Shown here: positions 1 to 64,000 of the stretch, one piece after another
Numbering within the stretch: the first letter of the stretch is position 1
How the letters are laid out: each line of letters opens with the position of its first letter
Origin: Aurantiochytrium sp. KH105
Lineage: Eukaryota > Sar > Bigyra > Thraustochytrida > Thraustochytriidae
Length of the DNA stretch: 64,000 bases
NCBI GenBank assembly: GCA_003116975.1
Contig: BGKB01000069.1
Coordinates: 186,001-250,000 of the forward strand
Reading direction: 5' to 3'
Notes under the pieces: generated by a model
Seen by the model: only the letters and a program-made list of their open reading frames with translations
Databases searched by the model: none
Told to the model about the DNA's origin: nothing
Position numbers and translations under genes: made by a program

Positions 1-253
1 GGTATACGTGTCTGAGACCAGCAACATTGTCCAACCCAAAATTCGGCAGATCGCCGTCTTCCGCGTCAGGAATCCACCATACTCGTAAAAGTTGCGGGAG
101 CGCCTCAACTCGTACGTCGTTTTGCAGCACTCTTAGAGCCTCTGGACTGTTCTCGACCTCTTCTTCGAAACTCGTCGCCGAGTCTGCGTTAAGCACGAGC
201 ACAAGTGGCCGGTCGAAGCTCTCCCTCTGGGCTACCGCGTCCTCGCTCGCCAT
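1..253 (-). CDS. 5' end of a paralogue of the helicase-glycosyltransferase giant gene (cut by window edge)
   Basis: Read on the minus strand, an ATG at 253-251 opens a frame with no stop down to base 1, giving about 84 residues. It starts MASEDAVAQRESFDRP and contains SFEEEVENSPEAL and LLRVWWIPDAED. Aligned by eye with the N-terminus of the giant protein encoded from 15,481, I count 47 identical residues over 73 positions, so this is a diverged paralogue and not a recent copy. The frame upstream of the ATG stays open and weakly resembles the other copy, but it has no earlier ATG, which supports MASE as the start in both genes. Nothing can be said about the rest of the protein, which lies left of the window. 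It points away from the ROCO-TIR gene at 1,012, so the two may share the 758-base gap as a divergent promoter. Confidence 0.75.
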   Translation of the reverse strand, partial: MASEDAVAQRESFDRPLVLVLNADSATSFEEEVENSPEALRVLQNDVRVEALPQLLRVWWIPDAEDGDLPNFGLDNVAGLRHVY

Positions 254-1011
254 GGCGGTTCGCGTTTGCTCGCAAGCAAAGCCGCGGCGAAGTCGACGTG
301 ACACAATTTTTGATACTACTGGGTGGGTATAAAATCACCGTCTCTACGACTATGAGTAGGTGAAATATGGGTATAAAAGAATGGACACAGGAGCAGTGGA
401 GTAACTTAACAGCTGGTTGAAGTTGGTTGCAGGTGCAGCAGCCGTGGGAAACACAAAGTCGGCCAGTCGTGATCGAGTCATGGTGGCGTCGGGTTGACGC
501 GATGAAACCTCGGCAAGACGCTGACGAAGTTTGTAAAAAATTTCATTGTGGATGGTGATTGCGAGCAAGCGATGAAGGGAAAGGCTGAAAAATTTCCTGA
601 TGGGGCTATTTTTGGATCTTTGCCGCGGTCTGCAATACGCAATTTGAAGTTCGTTGCAAACAAACGGGCAATCAATCAACAGCAAAAATCGCCAATCGCG
701 AGTCGTCGGCGTGCTGCACGTGCTCCTGGGACCTGCTTGCCCATCTCGCTGTATGCTCGCCGCGCCAGACGGCGGTGAGGCGGCGTTTTTGCTCGCGCTC
801 TACGAACACGTAGCACACCCGGTCGCAAGCAGAGTCGAAGACTTCTAGGCGTCGTGGTCGAGAAAGACTCCACCTCTTTGCAGCTTTTCACTTGTTTCCC
901 CCGCGTGCTTTGCAACCCTTGTAGTCATCCGAAGGGTACACTAACACGTCAGACAAAATACGTCTTTGCTCTCTGACGTCACCTCGCTCTACTAATACGC
1001 AGAGGCAAGCG
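254..1011. other. Intergenic gap, possible divergent promoter
   Basis: The gap lies between the left-edge paralogue (minus) and the ROCO-TIR gene (plus). Two TATA-like strings sit on the plus strand near 328-335 and 370-377. Short open frames on both strands show no recognisable domain or composition bias. I see no RNA gene or repeat. Confidence 0.4.
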
Positions 1012-4000
1012 ATGGAGATCATGGACGCGAAAGGAGTTGAGGACGCGATCAAATTAATGCCTAAAGACGCCAAGCAGCTATGGTACGTCAACAACGGCAC
1101 AAAGACACAGGAAGTGAGATTCGCTGACCGTCATGCGCGTTACAACGCAACGTTTCAAAAATTGTATGGCCGTGTTACCTATGTCATCTTCTTTGGTGAC
1201 TTTCCACGACTCTGCATTTTTCCACCACATTGTTCATGATGTTCGAGCGCAGTTTCGGAGGAACTGAAATCAGCTTGGATGGCGCAAAAAAGCTAGCAGA
1301 TATGCTTGCAAAGGATGAATTGCCCCGAGAGCTAGAGTAAGTGACAGCGATTAAAGATGAACCATGAGCAAGGATCAATAAGGACTGACCAGCAGACCGT
1401 TGGGATGAACTTATCACTACAAATGGACGCACAACGCTGCCGTCAATGGTTCCTGCACTGCGCTATACACCTTTGTTTTATAACACTGTCCATCATGCAC
1501 AAGCTCAGTCTCGGGGATATGAATCTTGGCGATAATGGCGTGAAGCATCTGGCCAAGGCGCTCGCAACAAATTCGTCGCTGCAGACGCTCTGGTAGGTAA
1601 CAGTGAGGGTAGAAAAATCGTGCGCAAAGAATAAGAATGGCTGATCAGCGAGCATATTGCAATAATCTTTTCGCGTCAAACATTGTCGTCAATGGTTTTT
1701 ACACTTCGCCGTGCACGGTTCGGTTTGCAACATTGTCATTGATGCACAAGCGCAGGCTAGGTTCTAATAAAATCGGTCCAGATGGCGCAAAGGCGCTAGC
1801 AGATGCGCTTGAAGAGAACAAGTCGCTGCTAATGCTGTGGTAAGTGACAATGAGGAAAGAGATACTATGTGCAAGGAGCAAGAACGACTGAACAGCAAGC
1901 ACACGTCGCGATAAATCTTATTTACAAAACCCATGCACAACGCTGTTGTGAATTATTCTGACACTGCGCTTTGCACATTTATTTATCACATTGTCTTCAT
2001 CGCATGGTTGTAGGCTTACTTATAACAATGTCGGCGCCGAAGGCGCCAAAGCGCTGGCAAAGGCACTTGCAAAGAATTCGTCGCTGCAGACGCTAGAGTA
2101 AGTGATCATGAGGAAAGAAGGATTGCGCGCAAGAAGCAGGAACGACTGACCAGCAAGAACGTGACAATACTCTTATCGCACGAAACGTATGTATAACGCT
2201 GTCTGCAATCGTTTGTACGCTATGCTCTGCATGTTTGATTCTTTCACGCCACTGGTCATATTGTATGAGCGCAGGCTTCGGCATAACAACATTGACGATA
2301 TTGGCGCAAAGGCGCTCGCGGATGCACTCACGAAAAACAAAACGCTACAGAAGCTGGAGTAAGTGACAGCGAGCAAAGAGAGACTGTCCGCAAAGATGAA
2401 AAACGACTGACCAGCAAGCATCTTATCAAAAACGTATCGCACTGAACGGATGCACAACGCTGCCGTCTATCATTGGAAAACTGCATCATGCACGTTCTCG
2501 TTCACGATACTGTCCATATTGTATGAGCGCAGGCTTTGGAAAAACAACATCGGCGATGATGGCGCAAAGGCGCTTGCAGAGGCTCTTGAAGATAATAAGT
2601 CGCTGCTGAATTATCTTGAGTACGTTGCAGAAAGACTCGGCACGGGCAGGCCAGTACCCCACTGACATTCGCTATATGTCATCTCAAAGCTTGAGCGGAA
2701 ACAGGATTGGCGACGCGGGAGCGGAAGCTCTAGCGACTGCGCTAGAAAGAAATAGCAGCCTTCAAAAATTAGGGTGCGTTCAGAAAAAGTGATAGTCGAA
2801 GGAAAACGTGACAACTGAACGCTCACCATGTGCATATAAAACAGCCTGAAGAGTGTGCATTCAAGTCGTATCTCACCAGGCATACTCGCTCGTATTGCGA
2901 CCCAAGTTAAGCTCGTGCAGGAAGAGTTAAGAGATTCCACCAAATTCGCATATAAGGCACTTCTAGCTGACGCAAAGGTGCGTTGGGGTCGCGTCAAACT
3001 CATGATCGTGGGCAAGGGCGCCGCAGGCAAGACTTCGACGATTCGCTCGCTTTTAGGTCAACCTTACAATCCCGATCATGACTCAACAATCGGAGTTGAC
3101 CTCAAGTTGTTGCGCACGCGTGACTGGGAAGAACGCAATCATGTCAGCAACGCTGATCTTGGCGAGCAATTTGCAAAATGCAAGTACCGTCTGCAGGACG
3201 TTGCCGAGTATTCCCACCTACATTTGTCGGATGATGTAGTGCAGACCCCTCGACCTCCTGGCAATGTGTCTACCTCGAGTAGTGCATCGAACCAATCATT
3301 TGACCAAAAGGATATTGCCAAAGCCGTCACTTCAACTCATCATTATGCAAAGGAGAAAGCCAGCAATCTAGATGACGAGATCAGCTTCATGATTTGGGAT
3401 TACGGTGGGCAGGAAGTCTTCTACGCCATGCACCATCTGTTCTTGACGCAATATGGCGTCTACATGCTGGTTTTCGACATGCGCGAGGTGCTTGGCAAGG
3501 AGCGCTTCAAAGAAAAGCTCGACGAGAAAGAGTACGCCAAGCTTGCCTCGCAAGAGGATTCCTTGGAGACGCTTCGCTTTTGGATCGACTCCATCCGTCT
3601 GCACGCACCGGATGCCAACATCGCCATCGTGGGGACATATTTGGACCAGGTACCGGATTCCGAGGATCACGAGGAGATCGAAGACTCCTTAGAGACGGGG
3701 GTGCTGAGACCTTGCGGCGCAAAGCCCGTTGTGCTGCTGAATGACGAAGCACGGCTCTGGTTTTTCCCGATCGACAACACCGATCGGGATGACAAGCGCA
3801 ATCGAGTCATGTCGCTTCGCGAATCGCTTTCAAAGGCTGTTGCCGACAAAGATTTTGTCAAGAAGAAGGTACCATTACGGTGGTCCTACTGCTTGGAAAA
3901 GCTGCTCGCGCAAGACGAGGATTACTTGTCGCTGCGGGTGGTAAAGGAACTGGCAACCAAAGAGTGCCGCGTTCCGGAAGTGGATGTCCCGGAGATGCTC

Positions 4001-5617
4001 AAGTACATGCACGAACTCGGCGTGCTTGTGCACCTGACGACAGGCCAGCATGACGTGCTGCGACAGACTGTTGTGATTCGGCCGCAGTGGCTATTGAAAA
4101 ACCTATCGCGTGTCATTTGCGACCCGGGCATGAATCACATGAAAAGGCACAAAAAGAAGCTTTTGTATCAAGAAAAACTGCCGAGGGCCCTAAGAGTTGC
4201 GCTCGATGCCTGGTCAGAGCGTGGAGTTGCCAGTCGACAACTACTGGAGTGGCTATGGCGAGGACAACGTGTCGATTACCTTGTTGAGCTTATGCACGCA
4301 ATGCTGTTGGCATGCCCGAGTCCATGGATCGACGATATTGACAAGAAGGGTGATATCGTCGACAAGGAGGGCGCACTTCTGATACCGAGCCTTTTGCAAC
4401 CAGTGAAGGACGACGTCAGGACAGAGGCACTTTGCGGCCTGGGCAAGCAACACGCTTTGGCTTTTATCGAGTTCAAGGTTCTTCCCAAAGGTGTGTTTCA
4501 ACGCTTCGTTGCCAGTCTCATCCAGAGTTTGCCGGGCCTCGTGGGCGTGAGAAATGATGTCGTATTCTCGAACTTTGCGAGTATTGCCTTTGACAATGTG
4601 AGCGTGATTCTGGAAACGAGTGGCAGGCGGATCATGCTTCACTTTGAGACTCCCGCGGACAAGAGTCTGAAGAGTCGCGTTGAGATTCTCCAGAAATGTC
4701 TTGAGCGCATCGACTCGTCTTTCATGAGGGGAAATCTTGGACCGAAACTCTTTCTCAGCTCTGATGGCTCCGATAGCAAAGAATCGTGTGCTTCTATCGA
4801 TGCTTTTATGGCTGCTTCAACGAGAGAAGTTTCATCGCTGCAAAGGGGAAAGCGACTTCCTTTGGAACGTTTCTCGCCGTTTGTGGAGGATTGCGAGGCC
4901 GCGCGGGGCCTGCATTTGTCTGTCACAAGCGATGCCAAGCCTTTCGATGTCTTCTTATCTCACAACTGGGGTGAGAACGACGAGGTGCACAACAAGGTGG
5001 AAGCTGTGGCGGCCGCACTCGAAAAGCGCGGAATCCGCTGTTGGCTCGATGGGGAAAATATTGGCACAGAGATTCTCAAGTCGATGGCGGATGGAATTGA
5101 CCGTTCCAAAGCTTTTGTGGTCTTCGTGACCCGAGAGTACATGAGGAAGGTCAATGAGCCGAGGACGAAGTCTGACAACTGTCGTGACGAGTTCTGTTAT
5201 GCTCTAAAGCGCTTAAAGCCAGCGAGTATGATTCCTTGTGTATTGGAAAAAGAGATGGAGAACATGAGCACGTGGAAGGGGCGTTTCGGGATATCGTGGA
5301 GTGGCGATGCATTGTATGTTAAAATGTTGAAGGGGGGCGAGCCAGACGAGGTAGAATCTCTTGTATGGTCAATCAGCAAGGTCACTGGCTTGCAAGAGGA
5401 TGCCACGAAGCCTTCTGAAGCAGCTGAAACAAAGGAAGCGGATGCTAAGGAAGCCGAGAAGAGGTCGGCAGCAGTAGAGACGTCGGGCACGAGCTCAGAC
5501 GCATCGAGCAGATCAGGTGACAAGAACGAGAGTGAGAGCAACGTCAAGTCAGCAGAGAAGAAGAACGACAACGATGAGGACGAGAAGCATACTAGAAAGC
5601 GGAGAAGGATTGATTGA
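1012..5617 (+). CDS. LRR-Roc-COR-TIR protein (ROCO-type NLR-like receptor), nine exons
   Basis: Proposed exons are 1012-1082, 1253-1336, 1509-1592, 1756-1839, 2014-2097, 2275-2358, 2533-2619, 2690-2773 and 2845-5617. All introns are GT...AG and phase 2, and the exons sum to 3,435 bases (1,144 residues). Exons 2-8 each encode one 28-29 residue ribonuclease-inhibitor-type LRR (I..DGAKALADAL pattern). The last exon holds a Roc GTPase with P-loop GKGAAGKTS near residue 276 and switch II DYGGQE near 406. A COR region follows (LRQTVVIRPQWLLKNL), then a TIR-like domain from about residue 922 (DVFLSHNWGENDEVHN, IRCWLDGENIG) and an acidic/basic tail ending KHTRKRRRID. By analogy with ROCO and NLR proteins, the LRRs would sense a ligand, Roc-COR would switch and dimerise, and TIR would signal. 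The ligand is unknown. The TIR position usually filled by the catalytic Glu looks like Lys, so an NADase function is doubtful. First-exon start is the least certain part. Confidence 0.85.
1253..2773 (+). repeat. Tandem array of LRR exon-plus-intron modules
   Basis: LRR exons start at 1253, 1509, 1756, 2014, 2275, 2533 and 2690. The first five spacings are 247-261 bases, while the last is 157. Six exons are 84 bases and one is 87. The introns are also alike: they begin GTAAGT or similar, share strings such as ACGACTGACCAGCAAG, and most end near TGAGCGCAG. The array therefore grew by duplication of whole exon-intron units. Confidence 0.8.
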
Positions 5618-6441
5618 AGATGATCAAGACGTTGTCAATCTGTGCAGCAGTGACAGTGACAGAGAAGAGCGAAGCAAAAGAAGAAGTGAAAGCGGAATCG
5701 AAAGCAAGAGATGTGGACATTTGCGAGTTGGCGGAAAACAGTAAAAGTATTGAATATATGTGTGTAGGCCATCTCTGTGTGTACCAACCGATGTCATCTT
5801 GAGTTTAGCTTGATAAGTACCGGTGCGAGTGCGTGAAAAAAATCTTGGCACATTTGAACAGCTCGCAGCCTTTGTATTCTTTTGCTTCTCATCACTCGCG
5901 ACGATGTCAAGCATGCGACTTCGCTATTCCCAAAATGGAACTTCGCTGTCCTCCGCAGCTATGGATTGATTGCGGAAGTAAGAAAAGTCGACGCGAGAGA
6001 TGTGCAAGGACTGAAATGTAAGAGTTGCAAGCTCGTAAGCAACGCCGTCGATAAGAAGCAACCGCAGACATGGAATCACCTTCGTTCTATAGATTCTTTC
6101 ACCAGTAGCATCAACGAGAGTTGTGCAAATGGACTTGACCTACAAGTCCTTGCTCATCGAGCATTAGATAAGGTAATGATTATTATCGTCGCTGGGACTT
6201 GCGTTTGGGTACTTATCGCACTAAAGGAATCGACAGATCAGCTTTTGCAAATTAGAATTCACAGCAAATAGCTCGCCAAATTCACGCAATTCTGGTCACG
6301 ATGCAATATCAGCCCGCAGGGTATCGCCTCTGCTTTCTGCTTTGCAGTCCGTTTGCAACACTGCAAATGCGCTCTCACAGTCAATCATTTGTAAATTCTT
6401 TCATTGATTCTTTTGTAAGTCCACTCTCAGCTCAAAGTCAG
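5618..6441. other. Intergenic gap after the ROCO-TIR gene
   Basis: This is the 3' flank of the ROCO-TIR gene and of the opposing giant gene. Just past the ROCO-TIR stop, a different plus frame reads EDDQDVVNLCSSDSDREER, an acidic stretch resembling a SUMO-interacting motif (see findings). A 129-codon plus frame at 5882-6271 has no recognisable domain and I do not call it. Nothing else is supported. Confidence 0.35.
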
Positions 6442-6870
6442 TCAGTTCTTCCTTCCGGTGACCGCTCGATCAAGCTTCTGCTTAAAAGTGCTGATGGCCC
6501 TTTTCAACTCCGCTTCAACGCCGTCTGAGGGTTGCAGGATCCCCGCTCGCTGCAAAGAAGAAAGACCAAGAGATCTTTTGAACTCCCCGTAAGTCGTACA
6601 CGTCTGCAATAGAGTTCGTGCATGATCATAGAACCTAGGTGGCAGCCGCGGGTCTTGGTCTTCGAGCAGTGGACGAATGGTGTCTTGAACTTGACGCATT
6701 GGAAGCTCTCCAGGCTTCTGGCTCGGCGAAGGGGGTTGGTCCGCATGCCGCTGATCTGCTCGAGAAGAAGTTGCAGACTGCGGTCTTGATGTGCGCTCAG
6801 TTATCGGCTCGCCCGCTGTCGATGTTTTTGCCCCTCGGTCTACAGAAGCTGGGGTCGGGACGTTGCCTTG
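6442..6870 (-). CDS. Putative last exon of the giant gene: fifth copy of its C-terminal repeat
   Basis: This minus-strand frame is open from 6870 to a stop at 6442. It contains a module clearly homologous to the repeats of the giant protein: RPLLEDQDPRLPPRFYDHA, then SLQRAGILQPSDG, then LKRAISTFKQKLDRAV. The region before it (QGNVPTPASVDRG) resembles the proline-rich linkers between the other repeats (QANVPSPVPAP). A GT at 6934-6933 and an AG before 6870 would define a 64-base intron (6871-6934) that keeps phase 0 and removes the stop at 6926. The protein would then have about 2,991 residues. The alternative is that the unit is a decayed, no longer translated tail. No other intron here is this short. 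Confidence 0.5.
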   Translation of the reverse strand, partial: QGNVPTPASVDRGAKTSTAGEPITERTSRPQSATSSRADQRHADQPPSPSQKPGELPMRQVQDTIRPLLEDQDPRLPPRFYDHARTLLQTCTTYGEFKRSLGLSSLQRAGILQPSDGVEAELKRAISTFKQKLDRAVTGRKN

Positions 6871-6925
6871 CTGGGACGAGTTTACTGAGGCTTATTCTCA
6901 TGCGATTCCACTTTGCGCACACCTT

Positions 6926-9900
6926 TCATGGTACGTATTCACGTGTCACCTTGTTAAATCTCCCCTTGAGTGCATTGATGGCTTTTTTCATATTCTCCTG
7001 TTCACCGTTCGGTAAGATGCCAGCGTTCTGCAGAGTTCGAAAACTCGTGGCACTCACGAACTCTGCCAATGTGGTAGATGTTTGGAGTGTCTCCTTTGCG
7101 TAAGTATAGAATCTCTCTGGCAGATGTGTGTTTTTGCCTTTGAATTCCGCGAGCTGTGTAAGGACAGCAGCGCGCACGGCCTCGATTGGAATGACACTCG
7201 ACTGTTGGCGCGGCGAGCGTGAGCTGTGCGGTGGTGTTGTTGGAGTCGCAGGTGCAGGAACCGGAGACGAGACGTTGGCTTGATGAGATGAGGTCGGTGT
7301 GGCAGGAACACCACGCGGTGTTGCACTTTGCGCATGCTTGAGAGGAGAATCGTCTTTCACAGCTCGGTTAAACCTCTGCTTGAGCGCATTGATGGCTTTT
7401 CTCATATCCTCCTGTTCCCCGCTCGGCAAGATGCCAGCTTTCTGCAAAGTTCGAAAACTCGTGGCACTTACGAACTCTGCCAATGTGGTAGACAATTCCA
7501 GTTTTTCCTTTGCAAATGAATAGAATCTCTCTGGCAGATGTGTGTTTTTGCCTTTGAATTCCGCGAGCTGTGCAAGGACAGCAGCGCGCACGGCCTCGAT
7601 TGGAATGTCATTCGACTGTTGGCTCGGCGAGCGTGAGTTGCGCGGTGGTGTTGATGGAGTCGCAGGTGCAGGAACCGGAGACGGGACGTTGGCTTGATTA
7701 GACGAGGTTGCTGAGGTAGAACGAATATGCGGTGTTGCACTTGGTGCAGGAACCGGAGACGGGACGTTGGCTTGCTGGGACGAGATCGATGTGGCAGGAA
7801 CACGACTCTGTGCTTCGTCGACCTGACCAGACGAACCTTGTATCGCCCGGTTGAGTCTCGCTTTCAGAGCCTCAATGGCCTTTTTCATGGCATCCTGATC
7901 CCCACCTGGCAATATCTCGTCTCGCTGCAACTGTCGGTATTTCAACCTTCCCATCAAGTCTGAAATGTTACTGCAGCTTCCCAGCAAATCGCTCACATGG
8001 CTGTAGAACTTTCCTGGAAGGCGCATGTCCTTGGCTTTGAACGACTCGATCTTCTTCCGTGCGTCTTCAATAGACGAATCGCGAGGTGTTGGAGGGGACC
8101 GAGGCGAAGGCATCGATGATGAAGCTGCGCGCACTCCTCCTGGTTGCGTGGACTGCTCCACATACTTTTTTTTCGCTCGTATAAACCTCTGCTTGATTGT
8201 GTTGATGGCGCTGTTCATCTCTCCTTGTTCACCATCTGGCAAAACCTTATTTTGCTGCAACGCTCTGAAGCTGATGCTTGCCACGAACTCCTCCCAGGTT
8301 TCGCAGCTTTCCAACAAGGCAGCTGCATGGCTGTAAAACTTCCCGGGAAGACGCGTATCTTTGGCTTGCGCCATTTCCAGCTGAGCGCGAAGAAATTCTC
8401 GCGCGTCTTCCATCGGTATACTGGCAGGGTTTGGGCTCGGTGAAGGATGTGTGGGAGATTTAGCAAACTGCTTTTCCTCTCTCTGGGAGGACAATGGCGG
8501 CGTGGAGGGCATTTCTCCAGGTTGGGACTCATGGGCAGCCTGATCACGAGAGGCTTGCGAGTTTTCGGAGCCTGAATCTTGCGCTCCTTGCGTTGCTTGA
8601 GGACGATCACCAGGACCAGTCCTCCGTGGCTTCTTGGAGGATATGCTATCCGAACTCAGGTCAGTCTTTCGTTTCGAATTTCCGTCAGTGGACGAGCTGC
8701 TCGTGTTGTTATCTCGCTTCTTGTTGTCGGAAGGGTCTCGTTTTCCGAAGAAGCTGTTGATGGGACGCTGGTCATTCTTCAACCGTTTATCAGGAGACGA
8801 GGCGCTACTCGCTGCACTTCCTCGTCGCTTCTTTACCGGAGAATCTTTACCAATGCGGCTCGGAGGTGGCCCGTTCTTCGGGGCGTGCGGTTCCCGACCT
8901 TCGGAGTGCTTGGTATTGAGCGCAGGGGACACAGGTGTAACCGTTTGAGTTCTGCCCCCCGGTGCCTCTAAAGGTGAAGAGGAAGTCAGATCAGCTTTGG
9001 CCTCGACAACGAAAAGTTGCGTCGGGAATGGATTCTGAACTTGTGCCTTGCGATAAATCTTAAGCTGCCTATTTCCGCCCAAGAGATTGATACCATCGTC
9101 TGCATCGCCAATCTCAGGAAACGCATCGATGTCGTCATCGCGGACTATGAGCAGCAGATTCGACAGTTCTCCAGACGTTCGCACCACGATTCGATTATAT
9201 GCATCATCCCGGGAGACCTCCAAAAAGCACGTTAGCAACGCATTTGAGGGCGTCACACCAGCCTCACCAGAGATTCGATCCCAGAACTCCGCAGCCCATA
9301 GTTTATTTTGCTCGAAAAACGTTGGCATCGTCTTCGACCAGAGTGGCGCCGGCCTCAACCCCCCCTTCAATTTGCCAAAATGATCCAGCGCCTCCGAAAG
9401 GTCCGTAAAGCATGGCGTCAACGCAGCAGCCCGCTCCCTGATCTTTCTCGCACTCAGCTTGAGGTTCTTCTTGTGATGAAAGAAGCGATTCACCTTGAGG
9501 CAGACCAAGCCAGCCTCGTCAACCAGGTGATTGAACTCCACGTCTTCCCAAAACGTCTTGATCGGGAAAAACACCCCGGCGTTCACTGTGCTCGTGACAT
9601 TCAAGTAGATGAACGAGTACACCGAATACGTGACCATGAACGGATGCTCGGACTCTGTTTGGCGGGCCCGGGGGTCACGACGGATCCCAATCAGTCCGTA
9701 CTGATTCGCACCTCCTGTTAGCTCCCCTTTGGAACGTACATTTCGATTGCTCGCTTCAGGAGCTGGCCTTTTCCGAAGCACGGGGCCATTGGGCTTCCAC
9801 TTGTTCATGCGTTTCTGCTGGTGCGCTTGGGTGAGTTCTTCATCCTCGTTGTGCACAATACTCTCGACGCCTGTCATAACCGTTGAGAAAGAGCATGCAT

Positions 9901-12900
9901 CTGGATGAGCGCTCAGTGCATTTGCCGGGACTTTCTCCTCAAGCTTCCGCTCATAGCACACATCGACGTTGTCGTCGAGGATCCAGACCCAGGGAAGGCC
10001 GAGCTGATGCGCCGCGAGCTGGACGAACAGCCGAGCATATCCAATGCCACCTCGTTCTGCGAAGACGCGAGATCCTTCCAAAGTCTTGGACGCCATCGAT
10101 GCCGGAAGACCGAGGATAAGATGAGCGGATCCATACGCCGCTACGTAGGTATCGAATTGCTTGCCACTCCGGACCACGAGGCACACGACCGTTGGCTTGC
10201 CGCTATCGTCTCTGGGTATCGCCTTTTCGTAGTCCACGAGCGCAATGCCAGCACGGTTGTACGAGGGCACGAACACCCAACGAACGTTCGTGGCATCATT
10301 CAACGTGCTCATGGTTCGCGTCTCCGGGGAGAGACTCACGTTGAGGAGCTTGCGCTGCCCGACCTTAATCTGCATGCTGCGACCATCCGCTTTGAGGTGC
10401 AGACCATGGAAACCAGCATAGGGTGCCGACAAGCAGACACCCTCGCCTACGAGCTTGACATCCTTGACTATGTACTGCTTGCGGTGGTACTTATTGGTGA
10501 AGCCTGAAGATGTAGATCGAGCAGCGACGCTCTCATACGCATTCGCTGCTGTCACTGACTGCGTAAAGCTGTCCGCCCCGCCGTCTTTAGGCTGATCCAT
10601 GCGTCCGCGTCGAGACCCGGCATCCCAGAGCTGACGTTGAACGTGCTCACGTGCAATGCGTACCCGATGTCCCATCGATGTGCCTGATTTTTTTGCATGC
10701 TTGTCCAAAATATCACGAAGCTGAGCCGTGTCGTTTTGGAGAAACGATTTTGCGGGAGTATCTCCTTCGGCAGAAGAAAACCGACCGTCAAAGTTGACAC
10801 AGTCAAATGCGAGTTGAGAATTCGTACACCGAGAATCATCAAAAGGAGCACCGAGCCCTTCGACTGTCTTACCAAGCACTTCAATCTTGTCAAGACCCGC
10901 CCTCGAAACAATAGCCTCGCCATCTTCGCCAAGCAAGTAGTCGCAGTATGCCTCGTACCAGCCAGATTCATTCTCACTCGCAAGCATGAGTGCAAGTGTG
11001 CGTTGTTGCAAAACACTTGCGTGGTATTGGCCCGTTTGAGGCTTCGCATACGAGCTCCTAAGTGCTGGAAAGCCGGGCGATTGAGAGCTGACAATGAGGT
11101 TCCTCCAGTGCGGCAGAGTCCATTCTGCCCGCGCAACCAACGGAAGCGCATCAGGAGGCGTTGGAATCGTAAGCTCCGCGCGCTCCTTGAGTAAACGCAA
11201 GAAATGTAGATATGTCCCGGTCTTGCCCTGCTGGCACTGCGCCATGAGCAAGAGACGACGTGGATCAAAGCCACCACTGTGCCCGCTGTCGTAGTGAGTA
11301 GCTTGCCGACTCGTTTGTGTACTTCTTGATCGGTAAGCATCAATGTCATGCATCGGATTGATGATGACTTGCTCTCCTTTGATGGTATCGAATCGAGGGG
11401 ACGATGCTGTGGCAGCGCGTCTCGGCCCAGAAGACAAGTACAGATCAAGTGGACCAGGAATGCACTGATCAATGCGCTGGCGTCCTTCCGCATCACGATA
11501 CTTGTGCTCGATTGCCTTTTGCAGCTGCGCGTTGTATCTCTCTTCGTTCATCAGCACCGTCGGGAGCACGTGCACGTAGCGCTTCACTGTCCACGTGCCG
11601 AATCGCGCCCGTCCATCATCGATATTCCCCAAGGCCGTACGGAACCCGGACTTGAGCTGCAGCTCCGAATCGGCATGGAAACGCACCTCCTGGCCCGGGT
11701 CCATAACGGCATAGCTCCCGCCTTTGGCAAAATACCTTCTCACTTCAGGATTGTTGAAAAAGTCATCGAGCTGTTGCTCAAGCGCCGCCCAGCCTCCTTC
11801 CTCAGAGACCTCAAAGGTGACTGCACTGCTGGAGTCAAGGCCTGGATAGCGGCAAACGCGCCCGAACTCTTGTACAAACGTCGAGAACGTCTTTGATGAG
11901 CGCAGACGGATGTCAAGAAAGCGAAACGAATGCGGAAAGGTGTCACCCATGCGCCCCTTCTCGCACAAAATCACGATCGTGGGCAAGTTCTCCAGGTCTT
12001 CGTACTTGGCTGTTTTCTGGACAGCTTTAGAAGGTGTGGAATGAGATGCTTCTCCGAGATGTTTCCGTGCCTCAGCCTCCTGAGCCTGCGCTTCGGCAAA
12101 AGACTTGTTCACGCGGTCAATAATGGTCTCGCGCTCAGTCCCCGCGTCGTCTTGCTTCGCGTTGACTTGCTTGGACGGATGCCGCAGGTCGCGAGTTAGT
12201 GTCCATGGCTCGAGCTGGGTGAAAAGACTTGTCGCGCGTCGAGCAACCTTTTGCACCTCCTGGCCTCCAGACGTTCGCTTCTTCTTTCCATCGCTGCCAC
12301 CAACATCTGCAACAACGCTAAGCAGCCCGCCTTCGTCGGGATTGGTGCTGGTGAGCCCTAGCTTTTTCAGTGCGCTGCGGAGACAGTCCTGTATCGAGAG
12401 GTTCTCGTCCGTCTCGTAGACGCGAATGACAGCCATGCGTCCTGTTCTGTACCTGGGATCGATGTCAAGCAGATCGTGCAAGAGACGGTCAGTCTCGTTG
12501 TACCACGACTGGGATGTGTTGCCTTGCAAGTCCGTGCGATCTTCGCGGTTGCGTTCCAGCTTCTCAGAGATGACATACTGCCAAGCGATTCGCCAATGCG
12601 CAGGCGTATCATGATTTTCTGCTGTTTCAAGACGCTTTGCTTCTTCGACCCATTCTGTGTTGAGCCGACTCGCAAGGGTCTGCAATTTGTCCTTATCGAT
12701 CAAATCGTTTAACTCAGACCACACTTCTTTCACGGTCGCCTCGAGAAGAACCTTGAGAAGGTGTTGAACGGAGGCTTCTTCAACGCCACCAGCGATCATG
12801 AAACGCCCCACTTCTTTCTCTGTTTCGTGGGCAACACCTGGCCATACTCGATCTGCAAAGCCAAGATGAAGAGCAAAGGCCTTGAGCTTCTCATCGTCAA

Positions 12901-15481
12901 GAGCAAGTCGCTTGACATCATCTTTCTCTAGTAGTGCAAAAATATCCTTGCGGTCGTCCTTCACCCAGAGGTTGACATGGTCGATCCGATACACCGCAAG
13001 ATATGTGAGCGAGAGAAGGTAGTCTGCCATGATGATATGGCCATCGTAGAGAGGAGTTGATTCGGCCACCCTGATCCCCTTTTGCTTACGCTTGGCTGCA
13101 CCTCGCTTGCCGAACGACCTGTTTGCAAGTCCACGCACGACATCAAAGGCCTCATCTTTGAGTACACGCTGACGTCGACGTGGAAGACAGTCCACGGCCT
13201 TGTCATCGTCGTCTGTATCGCAAAAGAGTGGGACATCTTTTTTGCCATCTTTTTCGACATCTTTTTTGGGATCTTTATCGTCATCTTTTTCGCCATCTTT
13301 TCCGATATCTTTTCCGTCATCATTTTCGCCATCTTTTTCGATACCTTTTTCGACATCTTTTTTGGGATCTTTTTTGGGATCTTTATCGCCAATCCTGTAG
13401 TACTTATTTCGTCTATCTTTTGTTGCATTCTCACGTGCTTCCTCAAATTCGGCGCGATGTTTATTAAAACCAAGCCAGTACAGCAGGCCCGTCTTTTCAT
13501 CGAAGTTCTCCTCAAAGTCGAGCTTGAATTCACGTGAAACGGTCAGCAACAATTTCTCCTTTCCACGTTGAACCGAAACCATCTCTTTCCCCAACTTCAG
13601 GCCTAGCACCTCACGCACCCTGCAATTGAAGACACTGCAGAATGCTTTGTAGTCGTGCATCGGGTAGCGGTATGCACAACCTTCATGCGTGAACACACGC
13701 GGGTCGACATCATAATTTTCCCCTTTGACATCGATCCTCAGCGGCCGTACGTAACTTGGAACCGCCCACGTCGCCGTCTCGACGTAGTAGTCCATGCTGC
13801 GGTACATCGAGGCGGGCTTGAACCAGCGAACGATGTTTCTATCAGCAACCCGTGAAGCCTTAGAAAGTACGTTTTGCGGCGTTGCAGATACAAGTAAGCG
13901 AAGCACATTCTCACCACTCAGCGCTGGGTTATTGAGAAGCCAATCGTGTGCGCCATCTTTCGTCGGCGCGAAGTGACACTCGTCGGCGATGATGACAAAG
14001 AGAGTCTTTGGGTTATTGGCCTCCTCTTCCATCCACTTTCGGTGCGCGTCCATAGCCGCATGCGGCACCTTGGTGTGCTTGAGCACACGTCCGCCTTCGA
14101 GCTTTGCGCGTGTGACTCTGTCTGCAGTCTGAGACTGCAGGGAATTGAAGTTTGGTGTGAGCACGACGAAGGAGACGCTGTTGAACTTGGACGTCCAGAC
14201 TGCGTCTATTTGACCAAAGAGGACCTGCTCGGCTTTGCGGAAAACCTTTTCGGCGACCTCGCGTTGCTCAGGATGCGCAACATCAGGCTGTGACGTGCCG
14301 ATCTGCTGACGAAGTGCGCTCTGCTCCTGAAAGGCATCGGTATCAACGTGGAGCTTGGCACACATCAGTGCCGGTTTTTCTTCATCGTCGTCAAGCTCTC
14401 CGTCACGTTCTTCGTCAAGCTGCATCGAGATATGGTTGCGAAAATCTTGCACAAGAGTCAAGCCAAAGCTTGCAATCTCGCGAGTCACTTGTTCCCACGC
14501 TCTCTCTGCGTGTGCGTCTTCGGGAGTGAGCAGCTTCTGTGCGAGTATCTGACGCCGTTCCAGATCGATCTCGAAGCGTGGTCTAATGAGCTCAATGGTT
14601 CCTTCTTGGCCATTCACTTCTTCATTTGCGCTGTCCACAACGAAGATGATTTGTACAGGCCGATCAGCTGCCTCATCGTCGTCACCTATCGTCTCGTCGT
14701 CAGCTTCTTCCTTGATGTCCTCCTCATCCTGGCTTTCTAGACTCACTTCGAGAAGCTTGCGAACGTTCTGAGCTTTTTCGGATGCGAACACGAGCAGAAC
14801 ACTCTGCGTAGAAGCGCCGTCCGCATCGCGTAAAAGTATAATGCGGATTTCGGGCGTATTCGCTCGCAACAACTCTGCCCGCAGTTGACCTTGGAGATCA
14901 TCAGAGTCTACGAGATTGACAAAATGAGAAGCCATATTTGCGAACTGTCGGAGCGGGAGTAAATAGTGCCGGCTTGGAGCTGAGAGCGACTTTGCTGCAA
15001 GATCTCTGAGAGCTGTCGCGACATATTCGTTGTCAGGAGATGCACTGATCCGAGCTCTTTGATGATCGGGTTCATCTTGCAGCAACGTAGATGCAGGATC
15101 GCTCCTCAAGGCGCTGAGGCAAAGCGCAAAGAGCTCTAGGCCTTGTACATTCGAGTACTTTCTTTTGAGACCAGCAACATCGTCCAGCCCGATCTCCGTC
15201 GAATCGTCTTCCTCCGCGCCCGCAATCCACCAGACCCGTAAAAGTTGCGAGAGCGCCTTGATTTCGACCTTCTCCTGAAGCGCATTCAAAGCCTCCGGAC
15301 TATTCCCAACCTCTTCTTCGAAGCTTGTCGCCGGGCTCGCGTTGAGCACGAGCACAAGAGGTAGGTCGGAGCCGCCCTCCTGCGCCTTCGCGCCCTCCTG
15401 CGCCTTCGCGCCCTCGCTCGCCATGGCGTGCGCGTATTCTTGCTCCACCTCCGCGCGCAAGTTGAAGTTCTGGATTGTCAT
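6926..15481 (-). CDS. Giant fusion protein: SF2 helicase-like region, TAGT-like glycosyltransferase, PIP box, C-terminal repeats
   Basis: This is a single 2,851-codon frame. The start at 15481 (MTIQNFNL) gives the longest product; MASE at 15424 is conserved in the paralogue. In order, I see helicase motif Ia (FVVLTPNFNSLQSQTADR, about 438), motif II DECHF (500-504), motif III SATPQN (532-537), a long insert with a KD-rich repeat, motif V-like CEKGRMGDTFP (about 1175) and motif VI QEFGRVCRYPG (about 1203). A P-loop-like MAQCQQGKTGTYLHFL follows near 1415. From about 1733 comes a GT-A-like domain (VFVPSYNRAGIALVDY; GIGYARLF; WVWILDDNVDV near 1830) resembling TET/JBP-associated glycosyltransferases. 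Next are basic clusters (KKRRGS) and a PIP box QRPINSFF at 2238-2245, then at least four repeats of about 85 residues joined by proline-rich linkers. A nuclear, PCNA-linked, DNA-acting enzyme is inferred. Substrate is unknown. Confidence 0.8.
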   Translation of the reverse strand: MTIQNFNLRAEVEQEYAHAMASEGAKAQEGAKAQEGGSDLPLVLVLNASPATSFEEEVGNSPEALNALQEKVEIKALSQLLRVWWIAGAEEDDSTEIGLDDVAGLKRKYSNVQGLELFALCLSALRSDPASTLLQDEPDHQRARISASPDNEYVATALRDLAAKSLSAPSRHYLLPLRQFANMASHFVNLVDSDDLQGQLRAELLRANTPEIRIILLRDADGASTQSVLLVFASEKAQNVRKLLEVSLESQDEEDIKEEADDETIGDDDEAADRPVQIIFVVDSANEEVNGQEGTIELIRPRFEIDLERRQILAQKLLTPEDAHAERAWEQVTREIASFGLTLVQDFRNHISMQLDEERDGELDDDEEKPALMCAKLHVDTDAFQEQSALRQQIGTSQPDVAHPEQREVAEKVFRKAEQVLFGQIDAVWTSKFNSVSFVVLTPNFNSLQSQTADRVTRAKLEGGRVLKHTKVPHAAMDAHRKWMEEEANNPKTLFVIIADECHFAPTKDGAHDWLLNNPALSGENVLRLLVSATPQNVLSKASRVADRNIVRWFKPASMYRSMDYYVETATWAVPSYVRPLRIDVKGENYDVDPRVFTHEGCAYRYPMHDYKAFCSVFNCRVREVLGLKLGKEMVSVQRGKEKLLLTVSREFKLDFEENFDEKTGLLYWLGFNKHRAEFEEARENATKDRRNKYYRIGDKDPKKDPKKDVEKGIEKDGENDDGKDIGKDGEKDDDKDPKKDVEKDGKKDVPLFCDTDDDDKAVDCLPRRRQRVLKDEAFDVVRGLANRSFGKRGAAKRKQKGIRVAESTPLYDGHIIMADYLLSLTYLAVYRIDHVNLWVKDDRKDIFALLEKDDVKRLALDDEKLKAFALHLGFADRVWPGVAHETEKEVGRFMIAGGVEEASVQHLLKVLLEATVKEVWSELNDLIDKDKLQTLASRLNTEWVEEAKRLETAENHDTPAHWRIAWQYVISEKLERNREDRTDLQGNTSQSWYNETDRLLHDLLDIDPRYRTGRMAVIRVYETDENLSIQDCLRSALKKLGLTSTNPDEGGLLSVVADVGGSDGKKKRTSGGQEVQKVARRATSLFTQLEPWTLTRDLRHPSKQVNAKQDDAGTERETIIDRVNKSFAEAQAQEAEARKHLGEASHSTPSKAVQKTAKYEDLENLPTIVILCEKGRMGDTFPHSFRFLDIRLRSSKTFSTFVQEFGRVCRYPGLDSSSAVTFEVSEEGGWAALEQQLDDFFNNPEVRRYFAKGGSYAVMDPGQEVRFHADSELQLKSGFRTALGNIDDGRARFGTWTVKRYVHVLPTVLMNEERYNAQLQKAIEHKYRDAEGRQRIDQCIPGPLDLYLSSGPRRAATASSPRFDTIKGEQVIINPMHDIDAYRSRSTQTSRQATHYDSGHSGGFDPRRLLLMAQCQQGKTGTYLHFLRLLKERAELTIPTPPDALPLVARAEWTLPHWRNLIVSSQSPGFPALRSSYAKPQTGQYHASVLQQRTLALMLASENESGWYEAYCDYLLGEDGEAIVSRAGLDKIEVLGKTVEGLGAPFDDSRCTNSQLAFDCVNFDGRFSSAEGDTPAKSFLQNDTAQLRDILDKHAKKSGTSMGHRVRIAREHVQRQLWDAGSRRGRMDQPKDGGADSFTQSVTAANAYESVAARSTSSGFTNKYHRKQYIVKDVKLVGEGVCLSAPYAGFHGLHLKADGRSMQIKVGQRKLLNVSLSPETRTMSTLNDATNVRWVFVPSYNRAGIALVDYEKAIPRDDSGKPTVVCLVVRSGKQFDTYVAAYGSAHLILGLPASMASKTLEGSRVFAERGGIGYARLFVQLAAHQLGLPWVWILDDNVDVCYERKLEEKVPANALSAHPDACSFSTVMTGVESIVHNEDEELTQAHQQKRMNKWKPNGPVLRKRPAPEASNRNVRSKGELTGGANQYGLIGIRRDPRARQTESEHPFMVTYSVYSFIYLNVTSTVNAGVFFPIKTFWEDVEFNHLVDEAGLVCLKVNRFFHHKKNLKLSARKIRERAAALTPCFTDLSEALDHFGKLKGGLRPAPLWSKTMPTFFEQNKLWAAEFWDRISGEAGVTPSNALLTCFLEVSRDDAYNRIVVRTSGELSNLLLIVRDDDIDAFPEIGDADDGINLLGGNRQLKIYRKAQVQNPFPTQLFVVEAKADLTSSSPLEAPGGRTQTVTPVSPALNTKHSEGREPHAPKNGPPPSRIGKDSPVKKRRGSAASSASSPDKRLKNDQRPINSFFGKRDPSDNKKRDNNTSSSSTDGNSKRKTDLSSDSISSKKPRRTGPGDRPQATQGAQDSGSENSQASRDQAAHESQPGEMPSTPPLSSQREEKQFAKSPTHPSPSPNPASIPMEDAREFLRAQLEMAQAKDTRLPGKFYSHAAALLESCETWEEFVASISFRALQQNKVLPDGEQGEMNSAINTIKQRFIRAKKKYVEQSTQPGGVRAASSSMPSPRSPPTPRDSSIEDARKKIESFKAKDMRLPGKFYSHVSDLLGSCSNISDLMGRLKYRQLQRDEILPGGDQDAMKKAIEALKARLNRAIQGSSGQVDEAQSRVPATSISSQQANVPSPVPAPSATPHIRSTSATSSNQANVPSPVPAPATPSTPPRNSRSPSQQSNDIPIEAVRAAVLAQLAEFKGKNTHLPERFYSFAKEKLELSTTLAEFVSATSFRTLQKAGILPSGEQEDMRKAINALKQRFNRAVKDDSPLKHAQSATPRGVPATPTSSHQANVSSPVPAPATPTTPPHSSRSPRQQSSVIPIEAVRAAVLTQLAEFKGKNTHLPERFYTYAKETLQTSTTLAEFVSATSFRTLQNAGILPNGEQENMKKAINALKGRFNKVTREYVP
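13232..13389 (-). repeat. 12-base tandem repeat encoding a lysine-aspartate-rich tract
   Basis: The plus strand shows repeated ATCTTTTTCGCC/ATCTTTTTTGGG-like 12-mers, about thirteen in number. On the minus strand they encode KDPKKDVEKDGEKD-like residues in an insert between helicase motifs III and V of the giant protein. The period keeps the reading frame. The tract is probably a disordered, length-variable charged linker. Confidence 0.75.
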
Positions 15482-16183
15482 GCGTTGTCCATCTCAGGGC
15501 AGCTCAACAACCCTGGACAACTTGGTCAGCGGTGATTGGACTTTGGTCAGCGGTGATTGACGACAACGATCGGCCATGGCGGACGACAATGTGAGTTCTT
15601 GCGGGGGGTTGTAAGTGCAAAGGACTTATAGCCTATACTTACAAATGGTCTTTACCACCATGAAAGTGAGACAAAATCTAAAAGTCACTGACCTCTGAGG
15701 CTTATACACACGATCATGTCACGATCTCAGGAAACGTGACACTTGTACGTGACGGAGAACGTAGCCGAGCGCAAATACCGTGTACGAGCGCCTGGACATC
15801 CCTGCTTCGCTAAATTGCGGGCCTTGGAGCGCAGCCTGACCTGTGCCGCTGTCCACGCTTGAGACGTTGTTGATCGATCAGCGCAAGCTGCTGCCCTGGT
15901 TCTGCCGCGTGATCGTGCACGTGAAGAACTTGCTGGGCTGGCCTTGTGCTGTACTTCACTAATAATACAACGTGAAAATCTCCTTGCAAGTGGCAAAATG
16001 ACGGTTGCGCAACACAGTGATTCTGGTGCACTCGTCAAGGCAATCGATGGGATGAATTGCGGAGAGAAAGAAATAGCATTCGTGAACGTGAATAGATAAC
16101 ATGTTCCGTCACTTATTGGATTGCTCAAACGCGTCGCACTACAACCGATTATCATCTTATCGTATGTCACTGAACAAGCGCAG
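15482..16183. other. Divergent intergenic gap of the giant gene and the LRR-kinase pseudogene
   Basis: This gap lies upstream of the giant gene (minus) and the decayed LRR-kinase gene (plus). It contains a 17-base direct repeat (listed separately). A possible tiny first coding segment reads ATG GCG GAC GAC AAT followed by GTGAGT at 15576-15596; it may be the remnant of a first exon of the plus-strand gene. No other gene is supported. Confidence 0.35.
15522..15559. repeat. Two copies of a 17-base direct repeat, period 21
   Basis: The string TTGGTCAGCGGTGATTG occurs at 15522-15538 and again, identical, at 15543-15559. It lies 41 bases upstream of the giant gene's longest start. A two-turn spacing in a divergent promoter is compatible with a paired protein-binding site, but no function is shown. 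Confidence 0.6.
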
Positions 16184-17948
16184 AATTCGATTCAACATAC
16201 TCGGAGATGCGGGCGCCAACACGCTAGCAGACACACACTGCTCTCACATCATACTCCCGGCCACAGCGAGCCGAATACTATGCGTGTAAAAGCCATCATG
16301 AGGGAGATTCGCAGCAAGAATCGGCAGCGAGCAGACCTCGAACGGGACCTCTAATACACTCGCGAGGATGCAAGTGACGGGGACGCTGATGCTCAGGCCA
16401 AAATTCCAGATCTCAAGCGAGAGCTTGCCCACTTTGGCATCGTCTTCAGACTTGACAGTAAATTGTAGAGGGAGCGTGCGCGCGCTTTGCGCCATGCAGG
16501 CAGAGGAATCTTTTCCCGACTTTCTCCACGATCAAAAGTGGCTCGCGGCAATTGGCCTGACCGATAGTGCACTGCAGGATTTGTCATGGCTGGGCCTGTG
16601 GCTTACAAACGCAAAATGCGAAGACTTTGAGACCCTCGCAGAGCTGGCGTCCAAGCCTGGCAATTCAGTGCTTCACGTGCGCGACCTAGAGGGCCGGGAG
16701 TTTGTGCTCAAGTCGTTTCATCTTGCCAACGAGGTGTGGAGCAGTCGCTTCTGCCGCCAAGTCACAGCGCTCACCCAAATTCAGGCGGCCTGCATCGTTC
16801 GCATACAGGGCGCATTCATGCAAGATGCGCGTCAGGGTTGCATTCTCATACCCTATTATTCAGGTGCCGACCTTGCCGATTGGCTTCGCAAAAGTCGTCA
16901 CGCAGAAATGGCAACGCGAAGGCGCATTGCCATCGGCCTCTTGTCTGCTTTGCATGATTTGCACTCGAAAGGTTTCGTTCACTGCGACATTCAACCGTAA
17001 TGTATCTTCCTTGCGCCAGGCCTCTCGCCAGTGCTGGGAGATTTTAATGGCGCGCAAATGCAGGACGTGATCATGTCGCAACCTATGCATGCCACCATCA
17101 AGTACATAGCACCAGAAATCCGCAGTGGGATGACCTCCAAGGTCGGATCTGAAGTGGATTTATACTCGACGGGTGTGGTGGTACTCGCAGAAGCATTCAA
17201 GGATCTGCAAACTTCTGAGGCAATGAAGTCTCTCCTATCCTCTTTACAGTCTTCGGAAGCAAGACAGCGTCTCTCCGCGCTGCTGGCTTTACGTCATGAG
17301 GCCTTTCAGGTTGAGCCTGTACCGGTGAACTCGTGTGCCACCTGTCTCGACATCTTTCCGGTCGAGTAGGGTGTCTCTTGTCCAAATAGCCATTCCACGT
17401 GTAAGGAGTGCTTGGGTGGATCGGTTCGCGCCGCTACGCAACCTGGGGCGCACATCAAAGTGTCGCGGGATGGTAGCATGTGTTGCGTCATGCCAGATAA
17501 CGAGCGTCTCGGTTTTGGACGCAATATTGCGGCCATGGTTCCCGACGAGGACTTTGCTGCACTGCTCTCGATCGTACGCGAGCACATCGAGCGCGACGTT
17601 GCAGCGAAGCAGGAGCCCCGGATCCAGCATCGTGTTGACGCGGAACTTCGCGAGCATGGACTAGACCGAACAACGCAGGAACACCTTCGAGCGATTCGAA
17701 ATGAGGTCCTGAATTTGTCATGTCCGCGCTGTTCAACTGTCTTTGCTGACTTTGACGGCTGTTGTGCTCTTGGATGCAGCGCCTGCCCGTGCTATTTCTG
17801 CGCGTGGTGTCTCCAGGACACGGACGATTTGTCAGATGCCTGTCGTCGCGCTGTTGCACATTGCGCAAAGAAACCTGACGGGAAGATAAACCCCCTTTTT
17901 GGCGACATTGCTATCGTGCGGGAAGCATGGGCTCAACTCCGGAGGTAG
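16184..17948 (+). pseudogene. Decayed LRR / protein kinase / RING-IBR-like gene
   Basis: An LRR-exon remnant follows a GCGCAG acceptor at 16183 (IRFNILGDAGANTLAD). A charged coiled-coil stretch comes next near 16275-16470 (KIPDLKRELAHFGIVF), itself interrupted by a TAA at 16352. From about 16500 one frame runs to 17948. It encodes a kinase domain with REFVLKSF, HCDIQP in place of HRD, LGDFN in place of DFG, and IKYIAPEI. A RING/U-box-like region (CATCLDIF, CPNSHSTCKECL) and an IBR-like cysteine-rich end (LSCPRCSTVFADFDGC, CAWCLQDT) follow. Two in-frame stops break it, TAA at 16998-17000 and TAG at 17367-17369, while homology continues in the same frame across both. The absence of frameshifts over 1.4 kb suggests a young pseudogene. 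Stop readthrough is less likely, because other genes in the window end with TAA or TAG. Its LRR exon style links it to the ROCO-TIR gene. Confidence 0.65.
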
Positions 17949-18747
17949 CGCTTTCATCATTACATTATAAATCGCGTTCACGACCCGAAATGAAGTGCCA
18001 AGATTCAGGAGATTCTGCGCCCAGACCTTACCCCAGATACAATCGGCGACGACTTTAAATTCCAAGCATAACTGTCCCGCAAATTCGCTTGTAATAATCT
18101 TTTCCAGGTGCATCGATCTCATGCGCAGAATGGGATCCTTTTTGCGTCGCATCGTGCTCGCTCGACTTGATCGCATCATGGCAAACCGCCATCAGGGGTT
18201 TGGTTTCCACGTTATTGCTTGGTTGGTTGCCGGTTAGGAATGAGCACGAGCTCGGAGGTGTTGCCATCACACCACTACGAAGATCGCTCTTTGTTGTCGC
18301 GCTGGATTATAAATTCGATTTGTAGCTGATCGGTGAAGACGCGCGCATGTGCTTCTATTTGCGATTCTCTCTGAAAATTTCGATAATGTCAATGTACTAG
18401 TTGACATTGCTGGCGCCTCGACCCCGTCTCCGCAGCAAACGAGAAGGGTCCTGCGCCTCGCCTCGCCTCGCTTCGCCTCGCCTCGTCTCGTTGACACTGC
18501 TTCATTGCCCTCCATCGATCCGCGCGCCGCATGGTCTCACGATCAATCATGATGCCGCCTTACACCCTAACGGCGTGCCTTTGATTTTGGCCCTGCCTAG
18601 CTGCCTGCCTGCAATCATCGCTTGCAATCAATCTTTCAAGCTGATCGCTCACGCGGCGCAGCGCGAGAGCGCCTTCGTCCGGGACGAGAAAGCGCGCGCG
18701 CCAGGGCTCGCGAGACGAGGCCGCACCACGGAGGTGCGGTGCAAGCA
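17949..18747. other. Intergenic gap with a CCTCG repeat
   Basis: Between the kinase pseudogene and the nucleoporin gene I see only short unrelated frames and a pyrimidine-rich CCTCG-type repeat at 18455-18490. The reading frame of the nucleoporin extends upstream to 18622, but that part is arginine-rich low-complexity sequence. Confidence 0.4.
18455..18490. repeat. CCTCG pentanucleotide repeat
   Basis: Seven CCTCG-like units (one CTTCG, one TCTCG) in the 5' flank of the Nup85-like gene. Confidence 0.85.
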
Positions 18748-20961
18748 ATGGAGCGGCGGCCGCGCGGACTGGTGGGCTTCCGATGGGGCCGTGGCGACGA
18801 GCTCGTGGTCTTCAAGACGCAAGTCCGAGGGCGGCTGACGCCGGCGCAGCGCGAGGAAGGGGAGGCCCGCGCGAGAGCGGGCCTCACGGAGGAACGCGTA
18901 GAGAATGAGCATCGCGTCGAGAAACCCGACACTGTGCACGTTATTTCATGGGACCAGACACCCGCGCAGATGCGGCGACTTGTGGCCGCCGGTCAACGCG
19001 AATTTGTCGCGCTTCAAGACGCCGGGGCCGACGTGCTTGCGTGCAGTCGAAACCTGCGCAGCGAGCTGGATCGTGCGGTGCAGACGCTCGAGGCAGCAAT
19101 AGACAAGCGCCAGGATGACCCTCGGGCGGGCTATCTTGAGCGCATGAAGGACGCCGCTGCCGCATGGCACCTCACAGAGCTTCTCATCCTCGACCCAGAG
19201 CCCCTTGTAGCGAGTGATTTCGTATCGTGGGTTGCACAGCATGGTCCGTGGAGAGATCCCACTGGCGAGCTTGACGTCAAGAATCGCGGGATCGAATCTG
19301 GATACTACTGGAAAGAAGTCTTTTCTTGTGCTATCCGCGGCGATCTTCTCGCGGCGTGGCGGTGTTTGCGTCTCCTTGAGCCGGATAGTGTGCACAGCGC
19401 TGCCGATGATGCGCTTCTCGCCATGCTCGATGAGCTCCGCGCTTTACTCTTGGCCATGCCTCGGCGAGCCGTCTCGGGAAGAGGACTCAATGATGAGGAA
19501 GGTGACGTTGTGCGCGATGCCGATTATGAGCTTTGGAGGAGCGCGGAAATGGGAGCCGATCCTGACAGTATGATTGACTTCAAGGCGCGGTGGATGCGCT
19601 GGCGGGAAGCCATGCAGGTCTTTGCAAGGGACTATGCCGCTGCGGTGGCTCAGGTGGGACCCGAATTACAAGATTTTCTTCAACTCATTCTCGGCAACGT
19701 CGAAGTTACGCTTCGCAGGATTGATGCCGAAAAGGATTCCTGGTTCCATCTCGTGGCGTGCTTTCTCCAGTATCATGTGACGGCAGCGCGCAAACAAGAG
19801 CTCGGTGCCTTGGTCAAGCAAAGTATCGACGCCCTCGACCTCGAGGTCGATGCTCGCGTTCATCTTTTGCTCACCGTCGTCAATCTCGATGCACCAGGGA
19901 TTCTCCAGCAGCTCCATAGCACTGTGGGTGATCGATGGGTCACTGCGCATCTCGCGGAACTTCTCGCGCGTTGTGGTGCGCTTGAGACCGTCATGGACCC
20001 AGCATCGATTGAGGCTTCGGGATTTTTGCAGACGGACGACTTTTTGCTTGGCGATCTCGAGGTTGATCTTCGCGAGTTCTTTGTGCTCGAATATGCTGCA
20101 AGTCTAGGTCTTGGCGGCCATCAAAGCGACCGCACGGCCCTGGCCCCGGGCGCCTGGCGTCTGACCGCCTCGTATCTTAGCGCGCTCACGCGCAAGGTGC
20201 AAGTTCCACCTGGCGTGGAGCTACCGCTCGGTCTGTTGCACATGCAAGCCGTTGTGGACTTGCAACGTCCCGTATCCGATCGATTTTGCCACCGTCTTGC
20301 CAAGGGCTGCCAAATGATGGGCCTCAGTGCCTCTTCGCTTGCTCGTCAGCGCATCATGCATTGGTGGCGTTTCCGCGGTGGTCTCGACAATGGGTTGCAG
20401 GGCATGTCAAATGCGCTCGTGTGGGCATCAACCTATGGCGAGCAGGAGCTTGCCGAGCGTATGCTTGCGCGACTTTTTGCCGTTTCGCGTCTCGACGTTC
20501 TCGATGCTCTGGTAGACCATTTGGCGGCGAGCGCTCAGCTCACGCAGACGCTCAAGGCCGATGCTCTCGCCTTTCTTGCGCGCTACCGTGCCGTTCACGA
20601 GACCATTCGCGCTGCTCGAGCCAACGTCAATGCACACGTCGATGAGGCGGATCAAAATGACGAAATTTTGGCAAGTGCGTACTCGCAAGCAACGGCACAG
20701 CTTGCTGATGCCTTTGCTGCAAATCTTGTACCTCGATCCTTTTGCGTCCCGTTATTGAAAAAGGTCTTTTTTGAGTCACAGCGGCGTCCCCGACTTTCTG
20801 CTGCTCACGCAGCCACTCTCATTGCTGCGCTTGAAGAGGTGGAGATTGCTCACGATCGCAACGATTTGCTCAAGGGCGTCGAGGCAGAGGATCTTGCAGG
20901 CCTTCGGACCATGCTCGTGCAGTGCATGGCCTTGGCCCCCATCGTATCTCGCGTTAAATGA
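18748..20961 (+). CDS. NUP85: Nup85-like nucleoporin (Y-complex scaffold)
   Basis: From MERRPRGLVGFRWGRGD at 18748 the product is 737 residues, close to animal Nup85 (about 650). Its body is an alpha-solenoid of leucine- and alanine-rich helices. Passages typical of the family include FVSWVAQHGPWRDP, YYWKEVFSCAIRGDLLAAW, LLARCGALE followed by REFFVLEYA, and a C-terminal MHWWRFRGGLDNGLQGMSNAL with WASTYGEQELAERML. The N-terminal GRGDELVVFKTQ could form the extra propeller blade that Nup85 gives to Seh1. The frame is open up to 18622, but the extra 42 residues are low complexity, so I prefer the start at 18748. The expected role is as a structural part of the Nup107-160 complex at the nuclear pore. 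No other gene points at it in an operon-like way. Confidence 0.75.
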   Translation: MERRPRGLVGFRWGRGDELVVFKTQVRGRLTPAQREEGEARARAGLTEERVENEHRVEKPDTVHVISWDQTPAQMRRLVAAGQREFVALQDAGADVLACSRNLRSELDRAVQTLEAAIDKRQDDPRAGYLERMKDAAAAWHLTELLILDPEPLVASDFVSWVAQHGPWRDPTGELDVKNRGIESGYYWKEVFSCAIRGDLLAAWRCLRLLEPDSVHSAADDALLAMLDELRALLLAMPRRAVSGRGLNDEEGDVVRDADYELWRSAEMGADPDSMIDFKARWMRWREAMQVFARDYAAAVAQVGPELQDFLQLILGNVEVTLRRIDAEKDSWFHLVACFLQYHVTAARKQELGALVKQSIDALDLEVDARVHLLLTVVNLDAPGILQQLHSTVGDRWVTAHLAELLARCGALETVMDPASIEASGFLQTDDFLLGDLEVDLREFFVLEYAASLGLGGHQSDRTALAPGAWRLTASYLSALTRKVQVPPGVELPLGLLHMQAVVDLQRPVSDRFCHRLAKGCQMMGLSASSLARQRIMHWWRFRGGLDNGLQGMSNALVWASTYGEQELAERMLARLFAVSRLDVLDALVDHLAASAQLTQTLKADALAFLARYRAVHETIRAARANVNAHVDEADQNDEILASAYSQATAQLADAFAANLVPRSFCVPLLKKVFFESQRRPRLSAAHAATLIAALEEVEIAHDRNDLLKGVEAEDLAGLRTMLVQCMALAPIVSRVK

Positions 20962-21104
20962 CAAGAATAGATTTATCAAACGGAAATTACACTCTTCTTT
21001 ACGTCTCACACGTCCCCCTTGTGGGTCGATGCAAGATATGACACGATGAAAAGAAGGCTTGCCAGATGCGCACTACCTTATCCTCCTCTCTCGAACATTT
21101 TGCT

Positions 21105-21995
21105 TCATTCAACCTTGCGACGTTTAAAAGCACTTGCGTTTTCTTCTTCTTCTTCTTCTTCTTCTTCTTCCACGGCTTTCCCATCTTCCTGATCTTTTGC
21201 ATCTTGTTTCGCAACGTTTGCGGTTGGCTCTTCTTGTTCTATTACGCTTGAAACACCCTCTTTTTCTACGGACGTCGCCACCTCGTTCTCATTATCCAAT
21301 TTTCCAGTGTCATCCGCGTCATCTGGCGTCCCATCATCATCTACATCCTTGTCGTTTTCCAGCTCGAGAACCTTGGACTGTGTTTCTGAAGCCCACGTGG
21401 GACGGCTTTTGCTAACGGCATCAAGCGCATCGTCTTGGGCCGACCTTTTGGCGTCTGCTTCGATAGCGTCCTGTTTCGCTTCGAAGCGCTCGCGCAAAAT
21501 CTGTAATTTGGCCAGATCCTGACCATATTTGTTGCCGAAAATGTTCGAATACCCTTCAGCGCCCGAAGCGCATCCACGGCAACCGGTCGTGGCGTCCCGC
21601 ATCGAGCTTCCCTGTTTGCGCTGGCTCAAGGGAACTCGACAGGCTGCCGTGGTGCCGTACGGGTAGTTTCGCGGGTTGATTACATACGTGGAGCACAGTC
21701 TTTCGTAGCCGGGCTTTTTCCATTTGGCAATGAGGGCCTTGTCGACGAGCTTTTGGTCCAGACAATAGTCATACACTGCCTTGGAGATGCGCTCGTACTT
21801 GTAAAACAGCTTGTAAATGTACCTTGACTTTTGCCAATTGATCTGGTGCACAGGCCACAAAATCTCTGCCTTGCTCATGCCCGCCACCTCCTCCTCCATG
21901 CGTTGCCGTTGCTCATCCTCGAGCGCCGTAAGCGTGGGCTCCACGTCCTCAAACCCCGGAGGAGGCCTCGCCTTGCGTCGCCCCCACTTGCTCAT
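21105..21995 (-). CDS. BUD31: BUD31/G10 splicing factor with a long acidic tail
   Basis: Residues 1-130 match the G10/BUD31 family: RKARPPPGFEDVEPTLTAL, ILWPVHQINWQKSRYIYKLF, then LIAKWKKPGYERLCSTYV, ACRVPLSQRK and GCRGCASG. BUD31 is a component of activated spliceosomes. The start MSKWGRRKARPP at 21995 fits the family; the upstream extension to 22184 is serine- and tryptophan-rich noise. The usual family length is about 145 residues; here 296, because about 150 residues of charged tail follow (EEQEEPTANVAKQDAK, a polyglutamate run from a TTC repeat, and KRRKVE at the end). Only four of the zinc-ligand cysteines of the human protein remain. It is divergent from the Trm3-like gene. Confidence 0.85.
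   Translation of the reverse strand: MSKWGRRKARPPPGFEDVEPTLTALEDEQRQRMEEEVAGMSKAEILWPVHQINWQKSRYIYKLFYKYERISKAVYDYCLDQKLVDKALIAKWKKPGYERLCSTYVINPRNYPYGTTAACRVPLSQRKQGSSMRDATTGCRGCASGAEGYSNIFGNKYGQDLAKLQILRERFEAKQDAIEADAKRSAQDDALDAVSKSRPTWASETQSKVLELENDKDVDDDGTPDDADDTGKLDNENEVATSVEKEGVSSVIEQEEPTANVAKQDAKDQEDGKAVEEEEEEEEEENASAFKRRKVE
21140..21171. repeat. TTC trinucleotide repeat, encodes polyglutamate
   Basis: About ten TTC units on the plus strand encode a glutamate run near the C-terminus of the BUD31-like protein on the minus strand. Confidence 0.9.
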
Positions 21996-22336
21996 CCTCT
22001 TGCCGACGCTACGGCTCGACGACGACGACGACGGTGACGACGAGCTGGACGACGACGACCACCACTGCCACCACCACCGCGCCTTCCCCTCACCTTCGTT
22101 GGGCAGCCGATTGATTGATGGATTGATTGATTGCCGGCAGCGAGCTCCGAGTCGAGAGGCGGCGGCGGCGAGCGGCTCGCCCAAAAGGAAGACTCAAGTA
22201 AAAACTTCAAGATCCAGGACTTCGCGCTCGACGCAAAGCTAGCAAATCCTTGTTCCTCAAGGAAACCGAGGACCAGCCGCTCGGCACCTGGAGCGCCACA
22301 ACTCGGCTAGGCCAAAATTGCCACGTTGCTTGCGCG

Positions 22337-25300
22337 ATGCAGACGGCCTGCGAGGCGCTTCGTGCGGCAAAGGTCGCCACAGACCTTGCCACCGCCGTCA
22401 GTGGGGCGCGTCTTCTCGCAGACCTGAGCCCAGAACGGAGCATCTCGAGTCTCGAGGAGATCGTGGCGCTCCTACATCTTGACAACGACGACGAGCACGA
22501 CGCAGCGCTCGAAAATGACTATCCAGCAGAGGTCGCGGCGTTGACATTGGTCGCCTTGAAAGACAGTGTCTCAGATGTCAAGTATTTTCAAGATGCCTTG
22601 ACCATCATGATGCGCTGCTTCATGGTGCCCGAGAGCCCACTTAGCGCCGACGACTGGAGTTTTGCCATGTCAAGTCTACGCCCTGTCATGACTCGAACTG
22701 AGCCCTCGCCGCTACGCATGCCCTCGCGGAACACTGACCCTGCCAACCTCGTGGCACTCGCCATGCTCCTGGATGCGCGCCCTGGGGATCTCGCCTCCTC
22801 GCCAGATCTTCTCGCCCAAATGGTGGACCTTTGTGTTGGCCTCCTCGATGCACCGACCCTCGAGGCCCATCCAGCGGTCCAACAAGCCGTCTTGGATGCA
22901 CTGCTTCCTCGCGTTGTGCATTTTGCCGACACCGAGCACCAGTCACGACTGCTTCACGCGGCGCGCCACAATCTTGCCACGCTCGTTGGCGTCCTTGGTA
23001 TCTGCAGCGCAGCGCCACTCCTCGGCGACAAGACGATTTGGGACCAAGTCCACTCCGGACTCGGCCCAACGTCCTCAGCCGAGCATCAGCGCCGCTGCCG
23101 ATTTATCTTGGAGCGGCTCATTGCCGCCATGGATGCGGAAGACGCAGACAAGACATGGTGGGCCAACTTTTTACGCGTCTACGCTGGCGTTAGAGAGCGC
23201 GACGTTCACCATGTGCAGGCCGTGTGGCGCATCGCGCGTCGTCTCTTGCAAGACGCCAACGAGCGCCGCTGGCCCTGGATTGAGCTCCTCTTCCATCTTG
23301 CCACGACGCACGAAAATAGCGCCATCGCAAAGTATGTGCTCACCACCTTTCTGACAGAAGACGTCAACAACGAGACGGCCGCTACTTTTTCAGACTCATT
23401 CGTGCTTAATGTCATCATCCCAGCGCTACGTCTCAAAGAGCTTTACAAGTCCGTTGTACTTGATGATAGTTCTGGAAAGACGGGTCCCCTTCGCGACGTG
23501 GAAACACCTACAATTTGCCTACTTCGCTCGTGGGCCGGAACGAATGAGGCCCGCAAAAAGGCCTTGCTCTCCAAACTTCCTGACATGGAAGGGCCACTCA
23601 ATCCGTCCTTTATTGTAGTGCTTGCAAAGGCCATCGCATCGCTCGAGGGGCCACCGGGGTGGTTCGCAGATGCACAAGTTCACGCATTGCGCGAATTCAT
23701 TACCGCCAGCTTTGGCGGACTTGGTGGTCTTGGCATGCTCGGTCGTCTCCGCCTGGCGCACGACCATCTTATCGATGCGCTCGCCAAACATGCCTTGCCC
23801 CATCAGCTCGCCTGTGCTACCCTTCTCCAAATGCTTGAAATCTGGCAAGCATCCGAAGCATCCATGCTTCGCCTAGCCCATTGGGCCGCCTCCTCCCTGG
23901 TACGTTCTTCTTTCTTACTTTCTTGCCTTCTTTTTTTTCTTTATTTCATCGTCATCAAAGTCGGCGACACAAATAGTGGTGGCAAACAACACACACGCAC
24001 ACAAATAGCAAAATCGTGCGGAATGAGGGCTGTGCGCAGAGCGCTTTCGCAGTCGCGAGATCGTCTGCGCGCGCAACAGATACTTTTGACAATTCCTGTC
24101 ACCGACGGATCTTTCTTGACTTTGGTTGCAGGTCTAGTGATGCAAAATCTAAGCTGACCGCACGCGCGTGCTTGCAAACCCGGGAAGAAAAAGCAAAAAC
24201 AAAATACTGTACACAATGACGCACACCTTGGAACTAACGTGACTTTTTTCAAAATATTTTCTTCGGGGGACAACTGAAACACCAAAACACACAGGAATTC
24301 TGCAGCGCCGCTGCACGCCAAGTTACAGCTTTCTTACATGGTGAAAACACATCAAACAGCAGCTCGGCCAAGCTTTTACTCAATGGGGAACGAGCAGGTC
24401 TCGTTTGCACCCTCTTGAGCCAGTCGCCCAGCTCTCTTGATACAATTCAAAAAGCTTTGCACGAAACTCTTTGCAGCGTTTACGCCAATCCCTATGCATC
24501 TGTCGAGGGCAAGGCCAACGCTTGCGCGTTGACTGCCGTGCGCCCAGATCTCGTCGTCGATGGCATTGCCATCGCAAGCGATCTCATCATGTGGTGCGCC
24601 CAGCTAGCCAAGGTGACTGATGCCAAGGGTGCTCGTACCTTGCTCGCTGCTCTCGATGCAATCAAAGGACTCGTCAGTCAAAACATGGTCCCGAACGCCA
24701 CGACGCTCCCCCTGCAAGATCTTGCCATGAATTGGCTTTCTACGCAGGTTGCCAACGCAGACGAGGAAAACGCCATGCAAGTAAGCAAAGCAGTTCTCAT
24801 CATCCACGCTCTCATTGGCCCGTGGCGACCGCTTGGCGCCGAAGCAGAGCGCTTTATTTCTGTTCTTCTCGATCAGGAGGCCAGTCTACAGGTCGATCGC
24901 AAAGGGGGTGATTTGGCCGCTCTCCTCAAACGCCGAGCGCAAGCTGCCTTTTGGGAGTGCCTTGACGCACTGATTCAAGACGCAAACGAAATGAACACGT
25001 CACTCGCAAGTCGACTGGCCATTGCTGCTCTGGACGGCACGGTCAAGTCGCACCACTCGTGTCTTCCAGCGTGCTACCGTGTGCTTGGTTCCAGTCTGCA
25101 CCGCCTCGAGGGACAACTTCCGACTGGCATGTCTGATCCGGATGTCCTCGTGCAGGCACTTGAAGCGGCCCTTGAAGTCTCTGCTGTGCGAAGTCCGGCG
25201 CTCATTCTCACCTTTTGCCAAGCTGTTTTCCAACCGGCGTGTTTTCGTGCGCAGGCCATGAGCACAAATGTCATTCCAAGATTATGGAACGCCATGCTCC

Positions 25301-27057
25301 GTGCCAATGCGCATCCTCTCGCAGCGCAAGTCTTTGGCAATGCCTTTTGGGAAGATCCTGACCTCGCTCTTCCTTTTTGCGCCCAGGCCATCGAGCATCT
25401 TTCGGCGATTGACAAGACAGTCTCGACCTCTTCAGCACTGATGGAATTCGTTTCGCCCGAGTCATGGACCCGAGGAGATCAGACGCTTCTCCATGTGCAT
25501 GGTTATCTCACCCATCCGCTTGCCGTCTCGCGCCACCACGTCTTGGCCTTTATCGAAGATCGTGCCTCGCCTGCATGGTGCGCGGCCTTTGTTGAGCTCG
25601 CGCTCGAGCATCTGCAAACGAGTCCACTCAACGGTGGACAGTACAATCATGCCTTTTCTCCTCAATTTCTGCAAAAATTCAGAATCGTGCAGGCCGTTGC
25701 TGCGGCTTCCTGCCGCGTTGCCGACCCTGTAAAGGCCGCTCACTTTTGTGCAACACTGTTGCACATTATGAGCAATGACGAACGTCTCGCCTATTTTCAC
25801 CGCTGCTATTTTGAGCTCGCGGTCACCGCACTCGTTAAAAATGCACCCGAGACCTGCCTGCCCGAGCTGTACGCTTCGCTGGGCGACGTGGCCTGTTCGC
25901 GCAATACAAGCGTTACGTCCAAAATGGTAATCACTGCTCTCGTCGTCAAGGAGCTAGACTCTGCATGGGACGGCATCACCGATGCCCATCGCCGGCTTGC
26001 CGTTCTTATTTTGCCCTGGGCGACCCGACCTCGGGTCGTTACGCGGTCTCTGGCCCACTGGGTTCTTCGGCGCTGCGCGCCCAGTCTTGAAACATGGGAC
26101 GCTACTGCAAAGACGCTCGCCGCTAGCGCACGCGAGCTCGACACGCTGGCGCAAGAGCTTCTCGACAAAACCCTCTTGCCCCTCAATCCATCAGAGGCTG
26201 CCTCCTTTCATTATCATCGCGACATGCTCGAATTCACCGCCACGGGCGATCAGATTCTCGTGGCGACTTCGATGCGTATCACGGTTGATTTTGAAGAAAA
26301 CTTTTTCGACAATACTGCCACCAAACCAACCTCTCGACCCATTGGATATCGTGAAGTTACCGAAGATGAGACTAAGCGTCACTTTGAGGACGATGCTGCG
26401 CAAGCAAATGAAGATGACGCTGCAGCTCTCAACATCCAGGCGAAAATCAATCCAAACGCATGGAACGAGATGCTCGGACTCTCCAATGTATGCGCGGCGG
26501 GCGCAAATGCAGTTTTTCCTCGCCAGCTCTTGCGCAAGTCTGCGCAGTCCAACAAGCCTCGCACCGGCGCGAGTGGGCTCGTGGTGGTGTGTACACTGCT
26601 CGAAAACAACTTGCCAAGCATTGCTGCGCTCGTCCGCACCTGCGAGGTTTTTGCAGTGTCCAAGATTGTCGTCCACAGTTTGGACATTTTGCGTCTCGAC
26701 ACCTTCAAGGCCGTCACGCTGTCTGCGGGCCTCTGGATGCCCATCGAAGCCGTCTCTCGTCTCCAGTTGCCCGGTTTCCTCGCGCAAGAGCGTGCACAAG
26801 GTGCTCGTCTCGTCGGTCTGCACCAAGGCAATAACGATTTGACGTGCTTGGGAGATTATAGCTTTTCTCCGCGCTCCGTTCTTGTCATCGCTGACGAGCC
26901 CTCTGGAATGGATCCGGCCGTGGCCGAACTGCTCGACGATAATGTCGCCATTCCATCTCATGGCCGGGGACCCTCCGTGCTTCCTCATATTGCTGGTGCT
27001 GCTGCCGCCTGGGAGTTCGTGCGCCAGGTCGCACTCGCCACACCCAACGTAAAATGA
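22337..27057 (+). CDS. Trm3/TARBP1-like SPOUT RNA 2'-O-methyltransferase, two exons
   Basis: Two frames that look separate join into one gene. Exon 1 (22337-23899) ends CTG|GTACGT, and exon 2 (24295-27057) starts after ACACACAG; both are phase 0, and the intron is 395 bases. The product is 1,441 residues, very near yeast Trm3 (1,436). Most of it is a HEAT-like helical solenoid. The C-terminal 190 residues are a SpoU/SPOUT domain: GLVVVCTLLENNLPSIAAL, VRTCEVFAVSKIVVHSLD, LVIADEPSGMD, VAIPSHGRGPSVLPHIAGA and AAWEFVRQV. In the family this domain makes Gm18 in tRNA. Here the conserved Asn of motif 1 and of motif 3 are replaced (Ser and Leu), while the Arg of motif 1 is kept. The start MQTACEALRAAK is chosen over MFLKETED at 22250, which is also possible. 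Confidence 0.8.
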
Positions 27058-27241
27058 CGTTGATTGATTAATCTATGGCTATTCTTTCGATGATGTAGGC
27101 CACCATGCTGTTGCTGTGACATTCACCTTGGAAATGTAGCTCTTGGGGCTTGGTTCTTTGGTGAGCCGGGCATTCGCATCCATCATAACAATGAGAGTGT
27201 GTGTCTTCCAAGCAAGACTCCAATGGGTGCGAACCATCATC

Positions 27242-28711
27242 ATGAAGAGCGACGGCGCCGCGCCAGGCAAGCACGCACTGTCGAGCGCGGGGAGTGCCCA
27301 AGCGTTGCCCGCTTCAGACGTCCCCGAAAGAGCGTCGGGTTCCCTGGCTTCGGAAGCCACGAAAACTCGGCAAGCGTTGCAAGCCACTGACGAGACGAAA
27401 AGCTTCTTGGCATGGCTCGAGCGGCGCGGTTGCGAGCTGAGCAAGGTGCAGTGGCCTGTGCGTGACAAGGCGACGGGGATGCGCGGCGTGGCCACAAGTG
27501 GCAAGATTGATGCCTATGACACCATCTTCAAGATTCCGGGAAGTCTGATTGTGTCCGTCAATGTGGCTCGAGAACATGAGATTCTTGGCAAATTCTTGAC
27601 GCAATATCAAAACAAAGCACCCCTGTCAGAGCCGGCACGAGTGCTGACCGTCTGGCTCGCATATGAGCGCATGCTAGAAGACCGGTCAACTTGGAAACCA
27701 TATCTTGAAAGTCTTCCCAAAGAGTCCGACTTTGCTGACTTCATTGACGCATGGACAGATACAGAGCTAGCAGCTCTCAACGACCCGGCCACGGCTCGGC
27801 TCGCTGCCGGAGCGCGCGCCGACGTACGTTGGCAGCTTTCTCAGCTTCAAGACCTACTTTGCGCTTTTCTTGCACAAGAAAAGGATGAACATGCACAGCT
27901 TGCAGATTTTGCAAAAAGGCTGACGCCCGCTCTCTATCGCTGGGCCTTTTGGAATGTCGAATCGCGCACATTTCTGGACCGTCGGTCCGTCGATAGCGCT
28001 CTCCCGGTTCTGATCCCTTTTGCAGACATGCTCAACCATCACCCGACTCGCGCGGATGCTGCCGAGTTCGAACCTGACTCTTTTCTCATGGTTGCGGATC
28101 GCGACCTTGGCCCTGGCGACATGCTCTACAATTCGTACGGACGCCGCACCAATCGCGAGCTCTTGCTCACGTACGGCTTTGTCCTTTCAGACAATCCGTG
28201 GGAACACACTAGCATTCCTTTACCCTGGGCGACGCTCTCTCCTCAAAGGATCAAAGATGAGTTTTTGCGCGCCAAGGTCTCGGTCATCTCGCAGTACCCA
28301 GACAGTGAGTTTGCTTACTTATATTTGCGCGCAGGCGTAGACGAGCGTTTATTGGCGTTTTTCCGCGTATGGTGTACCAAGGACATGAGGGAACTGCAGG
28401 CTCTGCGCGCAGCTGCGCTCGAGCCCATCTCACTCGACTTGGAACGTCGTGCTCTCGAAAATTTTCTTGGGCGACTTGGTGGCTTGCAGCAAGGACCATC
28501 TTCGATGTCAGAGTCGGGCGGCTTTGTGCCGCGCCAGCCTCCCATTCCTCCTCCGCCCGTCTCAGTAGAAACGCACGCAGACCAAGCAGTCCCAGCCAAG
28601 AGCACGCGTCTGCATATGGCCAGAAATTTCGCCGATACGCGTCAACGCATTATTTCGACACACAAAATCGCTCTAGAGAAACGTTTGGCGGAGTTGTCAT
28701 CTCAACAGTGA
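27242..28711 (+). CDS. SET-domain methyltransferase of the SETD3/4 - Rubisco LSMT type
   Basis: The frame is open from 27143. I prefer Met34 (27242, MKSDGAAPGKHAL), which leaves 184 bases after the Trm3-like gene and gives 489 residues. The SET core begins with a typical N-terminal segment (GMRGVATSGKIDAYD, IFKIPGSLIVSV). It continues with the iSET helical insert (RVLTVWLAYERML) and VLIPFADMLNHHP near residue 260, with the NH pair that contacts AdoMet. YNSYGRRTNRELLLTYGFV follows near 296 with the conserved Tyr. A helical C-terminal region similar to the Rubisco-LSMT substrate-binding domain follows, then a proline-rich patch and a short coiled coil. Known relatives methylate lysine or histidine in actin, ribosomal proteins or Rubisco; the substrate here cannot be read from sequence. 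Confidence 0.85.
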   Translation: MKSDGAAPGKHALSSAGSAQALPASDVPERASGSLASEATKTRQALQATDETKSFLAWLERRGCELSKVQWPVRDKATGMRGVATSGKIDAYDTIFKIPGSLIVSVNVAREHEILGKFLTQYQNKAPLSEPARVLTVWLAYERMLEDRSTWKPYLESLPKESDFADFIDAWTDTELAALNDPATARLAAGARADVRWQLSQLQDLLCAFLAQEKDEHAQLADFAKRLTPALYRWAFWNVESRTFLDRRSVDSALPVLIPFADMLNHHPTRADAAEFEPDSFLMVADRDLGPGDMLYNSYGRRTNRELLLTYGFVLSDNPWEHTSIPLPWATLSPQRIKDEFLRAKVSVISQYPDSEFAYLYLRAGVDERLLAFFRVWCTKDMRELQALRAAALEPISLDLERRALENFLGRLGGLQQGPSSMSESGGFVPRQPPIPPPPVSVETHADQAVPAKSTRLHMARNFADTRQRIISTHKIALEKRLAELSSQQ

Positions 28712-29061
28712 GAACACGGCTTTTGTATGAGACCAATTTACGAATATTATTCTCACCAGGACACCTTTTGCAATCCGAAGCTAATTCTTGTTCATGTGTC
28801 ATTGACAGAGAGACATTCTTAAAAAGACCTTCCGCCATTCGTTTCTTGCATGTGATTTTTCGAAAAACAAGAACACGTGACGTTTCACCGAGAATCAAAC
28901 TTTCACATCGTATACCCACCCAGCGACTGAAGTGTTTTCTCTCTGTCTGTCTCTCTCTCCCCAGGAGAACCTAGTTGTATTTTCTGTGAATGGAAAGGGA
29001 TGGTACGTGGTTTGTAGGAATTAGGCTATAGCTCTACAGCAAAAGATTGAGTCTCCGTCAC
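28712..29061. other. Short gap between convergent SET and kinesin genes
   Basis: About 350 bases of 3' flank shared by two converging genes. It contains a CT-rich run near 28937-28962. I see no gene. Confidence 0.4.
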
Positions 29062-32000
29062 CTACCGTGACGAAGAAAAGCGCAAGAGATTCGCGAAACG
29101 GAATGCGGATGTGGGAGGCGTTTGATTGGCGTTCGGTGTCTTTTTTGATCCAGAAGAGGTCGCTGAGGAAGAAGAAGAAGAAGAAGAAGAAGAAGAAGGA
29201 GTTGGCGTTGCCTTGGCGCCACTTCCAAGATTGCTCGACTGACGATCGTTCTCAGCATTGACGCCCCTCGCTCTCTCCCGAAGGGATTTGGGCGTGAGAA
29301 TGCCAGAGGATCTCCGTCGACCCGAACGGCCAAGCTTTGCCACAGAAGATGATGCAGACGTTGGCACCGCAGACTTGGGCGGCTGTCGCGGCGTAGCCGA
29401 GGCGGCAATCTGTGGGGTGGCCGAGCCTGCAGCGTCCGTGCTTGCAGGCGGAGTTGGAGGCACTGGCGTCGCTTCCGTAGACATTGGAAAAAACTCTGCC
29501 ACGGAACGCTTTGGCGTGAGCGCAATGCTTTCGCGATCGGGATTAAACGAGGACGAGCGCCGAATCCCTGGCGCAGGAATTTGCGAATCTGAGTCGGAAG
29601 CGGAGCTGCTCCGCGGTGTAATACCAAGCACGCTCATGCTGCTCTTGCGGGTCGTTCGCTGTGTTGTGACGTCATCCTCAAAGGTTGACAGACGCACGGT
29701 CTGCGACGAATCACGCGACTGCTTCGTCATTGAGCTACTCGTCGACCCACGCTTGTGGTGTGCACCGAAATCGTCTGTCAGACGGTTTGGCGTGCGTGTC
29801 ACCATGGCTTGCTTTTGTTTGAAAAGCTCAAGCTCCTTGAGGGCACTCTCGAGCTGCTTCGTCTTGTAGTCTGCAAACGAGTTGGCCATTTCAACGGCCT
29901 CTTGCAGCTCTTTATTCGTGCAAAGGGTCCGCTCGTGCTTTTCCTTGAGCATCTGATACTTTGCCTCGCGATCCACAACGCGCTGCTGCTCCGTTCCGAG
30001 AGAGGTGTCCTTTTCGGAGATCGACTTGCGGAGCTTTTGCTTTTGCTTCCGCGCGGCAATAATCTCGCGCTCGAGCTGAACCTGAAGACGCCGGTTCGCC
30101 TTTTCTGACTCCTTGAGTTGCTTTCGTGCATCGCTTAGCTGCGTCAGCAGGCGCTGACGTACCAAGGTTTCCGCTGTCGATTGCGCATTCTCCTCGACAA
30201 GTTTGCCATCGTCCCGGGCAGCAGCATTGGTCAGTTCGCGTGCCGAACGATGCGCCTCCGCGGCCACCTTGACAATGGCACGTGACACAGCCGAAGGCGA
30301 AGACGAGGTGGTGTCGTCCCCACTGCTGCCGGTTTCCGTAGTACTGTACGTTCTCGAAGACTCGCCGGCGCCAGTGAAATTGCCAGTAGACGCTCGGCGG
30401 CTTCCCGACCTTTTGACTCGCATCGAGTCCAGCACGCGCTGGATGCGCTCACGCTCGGCATCGCCTTCGGCCTTGCGCTCCATTTCCAAAAATACTTCCT
30501 GCTCAAGCTTGTCGGCGCGTTCAATTGCTTGCTTAAGCTCGGCTTCCAGAGCGACAATAAGGTCCTGACTCGCGCTGTCAAAGCTCTGGTCGTCCTCCGT
30601 GGTCGCGCCACGCGCACTCGGGCTGCGCAAGCCATTCGTCGCAAAAGAAACATTGCGCGAGCTCGAGCTAGTCTCATTCGCGTCCGCGCGCTCCGTCTCG
30701 CGTTTGAGTTCCTCACGAAGCGACTTGTTCTCGTCGCCCAGACGCTTTACAATGCTCTCGAGGCCCTTTTTATCATCGAGAACAGCTTCGAGCTGCATTT
30801 GCATGCTGCAAAGACGGCGCTCAATGTTGTGAGCCTCTGCGCTCGACGTTCTTGTCTTCAGCATGGTCGCAAGCGAGGCATTCTCCGCTTTGACTTGCGC
30901 GACCTGAGCTTGAAGAGCGAGCTCGCTCGAGGTGTCCTTTACCTCTCGCAAGACGCTTTCCTCGTTTTGGAACCACTCCGGGTCAGCTGCTTCTGCGGCC
31001 TTGAGCTTTTGCTCGAGAAGCTGCAAGAGTAGCTTCTTGGCCTCAATGTCGTCTCGCAGGACCTGCTCCGTCTCAATGCGCTCGCGAATCTCGCTGCCGA
31101 GGAGCTTGGCTTTGTCGCGCCCGCCGGCGAGCTCCTTGAGGATCTGCAAGAGGACCTCTTCAAGGTGTGCGATGCGCTGTCGCAGGATCTGCTGTCCAGT
31201 CGCCTCGGCGGCGTCGAAACCCTCGCGCTTGAGCACGTTCGCCTCGACGCGCTGGAAGTCTGCATTCTCGGTCAGCGCCTCGCGAGCCTCTTGCAGCAGC
31301 TGCTGTTGCTTTTCAATCGTCTCAGCCGTGGTCAGGGTGGGGGACACATTACCAGCGTCATCCGCGCCGCCCGCGGCCGGCGCGTCGGTGCCGCTGGTAA
31401 TCATGTCTGGCACGGACTCGGCGGCAAGACGCTTTGCACGATCGAGCTCGTCTCGAAGTCGGCGCACCTCCCTCTGCAGCACGGACACGTCCGAGCTCAT
31501 GGTCGTGTTTGCCTTGACAACATTGCGAATGCGTTTGGCGCGTTGTCCGAATTGCAGCGTCGAGAGTGTGTCCTGAAAATTGCTTGCGTCCGGGCTGATC
31601 GTCGCAATGATGGACGTCCGCGTGTTGCCTCCAAGCGAGTCGCGTAAAAGGTAGGTGAGCACACTGTCGCGATGCGGAATGTGAAAGACGCGACCTTTAC
31701 CCTGCTCCACGAGAGCAGAAATGACGTTGCCGAGCGCGGAAAGCGACTTGTTAATGTGTTTCGCCTCATTCAGCCGGCTACCCGAGCTCTTGGTCATGCG
31801 TTGGCGCTCGGAGCCCGCAAGATCAACCAAGTTGATGCGGGAATTGCGCGTGATTTCCATCGTCCCTGTGGCCTCATCGGCAAGGGACTTGATCTCGATC
31901 GATAGCGTGAAAATCGAGTGCGAGCGGCTCGACTCGCGATTCATTTTCGTGGCGCCAACGTGGCGGAGCTCGGTGCCGCGCGCAATGAGGTCAAAGGCAT

Positions 32001-32850
32001 CCTGAACGGACCCGAGGCTTTGTTCGACGGCGTTTTCCACAAAGACGCCCTTGCGCGTGTCCTCGCGCACGGACTTGGACGGCAAGACGAACCCGGGCTG
32101 ATTGCTCTTGGCGTGGGAGTCAAAGTCGAGGAGATCATAGACGTTTTCGTTGTAAATCTCAAGGTACGAGCAGTGCACCACGACGGCTGTTCCTTCGGCC
32201 TTGAGCCGCTCAAGGTTGACAAAGCAGTATTCGAGCATGCGCGGAATGAGACCGCGGCTGTTCTTCATGCCTTGCATCGTAAAGGTCTTGCCACTTCCTG
32301 TTTGCCCGTACGCAAAGATGGACGCGTTGTAGCCCTTGAGCGCACTGTCGGCGATCGGTCGGCCGGCGTCACGGAAAACGGCCTCTTGGTCTTCCTCGCC
32401 GTGAAAGACGCGGTCAAAGGTGAACATTTGCCCTCCGGCGCCACCCACACGAATGCTGGCGCGTTTCGGCTTGCCGACATTGCCGTCGACGCTGTCCATG
32501 TCGCTTTTGGACTCTGTTTCGTCGTCGTCTGGCCTCTCGAGGACCTCGACGCAATTGTCCCTCTCGTCCGAGGGACGCACGCGCACCATGACGCGCACGC
32601 TCGGCCCTTCGCCGGGGGGCATTCTGCGTGCGCTGCCTACGGAGCTGACGCTGCTGCTTCTGCGCAGCGCTGCTGTGCGGTCGAGTTTCCAAGCACTGCT
32701 GAGGCCGGACGGCGTCGACCCTTTCCCGGCGGACCGCGGGTTCCAGGTCTTGTACTTTTGAGGCGTTCTGTACTTGGTCGCGGACCGCGGGGGCGGCTTG
32801 GACGCCGAGGTCGTCGAGCTCATCGACCCTCGCGACGAGGGTCGCGGCAT
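29062..32850 (-). CDS. Kinesin motor protein, N-terminal motor, kinesin-12 (KIF15-like) features
   Basis: The 1,262-residue product has a short basic N-terminus and a motor domain from about residue 85. Landmarks are VRVMVRVRPSDE, AYGQTGSGKTFTMQG (P-loop near 181), RGLIPRMLEYCF, ESSRSHSIFTLSIE (switch I), INLVDLAGSERQRM (switch II), NKSLSALGNVISAL, and IPHRDSVLTYLLRDSLGG. All nucleotide-binding motifs are intact. From about residue 470 to 1000 there are long coiled coils, which imply a dimer. The last 200 residues are rich in Ser, Pro and Thr and include a polyserine run. RGLIPRMLEY and the N-terminal motor followed by long coiled coil resemble kinesin-12 (KIF15/PAKRP), a spindle or phragmoplast motor, but this subfamily call is moderate. 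It is divergent from TRAPPC10. Confidence 0.9.
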   Translation of the reverse strand: MPRPSSRGSMSSTTSASKPPPRSATKYRTPQKYKTWNPRSAGKGSTPSGLSSAWKLDRTAALRRSSSVSSVGSARRMPPGEGPSVRVMVRVRPSDERDNCVEVLERPDDDETESKSDMDSVDGNVGKPKRASIRVGGAGGQMFTFDRVFHGEEDQEAVFRDAGRPIADSALKGYNASIFAYGQTGSGKTFTMQGMKNSRGLIPRMLEYCFVNLERLKAEGTAVVVHCSYLEIYNENVYDLLDFDSHAKSNQPGFVLPSKSVREDTRKGVFVENAVEQSLGSVQDAFDLIARGTELRHVGATKMNRESSRSHSIFTLSIEIKSLADEATGTMEITRNSRINLVDLAGSERQRMTKSSGSRLNEAKHINKSLSALGNVISALVEQGKGRVFHIPHRDSVLTYLLRDSLGGNTRTSIIATISPDASNFQDTLSTLQFGQRAKRIRNVVKANTTMSSDVSVLQREVRRLRDELDRAKRLAAESVPDMITSGTDAPAAGGADDAGNVSPTLTTAETIEKQQQLLQEAREALTENADFQRVEANVLKREGFDAAEATGQQILRQRIAHLEEVLLQILKELAGGRDKAKLLGSEIRERIETEQVLRDDIEAKKLLLQLLEQKLKAAEAADPEWFQNEESVLREVKDTSSELALQAQVAQVKAENASLATMLKTRTSSAEAHNIERRLCSMQMQLEAVLDDKKGLESIVKRLGDENKSLREELKRETERADANETSSSSRNVSFATNGLRSPSARGATTEDDQSFDSASQDLIVALEAELKQAIERADKLEQEVFLEMERKAEGDAERERIQRVLDSMRVKRSGSRRASTGNFTGAGESSRTYSTTETGSSGDDTTSSSPSAVSRAIVKVAAEAHRSARELTNAAARDDGKLVEENAQSTAETLVRQRLLTQLSDARKQLKESEKANRRLQVQLEREIIAARKQKQKLRKSISEKDTSLGTEQQRVVDREAKYQMLKEKHERTLCTNKELQEAVEMANSFADYKTKQLESALKELELFKQKQAMVTRTPNRLTDDFGAHHKRGSTSSSMTKQSRDSSQTVRLSTFEDDVTTQRTTRKSSMSVLGITPRSSSASDSDSQIPAPGIRRSSSFNPDRESIALTPKRSVAEFFPMSTEATPVPPTPPASTDAAGSATPQIAASATPRQPPKSAVPTSASSSVAKLGRSGRRRSSGILTPKSLRERARGVNAENDRQSSNLGSGAKATPTPSSSSSSSSSSSATSSGSKKTPNANQTPPTSAFRFANLLRFSSSR
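29167..29198. repeat. GAA trinucleotide repeat, encodes polyserine
   Basis: About ten GAA/AAG units on the plus strand; on the minus strand they encode the polyserine tract near the kinesin C-terminus. Confidence 0.9.
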
Positions 32851-34580
32851 CGTCTTGCATTCGTAGCTGCCGGACGCGACGCTGCTCCGGGCGCTGTCTC
32901 GCGGAAGACGGCCTCGTCAGTATTCGCTCCTCGGGCGCGCCGTGGCGTCCTCTCTCCGCGCTCGCTCCGCGCCCCACTTACCTCCCCGCCCGCTGCGCGA
33001 GCGGCGTCAGCGGCGGCCTCTCCATCGCGCCGCGCTCGCTCGCTCGCTCGCTCGCTCCCGCTCCCGCTCTGGCACCGGCACGCCGCGGCCGCGTTGCAGT
33101 TCTGGCGCGGGAGAGAGACGCGGCTGGGCTGGCCGGCCAACAAGAGAGGGGAGAGGGACCAGCAGGTAACCAGGAGGGAAGGGAGGGAGGAGGGAAGGAA
33201 GGAGGGAAGGGGGGGCTCGAATCGATCGCCCCTCGCGCACGTTTCGCTCGCCGCGGGACCGAGCACCCGGCCGCGCCCGCCTGGCCTGGCCTGCCTGCCT
33301 GCGCCAGCGCGGCCGGGCGCGGCGGCGCGGTTCCGGGTCGGGCGGTCGCGACGCGTCGGGAGGAGAGGCAAGGGGGCGCGAGGCTGGGGAGGGAGGTGCG
33401 AGGGAGAGCAGAGCACGGCGCGGGACTCTTTCTTTCTGGCTGCCTTGCTCGCTTGCTTGCTTGCTTGCTTCTTGCTTGTGGCGGGCGGGCGGGCTGGCGA
33501 TGTGCGGTTGGGGACGGGGAGAACGCGGGCGAGGGGAGAAAGAAGCCGCGGCCTACGGTCGGTGACGCGACCGCGGCGGCGGGCAGAGAGAACGCCACCA
33601 GCCAGGTGCAGCATGTACGCTGGCGAGCGAGGAAGGAGGCCGCCACTTCATTTCAAGAGCGCACGCGCTCCAGATGACGGTTACGTTTTAGGGGACACCC
33701 ACTGGGAGTCGCTTCTGCAGGCGAGCGAGCGCTGTGCGTCCAGCCGCGGGCGAGCGAACCTTGGTTTTTTTTGGGAGAATACCAGAGCAGTGGGACGAAG
33801 GGCCGCCTCCGCTTTGGGAGTGGTGGTTATCCCGTGGTCACCATGCGAGTGGGAAACGGCAATGGCGTTGAACGCGGCCAGAGGTAGGTTACTACCACCA
33901 CAAAACCCTTGCTTGAATGAAAGAGAGAAGGATTCTGCGGGTCAAGTGAGTTTTTTTTTTTTTTTAAATAACGAGGACTCCTGGGCCTTGAAGTTCGCAG
34001 TCGCTCGCATGTGGGGCTCACATCACAGTCAGTCCCTGGAAAGTCATTTGAAGCGTAGGATAGGACGTGGTTGTTGACAAAGCGGTAAGGGTGTACTCAT
34101 CTGATTTGCTATCACGCACGAGCTGTGAGAGATTTGAAATTTTGGCGGCGAATGTCGGCCTGCGCTTTTGCTGATATAAGGCACACTCGTTCGCGCCACG
34201 ATGTTCCGAGCGTAGAACAACTTTGAGTGTGAGCGTGAAAATGCTCAACGTACGTTCGACTTTGAAGGCCATGGATGTGAGATTTGATTCCCAACTCCGG
34301 CCACCATCATGGTAAAAAAGTGAACCTGTCTCCACGTCTCGCGCGTGCTAAAACCTGTTCATCACTGTGACTCGGTTCCCCTTGATTCTTTCTCGTGATT
34401 GGCTTCTCTCGACCCGATCGACCTTGGGTGATCGTAGATCATGAGTCATGACGGATCCTCTTCTTCTTTTCTTTTTTTTTTCTTTTTTTTTTTCTGATCT
34501 CGCCTGATCTATCTTTCTTTTGCAAGCTTGCTTTCACATCAAGCAAACTCGCAAAACTCAGTCGATACCGCGCAGACGCA
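32851..34580. other. Long GC-rich divergent intergenic region with simple repeats
   Basis: This 1.7 kb stretch lies between the start codons of the kinesin (minus) and TRAPPC10 (plus). It carries CTCG repeats (33031-33060), a GGGA-rich purine run (33171-33214), TTGC repeats (33441-33478), a T run (33950-33965) and T-rich runs near 34465-34495. Long frames across it are arginine/proline/alanine-rich and lack domains. I read it as promoter and 5'-UTR sequence for both genes. Confidence 0.45.
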
Positions 34581-37500
34581 ATGGTGGATGCTCGCGAGGC
34601 GCGTGCAGAGGCGCAGAGCGGTGCTGCCGCTCTCTTTGCCTTGCACGGAGCCCTTGGCACAGAGACGTGCGAAGCATGGCCACCCTCGCGGAGCGACTCC
34701 AACAAACCCGCCGACGCCGATGCCGTCGCGTCGTCCGAGGACGACGAGGAGCCCGAAAAATGCGGCGTGCGCAGATGGGCGCTGGCCATGAAAAGTAGAA
34801 ACGTCTATGTCATCCCCAACGCGCTCTCCGGGGTCGCCCGCGCATCCATTTGTGTTCACGACCCAGACAATCTTTGGAAAACGATTGAAACCGAGTTCAT
34901 GCGCCGCTTTAAAGCCGTAGAGTACCCGTGGGGAGGGAGAACCCTGCGCAACATTCAAGTGGAAATCATAGATCCGCAGCACCGGTATCTTACATACCAT
35001 GCCTCGTCCCCTCTCGACGCGTACAAGATCCCATATCTGCATCTCTACGTGCTCACGTGCAATAACCTTGACGAGTACAAGGCGGCAATCCGTCAGCGCC
35101 TGCTCGCCTGGAAAGACGAACTACGACACGTCTCCAATGGCATCTCAAAGACCGAGTTTCTCGTCATTTTTGTGCCTCAACTCCACCGCGTCGCAGATGT
35201 TGACAAGGCCACTGTCGCTGCCAAACGTGTTTTTGAGCGCGTTCGTCTCGACGTTAACGAAGGAGGCAAGGAGGAACGCTGTTCGCGCATCTCCGTGTTC
35301 CAAAACGAATTTGTCAGTGGTGCCACAGCCGCACACGCCGGTGGAAAAGGATCCAACGGCGGACAAGCGAGCAGCAAGGGTGGTGGCACCGGACCTGAGC
35401 AAGGCAGCGAGGGCCAGGGCGCGACCGCCATGGCCGCCACCGGAGACGGCGAGTGGACGGAACTAATGGGCCTCATCTTTCGTTATCTTTCAAGCGCATT
35501 TGAGCTGCGCTGCCGCAAATTCGAGGATCAGGTCCTCAAATTAGAAGGTCAGGTCGATGCTCCTGGGTGGAACTACTGCACCTACCTCATTGTCAAGGGA
35601 AATCTCGCCTTTACATGGCTTCAAATTGGACAAAACTATGATGCCCTGCGCGTGCTCGATAGTATGTCCATGCAATTCGACAACATTATTGAAGGTGATC
35701 TGGAGCCCAAGAGAGCGACCAATAACCTTCACATTGACCTCTATCGCACCCAGATGCTTCGCCTTTTGCTCTTTGGTCGACATGTCGGGGCACCTGCACC
35801 ACTTCAGGAAAACCCTCATCCTGCGCAAACGGCACGACCTTCGGGCGCTTCAGCGTCGAGCACGGAGGCAAGTGCGATCACGCCTCAGGAAACAGATCAG
35901 CCGCTAGGGCCAGACGGCGCAACACAGCTCATGGGACAGAGCAAGGTTGTAGCTGCGCGCCTGGCGCGCCGCCTTGTCGTCTCGCTTTGTTTTGGATCTA
36001 ACGGCGCGGCACGGATCGAAAGCCGCAAGCGCCGCGCCGATTCACTCGCGGAACGATCCGTTTACAAAGGAACGCCCGTCTCGGCGGTCGACAAAAAGCA
36101 TCTCGAACGAAAGGGCGGCGCCAGCACCGAGAGCATCACACCGTCCACACCCGAAAGCGCGCCGCCAAAGTTGAGCTCTGCGCCTGCTAGTGCAAAGACG
36201 ATGTTTTCAGATGATTTCGATCAGGACGATGATGACTTCGTCTCGGACCCCTCCGTCTCGGGTCAGTCTGCACCTCGCGATACGCGCAGTAGACGCGCAC
36301 ACTTGCCACCTATTCCGTGCATTCTACTTGACGCACATCGCAAGCCGTACCGCGAGCATATCTACAAGAGCGCAGTGTCAATTTTGGAGATCCGACTCTA
36401 CCTTTTCATGCGATCGACGCTCTTGCTCTTTGCTGTAAATCGTCCCGACGAGGCACTGCGACGCGGCCTTCACTTTGTATCGACCTTTGGGCGCGACCTC
36501 CTGCATGCCTGCGACAAATGGGATCGCGACTCGGACTCCTCAGCCGAGGGCGCGCAGCCGGATCGAAGCGCGGGGCGCATCATCGCCTTTTGCTGGACAA
36601 TTACTGCGTGCCTCGAACTCGTGTCTGCCGGACATGCGGCGCGCGCCGGCGTCGTAGGAGAACCTGACACGGGACCCGAAGTCTTTCTGTATCAGAGCGA
36701 GCTCGTTGCATTTGCGCAATCCAGCTTCGAGCACCTCGTTGCCGAAGTGCGCGGCGCGTCAAAGGATTCCTCGACTGCGAACCTTAAAGACAGTGCCCTC
36801 CCACAACGCGTATGGTCGTCACTCAAATGGATTCAGCGTTTACCTGGCTTCTTGTCCACGGTGACGGCGTCCTCTGCTGCAACCACGCTTCCTGACGCAA
36901 GTCTCGCCGCTTGGCTTCCTGCGGGACTTCTCTACGCGCTAACAAAGCAACCTATTGGAGTGGAGTTCTACGCTCACCTCATGTCGTGTCGTGCGGCGTA
37001 CCAGAGGCTTGCGCGGCGCCATCGTTGTGCCTTTCGAATTCATTTGCGTTCCGCCGCTCTGTGGATCTCGCTGGGTCGGCTTCACGACGCGCAGCAGGTC
37101 GTTTACGAGATCGAGGACAACGAAGAGCAGGTCGGGATGATTCGCCCATGGCCAGTGCTGCGTGCCGAGCATGGTATTCTCTCCGCGCACGTACAAAATG
37201 CGCGCCGCGACGCCGAGGCCACTGTCAAGCATGCCTTGCGGGTTCTTTCCATGTTTGATGCTCGTCAGGCCCAGCGCAAGGCTGCGCTTGAGCTTGCTCT
37301 TACGGGAGCAGGCCGCCTCGAGCGAGAGCTGCGCGTCCCAGGTCTTCGGTACAACCTGCTTGCGTGGCACGTGCGGCGGTCTGAAATGGACGAAGGCCCA
37401 CTCTTGTCGCCCTCGTCCAAAAGGCCGCTCACCCCGCGCGGCTCGCGACAGAACACTCTTCTCTCGCAGCGATGCGGAGAAGTTCTCAATCTCGAGCTGC

Positions 37501-39662
37501 GCGTCGACAGTGTCTTTCCCAGCACCATGCACTTTTCACGCATCTATCTACGTATCAAGCGCTTGCCGCCACGATCTTCGCTGCGTGTCCAGATTGCACG
37601 AGGAAACCCCATCGATGTGCATACTATGGTACGTTATCGTTCATCTGAAGCTGCAGGTCTGCCGAGCCCACAAGACAACAATCTCCCTAGAAGAAGAAAC
37701 GCGGCAGCGCCCTTGCGGGATGGTGTCGAATCAGTCTCCGACTCGGACGCCACAGCGTCGCCCGATACCGAATTCAATACAGAGGAGGAAGATGGCGGAT
37801 CTGAGGACGAGGACGAAAGCGAAGCTGGTTTCTGGCACACGCACGAAGATGAGAGTCTCATTCGCCCATCTGTGGCATTCGAGGGTGAAAATTCTGCCAC
37901 CATGGACGAGGCTCTCAAGTTCGAGTCCTTCAAGCCGATACGCGTTGACGCAGCGGCCCTCCGCCGCGTGAGTATCAGCAGTCGCATGAGTAACTTTGAC
38001 TCGACCCCGTCCGGGGGCTGGAAGAAAAATCAACGTCGCGTACACTATTTTGACGCCACTGACGTCGAGATCAAGCCGGGACAGCAAGACGTTGCGCTTG
38101 TGGCGCCAGCCGTTGATGCCGAAGGACGACTTCTGACACCGGGAACGTACGAGGTGGACCGCGTCGTCTTCCAGCGGGACAAACTGCGAATGGTGTTTCC
38201 CCTTGACCCGGGTTCTTTCAACCTCTCAGGCTTGCCGAGTGCATCTTTTCAGGAAACGACACGCATCGAGCTCCAGAGAATGCCGTCGCTGTTTTTGGTC
38301 GAGGTTGTGCAACCCATTGGCGGCTTTGTCTCACTTGACGGCGTGCCTGACAAACCTGTCGAGGTCGAATTGCGGTTACGCAAATCTGACTTTGTGCGAT
38401 ACCCTCGTCTCGCCGGCGTGCGGGCCAAACTTGACTTTGGGAGCAACAACGCCGCGAACTTGCCATTGCGACTCACTTCGCAAGCGAAAGAAAACAAAGG
38501 CACTTCTGCAGAAAGCGAGGTTGTCGACTTTGGTGCCGACGAGCTTGGGTCCAAGGACGAAGCTGGCACGGGGGGTTACGTGACGAAAACTATCAAGTTC
38601 TCTGTTCGCGTTGCGTCGAAACACTCGAAAGAAGTCGATTGCTTGCTCCAACCGAATCGTGCCGACGTACAAATCCTCCGCCGCAAAGGACTCAGGCAAA
38701 ACGATTCGTCGCTCATTGCCTCGTGGGATCTCAAGGTCGACCTTCAGGCGCGGCTCGATCAAGTCGACGCGCGGGGCGAGCACCACGAGGTTGCTCTGGA
38801 TCAGATAGAGACGGTCTCGCTACGCTATGGTGCACCGTTCGAGATTTCTCAATGCGTTCGCTTTCGTGCGGGCCGAATTTGGTTCCAGCTTACCCTGCGC
38901 AACAATCTACCCTACGCTGCAATGTTGGACAACGCAAAGCTCACGCTTGCGGAAGAAGCTGACCAGCCCTCTCTCGAGCGCGTAAGCGCGCGTGATGCGC
39001 CGGATGTGATTGCAGCAGGACACGAGGCCCATCTTACCTTTAGTACAAAGTCACTTCCTCAAATGGAGCCGTCGGCAATCCACCGACTCTGCTTCTCGAC
39101 GCACTACAGTCCAGCCGAGGGCGCAACGACGGACAGTGGAGGCATCTTCACGCGGACTGTGGCGCTTCGTCAAGAGCTGGATCGCCGCTGCCTCTCCGTC
39201 AAGTCAACATGCACCAACACCGACACTGTGCACCTCGGTTCGACGGCCACCTTTGTGTACAAGCTGGGCCGGCCGCAGGCTGACAAGACTGTCCGTGTCG
39301 AGAGCATTTTTGCAGAGTCTACTGACCTCATCAACGTTTCGACGAGTCCCCTGCGCAATCGGCATGCCTCGCGCCGCCTGCGGAGACCGGGTTCTGCATC
39401 GCCTTCAGACCCTGCTGCCGGAGATGATGCAGCATCATCAGATTCACTGGTTGTTGAGTTCTTGCTCGCATTTGATCCGACCAAGTGGATGTTAGTGGGT
39501 ACAGAGCGAGGGCACATCGACCTTGAGTCTGGGGACACGGTCATGTGCGAATTCATTCCGTTGCAAGCGGGCGAGCTCGCCTTTCCTGTGCTAGAAATTC
39601 TCAATTTCGAGTCGGCAGAGGGCGGCCCGCGGTCTTTTGTCCGCGTTTCCGACGCCACATAA
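34581..39662 (+). CDS. TRAPPC10: TRAPPC10/Trs130-like subunit of the TRAPP II complex
   Basis: This is a single exon of 1,693 residues. The N-terminal third matches TRAPPC10: DNLWKTIETEFMRRF, YLHLYVLTCNNLDEYK followed by AAIRQRLLAWKDEL, EFLVIFVPQLHR, VFERVRLDVNEG, and FELRCRKFEDQVLKLE. The middle has helical repeats and several disordered acidic inserts (GGSEDEDESEAGF region). The C-terminal third is predicted beta-rich, with passages such as FEISQCVRFRAGRIWFQLTL and VDCLLQPNRADVQ, as expected for the Ig-like domains of Trs130. TRAPP II acts as a Rab11/Ypt31 exchange factor and tether at the late Golgi. The protein is longer than the human one (1,259) because of the inserts. Its stop lies 57 bases from the stop of the converging cytidylyltransferase gene. 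Confidence 0.8.
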   Translation: MVDAREARAEAQSGAAALFALHGALGTETCEAWPPSRSDSNKPADADAVASSEDDEEPEKCGVRRWALAMKSRNVYVIPNALSGVARASICVHDPDNLWKTIETEFMRRFKAVEYPWGGRTLRNIQVEIIDPQHRYLTYHASSPLDAYKIPYLHLYVLTCNNLDEYKAAIRQRLLAWKDELRHVSNGISKTEFLVIFVPQLHRVADVDKATVAAKRVFERVRLDVNEGGKEERCSRISVFQNEFVSGATAAHAGGKGSNGGQASSKGGGTGPEQGSEGQGATAMAATGDGEWTELMGLIFRYLSSAFELRCRKFEDQVLKLEGQVDAPGWNYCTYLIVKGNLAFTWLQIGQNYDALRVLDSMSMQFDNIIEGDLEPKRATNNLHIDLYRTQMLRLLLFGRHVGAPAPLQENPHPAQTARPSGASASSTEASAITPQETDQPLGPDGATQLMGQSKVVAARLARRLVVSLCFGSNGAARIESRKRRADSLAERSVYKGTPVSAVDKKHLERKGGASTESITPSTPESAPPKLSSAPASAKTMFSDDFDQDDDDFVSDPSVSGQSAPRDTRSRRAHLPPIPCILLDAHRKPYREHIYKSAVSILEIRLYLFMRSTLLLFAVNRPDEALRRGLHFVSTFGRDLLHACDKWDRDSDSSAEGAQPDRSAGRIIAFCWTITACLELVSAGHAARAGVVGEPDTGPEVFLYQSELVAFAQSSFEHLVAEVRGASKDSSTANLKDSALPQRVWSSLKWIQRLPGFLSTVTASSAATTLPDASLAAWLPAGLLYALTKQPIGVEFYAHLMSCRAAYQRLARRHRCAFRIHLRSAALWISLGRLHDAQQVVYEIEDNEEQVGMIRPWPVLRAEHGILSAHVQNARRDAEATVKHALRVLSMFDARQAQRKAALELALTGAGRLERELRVPGLRYNLLAWHVRRSEMDEGPLLSPSSKRPLTPRGSRQNTLLSQRCGEVLNLELRVDSVFPSTMHFSRIYLRIKRLPPRSSLRVQIARGNPIDVHTMVRYRSSEAAGLPSPQDNNLPRRRNAAAPLRDGVESVSDSDATASPDTEFNTEEEDGGSEDEDESEAGFWHTHEDESLIRPSVAFEGENSATMDEALKFESFKPIRVDAAALRRVSISSRMSNFDSTPSGGWKKNQRRVHYFDATDVEIKPGQQDVALVAPAVDAEGRLLTPGTYEVDRVVFQRDKLRMVFPLDPGSFNLSGLPSASFQETTRIELQRMPSLFLVEVVQPIGGFVSLDGVPDKPVEVELRLRKSDFVRYPRLAGVRAKLDFGSNNAANLPLRLTSQAKENKGTSAESEVVDFGADELGSKDEAGTGGYVTKTIKFSVRVASKHSKEVDCLLQPNRADVQILRRKGLRQNDSSLIASWDLKVDLQARLDQVDARGEHHEVALDQIETVSLRYGAPFEISQCVRFRAGRIWFQLTLRNNLPYAAMLDNAKLTLAEEADQPSLERVSARDAPDVIAAGHEAHLTFSTKSLPQMEPSAIHRLCFSTHYSPAEGATTDSGGIFTRTVALRQELDRRCLSVKSTCTNTDTVHLGSTATFVYKLGRPQADKTVRVESIFAESTDLINVSTSPLRNRHASRRLRRPGSASPSDPAAGDDAASSDSLVVEFLLAFDPTKWMLVGTERGHIDLESGDTVMCEFIPLQAGELAFPVLEILNFESAEGGPRSFVRVSDAT

Positions 39663-39719
39663 TAGGATTCGCAAGATGGGGAGCAAGAATAACTCTAAAA
39701 AGGGCAGTAACATTTCAAT

Positions 39720-40344
39720 TTATCCTTGCTTCGACACCTCAGCCTCCTTCTTCTTGGCAGCAGCCAAGGCTGCGCGCTCGATGAGCCACGAGGAGCTCTG
39801 CACGCGGGCGCCCAGGGGCATGACGACCTCAATGTTGACTGCGTTGATTTTTCATTTCATTCCAATTGATTCGATTCGATTCGATTCGGCATCGTTAGTG
39901 GACGGGACAAATTCGTGATGAGAGAGAGACGCGTGTAGGAGAAAATGAAACCTTCGCCACATCTCTCGAAAAGGGTGAGAAATCAAACTTACGACGGCGG
40001 CATGCCTCGCGCTCTTCCTTCATGTAGTCGGGGCCTTCGTCAAGGCCAATGGCAAAGACATCGGGGGAGATGGCCTCAATGCCCTTGACGACGGTCGAGT
40101 CCGCATCCGGGGCCTCCATGGCGGCATCAACGCAGCGGAGTGCGCGGACCATCTTGACACGCTCGGCAGCAGGCATAAAGGCCTTGCCCTTCTTATCTGC
40201 AGCCTGCGAGTCGCTGTTAACAATCACCCAGAGGGTGCCTTCGCCGTCACCCTCGTTGGCGAGAGCCTTGGCCTTCTTCAGGTAATCAATGTGACCATGG
40301 TGGAGCGGGTCAAAGAAACCGGAAACAGCGACGACCCTGCCCAT
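39720..40344 (-). CDS. Cytidylyltransferase-like nucleotidyltransferase, two exons
   Basis: Exon 1 is 40344-39993 and exon 2 is 39838-39720. The 154-base intron starts GTAAGT and ends CGCAG, and the two exons join in frame to 156 residues. Without splicing, the frame runs into intron sequence and loses the C-terminal motif. Exon 1 has the signature GFFDPLHHGHIDYLKKAK (GxFDxxHxGH), which binds the nucleotide triphosphate in the GCT/RfaE/PPAT superfamily, plus LWVIVNSDSQA and DVFAIGLDEGPDYMKEE. Exon 2 supplies NIEVVMPLGARVQSSSWLI, where QSSSWLI takes the place of the usual ISTT/ISSS motif. Family members activate sugar phosphates, glycerol phosphate or ethanolamine phosphate with CTP or ATP. 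The exact substrate cannot be read here. Confidence 0.8.
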
Positions 40345-41543
40345 GTTTTCCTTTCTCAAAGATCAACTACTGCGTCTTTTGTCTTTGCGTGTTTCTAGAA
40401 AAGTAGAGGCACCTTTGACGGTAGAATGCGTATTCGTGAAAACAAGGAAAGCAAGATCAGCTCTGTCAGTGCACAAGATCCGAGCATCACTCCTCGCCCA
40501 TTCCTACGCCAAAGCGCGCAAGACTTTCGCGCAAAGCTCCGTGCCTCGCTTCCTGCGACACGCGCCATCCCACTCTCCCCACGGTGCACCGCTGCGTGGC
40601 CGCCAGTCTCGAGCGCGGTTTCCTTCTCTCCTTCTCCTCCCCCGCGGAGCCGACAGCGGTGCCGCTGTCCATGTATGTAAATCCCGCGCACCCGGTCGTT
40701 CGAGCTGTCCCCGCGCGAGGTGCGCCAGGCGCACCGCGGGGCGGCGCAGGGAAGCGGCGGGGCGCGGCAGCGACGCTCCCTGCCGGCGCGCGCGGACCCG
40801 GTCGAGCTCGCGCTCGCTCGCGTCGCGTCGCGTCGCGTCGCGCGGCACTAACCTACCTTGGATTCGAGGACTGCCGCGCCGCGTACCACCTGGCTGCCAG
40901 GTGGGCGGGTGCTCGCACTGCGTTTTGCGGCCAATCTGCACTTGCGCTCTGCCATTGCGCACTTGCGCGCCGCCATTCTGCACTTGCCACGCGCGCGAGC
41001 GCGTGTGCGCACCTGCATCTTCGACACTTTGCTTCCTCTTCTGGAGCACGTGGAAGGATTGGAACATAGGTGCGCCGCGCCGCGGCGTGCAACGGCAACA
41101 TAGGTGGGGAGAGAGAGGGAGAGGGAGAGAGGGGGCACAACAGCGCTCTCAGGAGTTGTCGGCCAGGAAGGAAAGGGAAAGGGTGTCCGCGGGGAGTGGA
41201 GGGAGAGAGGGATGGGGGAAAAGGGAGAAGAGGGGAGAGCACAGCGTGGTGAAGAAACATCGGAGAGACAAAGGACGATCAAAGCGTAGGGAAAGACGCA
41301 ACATCGGGGCTGAGCAGTCTTGGTGAGCCCAGGGTGAGCCCAGGCAACATCAAAAGAAGTGTAATCCCTTTGGCGAGGCGGGCAAGCAGGGGCGGATGGC
41401 ATCGTCCGAACTGAGCTAACCCGCTTCGTCCAACCTCACTTGAAACCACTTCGCCTAACCTTACTTGGACAGGCTATACCATTCATTGGAAATCTCAGAA
41501 TCTGGCAAGCGCGGCAACCTATCGCACAAAAAGTCCGCAGCGA
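40345..41543. other. Intergenic region with GC-rich and purine repeats
   Basis: The region between the cytidylyltransferase (minus) and the vWA protein (plus) holds a CGTCG repeat (40811-40842), repeated GCACTTGCG-like words near 40936-40990, and a GGGAGA-rich run (41104-41140). Long frames on both strands are arginine/alanine/serine-rich and lack domains. No gene is supported. Confidence 0.4.
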
Positions 41544-44500
41544 ATGCGCGCACATGCGTTGCTCGCGACGCTCGGCGTCACGGCGCTTGCACTCATACCA
41601 GCTCAAGCTGCTAGTGGCGTGCAAAACTGGGACGTTGACGATGATACCAGCGCCCAGGACTTTGCCACTCCTGCGCCTCTTTCCAGTCATGCACTCGCGA
41701 CCATGTGCAACGACGTCATCATGCCAAGCTGTGAGCCTGGCGGTACGATACGTAATACAGTCGTTGTGATGGACACTAGCAACAGTCTTTCGCGAAAATG
41801 GATGTATACAGACGGACTACGCTTTGTGCAAAAGCTCGGCTGCGCATTGCTGAGAAATGCCGCGAGCAGAATGAGCCTTGTCACCTTTGGTAGGGATGTT
41901 GTAGAGCGCATTCCGCTCAATTCATACGCAATGCAAGATTGGGCTAACGAAGTACAGCAAAGCTTGCTCGAAGACGAAACGCTTGGCCAAGGCTGCTGCT
42001 CCCCTCTTGCGGAAGCGCTCGAGGCTGCGAGAACAATTCTCATTGATGCTCATACGGATGACGACGCCACGGATAATGAGGACGCAGAGACTCCAGATGC
42101 AGAAGAACTCGTTATTATCATTAGCGACGGCCGCGTCTACCCGAACGAAGCCTTTGAAGAATATGCAGGCAAGGATTGGCTCACTCCGGATCAGTCTGTC
42201 GACGCCTATCGCATGTCTGTTGTCCCTCGTATCGCAGATGAGGTCAAGCAGTTTGGTATCGACTTGATGTTCGTGGGACAATCGACCAAACAAGGCCTCC
42301 CAGCAGACCAAGAATGGGTGCTCGGCAACGTCGAGTCCTACTGCGTTGGGCAAGATTGCTTTACGACCGCAAAGGAGGCCTTTCCGATCGTTTCTTCCCC
42401 GCACGAGCTCTTTACGATCATTCCCAGCCTTCCCGACACGACGCATTCTACCAACGTCGATCTGCCTGATTGGAAGCAGCCTACAAGTCTCGCAGAGGTC
42501 GTCCTTGACCGCCTTTGCCAGATACAAGACGCAGAGCGTGAAGAGGGTGACGACGAAGACGGAGATGGAGACTACTCAGGTGGCGAAGTTTATACCGACG
42601 ACGAGGCAGAAGAAATTGGTGACTATTCTTCCAGCGACGAAGAGACCACTTCGGAAGATCTTGACCAAACAAACACTAAGCAGCGCAGATTTCGTCGCAC
42701 CCAAGAGACTGATGTCGTGAGATCAGCCGCGGGACGTATTACGCGCGATGTTGAGGCTCCCCCATCGGCAGTTTCTTCAGCAGCATCGTCGACGGCATCG
42801 TCCGTGGAGACTTGTGGAGATGAGGCACGCGATCTGGTGGTCTTGCTTGACGCCAGCTCTTCCATTGACCCTCGCGTTTTCTACAGCACCATGCTTGACA
42901 TTGCAGTGGAGGCTCTGGTCATGGTGCAACAAGCAGAAGCAACGGCGCAAACGCGACTTGTCGCTCTCGGACAGGAGTTGGTCGAGATCCTACCCTTGGA
43001 AACTCGAGACGTGGACGAGATTCGCCAAGCCATTGCGGGTCTTCGGGAACAGCAGGATCTCACCTTTGCGTGCTGTTCGCCTCTCGCATTTGCCTTTGAG
43101 AAGATTGCAGAAGATCTCGACGTTCGCGCCACCCCTGGCAATCGTCCTTTTGTTCTTTACATTGGAGATGGCAAGCCTCGTCAAAACCTTCGTCTCGAGA
43201 GCGACTATGCATTTCTGGAGGAAAGAAGGCTTGACCATGCGGCATATGTTACAAAGCAGGTTCCTGCGTCCGCGTGGATTCTCAAGAGCGACACAGAGGC
43301 AACCCTCGCTTTTATCGGCGTTCCTAGTCGAGACGGCGCTGATCCTGATTCAGATTACTTTACCGAGACAGCTCTAACAAGGACCGTTTGCGCAGCCTTC
43401 AAAGACAAGTGCTACGAACAAAAGGTCCCAATTGCCTCTGAGCCTACTGAGACCTTTGTCAAATTCCTTGGTCATGGCTCCGGAGCCCTTGCGCCCGAAG
43501 ACCTTCTCGCAGGTGGAGCATTGCGCTCCATGCTTTGTGAAGCGAAACGCACACCACCGTCACTGCACTATCCTGACTACGTCCTGTTCAAAGGTGAGGA
43601 TGATGACGATCAAGACAAGGAAGAAGAGGATGGCAAGAAAACGACACCCGCAACGAGCACGAAATCAGCGCAAGACCTTGTCAATGAACTTTTGCTCGAT
43701 TTGCCGCCCTCGCAAGTCCTTGGGGGCGGACCACGAGATCTCATGGTCATTGTGGATTCTTCAGGGAATATGGACGCAGAAAAGTTTCGCGCGGATGTCG
43801 CACGGATGCTCTTTCAATTGGCGCGCAGCATCAGCGCCGCACAAGGGAGTCAGTTCGGTCTCATGTTCTTTGACGATCTTGTGCGAGAAGAAAACGTACT
43901 TTCTCTGGCATCGCGGGGCTCCCAGGAAAGACTCCTGGGGATCGCTAGCATTCTCGACAATTACACATGCTGCGCGTCCGAGCAGGTTTCCGCGCTCGGA
44001 GAAGCTTTACGAAGCGCTCGACTCGCCCTTGCGAAGAGTCCGAAAAAGGACTCGAATGAACAGGTTCTCGTGATTTTGACTGCGTCCAATCCGGCCATGT
44101 CAATGCACTGGCTTGCGCGCTATTCCCGCGACCAAAACAATGCGCGCTACCTTGCGCGTTCCGTCCCATTCGAGGCTCGCGCGTTACATCGTGACGGAGT
44201 TCGTGTTGTAGTGGCCGCTGGACCCGCACGTACTGACGAAAATGTGGTCAATAAGGCGTACTTTGCTGGAACGCTGCGAGCTGACTACGAATTTTGCCAA
44301 GAGGGAAGATGCTTCATTTACCAAGGCGGAATTGTCTCGAGTCCCGCCGCAGAGAACCTGGCGATACTCGATGCTTGGGGATCTTCCAGCTTTACAAATC
44401 AAATTGCCCCTCTGCTCGCGCAAGGAACAGCGAAGCCCACCATGGCGCCAACGACACCACCGACTGTGGAGACAGGACCAGCACATCTTGTTTTCATGCT

Positions 44501-45050
44501 GGACGATACAGTGAGCGCGGAGGACCGTCAGGAACATTTGCAATTGATTCGCTCCGCGCAAGCCAAGTTTTCAGAGTTTGGCGACAAGGCCGTCGTATCT
44601 GTGTACGTAGCAAGTTGCTTTGCCGGCGTGCAAAAACTGCTCGTTGGGGGCAACGCCACAGCGCTAGAAATCCTGCTCGAAACGCTGGAAAGCAAGCCAC
44701 TCGAGCTCGCCGACAGTACCTTGTATCGCTGCGCAAGTCCACTCCTCTTGCGCGCAAAGGAGATATGTGACGACCCTGCTCAGGCAAGTGACTGCAGACT
44801 GGTTCTCGTGTATCTGACGGGACGCGAGGGCCGTCTTGCGGATCTCGCCTCCGCAAGCTCGACCAATCAGCGTCTTCCACATTGGCACAAGAAGCTGCAT
44901 TTGATGGCCGTTCTCGCCGGCGACCCCGACGTCACTGCGGCGCGAATGTCCGCAGATCTTACCTCGATCGGTCTCCCACTCGTCAATTCTGACACTGAAG
45001 TTCTCGCGTACGTGCGCGCCGCAGTCCGAGACCTTGCCGCTGTCGCATAG
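41544..45050 (+). CDS. Secreted protein with four von Willebrand A domains
   Basis: The 1,168-residue product begins with a clear signal peptide (MRAHALLATLGVTALALIPAQA). Four vWA-like domains begin near residues 71, 430, 731 and 980. Their MIDAS first strands read VVVMDTSNS, VVLLDASSS, VMVIVDSSGNMD and VFMLDDTVSAED. The first two keep DxSxS, the third has DSSGN and the fourth is degenerate, so metal binding probably declines along the chain. Acidic linkers separate the domains (EEGDDEDGDGDYSGG; GEDDDDQDKEEEDG). The first three domains share a CCSPLAEALEAA / CCSPLAFAFEKI / CCASEQVSALGEAL helix with paired cysteines. No C-terminal membrane anchor is seen, so it is likely an extracellular or wall adhesion/matrix protein. 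Ligand unknown. Confidence 0.8.
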   Translation: MRAHALLATLGVTALALIPAQAASGVQNWDVDDDTSAQDFATPAPLSSHALATMCNDVIMPSCEPGGTIRNTVVVMDTSNSLSRKWMYTDGLRFVQKLGCALLRNAASRMSLVTFGRDVVERIPLNSYAMQDWANEVQQSLLEDETLGQGCCSPLAEALEAARTILIDAHTDDDATDNEDAETPDAEELVIIISDGRVYPNEAFEEYAGKDWLTPDQSVDAYRMSVVPRIADEVKQFGIDLMFVGQSTKQGLPADQEWVLGNVESYCVGQDCFTTAKEAFPIVSSPHELFTIIPSLPDTTHSTNVDLPDWKQPTSLAEVVLDRLCQIQDAEREEGDDEDGDGDYSGGEVYTDDEAEEIGDYSSSDEETTSEDLDQTNTKQRRFRRTQETDVVRSAAGRITRDVEAPPSAVSSAASSTASSVETCGDEARDLVVLLDASSSIDPRVFYSTMLDIAVEALVMVQQAEATAQTRLVALGQELVEILPLETRDVDEIRQAIAGLREQQDLTFACCSPLAFAFEKIAEDLDVRATPGNRPFVLYIGDGKPRQNLRLESDYAFLEERRLDHAAYVTKQVPASAWILKSDTEATLAFIGVPSRDGADPDSDYFTETALTRTVCAAFKDKCYEQKVPIASEPTETFVKFLGHGSGALAPEDLLAGGALRSMLCEAKRTPPSLHYPDYVLFKGEDDDDQDKEEEDGKKTTPATSTKSAQDLVNELLLDLPPSQVLGGGPRDLMVIVDSSGNMDAEKFRADVARMLFQLARSISAAQGSQFGLMFFDDLVREENVLSLASRGSQERLLGIASILDNYTCCASEQVSALGEALRSARLALAKSPKKDSNEQVLVILTASNPAMSMHWLARYSRDQNNARYLARSVPFEARALHRDGVRVVVAAGPARTDENVVNKAYFAGTLRADYEFCQEGRCFIYQGGIVSSPAAENLAILDAWGSSSFTNQIAPLLAQGTAKPTMAPTTPPTVETGPAHLVFMLDDTVSAEDRQEHLQLIRSAQAKFSEFGDKAVVSVYVASCFAGVQKLLVGGNATALEILLETLESKPLELADSTLYRCASPLLLRAKEICDDPAQASDCRLVLVYLTGREGRLADLASASSTNQRLPHWHKKLHLMAVLAGDPDVTAARMSADLTSIGLPLVNSDTEVLAYVRAAVRDLAAVA

Positions 45051-45458
45051 CCTAAACCTATTTTTCTGATGATCATTTTCGCTTCCAGCCCTTTTCGGCG
45101 TTCTTGTGGTTGTTTTCAGATCCTTCCCTTTCCTTTCCTTTCCTTTCCATTCCATTCCTTTCCTCTCCGTTTCTTGCCTTGGCGCAGGTCGGCGTGGTGG
45201 CCGAAATTCTGCAAAGCTCGGCATGCCCTGCGTCCGCGGGCGGTCGATAATGAAGAAGAAGAAAATGACGATGATCAATGATGACCGGCGAGTTGATTAC
45301 CGGCTACCTCACCGCGCGAGAGCAAGCAAAGTGGAAACCAAATTCGCGGCGGCGCGGGCGAGAAGATGCTTCGCGCGAGCGATGAAGACGACCACGCCGA
45401 GGGGGGCGGCGGGGCTGGCGTGGAGCTGAGGACGCTGGGCGCCTCGACGGCGTCCGCC
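45051..45458. other. Intergenic gap with a CTTTC repeat
   Basis: The gap between two same-strand genes contains a pyrimidine CTTTC/CATTC repeat at 45121-45168. The frame of the downstream gene is open from 45366, but residues before 45459 are acidic/glycine-rich and not conserved-looking. No separate gene. Confidence 0.4.
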
Positions 45459-47066
45459 ATGCCGAAACCCCCCGCTCGGCGTCGCAGAGGCTCGCCTTGG
45501 CGTGTGCGCATGGGCGTGCGGCCGCTCGTGGGGGTCTCGTGGCTGCCGTGGGAAGCGCGCGAGCTGACATTTGGGCAGATCTTCGTCGCTGCACTCGCAA
45601 TCGGCGCCTTGGTTTCGCTCATCGCTAAGGATTCGCTGCCGTGGCTTTCGCAGTCCTACTGCGAGGCGAACTCGCGCAAACCGTTCTGCGACAGGCTCTC
45701 GTACCGGCTCGCCAAGGCCGGGCGGCACCTAGGCACTGCCCTGCACATGCTTACGGCCATTAACTTTTTGCTCGTCTGTCGCAAGCCGCTATACGCACTC
45801 TTTGGTCTTTCAATCGAGCGTCTTGCCAAGTGGCACAGATGGTCGGGTCATTTGGTCGTCATTGGGTCCGTCTTGCATGGTCTTGGGTATTACAATGTGT
45901 GGATCTCGATGGACGTATGGAATGAAAAGTTTTACAAGTCCAAGAATCTTGCCGGAACTTTGGCCCTCGTCCCGCTTCTTGTGCTCTGGGCGTTGAGTCT
46001 CGAGCCCGTTCGCCGAGGGTGTTTTCGACTCTTTTATCGTGCGCATATTTTCTGCGTCCCGCTCTTTGTTGCCGGCCTTTGCTTTCACCACGAAGCGGAC
46101 CAGTTTCTCCTTTTTGCGTGCGTACCCTTTGTTCTGCTTTTTGGCGATAAATTGTGGCGCGCAAGACACGCGCGACGCCTCCCATGGCGCATTGCAGGCG
46201 TCCGCGCAATCGGAAACGACACTCTTTGCATCGACATGGAACCTTTGCCGCGCGATGGGATCTTGGTGCTTGGCCTCTCCAGGTTCCCTGCCACCTCGTG
46301 GGTGTCTATTAACGTGCCTGCGCTTTCGCGATGGCAGATGCACCCTTTTAGCGTCTGCAAATCTAAGGCTTTGCAACGAAGACATGCTACGAATCCGGAT
46401 GCAGATCCTCCTGCAGCACTGACAGTGTACTCTCGCGCCCCCGCGAATGCGGGAAACTGGACGCGGGCGGCACTGTCTCTTGGCGAAGCCTTGGTGAGCC
46501 AACGCTGTTTCGTAGACGGCCCTTATGGCGCTCTCGAACTTCCGCTCTCCCTGGGCGACTACGATGCCTATATTTTTGCCGCAGGAGGTATCGGGATCAC
46601 TCCCCTGCTTCCAGTCTTTGAAGAATTGATCGAGGCCGATACATTGTCGAGCGTGCCTGGTCTCTTTATCTTTACGACAAGTGACGCAAGTCTCGCGGAA
46701 GAGTTTCAATCAGTCCTGAACGACATCTCTGCTGCCGGTGAGTACGCCCAAACGCGCGTACACCTTACGGATGCATCTGCTGTGCAGCCATTGCAACCTG
46801 TGACAATGGAGCGGGTCGTAAAGGCCGCTCAGGATGGCGCACAATCTCTCGTCGACCAATCGCAAGACCTTGAGGTGTCCAAAGGTCGACCAAACTTTAG
46901 TGAAAGTGCCGCGGACCTCATGGCGAGTCTGGCTCCCGGTTCGCTCGTCGCTGCGCTGTGCTGCGGTCCAGTGTCCATGGACAGGGCTTTCATGCAGGCC
47001 ATCTCTGCGGTCTCACGCTCTCAAGGCGTTACTGTGCATTTTCACCGCGAAGGTTTTGGTCTCTAG
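45459..47066 (+). CDS. Ferric reductase / NADPH oxidase-like flavocytochrome b
   Basis: From MPKPPARRRRG at 45459 the product is 535 residues; an earlier ATG at 45366 is possible. An N-terminal membrane segment (FVAALAIGALVSLIA) precedes the ferric-reductase transmembrane core. Candidate haem-ligand histidines occur in LHMLTAINFLL, WHRWSGHLVVIGSVLHGLGY and YRAHIFCVPLFVAGLCFHH. An FAD-binding domain follows (WVSINVPALSRWQMHPFSV near 293) and then an NAD(P)H-binding domain (FVDGPYGALELP, AAGGIGITPLLPVFEEL, ALCCGPVSMDRAFM near 500). Such enzymes move electrons from cytosolic NADPH across the membrane to ferric iron or oxygen. There are no EF-hands, so it is closer to FRE/FRO than to Ca-regulated NOX. 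The choice between iron reduction and superoxide production is open. Confidence 0.85.
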   Translation: MPKPPARRRRGSPWRVRMGVRPLVGVSWLPWEARELTFGQIFVAALAIGALVSLIAKDSLPWLSQSYCEANSRKPFCDRLSYRLAKAGRHLGTALHMLTAINFLLVCRKPLYALFGLSIERLAKWHRWSGHLVVIGSVLHGLGYYNVWISMDVWNEKFYKSKNLAGTLALVPLLVLWALSLEPVRRGCFRLFYRAHIFCVPLFVAGLCFHHEADQFLLFACVPFVLLFGDKLWRARHARRLPWRIAGVRAIGNDTLCIDMEPLPRDGILVLGLSRFPATSWVSINVPALSRWQMHPFSVCKSKALQRRHATNPDADPPAALTVYSRAPANAGNWTRAALSLGEALVSQRCFVDGPYGALELPLSLGDYDAYIFAAGGIGITPLLPVFEELIEADTLSSVPGLFIFTTSDASLAEEFQSVLNDISAAGEYAQTRVHLTDASAVQPLQPVTMERVVKAAQDGAQSLVDQSQDLEVSKGRPNFSESAADLMASLAPGSLVAALCCGPVSMDRAFMQAISAVSRSQGVTVHFHREGFGL

Positions 47067-47082
47067 GCCAAGGCTTTGTTAG

Positions 47083-47213
47083 TAGATTTGCATCTTGGAG
47101 TTCGCACATTGCAACACAACCTAGCGTTCGTCAATATATAACCTCATCGTGTATAGATTTGCATCATGGAGTTCGCACATTGCAACACAACCTAGCGTCC
47201 AACCTCATCGTGT
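47083..47213. repeat. Imperfect tandem duplication, units of 71 and 60 bases
   Basis: Unit one (47083-47153) and unit two (47154-47213) both start TAGATTTGCATC and share GGAGTTCGCACATTGCAACA and CCTCATCGTGTA. The first has an 11-base extra segment after AGCGT. They lie between the flavocytochrome stop and CCZ1. A third partial unit starts TAGAG at 47214. Function unknown; possible 3'-end or promoter element. Confidence 0.85.
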
Positions 47214-47431
47214 ATAGAGTGCTTGTGTGTGTGTGCTGACCAATAGTGGTATCCTACCGCGGCTGGCAAAACGACTTTGACTCTCGGCAGTAGCGATTGC
47301 CGCAGCAGCGGCGGCGGCGGCGGCGGTGGCGGCTTGCTGCTGCAAGAGCACTCGTAGCAGACCTCGAGGCGACTCGCGGCGTGACTGCGCCAAGCGGCGG
47401 CTTCATCACAGCGCAGCAAACAGCAACTGCC

Positions 47432-49690
47432 ATGGAGGCTCTCTTTGTGTTCAACCGCAAGATCGGGTCCACGGACGAAGCCGCGACCGTGTCAGAGCGC
47501 ACAGAAAAGCTTCTCTTTTACTCGTCGACGTGCGGCGATGCCCTCGAGGAACAGCTCGAGCGGCTGAGCATGTGCGAGGCCTTCATTGACCTGTGCAGAA
47601 GCTTTGATGCCGACGATCCGTGCGAGGCTGTCTTTCTTGATAACCACGCGTACGCCATGCTGGAATGTGAGCCAGACACATGGATTGTGGTGTGTTGCAG
47701 GACACGGCTCGGCGACATGAAAGAGGACGAGCTCGTGGGCCTCACAAGCTCTTCGTTTGCGACCTATCTGTACAGGTCCCCTGCGGTGGCGAGTAGCAGC
47801 AAACGCTCACCCATCGGCAAGCTTCCCTTTCGGCGCAACGTTTCCAATGCTTCGATGCGTCGTCGCGCGTCCAAATCCCATCCCTCCCATGGAGACTCTA
47901 ACGTCAGCGACTCACGCATCGTCGAGACCGCAGACCCAAGCGTTCACGTTTTGCGAGCCTTGCTCGACCGCATGTACAAACTCTTTTTGCTGTATCACGG
48001 GACAATTCAAGGTCTTCTCTGGCCTGAACACGTACAAGAAGACATCCCTATGCGTCTCAAGACGCTGCGCAAGATCTTGCGCAAGACACGTCAGCTGCAA
48101 GAACTCGTCGATGAAGGCGATCTGAATCCGGACCCTGAGCAGGAAAAGCTCTTGCGGGAACGCGAGGACAACGAAGACAGTCTTGCATCCATGCTGGCGC
48201 AATCGACGGCAGACAAGGCTCGCGAGATGCTTGCATCGTTTTTGCCTGCCTTTCTTTCTCAAGTTGATTTTACGCGTCTACATCTTCTCTATGAAGACTG
48301 TGCCCTGCCCTTTGCAACCGTCGAAAAAGACGTCATGGTGTCAGTGCAGCTCCTCATGGACCGTCTACAGGGTACATTCCCTTCCTCTGTGCAGTCGTGC
48401 GCGCTCTTGCATGCCGGTGAGATTGTGTGGAGCTCGCTTCCCATGGACATGCTGCGGAGCATGCATGCGCTTCTCGACATAATTCTTTGCGAGCGCGCCG
48501 AATCTCCGCACTCTGCATCTGATGGCAGCAACGGGCGCTCACGTATTCAAGACGGCCGTCTCGCTTCTGCGAATGGCGACGAAGGTGCTATCGCCGCCAG
48601 TCTTGCAGATCGCCACGCATACCCCTTGTCCCCTGGCTTTCTGCGCATGGGAAGCGCCAGCGAGTCAAACGAGCACTCGCGTCCAGAGGACACAACCGAG
48701 CTCTACTTCCCTGCGCTCTTCAATTCCAGTGAGGGAGTCTTTCAGCGCGTGGCTGTCTATGGCATGGACCGAATGATTGCGCTGGTCTTGCTTCCCAGCA
48801 CCGACCCAAAGAATGCAACGGAATGGAGCACGCCCCAGCTGCTCGAGCTTGCTGGTAATCTGGAGGGCTTTCTGCATTCTGAATTGTCCACACTCGTCTG
48901 TGTACTGGTACGAGATATGGAAGCCGAACCCCAAGCTTGGGTTGGCCAAGGTTCACCCCCAAGTGGTCTCTCAAGTAAGCGCAACAGCGAGCCAATGTCT
49001 CCTTCGCTCGCCGCGTCGTCCCCCAACTCGCCTTCGCCCTGGTCAGGGTCCTCGGCAAATAACAATAACACTCAGTTTCTTGATGGCTTAGGGGTTGTAA
49101 GCATCAAAGGAAGCGAGAATGAAGAGCGATCCGGGTCAGCGGGTGGGCCATCGGCGTCAACACTCCTGGGCTGGTCTCGGGGATCTGCGGCGTCATCGCC
49201 GTCGGCAATAGGTTCGCACCAAGACCAACTCTCGTTCTCACAAGCAGCTCGGGGACAGGGACGTGGTCGCACATTCCTTTCGACCATGTCAGCCACGTCG
49301 ACGACCGGTGAGCCCGAGGAGCAATACTTGTATATTAATGAGGGCAGCAGCGTCGTCAGCATCGCTGACGCTTGGCTGTCCAAAGTTCAAGGTCCTGGTG
49401 CTGGAGCCTTTCCATCGAATCACGATCTTGGTCTTTTATTCACGTCCAATTTACTTACGGCTATCAACAATGCCCGCCGCGAGTTTTCCACGGAAGCAAC
49501 CGAGCGCATGCTCATTATTCAATTCGTGCGGCCGAATAGCTACCAACAGCAGAGCAGCTGTTGGCTTGCATCCATCAAGTCGGGGACGCGCCAAGTGTAT
49601 CTTATGGTTGACCCCAAGCACTCCTTTGAGTATGTAAATCAACGCGCACGAGCGCTTCGTGAGGGTGCGCTGCACTCGATCCTGCTGTGA
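47432..49690 (+). CDS. CCZ1: CCZ1-like subunit of the Mon1-Ccz1 Rab7 exchange factor
   Basis: From MEALFVFNRKIGS at 47432 the product is 752 residues; the frame is open from 47297, but the extra part is an arginine-rich GGC-repeat translation. The N-terminal longin domain matches CCZ1: EALFVFNRKIGSTDEAA, KLLFYSSTCGDALEEQLE, MCEAFIDLCRSFDAD, EPDTWIVVCCRTR. A second longin-like region follows (VHVLRALLDRMYKLFLLYHG; VLLPSTDP), then a serine-rich disordered insert, and a C-terminal third longin-like part (EEQYLYINEGSSVV; LLTAINNARREFSTEATER). Mon1-Ccz1 activates Rab7 on late endosomes and autophagosomes. MON1 is not in the window. Confidence 0.75.
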   Translation: MEALFVFNRKIGSTDEAATVSERTEKLLFYSSTCGDALEEQLERLSMCEAFIDLCRSFDADDPCEAVFLDNHAYAMLECEPDTWIVVCCRTRLGDMKEDELVGLTSSSFATYLYRSPAVASSSKRSPIGKLPFRRNVSNASMRRRASKSHPSHGDSNVSDSRIVETADPSVHVLRALLDRMYKLFLLYHGTIQGLLWPEHVQEDIPMRLKTLRKILRKTRQLQELVDEGDLNPDPEQEKLLREREDNEDSLASMLAQSTADKAREMLASFLPAFLSQVDFTRLHLLYEDCALPFATVEKDVMVSVQLLMDRLQGTFPSSVQSCALLHAGEIVWSSLPMDMLRSMHALLDIILCERAESPHSASDGSNGRSRIQDGRLASANGDEGAIAASLADRHAYPLSPGFLRMGSASESNEHSRPEDTTELYFPALFNSSEGVFQRVAVYGMDRMIALVLLPSTDPKNATEWSTPQLLELAGNLEGFLHSELSTLVCVLVRDMEAEPQAWVGQGSPPSGLSSKRNSEPMSPSLAASSPNSPSPWSGSSANNNNTQFLDGLGVVSIKGSENEERSGSAGGPSASTLLGWSRGSAASSPSAIGSHQDQLSFSQAARGQGRGRTFLSTMSATSTTGEPEEQYLYINEGSSVVSIADAWLSKVQGPGAGAFPSNHDLGLLFTSNLLTAINNARREFSTEATERMLIIQFVRPNSYQQQSSCWLASIKSGTRQVYLMVDPKHSFEYVNQRARALREGALHSILL

Positions 49691-49868
49691 TAGCGGCAGC
49701 GAGCGAAAGCAAGCGGCAAAGGTAAACGAGAGGGCGGTTCTCTTACCTTTCACAAACGAGTAAGTAATCGAGTGAGTAGTACTTTACATAGGCCTAGCTT
49801 GATTGATAGATGGATGGATGGATGAAAGAAAGCTGCCCCCGACATTTTAGTCGGACTGAGCTAGAGAC

Positions 49869-52739
49869 TTAGACGAGGCTCTTGCCAGAACGTAGGGCAA
49901 AGGAACCCATCGCTCGAGGGTCTGAGGCCGCCTCAGAAACCTCAAAGAATTGCGACAACATTGTTGAGAAAATGTCGGGTGAGTACGCAAGAAAGTTGGA
50001 CAGTCCCTTGCGCTGCACATATGCGCTCGACTCGAGACGTTGATAGCCTTTCTTGTACGTCTCGAGCAGAGCAGATCGCACACGAAATCGAAGCTCCGTA
50101 CGAAGCTCAAAGTTGGGCACTTCCAACGCACACTGCGACTGCTGAATGGTATCGAGCCACAGCTGCCAGGCAGAACAAAAGTCTACAATGAGCTTCTTTT
50201 GCTCAGAAGGAGGATTCGTAGCGTCGGGGGTGATTTCCGCAAGCGGATCCGGAGACGAGAGGACCCCCTTGAGGGGGGCCGTCACAGCAGCCAGATAGAT
50301 GTCCTTGGATTTTTCAAGGTCCTGGCGTTGCGCTTGCAGCACCTCCGAGGACTCCATGAGATCGCCCAAATATCCTTTTTCTCTCGAGGCGCCCGACACG
50401 ACAAAGTGCATGTTGTTGACCAGAAAAAGCGCGGATACAGACGCCGATCCGGCCTCACTGCGGCCGCTGCTGGCCTTAAAGAGAACCTTGGCAAAGTTAT
50501 CAAAGAGCTGCTCAATGTTGACACAAAACTCGCGTTCCTGGATCTCCTGGTTCGTCTCATCCCCGTCAGGGGTTAGAAGCGACTGTACCACTCGTCGATA
50601 TTCACAGAGACGCCGTGCAAAAGACAAAACGCGGGTACTGGCAGGATGAACCGAGGCTGAGTCTGGTATTTTGTCGATGGGCTGCAAAAGAGCATTGTAC
50701 GCGCGTGGAAGGCTTTGCACAGCGTCAGAGCGCCATGACTTGCCGAGCAGGTTAAATTGGCTCCATGCCTCTTGTGGAAGTGCATTCTCGCTGCGACGGC
50801 TCGTTGCCGCATCTCGGTTTGTTGGAGAGCGATCGGCGCTCTCGCTGCGCTTGCGCGGCGACCCGGGTTCGCGTGCGTCCTCTGCAAGGTAAGAAATGGC
50901 CCCGGGGGCAAGGATGTCGTAAAATCTAGGTCGAAGGTCCTCAATCTTTTCCAGTACGTCCACGGCAGCGAAAATGGCCTCCGATGCAGCGTACGTTTTG
51001 TGGGTGTACTCGAGCGCGTCCTTCATGCCGATGCGAGCAAGACGCTCGCAAGGGCCGACCATGCCGTCCAGAAAAAGTCGACGGCCCGTCCTTCCTCGAG
51101 GAAGCGCTCGAATGGCAATGGCTAGCTCGGCCTCGAGCGCATACGATGCGAGATCCAGCAGCTCGATCATGCCGTGCTCCCCCCGCATATACTTTTTCAA
51201 ATGCGCAGCCGATTTGTGCGAAGTCATACTCGAGCTGTGCATGTCTCCGGACGCACCTTGATGTTCCGAACGGAAAGAGGCGGAGTGCGGCGTCGATGGT
51301 TGCTGTTGCTGGTGCTGAAGAATTGCCCGTAGGCCCGCAGCCGATGATTGTGACGTGAGAAGCGGGGGCTCAGGTAGGCCGCGGTCACTGCTTGACGCAG
51401 CTGGGCTTGGCTCCGAGCCCACTGCTCCTGGCGTAGTGGCCCGATCTGTTCGCGGCATTGGAGCAGGCGGCTTAACGCTCAATGGTGGCACTTGCGGCGA
51501 AGGGCCTTCTGTTTTCTTCGAGGCACGCCGGGAGCGACCCAGAATCTTATCCTTCCACCGCTTCGACTTGCTGACTTTCACGCTCTTTGTCGAAGGATGG
51601 CCAGCATCGCTGGCGCTGTCGTCTTCGAAGGTACTTGGTGCCAAGCTTGCGGGGCTAAGAGCTTGCTGGGCACTCTGTGCCGAAATGGATGCGCCGGAGA
51701 TGCTCGGTTGGGCGACGGATCCACTCCGATCGGTTGCTGGGCTCTTGATCTGCTGCTGCTGCTGTTGCTGTGCTTGGCGTTGTTGTTGCGTTTGCGAGGG
51801 CACACTTACGGGCGCCGGTGTGGACGCGTGCACTTGTGCGGGCAGCGTTTGCGCCGATGGATTTGGCGACGCAAAGGCTGAGGTGTGAACGCTTGGCGTC
51901 GTACGCACAGTGAGGTGTAGACGCGAGCTATCGCGAAGCTTCTGACTTGAACCGCCTAGTGCGCCTTCGTCATTTCCCCAAACAGAAGCCGCGAGCTGGT
52001 CAAGCGCATCGCTGACCGTCCGCCCGCGACTCCGAGCATACGCGTCCGTGAAGATACTTTCCAAGCCGCAGTCTACCAGACACTGAACGATCTCGCGTAA
52101 ACGTTTTCCCACGCTGGTGGGCAGCGCTTCGTGCATGACAAGTGCGTCTTCGCCTTGGTAGTCTTCATCGATGTGAGGACCCACGTAATCATCGGATGAA
52201 GCCGCATAGCGTTCGAGGGAGACTTCGAATTCGATGCACATGGAGTCAGTCGCAAATTGCCTCATGGTGTCGAGCTGATTAAAGTGCGAAGCACTCGACA
52301 TAAACTCTGGGTGCCTCTCGATGAAGGTTCTCGCCTCGCACAGGCGTTGCAACGCGCGATAATACTGTTCACGCTCGCTCTTTTCGTCCGACTTGATGAG
52401 CGCTGATCGCTGCAGAATGCCCCGCACCTCATCGTTGGCACGAAAGTGAAGGTGTACTTTTTCGAAGTTGGTCAGTGTCGCATTAATGTTTCTCTGCGCC
52501 GCGGTGAGCTTGGCGGTAAGCGCATGGATTGGCTGCACGGCACTCTCGAGCTTGTTAACGCGCTCCTCAAAGTCGCTGAGGGCTCCGACCATCTCGCTTG
52601 TGTTGGCGGCGCTGCTCTGAAGACCCTTCGTGATCACTTCGATGCTTGCCAGCAGTCGCGCCTCCACTTCGTCTTTGGCTGTCGCTGTCGCAGCGCTGGC
52701 GCTCGAGCTGGCGACGCCGTTCCCATTGGCGCTCGTCAT
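49869..52739 (-). CDS. EXO70: EXO70-like exocyst subunit
   Basis: This is a single exon of 956 residues. The N-terminal coiled coil (VNKLESAVQPIHALTAKL, AQRNINATLTNFEKVH) fits the CorEx region of Exo70. A cullin-repeat-like helical body follows (CEARTFIERHPEFMSSA, LDTMRQFATDSMCIEFE). A disordered Ser/Pro/Gln-rich insert of about 250 residues (near 265-520) includes a polyglutamine run. The C-terminal Exo70 domain contains LDLASYALEAELAIAIRAL, EAWSQFNLLGKSWRSDAV, ALFLVNNMHFVVSG and RFRVRSALLETYKKGYQRL, and ends with LSQFFEVSEAA. Exo70 binds PI(4,5)P2 and tethers secretory vesicles at the plasma membrane. The insert makes it longer than the usual 650-700 residues. It converges with CCZ1, 178 bases between the stops. 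Confidence 0.85.
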   Translation of the reverse strand: MTSANGNGVASSSASAATATAKDEVEARLLASIEVITKGLQSSAANTSEMVGALSDFEERVNKLESAVQPIHALTAKLTAAQRNINATLTNFEKVHLHFRANDEVRGILQRSALIKSDEKSEREQYYRALQRLCEARTFIERHPEFMSSASHFNQLDTMRQFATDSMCIEFEVSLERYAASSDDYVGPHIDEDYQGEDALVMHEALPTSVGKRLREIVQCLVDCGLESIFTDAYARSRGRTVSDALDQLAASVWGNDEGALGGSSQKLRDSSRLHLTVRTTPSVHTSAFASPNPSAQTLPAQVHASTPAPVSVPSQTQQQRQAQQQQQQQIKSPATDRSGSVAQPSISGASISAQSAQQALSPASLAPSTFEDDSASDAGHPSTKSVKVSKSKRWKDKILGRSRRASKKTEGPSPQVPPLSVKPPAPMPRTDRATTPGAVGSEPSPAASSSDRGLPEPPLLTSQSSAAGLRAILQHQQQQPSTPHSASFRSEHQGASGDMHSSSMTSHKSAAHLKKYMRGEHGMIELLDLASYALEAELAIAIRALPRGRTGRRLFLDGMVGPCERLARIGMKDALEYTHKTYAASEAIFAAVDVLEKIEDLRPRFYDILAPGAISYLAEDAREPGSPRKRSESADRSPTNRDAATSRRSENALPQEAWSQFNLLGKSWRSDAVQSLPRAYNALLQPIDKIPDSASVHPASTRVLSFARRLCEYRRVVQSLLTPDGDETNQEIQEREFCVNIEQLFDNFAKVLFKASSGRSEAGSASVSALFLVNNMHFVVSGASREKGYLGDLMESSEVLQAQRQDLEKSKDIYLAAVTAPLKGVLSSPDPLAEITPDATNPPSEQKKLIVDFCSAWQLWLDTIQQSQCALEVPNFELRTELRFRVRSALLETYKKGYQRLESSAYVQRKGLSNFLAYSPDIFSTMLSQFFEVSEAASDPRAMGSFALRSGKSLV

Positions 52740-53320
52740 GTTTTACGACTACTACGACTTCTTTTTCTTCGAGGCCCGCACGCTTTTACCTTCAACAACG
52801 CGCAACGACCTTTGCTAGATTTGCGTGTCTGTCCGCCACGTGCGAGCGGCGCCGCGCTCTCCTGCGCTACGCCGCCGCGCACTCGCGCACGAGACGTTGT
52901 TGTTGTTGTTGTTGTATCTTCGTTTTGGAGATGGTGACCGACCACATCAGTCGATCGACGCCAAGACTGTGCTTGTCGCGTTTGGAATAGGGACGCATCG
53001 CCAAACAAAGGGACAGATGCACGAACGTATAGACATGTGCAGCGTTTGCTTTTTCGTCCAAAAACAACCTTTGACGAGCACAAGATCAAAAAGTTAGTAC
53101 TGTATAAGAGCACAAAATGTAGAGAAACTAGGTTAGGCCAACAGGCGACTCGAGTCAAAACGCGAGAGAACAAATCTCACCAGCAGGTCAGGCCACTTCA
53201 GATCGTCACGTTCGTTTATTGGCGATCGTGCCACAATCAGAATCATAGTTTCTCTCCGTTAGCGAATTACAAGAGGCTAGGGTCATCAGGTCATTCCTTC
53301 TAACCTAGCGCCACCGATGG
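52740..53320. other. Intergenic region between EXO70 and the rhomboid gene
   Basis: This is the upstream region of EXO70 and the 3' flank of the rhomboid gene, both on the minus strand. A short GTT trinucleotide repeat lies at 52896-52915. No gene or RNA is supported. Confidence 0.4.
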
Positions 53321-54295
53321 TCAAAACCTTCTACTCCTGCCGCGAGTGATCAAAAAGCAGAGTGCTCCAAAGGCAGCACCAGTGAGATGGCTTGTGTAAC
53401 CAATGCGCGTAGTTCCGGCGACAGGCGCCGAGCTGACCGCGCCGAAGACGTCTTGGAACATGATGAAGATACCAAAGATAGCCAGGGGAACGGGAATGAC
53501 GCCATAGATAAGAACTGTGCTTCGCGGATTCATGAGCACGTTGAACATGACGCAACAATTGACGGCGCCCGAGGCACCGAGAAGCACAGTACGACGACGC
53601 TCGTAGTAGGATTGCGTGATTTGCGCGAGAGAGGATGCAATCGCGGAGCCAAAGTACATTGTCAAAAAGGCGCGTGGACCGACGTACGCAAGCATCCCGG
53701 CCCCAAAATAATACAGGCCCATCATGTTCACGAGAAGGTGCCAGATGTCGGTATGTGAAAACGTGCACGTAAGCAGCGTGTGGAGTCGCGCCGAGCGAAA
53801 GACGCCGTCGGGCGTGCACGTAAAGTGCTGATACATAAAGAACGGGTTGAGCGTCTTCCACATGACGAAAACGGCTGCGTTGGCGCCGATGAGCCCAACG
53901 ATGAGGTTGCCTTCATCCTGCAGCGCGCCACGCGAGCCCCCGAAGAAAGACCTCGACAGCGGCGCAAGCTGCGGCCTCGTCGCCGTGGCCCTGGCCGGCG
54001 TCAAGCCGCCTCGAAGCCACCCGGCGCCCCCTAGCACCGGCGTCGGCGGGCCCGCGCGCAAGGTCTCGACGCCCTTGCGCAGGCCAGCGGCGTCCCGCGC
54101 CGCCAGCCTCAGCCCGCCCCGCCCCGCCGCCGCCGCGCCTCCGCCCGCGGCGTNCCCGCCCGCCCGCCCGCCCGCCGCGCCCGCGCGCGAACCTGGCTTG
54201 GATTTGCTCGCCGTGCAACGTGCAGCAGGCCGCCGCGTCCCACGAGGAAGGAGTCTTGCTCGAGCAAGGGTGGTGAAGAAGAGCGTCTTGATCAT
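53321..54295 (-). CDS. Rhomboid intramembrane serine protease, probably mitochondrial
   Basis: The product is 324 residues. The first 120 are rich in Arg, Ala and Gly with few acids (MIKTLFFTTLARARLLPRG), which fits a mitochondrial targeting region. The rhomboid core follows: NLIVGLIGANAAVFVMW, the HTDIWHLLVNMMGLYYFG segment, and FLTMYFGSAIASSLAQ. The catalytic serine lies in LLGASGAVNCC (near residue 240) and the catalytic histidine in SHLTGAAFGALCF (near 302). The layout resembles PARL/Pcp1-type or other organellar rhomboids. One base is unresolved (N at 54154) inside the GC-rich leader, so one leader residue is unknown. It is divergent from the PDCD2-like gene. Confidence 0.9.
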   Translation of the reverse strand: MIKTLFFTTLARARLLPRGTRRPAARCTASKSKPGSRAGAAGGRAGGXAAGGGAAAAGRGGLRLAARDAAGLRKGVETLRAGPPTPVLGGAGWLRGGLTPARATATRPQLAPLSRSFFGGSRGALQDEGNLIVGLIGANAAVFVMWKTLNPFFMYQHFTCTPDGVFRSARLHTLLTCTFSHTDIWHLLVNMMGLYYFGAGMLAYVGPRAFLTMYFGSAIASSLAQITQSYYERRRTVLLGASGAVNCCVMFNVLMNPRSTVLIYGVIPVPLAIFGIFIMFQDVFGAVSSAPVAGTTRIGYTSHLTGAAFGALCFLITRGRSRRF

Positions 54296-54407
54296 CGATG
54301 GAGAGCGTCTTGATGATCCAGAACTGCACCTTGATGATGAAGAGGAGCGAAGTGGTGAGCAAGGAAAGCGTGTTGATCTTCAAGAACTGCACCTTGATAA
54401 TGGTGAA

Positions 54408-54554
54408 AGCGTCTTGATGATCCAGAACTACGTCTTGATGGTGAAGAACAGTATCTTGATCCTAAAGAATAGCGTCTCGATGATGAAGAACGGCGTCTTG
54501 ATGATGGAGAATAGCGCCTTGATGATGAAGAATAGGAGTGCCCTGATGATGAAG
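54408..54554. repeat. 21-base minisatellite, about seven diverged copies
   Basis: Copies follow the pattern AGCGTCTTGATGATGAAGAA plus one base. One plus frame reads SVLMIQN, YVLMVKN, SILILKN, SVSMMKN, GVLMMEN, SALMMKN. More degenerate copies extend left to about 54275. The period is a multiple of three, so frames on both strands stay open. Confidence 0.85.
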
Positions 54555-54756
54555 CCTGATGAGAACAGCCAAGAGCAAGCAAGCAAGCGGCTAAAAAAGC
54601 AACCATGGCAACCTGAGCAAGCTGGGCAAGCACGTGAGATCGTCTCGACGGAGAGCAATCCTCTGCAGAAGCAGTGCAACTTCGTTGGAGCCACGCCGCG
54701 TCGCCTCATACCGTGTTCGAGAGCATCTTGACGAAGAAGAGCACGCACCTATGGTG

Positions 54757-54808
54757 ACGAAGAAGAAGAAGAAGAAGACGAAGAAGAAGAAGAAGAAGAA
54801 GAAGAAGA
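54757..54808. repeat. GAA trinucleotide repeat
   Basis: About seventeen GAA/AAG units, with one ACG interruption, just upstream of the PDCD2-like start. It is the longest of three GAA/TTC tracts in the window. Confidence 0.95.
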
Positions 54809-54864
54809 GCTGCGATGGGGACGCCGCGAGAAGACGGGCGTGCAGAAGCGCAAAATAAAACGCG

Positions 54865-56310
54865 ATGGCGGCCTTCCTGGGCGTCCCGCGGCACGCGGCC
54901 TCGGGCGCGGGCCCTGGCGCGCCGGTCCGCTCGCGAGACCCCTTCGCCAGCAAGATCGGCGGCGCGCCCTGGCTCGAGGCGTGCAGCGTTCTATTCGCAC
55001 AAGACGGGAATGCGCCTGGGGACCACCAACCCGAGGCGGCTCGAGGAGGAGAAGCAGGACGTGGAGGGGACCTGCAAGTGACGCCGGGGTCCTGCAGTGC
55101 GTGCAGCGCAACGCTCGTCTTCTTTGCGCAGGTGTACGCGCCTGTGGCCGAGGACCTCGCGAGAATCCTGGCAGTCTTTCTGTGCAACACCAAGGCCTGC
55201 ACGAAACCCGATGTCGTCGTTCTACGCGTGCAGAACTGCGGCGCGTCTCTGAAATTGCAACCGGAGGGAGAGCATCCAAGCGCCTCGAGCGCCAGCTTGT
55301 TAGACTCGACGACGTCGCCCCTAAAAGAGATCAATGAGACGTCCACGGAAACTCCAATCTCAGAAAACACGGTAGAAGACCTGGAAGCTGATTTCGAGGC
55401 TATGATGCTTCAGGCTCAAAAGGCAAACTCTGCGAAGGGCAAGAAAAAGAGTAAAAAGAAAAAGGATACCAAGCAGAAAAAGACCTTTGCGTGGGGCGAA
55501 GAAAGCTCGCTCGAGGCATCGAGTCTCGATGATCTCGAGAGCCTCCTTCAAAAGCGAGACGACTCTCGTGCAGCCGCGCAGGAAGCGCGTGCACTTGCTG
55601 ATGCTGATGTTAATCCTGATACAACGAAAAAGACGTCGTCATTGGCAACAGCAGCAGCAGCAGCAGGAGGAGGAGGATCATCGTCAGCTGTTGACGCTTC
55701 AGCGGCTCGGCAAACGTGCCCGAAGGTTGCTCTCTCCAAAGAGGATGCGCTGGCGAGTGTCATTTTGGACGTCATGGACGAGTACGAATGGCAGTCAAGT
55801 TATTCAAGTTCGAAAGAGTCTGCGCTCGATCATGCACGAGCGCTGCTTGCGCGGTATGAGGCAGAGCAAGAGGCAGACGATGGAGAGGCTGGATTGGGCA
55901 CAACAAGTCAAGCAAAGCAAGGCGCACGCAATGCCAAGTCCACCAAGTCTGGCTGTGCAGTAAATGCCGAGGACGAAGACGAAGACGAAGAAGACGAGAC
56001 CGAGGAAGTGGTCCTCCGGGAGGCCTTCGATGACTATATTGCTGCAGCTCCGGCGCAGTGTTTGCGCTATGCGTATGGCGGCGATGCGCTTCTTCCGCGC
56101 AAGGTAACAGACTTGTCGAAAATCCCCGTCTGTGAGAATTGTGGTGAAGCTCGCGTGTTCGAGATGCAATTCTTACCCGCGAGTCTTTGGGAGTGGCGTC
56201 ACTCTGTGGCCGAGGTCGAGATTGATTTTGCCACCATCCTCATATTTGTCTGTCCGGCGAGTTGCGGTGGCTCCAAGGCGTCCGAGTTCGCCCTCCTCAT
56301 CGCCGCCTGA
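54865..56310 (+). CDS. PDCD2/Tsr4-family ribosomal protein chaperone
   Basis: The product is 481 residues. The N-terminal part matches PDCD2/PDCD2L: RDPFASKIGGAPWLEA, SCSACSATLVFFAQVYAP and LARILAVFLCNTKACTKP, with the CxxC pair. A long charged, lysine- and acid-rich middle follows. The C-terminal PDCD2_C domain contains AAPAQCLRYAYGGDALLP, IPVCENCGEARVFEMQFLP and ATILIFVCPASCGG, with zinc-type cysteine pairs. Family members (yeast Tsr4, human PDCD2) escort ribosomal protein uS5 (RPS2) cotranslationally into the 40S subunit. There is no MYND finger between the halves, so PDCD2L/Tsr4 is the nearer type. Confidence 0.85.
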   Translation: MAAFLGVPRHAASGAGPGAPVRSRDPFASKIGGAPWLEACSVLFAQDGNAPGDHQPEAARGGEAGRGGDLQVTPGSCSACSATLVFFAQVYAPVAEDLARILAVFLCNTKACTKPDVVVLRVQNCGASLKLQPEGEHPSASSASLLDSTTSPLKEINETSTETPISENTVEDLEADFEAMMLQAQKANSAKGKKKSKKKKDTKQKKTFAWGEESSLEASSLDDLESLLQKRDDSRAAAQEARALADADVNPDTTKKTSSLATAAAAAGGGGSSSAVDASAARQTCPKVALSKEDALASVILDVMDEYEWQSSYSSSKESALDHARALLARYEAEQEADDGEAGLGTTSQAKQGARNAKSTKSGCAVNAEDEDEDEEDETEEVVLREAFDDYIAAAPAQCLRYAYGGDALLPRKVTDLSKIPVCENCGEARVFEMQFLPASLWEWRHSVAEVEIDFATILIFVCPASCGGSKASEFALLIAA

Positions 56311-57194
56311 CCTTTTCGCTTTTAATGATAGTAGAGCCCTTTAGCTTGCGTCTGTCCCGTGTCAATCAGATTTCCTAGGTCTAATGTAGGGCCTGGTTCC
56401 ATCTTTCCTTCACGCATCAGGTTCGCGGACGGATGGCCGGGTCCACGTACGGGCGGATGAACAGGAAGAAAAGCGAGCTGCGCTGAAATCACTGTCAGCG
56501 CAACCCAATGTTTCATTTTGCTAAAACAAAATAACTAGGCCTAGGACTACTTGGTTTCATCGCAAAAAAAACACCATCGACGTGGGTGAAAGGCAGATGT
56601 CCGTTGACTCACCTGCGCGGCACCGGGGAGGAAGGTCTTAGGTATTACCTACGTAAAATAGTAAAAGTATGATTGGGCGCAGACTGTCAGAGTCGCTTAC
56701 CAACCTGCGTCCTGGACGGAGCAACTGCGAGCTTTCACATCAATTAGATGAGAGGTACGGACAGGTACACCCACCCACCTATCTACCTCTTCCGCTTGCG
56801 AGCGACTGCGCGCTTGCTCGCTCCTGTCCGGCGGCTTCTTTTGGTGGCGACACGAGGCTAGTTCTTTTTTCTGTGCTACAGCCGCTTGTACGCTCGCCCG
56901 CTCGGGTGCGGCGCGCCGGCTGGCACGCAGGCAAGCAGACACGCAGACCAGCACGCAGGCTGGCTGGCTAGCTAGCCAAGTTAGCTGGCTGGCTGGCTGG
57001 CTGGCTAGCTGGCTAGGTGACTCGTTTAGCTAACAAGCTGCACGCTTCACGAAAGAGGCACGCGAGAGACGTGCGAAAGCTGCGCGTGAAACAACAACAA
57101 CAACAAAAACCAACAACAACAACAGGGACGACGACGAATACAAGTTCAACGAGGCTCCTACGAACAGCAAAGACGCCAACAAGCTGTTCATAAA
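56311..57194. other. Intergenic region with CTGG and CAA repeats
   Basis: Upstream of the cyclase gene lie a CTGG repeat with GCTAGC interruptions (56958-57017) and a CAA repeat (57091-57125), the latter in the probable 5' UTR. No coding region is recognised. Confidence 0.45.
56958..57017. repeat. CTGG tetranucleotide repeat
   Basis: Repeated CTGG units interrupted by CTAG words, upstream of the cyclase gene. Because CTGG and GCTAGC alternate, parts are nearly self-complementary (GCTAGC palindromes). Confidence 0.8.
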
Positions 57195-60100
57195 ATGCCT
57201 GGCCATCTCAAACGACAAGCCTCGAAAGTTAAGGCCGAGCAGAGGGCCGAATTGAAACGAAACTTCAAACATCTTCGGCAACATGTGGCACGGGTCGAGG
57301 TGAGCCAGCCTTGGCTCCGGTTCGTGGGCGATCCAGTGACTTGCGCCATGTTGGAAACAGAGTTCTTGCGCCTTAGCGCGATCCGCTTCCGACCAATACT
57401 CAAGGTGCTTTGTCTATGCGCGTGGATCTTCTTCTTATGTTTAACAGTCTTGCTTGGAGACCCGCTCTCGTTCTATACTGCCCTTTCGGTTCTCTTGCCC
57501 GTGGCGTTTATTTTGATATCGTCGAGATTTTACGTCCTACATGCTCAACTGATTCTCGGGATAGCATTCATGAGTTTTGGCATCGGCATCATCTGGTCCA
57601 AAGTCCAGGAAGCAAACTTGAGCAACATGAACCCGGTGCTTCTTAGCATCGTTCTCTTCACCAGCACGCCAATGACCTTATTACACAGCACAATTGTTGT
57701 ATCGTTGATGAATCTGGCCTACACGGCTGTGGCTTTTATCGTTTGGAGGCAGGCCTATGCTGCCGGCAACACCAGTCTCTCACTTCAAACTATATTGATT
57801 CTGGTGGGTACCACGTTAGCAGCGCAGTTCTTCCTCACATATGTCACCTATCACCGCGAGCTCAATCAACGACGTGCCATTATAAGCCAGCACGTTCTCT
57901 TGCTGCGGACAGGGGCCGTGGAAAAGGAGACAGCCAAGACGCGAAACCTTTTACGAAGTATGCTCCCCGACGTCATTGCCGAAATTCTGCAGGAACGCGA
58001 CGACACAGAGGCACCTGTACGCATCGCAGAGAAGTTCAGCTCAGTGACGGTTATGTTTGTGGAAGTGTGTGACTTTAGCGCAATCTCGTCCCGCCAGACC
58101 CGTGAGGAACTCGTCGACATCCTCAACACCATATTTTCTGTTTTCGACTCTGCGCTCGAAAACTACGATGTTTACAAGGTAGAGACCATTGCCGAGGTCT
58201 ACATGGTTGTGGGCGGCTGCCCGCAGCGTTCTCGAAGGCACGCGGAGGATGTCGCGGAGCTTGCGATTGAGTTTATGTCGCTCATGCCAGAAATCAATCG
58301 AGCGCTTCGCCGCATTATTCCAACAATGACGCAGGACGTGGAGATTCGCATCGGTCTCAACACAGGAAGCGTGGTTGCTGGCGTTGTCGGTCAGCACAGC
58401 CCTCGATTTAAGCTGTTTGGAGACCCCGTGAATACCGCTTCCCGCATGGAATCAACCTGTCCTCGAGGCCGCATTCAAATTTCATCGTCCACGCACAAGC
58501 TTCTCGCCAAGAAATTCATTCTCGAGCATCGTGGAAGCATATTTGTGAAAGGCAAGGGAAACATGGACACATATTTTCTTTTGAGCCGTCGCGACACTCT
58601 CGACGCTTTCGAGCAGAACATGCTCGTGAACAACAAGTCCGAGATGATGGAACATATTGCGACGAATCACAATTCGCTGTTCAACACATGGTCAACGAAC
58701 GGGTTCGCCGCGCTACGAGGGTCAACCCGTCGCTCCAAGGTGGCTCCTTCCCCCGATAAGGTCTCGTCGGACTCTTCTCTTGTCGCGACCCCAAAAGATG
58801 ACAATAATTCAGTCCAGCTGGCGCCGAGCATCAGCAGCGCAAAGGAACGCTCCGCGGGTCTCGAAAAGGAAGAAGAGCGCATGAAGAGTTACATCCGGGC
58901 TCAGGCTCTCAGCGTCGACTCTTATGCTGCCGAGTATCACGCAGAGATTGATTTTGAGCGAAGTGGGGCTGCTGCGTTTTTCAAGCGGGGCGGATTTTGC
59001 AGCACAATTTCGCGCATGTTTTCCCAAGGTTCCCCCGAGTTTGAGTTTGCACAGCAGCAGCGCGGGCGCATGACTATTCAGCGCTTTACAAGCTTTCTGC
59101 TTTTCATTATTCCCGTGGCCTTGATCGCAGAACTTGTGCTCTTCTTCACACTCAACACTCGGAACGGAGACGAAGATGCTGCATCAAATCAAACAAACAG
59201 TGTCACATCGGACACGGACGCGACGACCACGTCCAGTACCTTTGAACGGGCCGAATATCTCATGCTTATTACAGTGACCGCTGCAGTCCTCGCGTTAAGC
59301 GGGACTCTGCAGGCAATGCTACGGCTCGAATGGGACACCACATATATTGCGCTCGTCCTCGAAGTCGCATTTCTCATGGTGTGCGGGTGCATCGGGTACT
59401 TCAATGTAATGATGACCTTCCCAAATCCGTCCTTTCTAATGGTCATTGTCACATTTCTCTTCCACCAGCAGCTCATACCGCTCTCGCATCGTATCCTGGT
59501 GACCACTATCGCTTCATTCGCGGCGGAGGGAGTTCTCTATGCGCAAGAAGCATTTCACAATCCCTCTGCAGATAAAAAGTACTATCGATACATTGCGGAA
59601 AGCAAAACGACGGGCGACTATGAGACCGAGGCCATGCTCACCGGCGAGGATGTTGCGAGTCACGTGGTCTACCTGTTTGCAACAATTGCTCTGCAAACGT
59701 GGTGTGTTGCGCTGCAAGACCTCTTTCTCTTCCAGGACTTTTGCCAGAGTCGGCTTATCATGGACCAAAGCATCAAGCTGCACCAACAGCAGAGCCAGAC
59801 GACGCAGCTTCTCTCGCAGTTGCTCCCGCAAAGCATTGTGCCAAAGCTCATGAATGGCGAGCAAAGCCGCATTGTCGATAATTTCGATAATGTGACCATT
59901 CTCTTTACAGACATGGTCGGTTTCACAAAGTTTTCCAGCAACATTTCCCCGTTGTCTCTCACGGACTTTCTTAATGCAATGTACACAAGATTTGACACGA
60001 TCAGCGAGAAGTATGGACTTTACAAGGTGGAAATCATTGGCGACGCCTACTTTGTCGTGGGCGGCTGTCCCGAGCCGTCTGAGGACCACACGGAGCGCGT

Positions 60101-60740
60101 AGCGCGCGCCTCAGTGGAGATGATGAACTCTATTACCGACTTGCGGCAAGTCGCCCATAACATTCTTTTACGCGAGCGTGACGAGAAACGTCGCGCGGCG
60201 ACGCGCGAGAAAAGGATTCTTTCGACGACAAGTAATTTTGAAAGATTGCACAGTACTCGCAGCGAGATCATGCAGGAACGCGCGCGTATCAAGTCCATTG
60301 ATAGCGTTGCTAGCAGCAACGGGGATCATTTGGCCAAGGCATTAGTGAGCGCGTCCCCTCCTGAAGTCGCTGACAAGGACGATGATGATGAACAAGAGGA
60401 AATTCATGTGTTGCGCGATCAGAGTGACGCATCGCTATCGGAGGATATTCCCGTGCCCGACATTCAGATTCGCATTGGAATTCATGTTGGCTCGGCGATC
60501 GCAGGCGTGGTCGGTTACAAAGACCCTCGCTACCATATTTTCGGGGACAGCGTTTCTCTCGCCAACATGATGGAAGCCAAGGGTAAGCCTGGGCGCGTCC
60601 ACATTTCACAAGCCACAGTTGACGCGCTTATGGCGCGGCCAAGCGCGAAGGGCCTCTTCCGGATTGAACCTCGAGAGGTCATTGATCTTTCGCCGATCTC
60701 TCCACCTCAGCAGACTTATTTTCTTTCTGTCGATCAGTAA
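57195..60740 (+). CDS. Double-domain class III nucleotide cyclase with two six-segment membrane regions
   Basis: The 1,181-residue product follows the mammalian transmembrane adenylyl cyclase plan: membrane region 1 (about residues 70-220), cyclase domain 1 (about 280-440), linker, membrane region 2 (about 625-870) and cyclase domain 2 (about 895-1175). In domain 1 both metal-binding Asp positions carry Glu (VMFVEVCDF, E290; IAEVYMVVGG, E334), while the transition-state Asn413 and Arg417 are intact (VNTASRME). In domain 2 both Asp are intact (D906 in FTDMVGF, D950 in IGDAYFVVGG), but Asn and Arg are replaced (S1121, M1125 in VSLANMME). One composite site would therefore form, with the C2-like domain first and the C1-like domain second. 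Domain 2 has an insert of about 100 residues. The purine-selecting positions in domain 1 are Glu330 (guanylyl-like) and Lys406 (neither type), so the product, cAMP or cGMP, is undecided. Confidence 0.9.
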   Translation: MPGHLKRQASKVKAEQRAELKRNFKHLRQHVARVEVSQPWLRFVGDPVTCAMLETEFLRLSAIRFRPILKVLCLCAWIFFLCLTVLLGDPLSFYTALSVLLPVAFILISSRFYVLHAQLILGIAFMSFGIGIIWSKVQEANLSNMNPVLLSIVLFTSTPMTLLHSTIVVSLMNLAYTAVAFIVWRQAYAAGNTSLSLQTILILVGTTLAAQFFLTYVTYHRELNQRRAIISQHVLLLRTGAVEKETAKTRNLLRSMLPDVIAEILQERDDTEAPVRIAEKFSSVTVMFVEVCDFSAISSRQTREELVDILNTIFSVFDSALENYDVYKVETIAEVYMVVGGCPQRSRRHAEDVAELAIEFMSLMPEINRALRRIIPTMTQDVEIRIGLNTGSVVAGVVGQHSPRFKLFGDPVNTASRMESTCPRGRIQISSSTHKLLAKKFILEHRGSIFVKGKGNMDTYFLLSRRDTLDAFEQNMLVNNKSEMMEHIATNHNSLFNTWSTNGFAALRGSTRRSKVAPSPDKVSSDSSLVATPKDDNNSVQLAPSISSAKERSAGLEKEEERMKSYIRAQALSVDSYAAEYHAEIDFERSGAAAFFKRGGFCSTISRMFSQGSPEFEFAQQQRGRMTIQRFTSFLLFIIPVALIAELVLFFTLNTRNGDEDAASNQTNSVTSDTDATTTSSTFERAEYLMLITVTAAVLALSGTLQAMLRLEWDTTYIALVLEVAFLMVCGCIGYFNVMMTFPNPSFLMVIVTFLFHQQLIPLSHRILVTTIASFAAEGVLYAQEAFHNPSADKKYYRYIAESKTTGDYETEAMLTGEDVASHVVYLFATIALQTWCVALQDLFLFQDFCQSRLIMDQSIKLHQQQSQTTQLLSQLLPQSIVPKLMNGEQSRIVDNFDNVTILFTDMVGFTKFSSNISPLSLTDFLNAMYTRFDTISEKYGLYKVEIIGDAYFVVGGCPEPSEDHTERVARASVEMMNSITDLRQVAHNILLRERDEKRRAATREKRILSTTSNFERLHSTRSEIMQERARIKSIDSVASSNGDHLAKALVSASPPEVADKDDDDEQEEIHVLRDQSDASLSEDIPVPDIQIRIGIHVGSAIAGVVGYKDPRYHIFGDSVSLANMMEAKGKPGRVHISQATVDALMARPSAKGLFRIEPREVIDLSPISPPQQTYFLSVDQ

Positions 60741-61135
60741 TAAGATGATGCTTATAAGACGTCTCCGCCTCACAGTCTGCATTGGCAGCAGCGACAGCGA
60801 TAACAACCCTTCTGGCGAAGCGCATATTCGCCCTTGGAAAATCTACGATGTTTCTTGACCATGTCAATCAAGATAACACCATTCATACAATACTGTACCC
60901 AACCATTCGAAGCCAAGACCTCACACGAAGCTTTATTCCCGCTAAAGAAAGAGACTCCCTGCATACTGCCTACTTTTACCCACGTAAGACCTTCCCGTCA
61001 GCGTTTACACGAATCGTGAGGCAATCAACAGATCAGTCCAATCATTCAATCAATCAAAAGGAGCACATCAATGTATAGAGGGAACAAAAATGATAAATTC
61101 CGCGAGCGGAAGATAGAGTAGGTGCTTTGCTGCGC
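60741..61135. other. Gap between converging cyclase and RIIa genes
   Basis: About 395 bases of 3' flanking sequence; nothing recognisable beyond AT-richer composition and repeated AATCA words near 61021-61060. Confidence 0.4.
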
Positions 61136-61432
61136 TTATGCGTCCATTTCAGGATTAGGCATGTCACTCCCGGATTGTTTGCGCGTTGCGTTGGGTTTGA
61201 CGCCCGCGGCCTCGTACGAGGCGGAATCCGTAAAGTATTTTGCTGCAAAGCTCTCAATGTCATCAGGCCGCTCATTAAGAACCTTGAGAAAGAATTTGTT
61301 GAGCATGCCCTTGAGCTCGGGGTGGTCCCGCAGATACTGCTCGTTCTCGAGACGTAGCATGACCTTCTTTTCGTTGAGCATTTCCTGCTGCTCTGGCGTG
61401 AGCGCAGAGGCGCCGTTTTGCTGGTCCGCCAT
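61136..61432 (-). CDS. Small RIIa-domain protein (RIIAD1-like)
   Basis: The product is 98 residues. The sequence LENEQYLRDHPELKGMLNKF, then VLNERPDDIESFAAKYF, is a typical RIIa dimerisation/docking motif: two amphipathic helices with the NERP/RPxxI turn. Such small proteins form four-helix bundles that bind AKAP-type amphipathic helices, mostly in cilia and flagella (radial spoke proteins, ROPN1, RIIAD1, Dpy-30 relatives). The ATG at 61432 follows a clean upstream region. An overlapping longer minus frame (61054-61626) lacks any domain and is rejected. It suggests a flagellate stage (zoospores) in this organism. Confidence 0.8.
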   Translation of the reverse strand: MADQQNGASALTPEQQEMLNEKKVMLRLENEQYLRDHPELKGMLNKFFLKVLNERPDDIESFAAKYFTDSASYEAAGVKPNATRKQSGSDMPNPEMDA

Positions 61433-62132
61433 TTCGTTTTCGGTTTCTTTGCCCTTTTTCTGCCCCCTTGATCAGTCGCTTCAGGCTGGCGCTCACTTCG
61501 GTGACCCCGCGCCCTTGTGTGTGTCAGCCAGATGCCGTGTGCCTGCCGATCGTGATCCTCTTCTCGCCGTTCGCGTCTCGCGTCTCGCTTCTGTCTAGCT
61601 TGCGACACATCGCGTGCGAGAAACATGCGTTAGTTTTGCGGAACCATCAGGGAACAAACAAAGAACCCGGGACCGCTGATTCCTCCCTCGCAACTCCTAG
61701 GCCTAGACGTTCGAGTTGATAATGCTTTTTGTTTCTCTCTCTTGGAGACACGTCTTTTGCTCCGAATGGCGTCCTCCTGCAGCGCGCTGAGAAATCACTG
61801 CAGCGTCGGTCGTTCGTGTGTATTTTTGGCGGCCCACTTCATGATCGCGAAATGCGTTGCGATGGAACAATTTTCGAACAAAGTCGGAACGCCGTTTCGC
61901 TCCTCATCTTCCTCGTCTCCATTTTGATGCTACGCACCCAATGTGGTCCTGCGAGGTGGCATGCGTGCGTGCAGTATTTTTGCCCGCGGACTTCTTTGTG
62001 GCTCGTGCTTGAGCGTACGTCAAACCTCGCCCGAGCCAGCTTGACAAGCTGGCTGGCTGGCTCGCTGGCAGGCCCGGGTGTTGGTTTTCTTAGGTTAGTA
62101 GCGATAGCTCTTCTGCAAAAAGAGTGCACGAG
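61433..62132. other. Divergent intergenic region between the RIIa gene and the right-edge gene
   Basis: About 700 bases between the starts of two divergent genes. It has a short CTGG run near 62048-62070. Open frames crossing it have no domain. Confidence 0.4.
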
Positions 62133-64000
62133 ATGCGGCGCAGCGCCGTACGACGAGCTGGTGCCAGAGCCTTTGTCGACAGCGACGTGGACGACGAGGC
62201 AGATAGCGACGCGGAGAGCGTGGAAATTCAGGTGGGGCCCACGCGAGCCAAAGTCCATCGAAGCGGCTCCGTAGACTTGCAGTTCTTGGCCGACCACGCC
62301 TCGGACGCAACCTCGTATTCGATAAAGACCGGAACCAAATCTAAAACGAGGAGACCGAGGCCCAGCAATGACAACCTGAAAAGGAGCAGCGCAAGATCAT
62401 CTCGCCATGATACAAGAACTCCCAATCTTGCACTTGCGCCCCCTTCAGCAAGCTATGCTTCAAGAAGACCATCTTCATCTGTGCCTGTGGTCTCCGAGCG
62501 CAATGGCAATGCTATTCAGGGAAACGAGGATATCGACGCTGCGACGTCTCAGATTCTTGAGTTTGATCGCAAATTGGAGGCTTCGCTTGCACGCTCGGGG
62601 GAGCGTAATGAAGACCACATTCTCTATGCTTCTGTTCCATCTTCTGCGCCAATTTCACAACTTCAGCGACAAGCTGTAGGTGCGCGCATGGAAGGTCTTG
62701 GCGGCCTTCCGTCCAAGGCAAGGGGCCAAACGTCTTCTGCACGAAGCGGAAAGTATCTAAAGTGGTTCAGACATACTCGATCACCAGGCACAGATCTCGT
62801 AGCGCAAGATGGTATGGACGGCGAGGACCACCTCGAACCATTTATTGATCGGAAGCGAGCCTATCGCTTTACGACGCACATTCCGCTTACAAATCAATCA
62901 AACAGGGACACTTCATCGCGTGCGACGGTGCGGAGTGCCCACAGCGGCTCCCTTGACGAATCTCTGGACGCACGTTCCGACAGTGCATCTCGAGGAGCCG
63001 GGGGAAGCATTCACGCGTTTATGCATGAACAATCTGAGCATGAACATGAAAATGACCATGATGATGATGATAATCTTGCCATTCTTCGCGCCCCCTTTGA
63101 CTTCCTGCATTCGAAAGGAGTCGACTCGTTTCGTACAGCGCAGACAGAGGCGCAAGCAACAGCAGCAGCAGCAGCAACATCAGACCAAGATCCCGCTCAA
63201 GACGATGCCGAGGCTTCGGCTAGGGGTATTGGCAGAAGCTCCGTTACCCAAAACAACTCCACGAGCCAGAAACGAGGCGCAGCAGAGCGTCAGACTGGCC
63301 GGGCAGCACCTCTTCGAGCCGCCGCTAGCGCAGAAGCTACTGCTGCTGCTGCTGCAGCAGCAAAGGAGAGAGAGGAGCATTGGGAAAAACGGCTTGCAAA
63401 ATCCGAAAGGGGCCACCGCAAACGGGAGATGCATCTTGCACAGGCAATTGTAGACAAAGAACGAGCACTCGAGGCTCGAGAGCGTGAGATGAAAAAACTG
63501 CAACAGCAGACTCTGCAACTTTCTCGGCGTGTGAAACTTTCTGCGCAACGCCTTGCAGAGCAAAAGAAAGCAAACGAGGCACGGCATCGAAAGAAACTGC
63601 AACGAGTCGAGCATGAGCACCACAAGGAGCGTCTCACGCGTGGGGCAATTTTCCTCAAGCATGGGCGACGCGGAAAGCCTCATTTGCGCCTCGTGTACTG
63701 CGATGCGCAGCTCCAGAATGTCTTTTATGCCAAGCTGGACTTGAAAAAGGTCGAAAGGACTGAGCTCAAGCTTGCTCGGGTTGAGCGCATTGAGCATGGC
63801 CATAAAACGCCAGGTTTTCACCGATCTGGCAACAAGGAATCGGTGGGCGCATGTTTTTCCCTCGTGTGGGCGGATTACACGCTAAATTTGGAGATCCCAG
63901 GCTATCCGAAAGACATGAATCCGCAGCACAGGGAGCGTCTTCTGAACGCGCAGCGCAAGGATTGGCTCTCAGCATTTCATTGGGCGGTGGCCCGTGCACG
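62133..64000 (+). CDS. Coiled-coil protein with C-terminal PH-like domain (3' end beyond window)
   Basis: From ATG at 62133 (MRRSAVRRAGARAFVDSD) a single frame stays open to the last base, 622 codons, without a stop, so the gene is cut by the window edge. Residues 1-400 are disordered, Ser/Arg/Asp-rich, with a HEHENDHDDDD patch and polyalanine/threonine from GCA/ACA repeats. Residues about 405-500 are a basic coiled coil (REEHWEKRLAKSERGHRKRE; KKLQQQTLQLSRRVKLSAQR). From about 500 a PH-like fold appears: GAIFLKHGRRGKPHLRLVYC, then ACFSLVWADYTLNLEIPG, then RKDWLSAFHWAVA, the last resembling the closing PH helix with its Trp. A membrane- or cytoskeleton-linked role is possible; I cannot name the family. 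Confidence 0.7.
   Translation, partial: MRRSAVRRAGARAFVDSDVDDEADSDAESVEIQVGPTRAKVHRSGSVDLQFLADHASDATSYSIKTGTKSKTRRPRPSNDNLKRSSARSSRHDTRTPNLALAPPSASYASRRPSSSVPVVSERNGNAIQGNEDIDAATSQILEFDRKLEASLARSGERNEDHILYASVPSSAPISQLQRQAVGARMEGLGGLPSKARGQTSSARSGKYLKWFRHTRSPGTDLVAQDGMDGEDHLEPFIDRKRAYRFTTHIPLTNQSNRDTSSRATVRSAHSGSLDESLDARSDSASRGAGGSIHAFMHEQSEHEHENDHDDDDNLAILRAPFDFLHSKGVDSFRTAQTEAQATAAAAATSDQDPAQDDAEASARGIGRSSVTQNNSTSQKRGAAERQTGRAAPLRAAASAEATAAAAAAAKEREEHWEKRLAKSERGHRKREMHLAQAIVDKERALEAREREMKKLQQQTLQLSRRVKLSAQRLAEQKKANEARHRKKLQRVEHEHHKERLTRGAIFLKHGRRGKPHLRLVYCDAQLQNVFYAKLDLKKVERTELKLARVERIEHGHKTPGFHRSGNKESVGACFSLVWADYTLNLEIPGYPKDMNPQHRERLLNAQRKDWLSAFHWAVARA

Follow-up and report, generated by a model that had tools for sequence, protein, structure and literature searches.

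What is done, and to which substrate, by a protein that joins a superfamily II (SF2) helicase to a glycosyltransferase (GT)? This question is raised by an open frame of 2851 residues on the minus strand of the window, i.e., the whole 64,000-nucleotide stretch of Aurantiochytrium sp. KH105 DNA that was analyzed. The frame runs from 6926 to 15481 and was translated from an ATG start. The initial annotation, made by eye, described a helicase–glycosyltransferase fusion with basic, nuclear localization-like clusters and a PCNA-interacting (PIP) box, regarded the combination as undescribed, and proposed an enzyme that rides with the replication clamp and glycosylates, reads or repairs DNA.

Domain organization and copies of the GREB1-like gene

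Two Pfam models matched the protein above their curated cut-offs: cpSF2-GREB1 (PF20692) at residues 401–1443 (11153–14281, on the minus strand, as are all features of this gene), with an E-value of 3.7e-110 and 370.1 bits against a cut-off of 26.2; and TAGT (PF20691) at residues 1736–1873, with an E-value of 5.2e-10 and 40 bits against a cut-off of 27.5. Both profiles agree with the domains that had been recognized by eye, and the SF2 motifs and glycosyltransferase peptides lie where they had been placed. The basic clusters, KKKR (residue 1066) and KKRR (residue 2217), were also present. The combination, on the other hand, had been described before: cpSF2 followed by TAGT is the known core of GREB1, according to the names of the Pfam models and an excerpt of the review PMC6163654. 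Judged by the sequence of this core, the window gene is GREB1-like, with its domains in the same order as in GREB1. We call it GREB1-like, and not GREB1, because searches with GREB1_N, run without a positive control, gave no match in the window protein at E 1 and none in the genome. What appears to be new compared to known GREB1 is that the motor motifs are kept, that the N- and C-terminal parts have no known match, and that the gene is present at several loci. The circular permutation of the helicase, the C-terminal repeats and an extra repeat copy in a downstream frame had been missed in the initial annotation.

A profile search of the 76-Mb genome assembly (367 contigs) gave 12 hits to cpSF2-GREB1 and another 12 to TAGT, all above cut-off and located in the same 12 open frames. 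We infer that these 12 copies represent six loci on two haplotypes. From a FastTree analysis of the core and pairwise identities, C182a/C96a, C182b/C96b and C182c/C96c are allele-like, being 92–95% identical over the aligned residues. The window gene (C69win), C138a, C69w2 and C138b formed one group in the same tree (support 0.93), with C15/C196 beside it; within the group, C69w2 and C138b paired with a support of 1.00, while C69win and C138a were not resolved as sisters. At the DNA level, window positions 15779–35796 aligned to C138 with 94–97% identity, and within the GREB1-like gene the long alignment segments were 86–93% identical between C69 and C138. Since gene order and DNA identity agree, we take C69 and C138 to be haplotypes. 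The dN/dS ratio was 0.30–0.47 in the six presumed haplotype pairs, using the open part only for C196. The N-terminal part of C196 is interrupted by an in-frame stop, of which the other 11 copies show none. The neighbors of the window gene include genes for Nup85, BUD31, kinesin, TRAPPC10 and Exo70, which mark the DNA as eukaryotic. A mobile element is a disfavored reading, given that the C69 and C138 copies are found in the same surroundings on the two contigs, and that a gene with three Myb repeats is close to the copy on C15 as well as to that on C196. Beyond this genome, the full protein gave no PDB matches at E 1 and no phage matches at E 1e-5. No relatives of the full protein or of the helicase–GT alignment were found in IMG/VR, nor any relatives in GTDB contigs, in searches with a short-peptide prefilter by which distant relatives can be missed. 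Among the matches listed in the GREB1 literature, none dealt with a GREB1-like family of protists.

The helicase motifs follow each other along the window protein in the order II, III, V, VI and then I. Motif II, ADECH (residues 499–503; 13973–13987), has the DECH sequence in 10 of the 12 copies and DDCH in C69w2 and C138b. Motif III, SATP (532–535; 13877–13888), is identical in all copies, as are motif VI, QEFGRVCR (1204–1211; 11849–11872), and the Walker A sequence of motif I, AQCQQGKTG (1414–1422; 11216–11242). In motif V, GRMGDTF (1176–1182; 11936–11956), one site is Met in 10 copies and Leu in two. The helicase is circularly permuted, since motif I comes only after motif VI, and the name of the Pfam model agrees. 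The ATPase signature motifs look intact (GKT in I, DExH in II, which varies in two of the 12 copies, and QxxGRxxR in VI), suggesting that the motor uses ATP. According to the excerpt of PMC6163654, the C-terminal part of GREB1 contains a superfamily II helicase that is circularly permuted and is joined to a TAGT domain; this helicase is presumed to bind nucleic acid without being catalytically active. Because the vertebrate helicase is reported to be silent, motor activity cannot be transferred by homology to the protein described here. NCBIfam gave two matches to the helicase, both far below cut-off, and a PDB sequence search with the helicase–GT profile gave none at E 0.1. At the edge of the window (1–253, minus strand) lies the 5′ end of the neighboring GREB1-like gene, C69w2, one of the two copies that have DDCH as motif II.

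The N-terminal region that is common to the copies (residues 38–395; 14297–15370) had no Pfam match above cut-off. The same region is joined to one C-terminal repeat in a shorter gene of 1133 residues (L036, 4114–7515, minus strand) that has no helicase or GT match; the copy of this gene on C138, a 1242-residue frame, has the same two parts, the N-terminal region and the repeat. The window protein contains four LxxLL motifs, compared to 2.0 expected from 500 shuffles. One of these (residues 77–81) is N-terminal and is kept in all 11 of the 12 copies that have the region; vertebrate-type GREB1 has two in its N-terminal part.

Downstream of the GT domain, there are basic and Ser/Pro-rich stretches and, preceding the repeats, a Ser/Pro/Lys-rich stretch (all by eye), followed by four copies of an 86-residue repeat. 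These were recognized by their pattern at 8165–8422, 7835–8092, 7352–7609 and 6938–7195, the fourth being the copy that was modelled. The model consists of five helices with a mean pLDDT of 86.6. A Foldseek search against the PDB gave 115 matches at E ≤ 10, none of which was significant (best E 2.2); 40 of the best 50 of the 115 matches were bromodomain structures. Six PDB sequence matches of the repeat profile, with a best E-value of 0.25, were read as chance. With a pattern of our own, 29 repeat copies were found in seven of the 12 GREB1-like proteins. A genome search with one repeat found at least 22 places, on C69, C138 and C15, of which 16 were in GREB1-like genes, four in small downstream frames and two in the shorter gene; this search missed the C96c and C182c repeats found by the pattern, making 22 a lower bound. 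The tails of the tandem paralogues C182a and C182b contain cysteine-rich stretches, with no repeat by the pattern and no Pfam match. A repeat search also identified a fifth repeat in a 149-residue open frame just downstream (6442–6891, minus strand), possibly the last exon of the window gene. The end of this frame resembles that of the last repeat of C15, which is in frame there; this suggests that a small intron lies close to the stop at 6926 and that the gene may continue beyond it.

Glycosyltransferase domain and candidate substrates

The glycosyltransferase core, as aligned, comprises residues 1728–2012 (9446–10300). The TAGT match of the whole protein, at residues 1736–1873, spans only profile positions 3–122 of 205; with the excised GT region as query, TAGT reached an E-value of 3.9e-12. 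An acidic motif, DDN (1836–1838; 9968–9976), is a candidate metal site. Its two Asp residues, located in the sequence WILDDN, are present in all 12 copies, while the third residue is Asn in 10 and Asp in two. The EDVE sequence (1979–1982; 9536–9547), conserved as E-x-V-E in 12 of 12 copies, is a candidate catalytic acid/base, and His 2003 in FFHHKKN (9473–9475), equally invariant, is a candidate metal or donor ligand. These catalytic roles are presumed from GT-A enzymes in general. NCBIfam gave no match to the GT region, and the only PDB match of the GT-core profile, to a ribosomal protein at E 2.2, was read as chance.

The reading that we favor, with a probability of roughly 0.6, is that the window gene encodes a GREB1-type chromatin enzyme, in which a circularly permuted SF2 ATPase is combined with a TAGT domain that would transfer sugar to a nuclear substrate in an ATP-driven manner. 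A chromatin sugar-transfer enzyme is expected because the core is homologous to human GREB1, which is an O-GlcNAc transferase acting on ER-alpha according to excerpts of PMC11782371 and PMC10908778 (both citing Shin et al. 2021), glycosylates proteins according to an excerpt of PMC12645433 (citing the same study), and occupies chromatin, as stated in the excerpt of PMC10908778. By this mechanism, the ATPase would bind DNA or chromatin and travel along it at the expense of ATP. The glycosyltransferase would thereby reach its nuclear substrate and transfer a sugar to it, with a nucleotide-sugar as donor. The partner or the place would be chosen by the repeat tail, whose sequence varies from copy to copy. 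We lean towards a chromatin protein as the substrate, rather than a DNA base, given that the reported target of human GREB1 is a protein.

Glycosylation of DNA itself is possible, if clearly less probable. By this reading, an undetected oxygenase would hydroxylate a pyrimidine and the TAGT domain would add sugar as the SF2 motor moves, leaving a mark that silences or labels regions of the genome. The main line towards a DNA substrate here would be the similarity of the GT region to PHROG 842, the profile of the phage beta-glucosyl-HMC-alpha-glucosyltransferase, which was matched at its positions 7–106 of 270 with an E-value of 2.1e-9. The intact-looking motor motifs are also consistent with it, as are three matches to C5 DNA-methylase domains in the genome, and phages are described in an excerpt of PMC12730594 as combining C5-methylase, TET/JBP and glycosyltransferases to produce glycosylated cytosine. 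However, neither Tet_JBP (PF12851) nor 2OG-FeII_Oxy_6 (PF20515) had any match in the genome, in searches run without a positive control, and the reported activity of human GREB1 is on protein. The link to DNA-base glycosylation drawn in the initial annotation has thus not found support so far, the PHROG 842 match being partial and indirect and a TET/JBP partner not being detected. In a set of 50,697 phage records, tblastn with the GT region as query gave no match at E 1. Three IMG/VR loci retrieved with the GT-core alignment were not counted as TAGT relatives: hhalign showed only a short stretch of similarity around WVWILDD, and we discounted them because that peptide was itself a search pattern.

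As an alternative, the protein may be a nuclear scaffold whose GT domain has lost catalysis, with the work done by the ATPase or by the repeat tail. We consider this unlikely. The TAGT profile was matched over about 120 of its 205 positions, and no glycosyltransferase fold was obtained: the AlphaFold model of the GT region (541 residues, 12 sequences) had a mean pLDDT of 38.8 and a pTM of 0.27, making it unusable for the fold, and its sole confident part (model residues 425–541) lay beyond the GT core. Against a loss of catalysis, the acidic and candidate catalytic residues are kept in all copies, and the TAGT region had the lowest dN (0.021) of six regions when the window gene was compared to its allele.

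PIP box and genomic neighborhood

The PIP-box match, QRPINSFF, is present at residues 2238–2245 (8747–8770), as the initial annotation had stated. It formed the basis for the suggestion that the protein is tied to PCNA and modifies or repairs newly made DNA, a role that we find rather improbable, slightly more so than a scaffold. The sequence conforms to Q..I..FF, and has basic flanks within a basic, Ser/Pro-rich stretch. Chance matches were estimated from 5000 shuffles each for a loose (Q..[ILMV]..[FYHW][FYW]), a stricter (Q..[ILM]..[FY][FY]) and the exact (Q..I..FF) pattern. Over the whole protein, 15.9%, 6.4% and 0.6% of shuffles contained a match, respectively; over the last 691 residues, these values were 1.4%, 0.5% and 0.1%, so that a PIP box is uncommon by chance in the tail. 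However, the exact motif occurs in only two of the 12 copies, the window gene and C138a, which we read as alleles of one locus. At the corresponding site, C138b has a degenerate QPRTNSFI and the other nine copies have none; C15 and C196 match the loose pattern at another position, within the region that follows motif I. Conservation in relatives, the test put forward in the initial annotation, therefore fails beyond the allele, and a replication role based on the motif is not supported so far. The PIP box does not characterize the family as a whole. It may work in the window locus, in which case it would be a local add-on that lets the window copy visit PCNA. A similarly long shot is an ATP-active GREB1 core that still acts on DNA bases and so shows what the human GREB1 family did originally, a newly gained PIP box having brought one locus to replication forks.

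A Roc-COR-TIR gene is found between the two GREB1-like genes on both contigs, at 2855–5617 of the window (plus strand) and at 71–2836 of L029 on C138 (minus strand). The encoded proteins are 93% identical between C69 and C138, and PADLOC gave three matches for the Roc-COR-TIR neighbor. No paper was found in a literature search combining Roc-COR, TIR and protist. Two GREB1-like copies flanking such a gene, in an arrangement shared by both contigs, could mark a changing conflict or immunity region, particularly as COR-A and TIR matches also occur at a distance of about 20 kb from the GREB1-like genes of C15 and C196 (C15:78395–79720 and C196:85679–86995). The genome contains more than 100 such genes: when the haplotypes are counted separately, there were 124 COR-A matches, 116 of them above cut-off, and for TIR_2 150 matches were scored out of 258 candidates, showing a large family. 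An immunity role for the GREB1-like genes is nevertheless doubtful, as improbable as attachment to the clamp: TIR genes are so many that nearness can be due to chance, no COR-A or TIR_2 match was found on C182 or C96, which carry the other six copies (with 150 of the 258 TIR candidates scored), scanned flanks near C15, C196 and C182 (eight frames in three 10-kb stretches) contained Myb, myosin and one sub-cut-off LRR, and the GREB1-like protein had no PADLOC match. Both the PIP-box and the immunity readings concern the role of the protein and not its chemistry, and the odds given to the various readings need not sum to one.

Comparison with known systems

The base J and TET/JBP hypermodification systems are linked to the window protein through the name of the TAGT family; they differ in that no TET/JBP domain was found in this genome (by searches without a positive control). 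The first half of the GT domain resembles, at the profile level, the TAGT family and the phage enzymes of PHROG 842. In the window protein, this domain is fused to a helicase and occurs in a eukaryote, and it had no tblastn match in phages at E 1. Vertebrate GREB1 shares the arrangement of the core, in which the TAGT glycosyltransferase comes after a circularly permuted SF2 helicase, based on the Pfam models and the excerpt of PMC6163654. In contrast to vertebrate GREB1, the window protein has no match to GREB1_N (without a positive control for the search), carries C-terminal helical repeats, and belongs to a set of 12 copies in one assembly. Its ATPase motifs look intact, whereas the vertebrate module is catalytically silent as described in the excerpt of PMC6163654, rather than by comparison with a vertebrate sequence. 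GREB1 is linked to cancer, and has been described as having a silent helicase half and a glycosyltransferase activity on protein. Several GREB1-like loci with intact-looking motor motifs thus offer a way to ask what the original function of this core was, including whether the motor is active, which sugar donor is used, and whether the substrate is protein or DNA.
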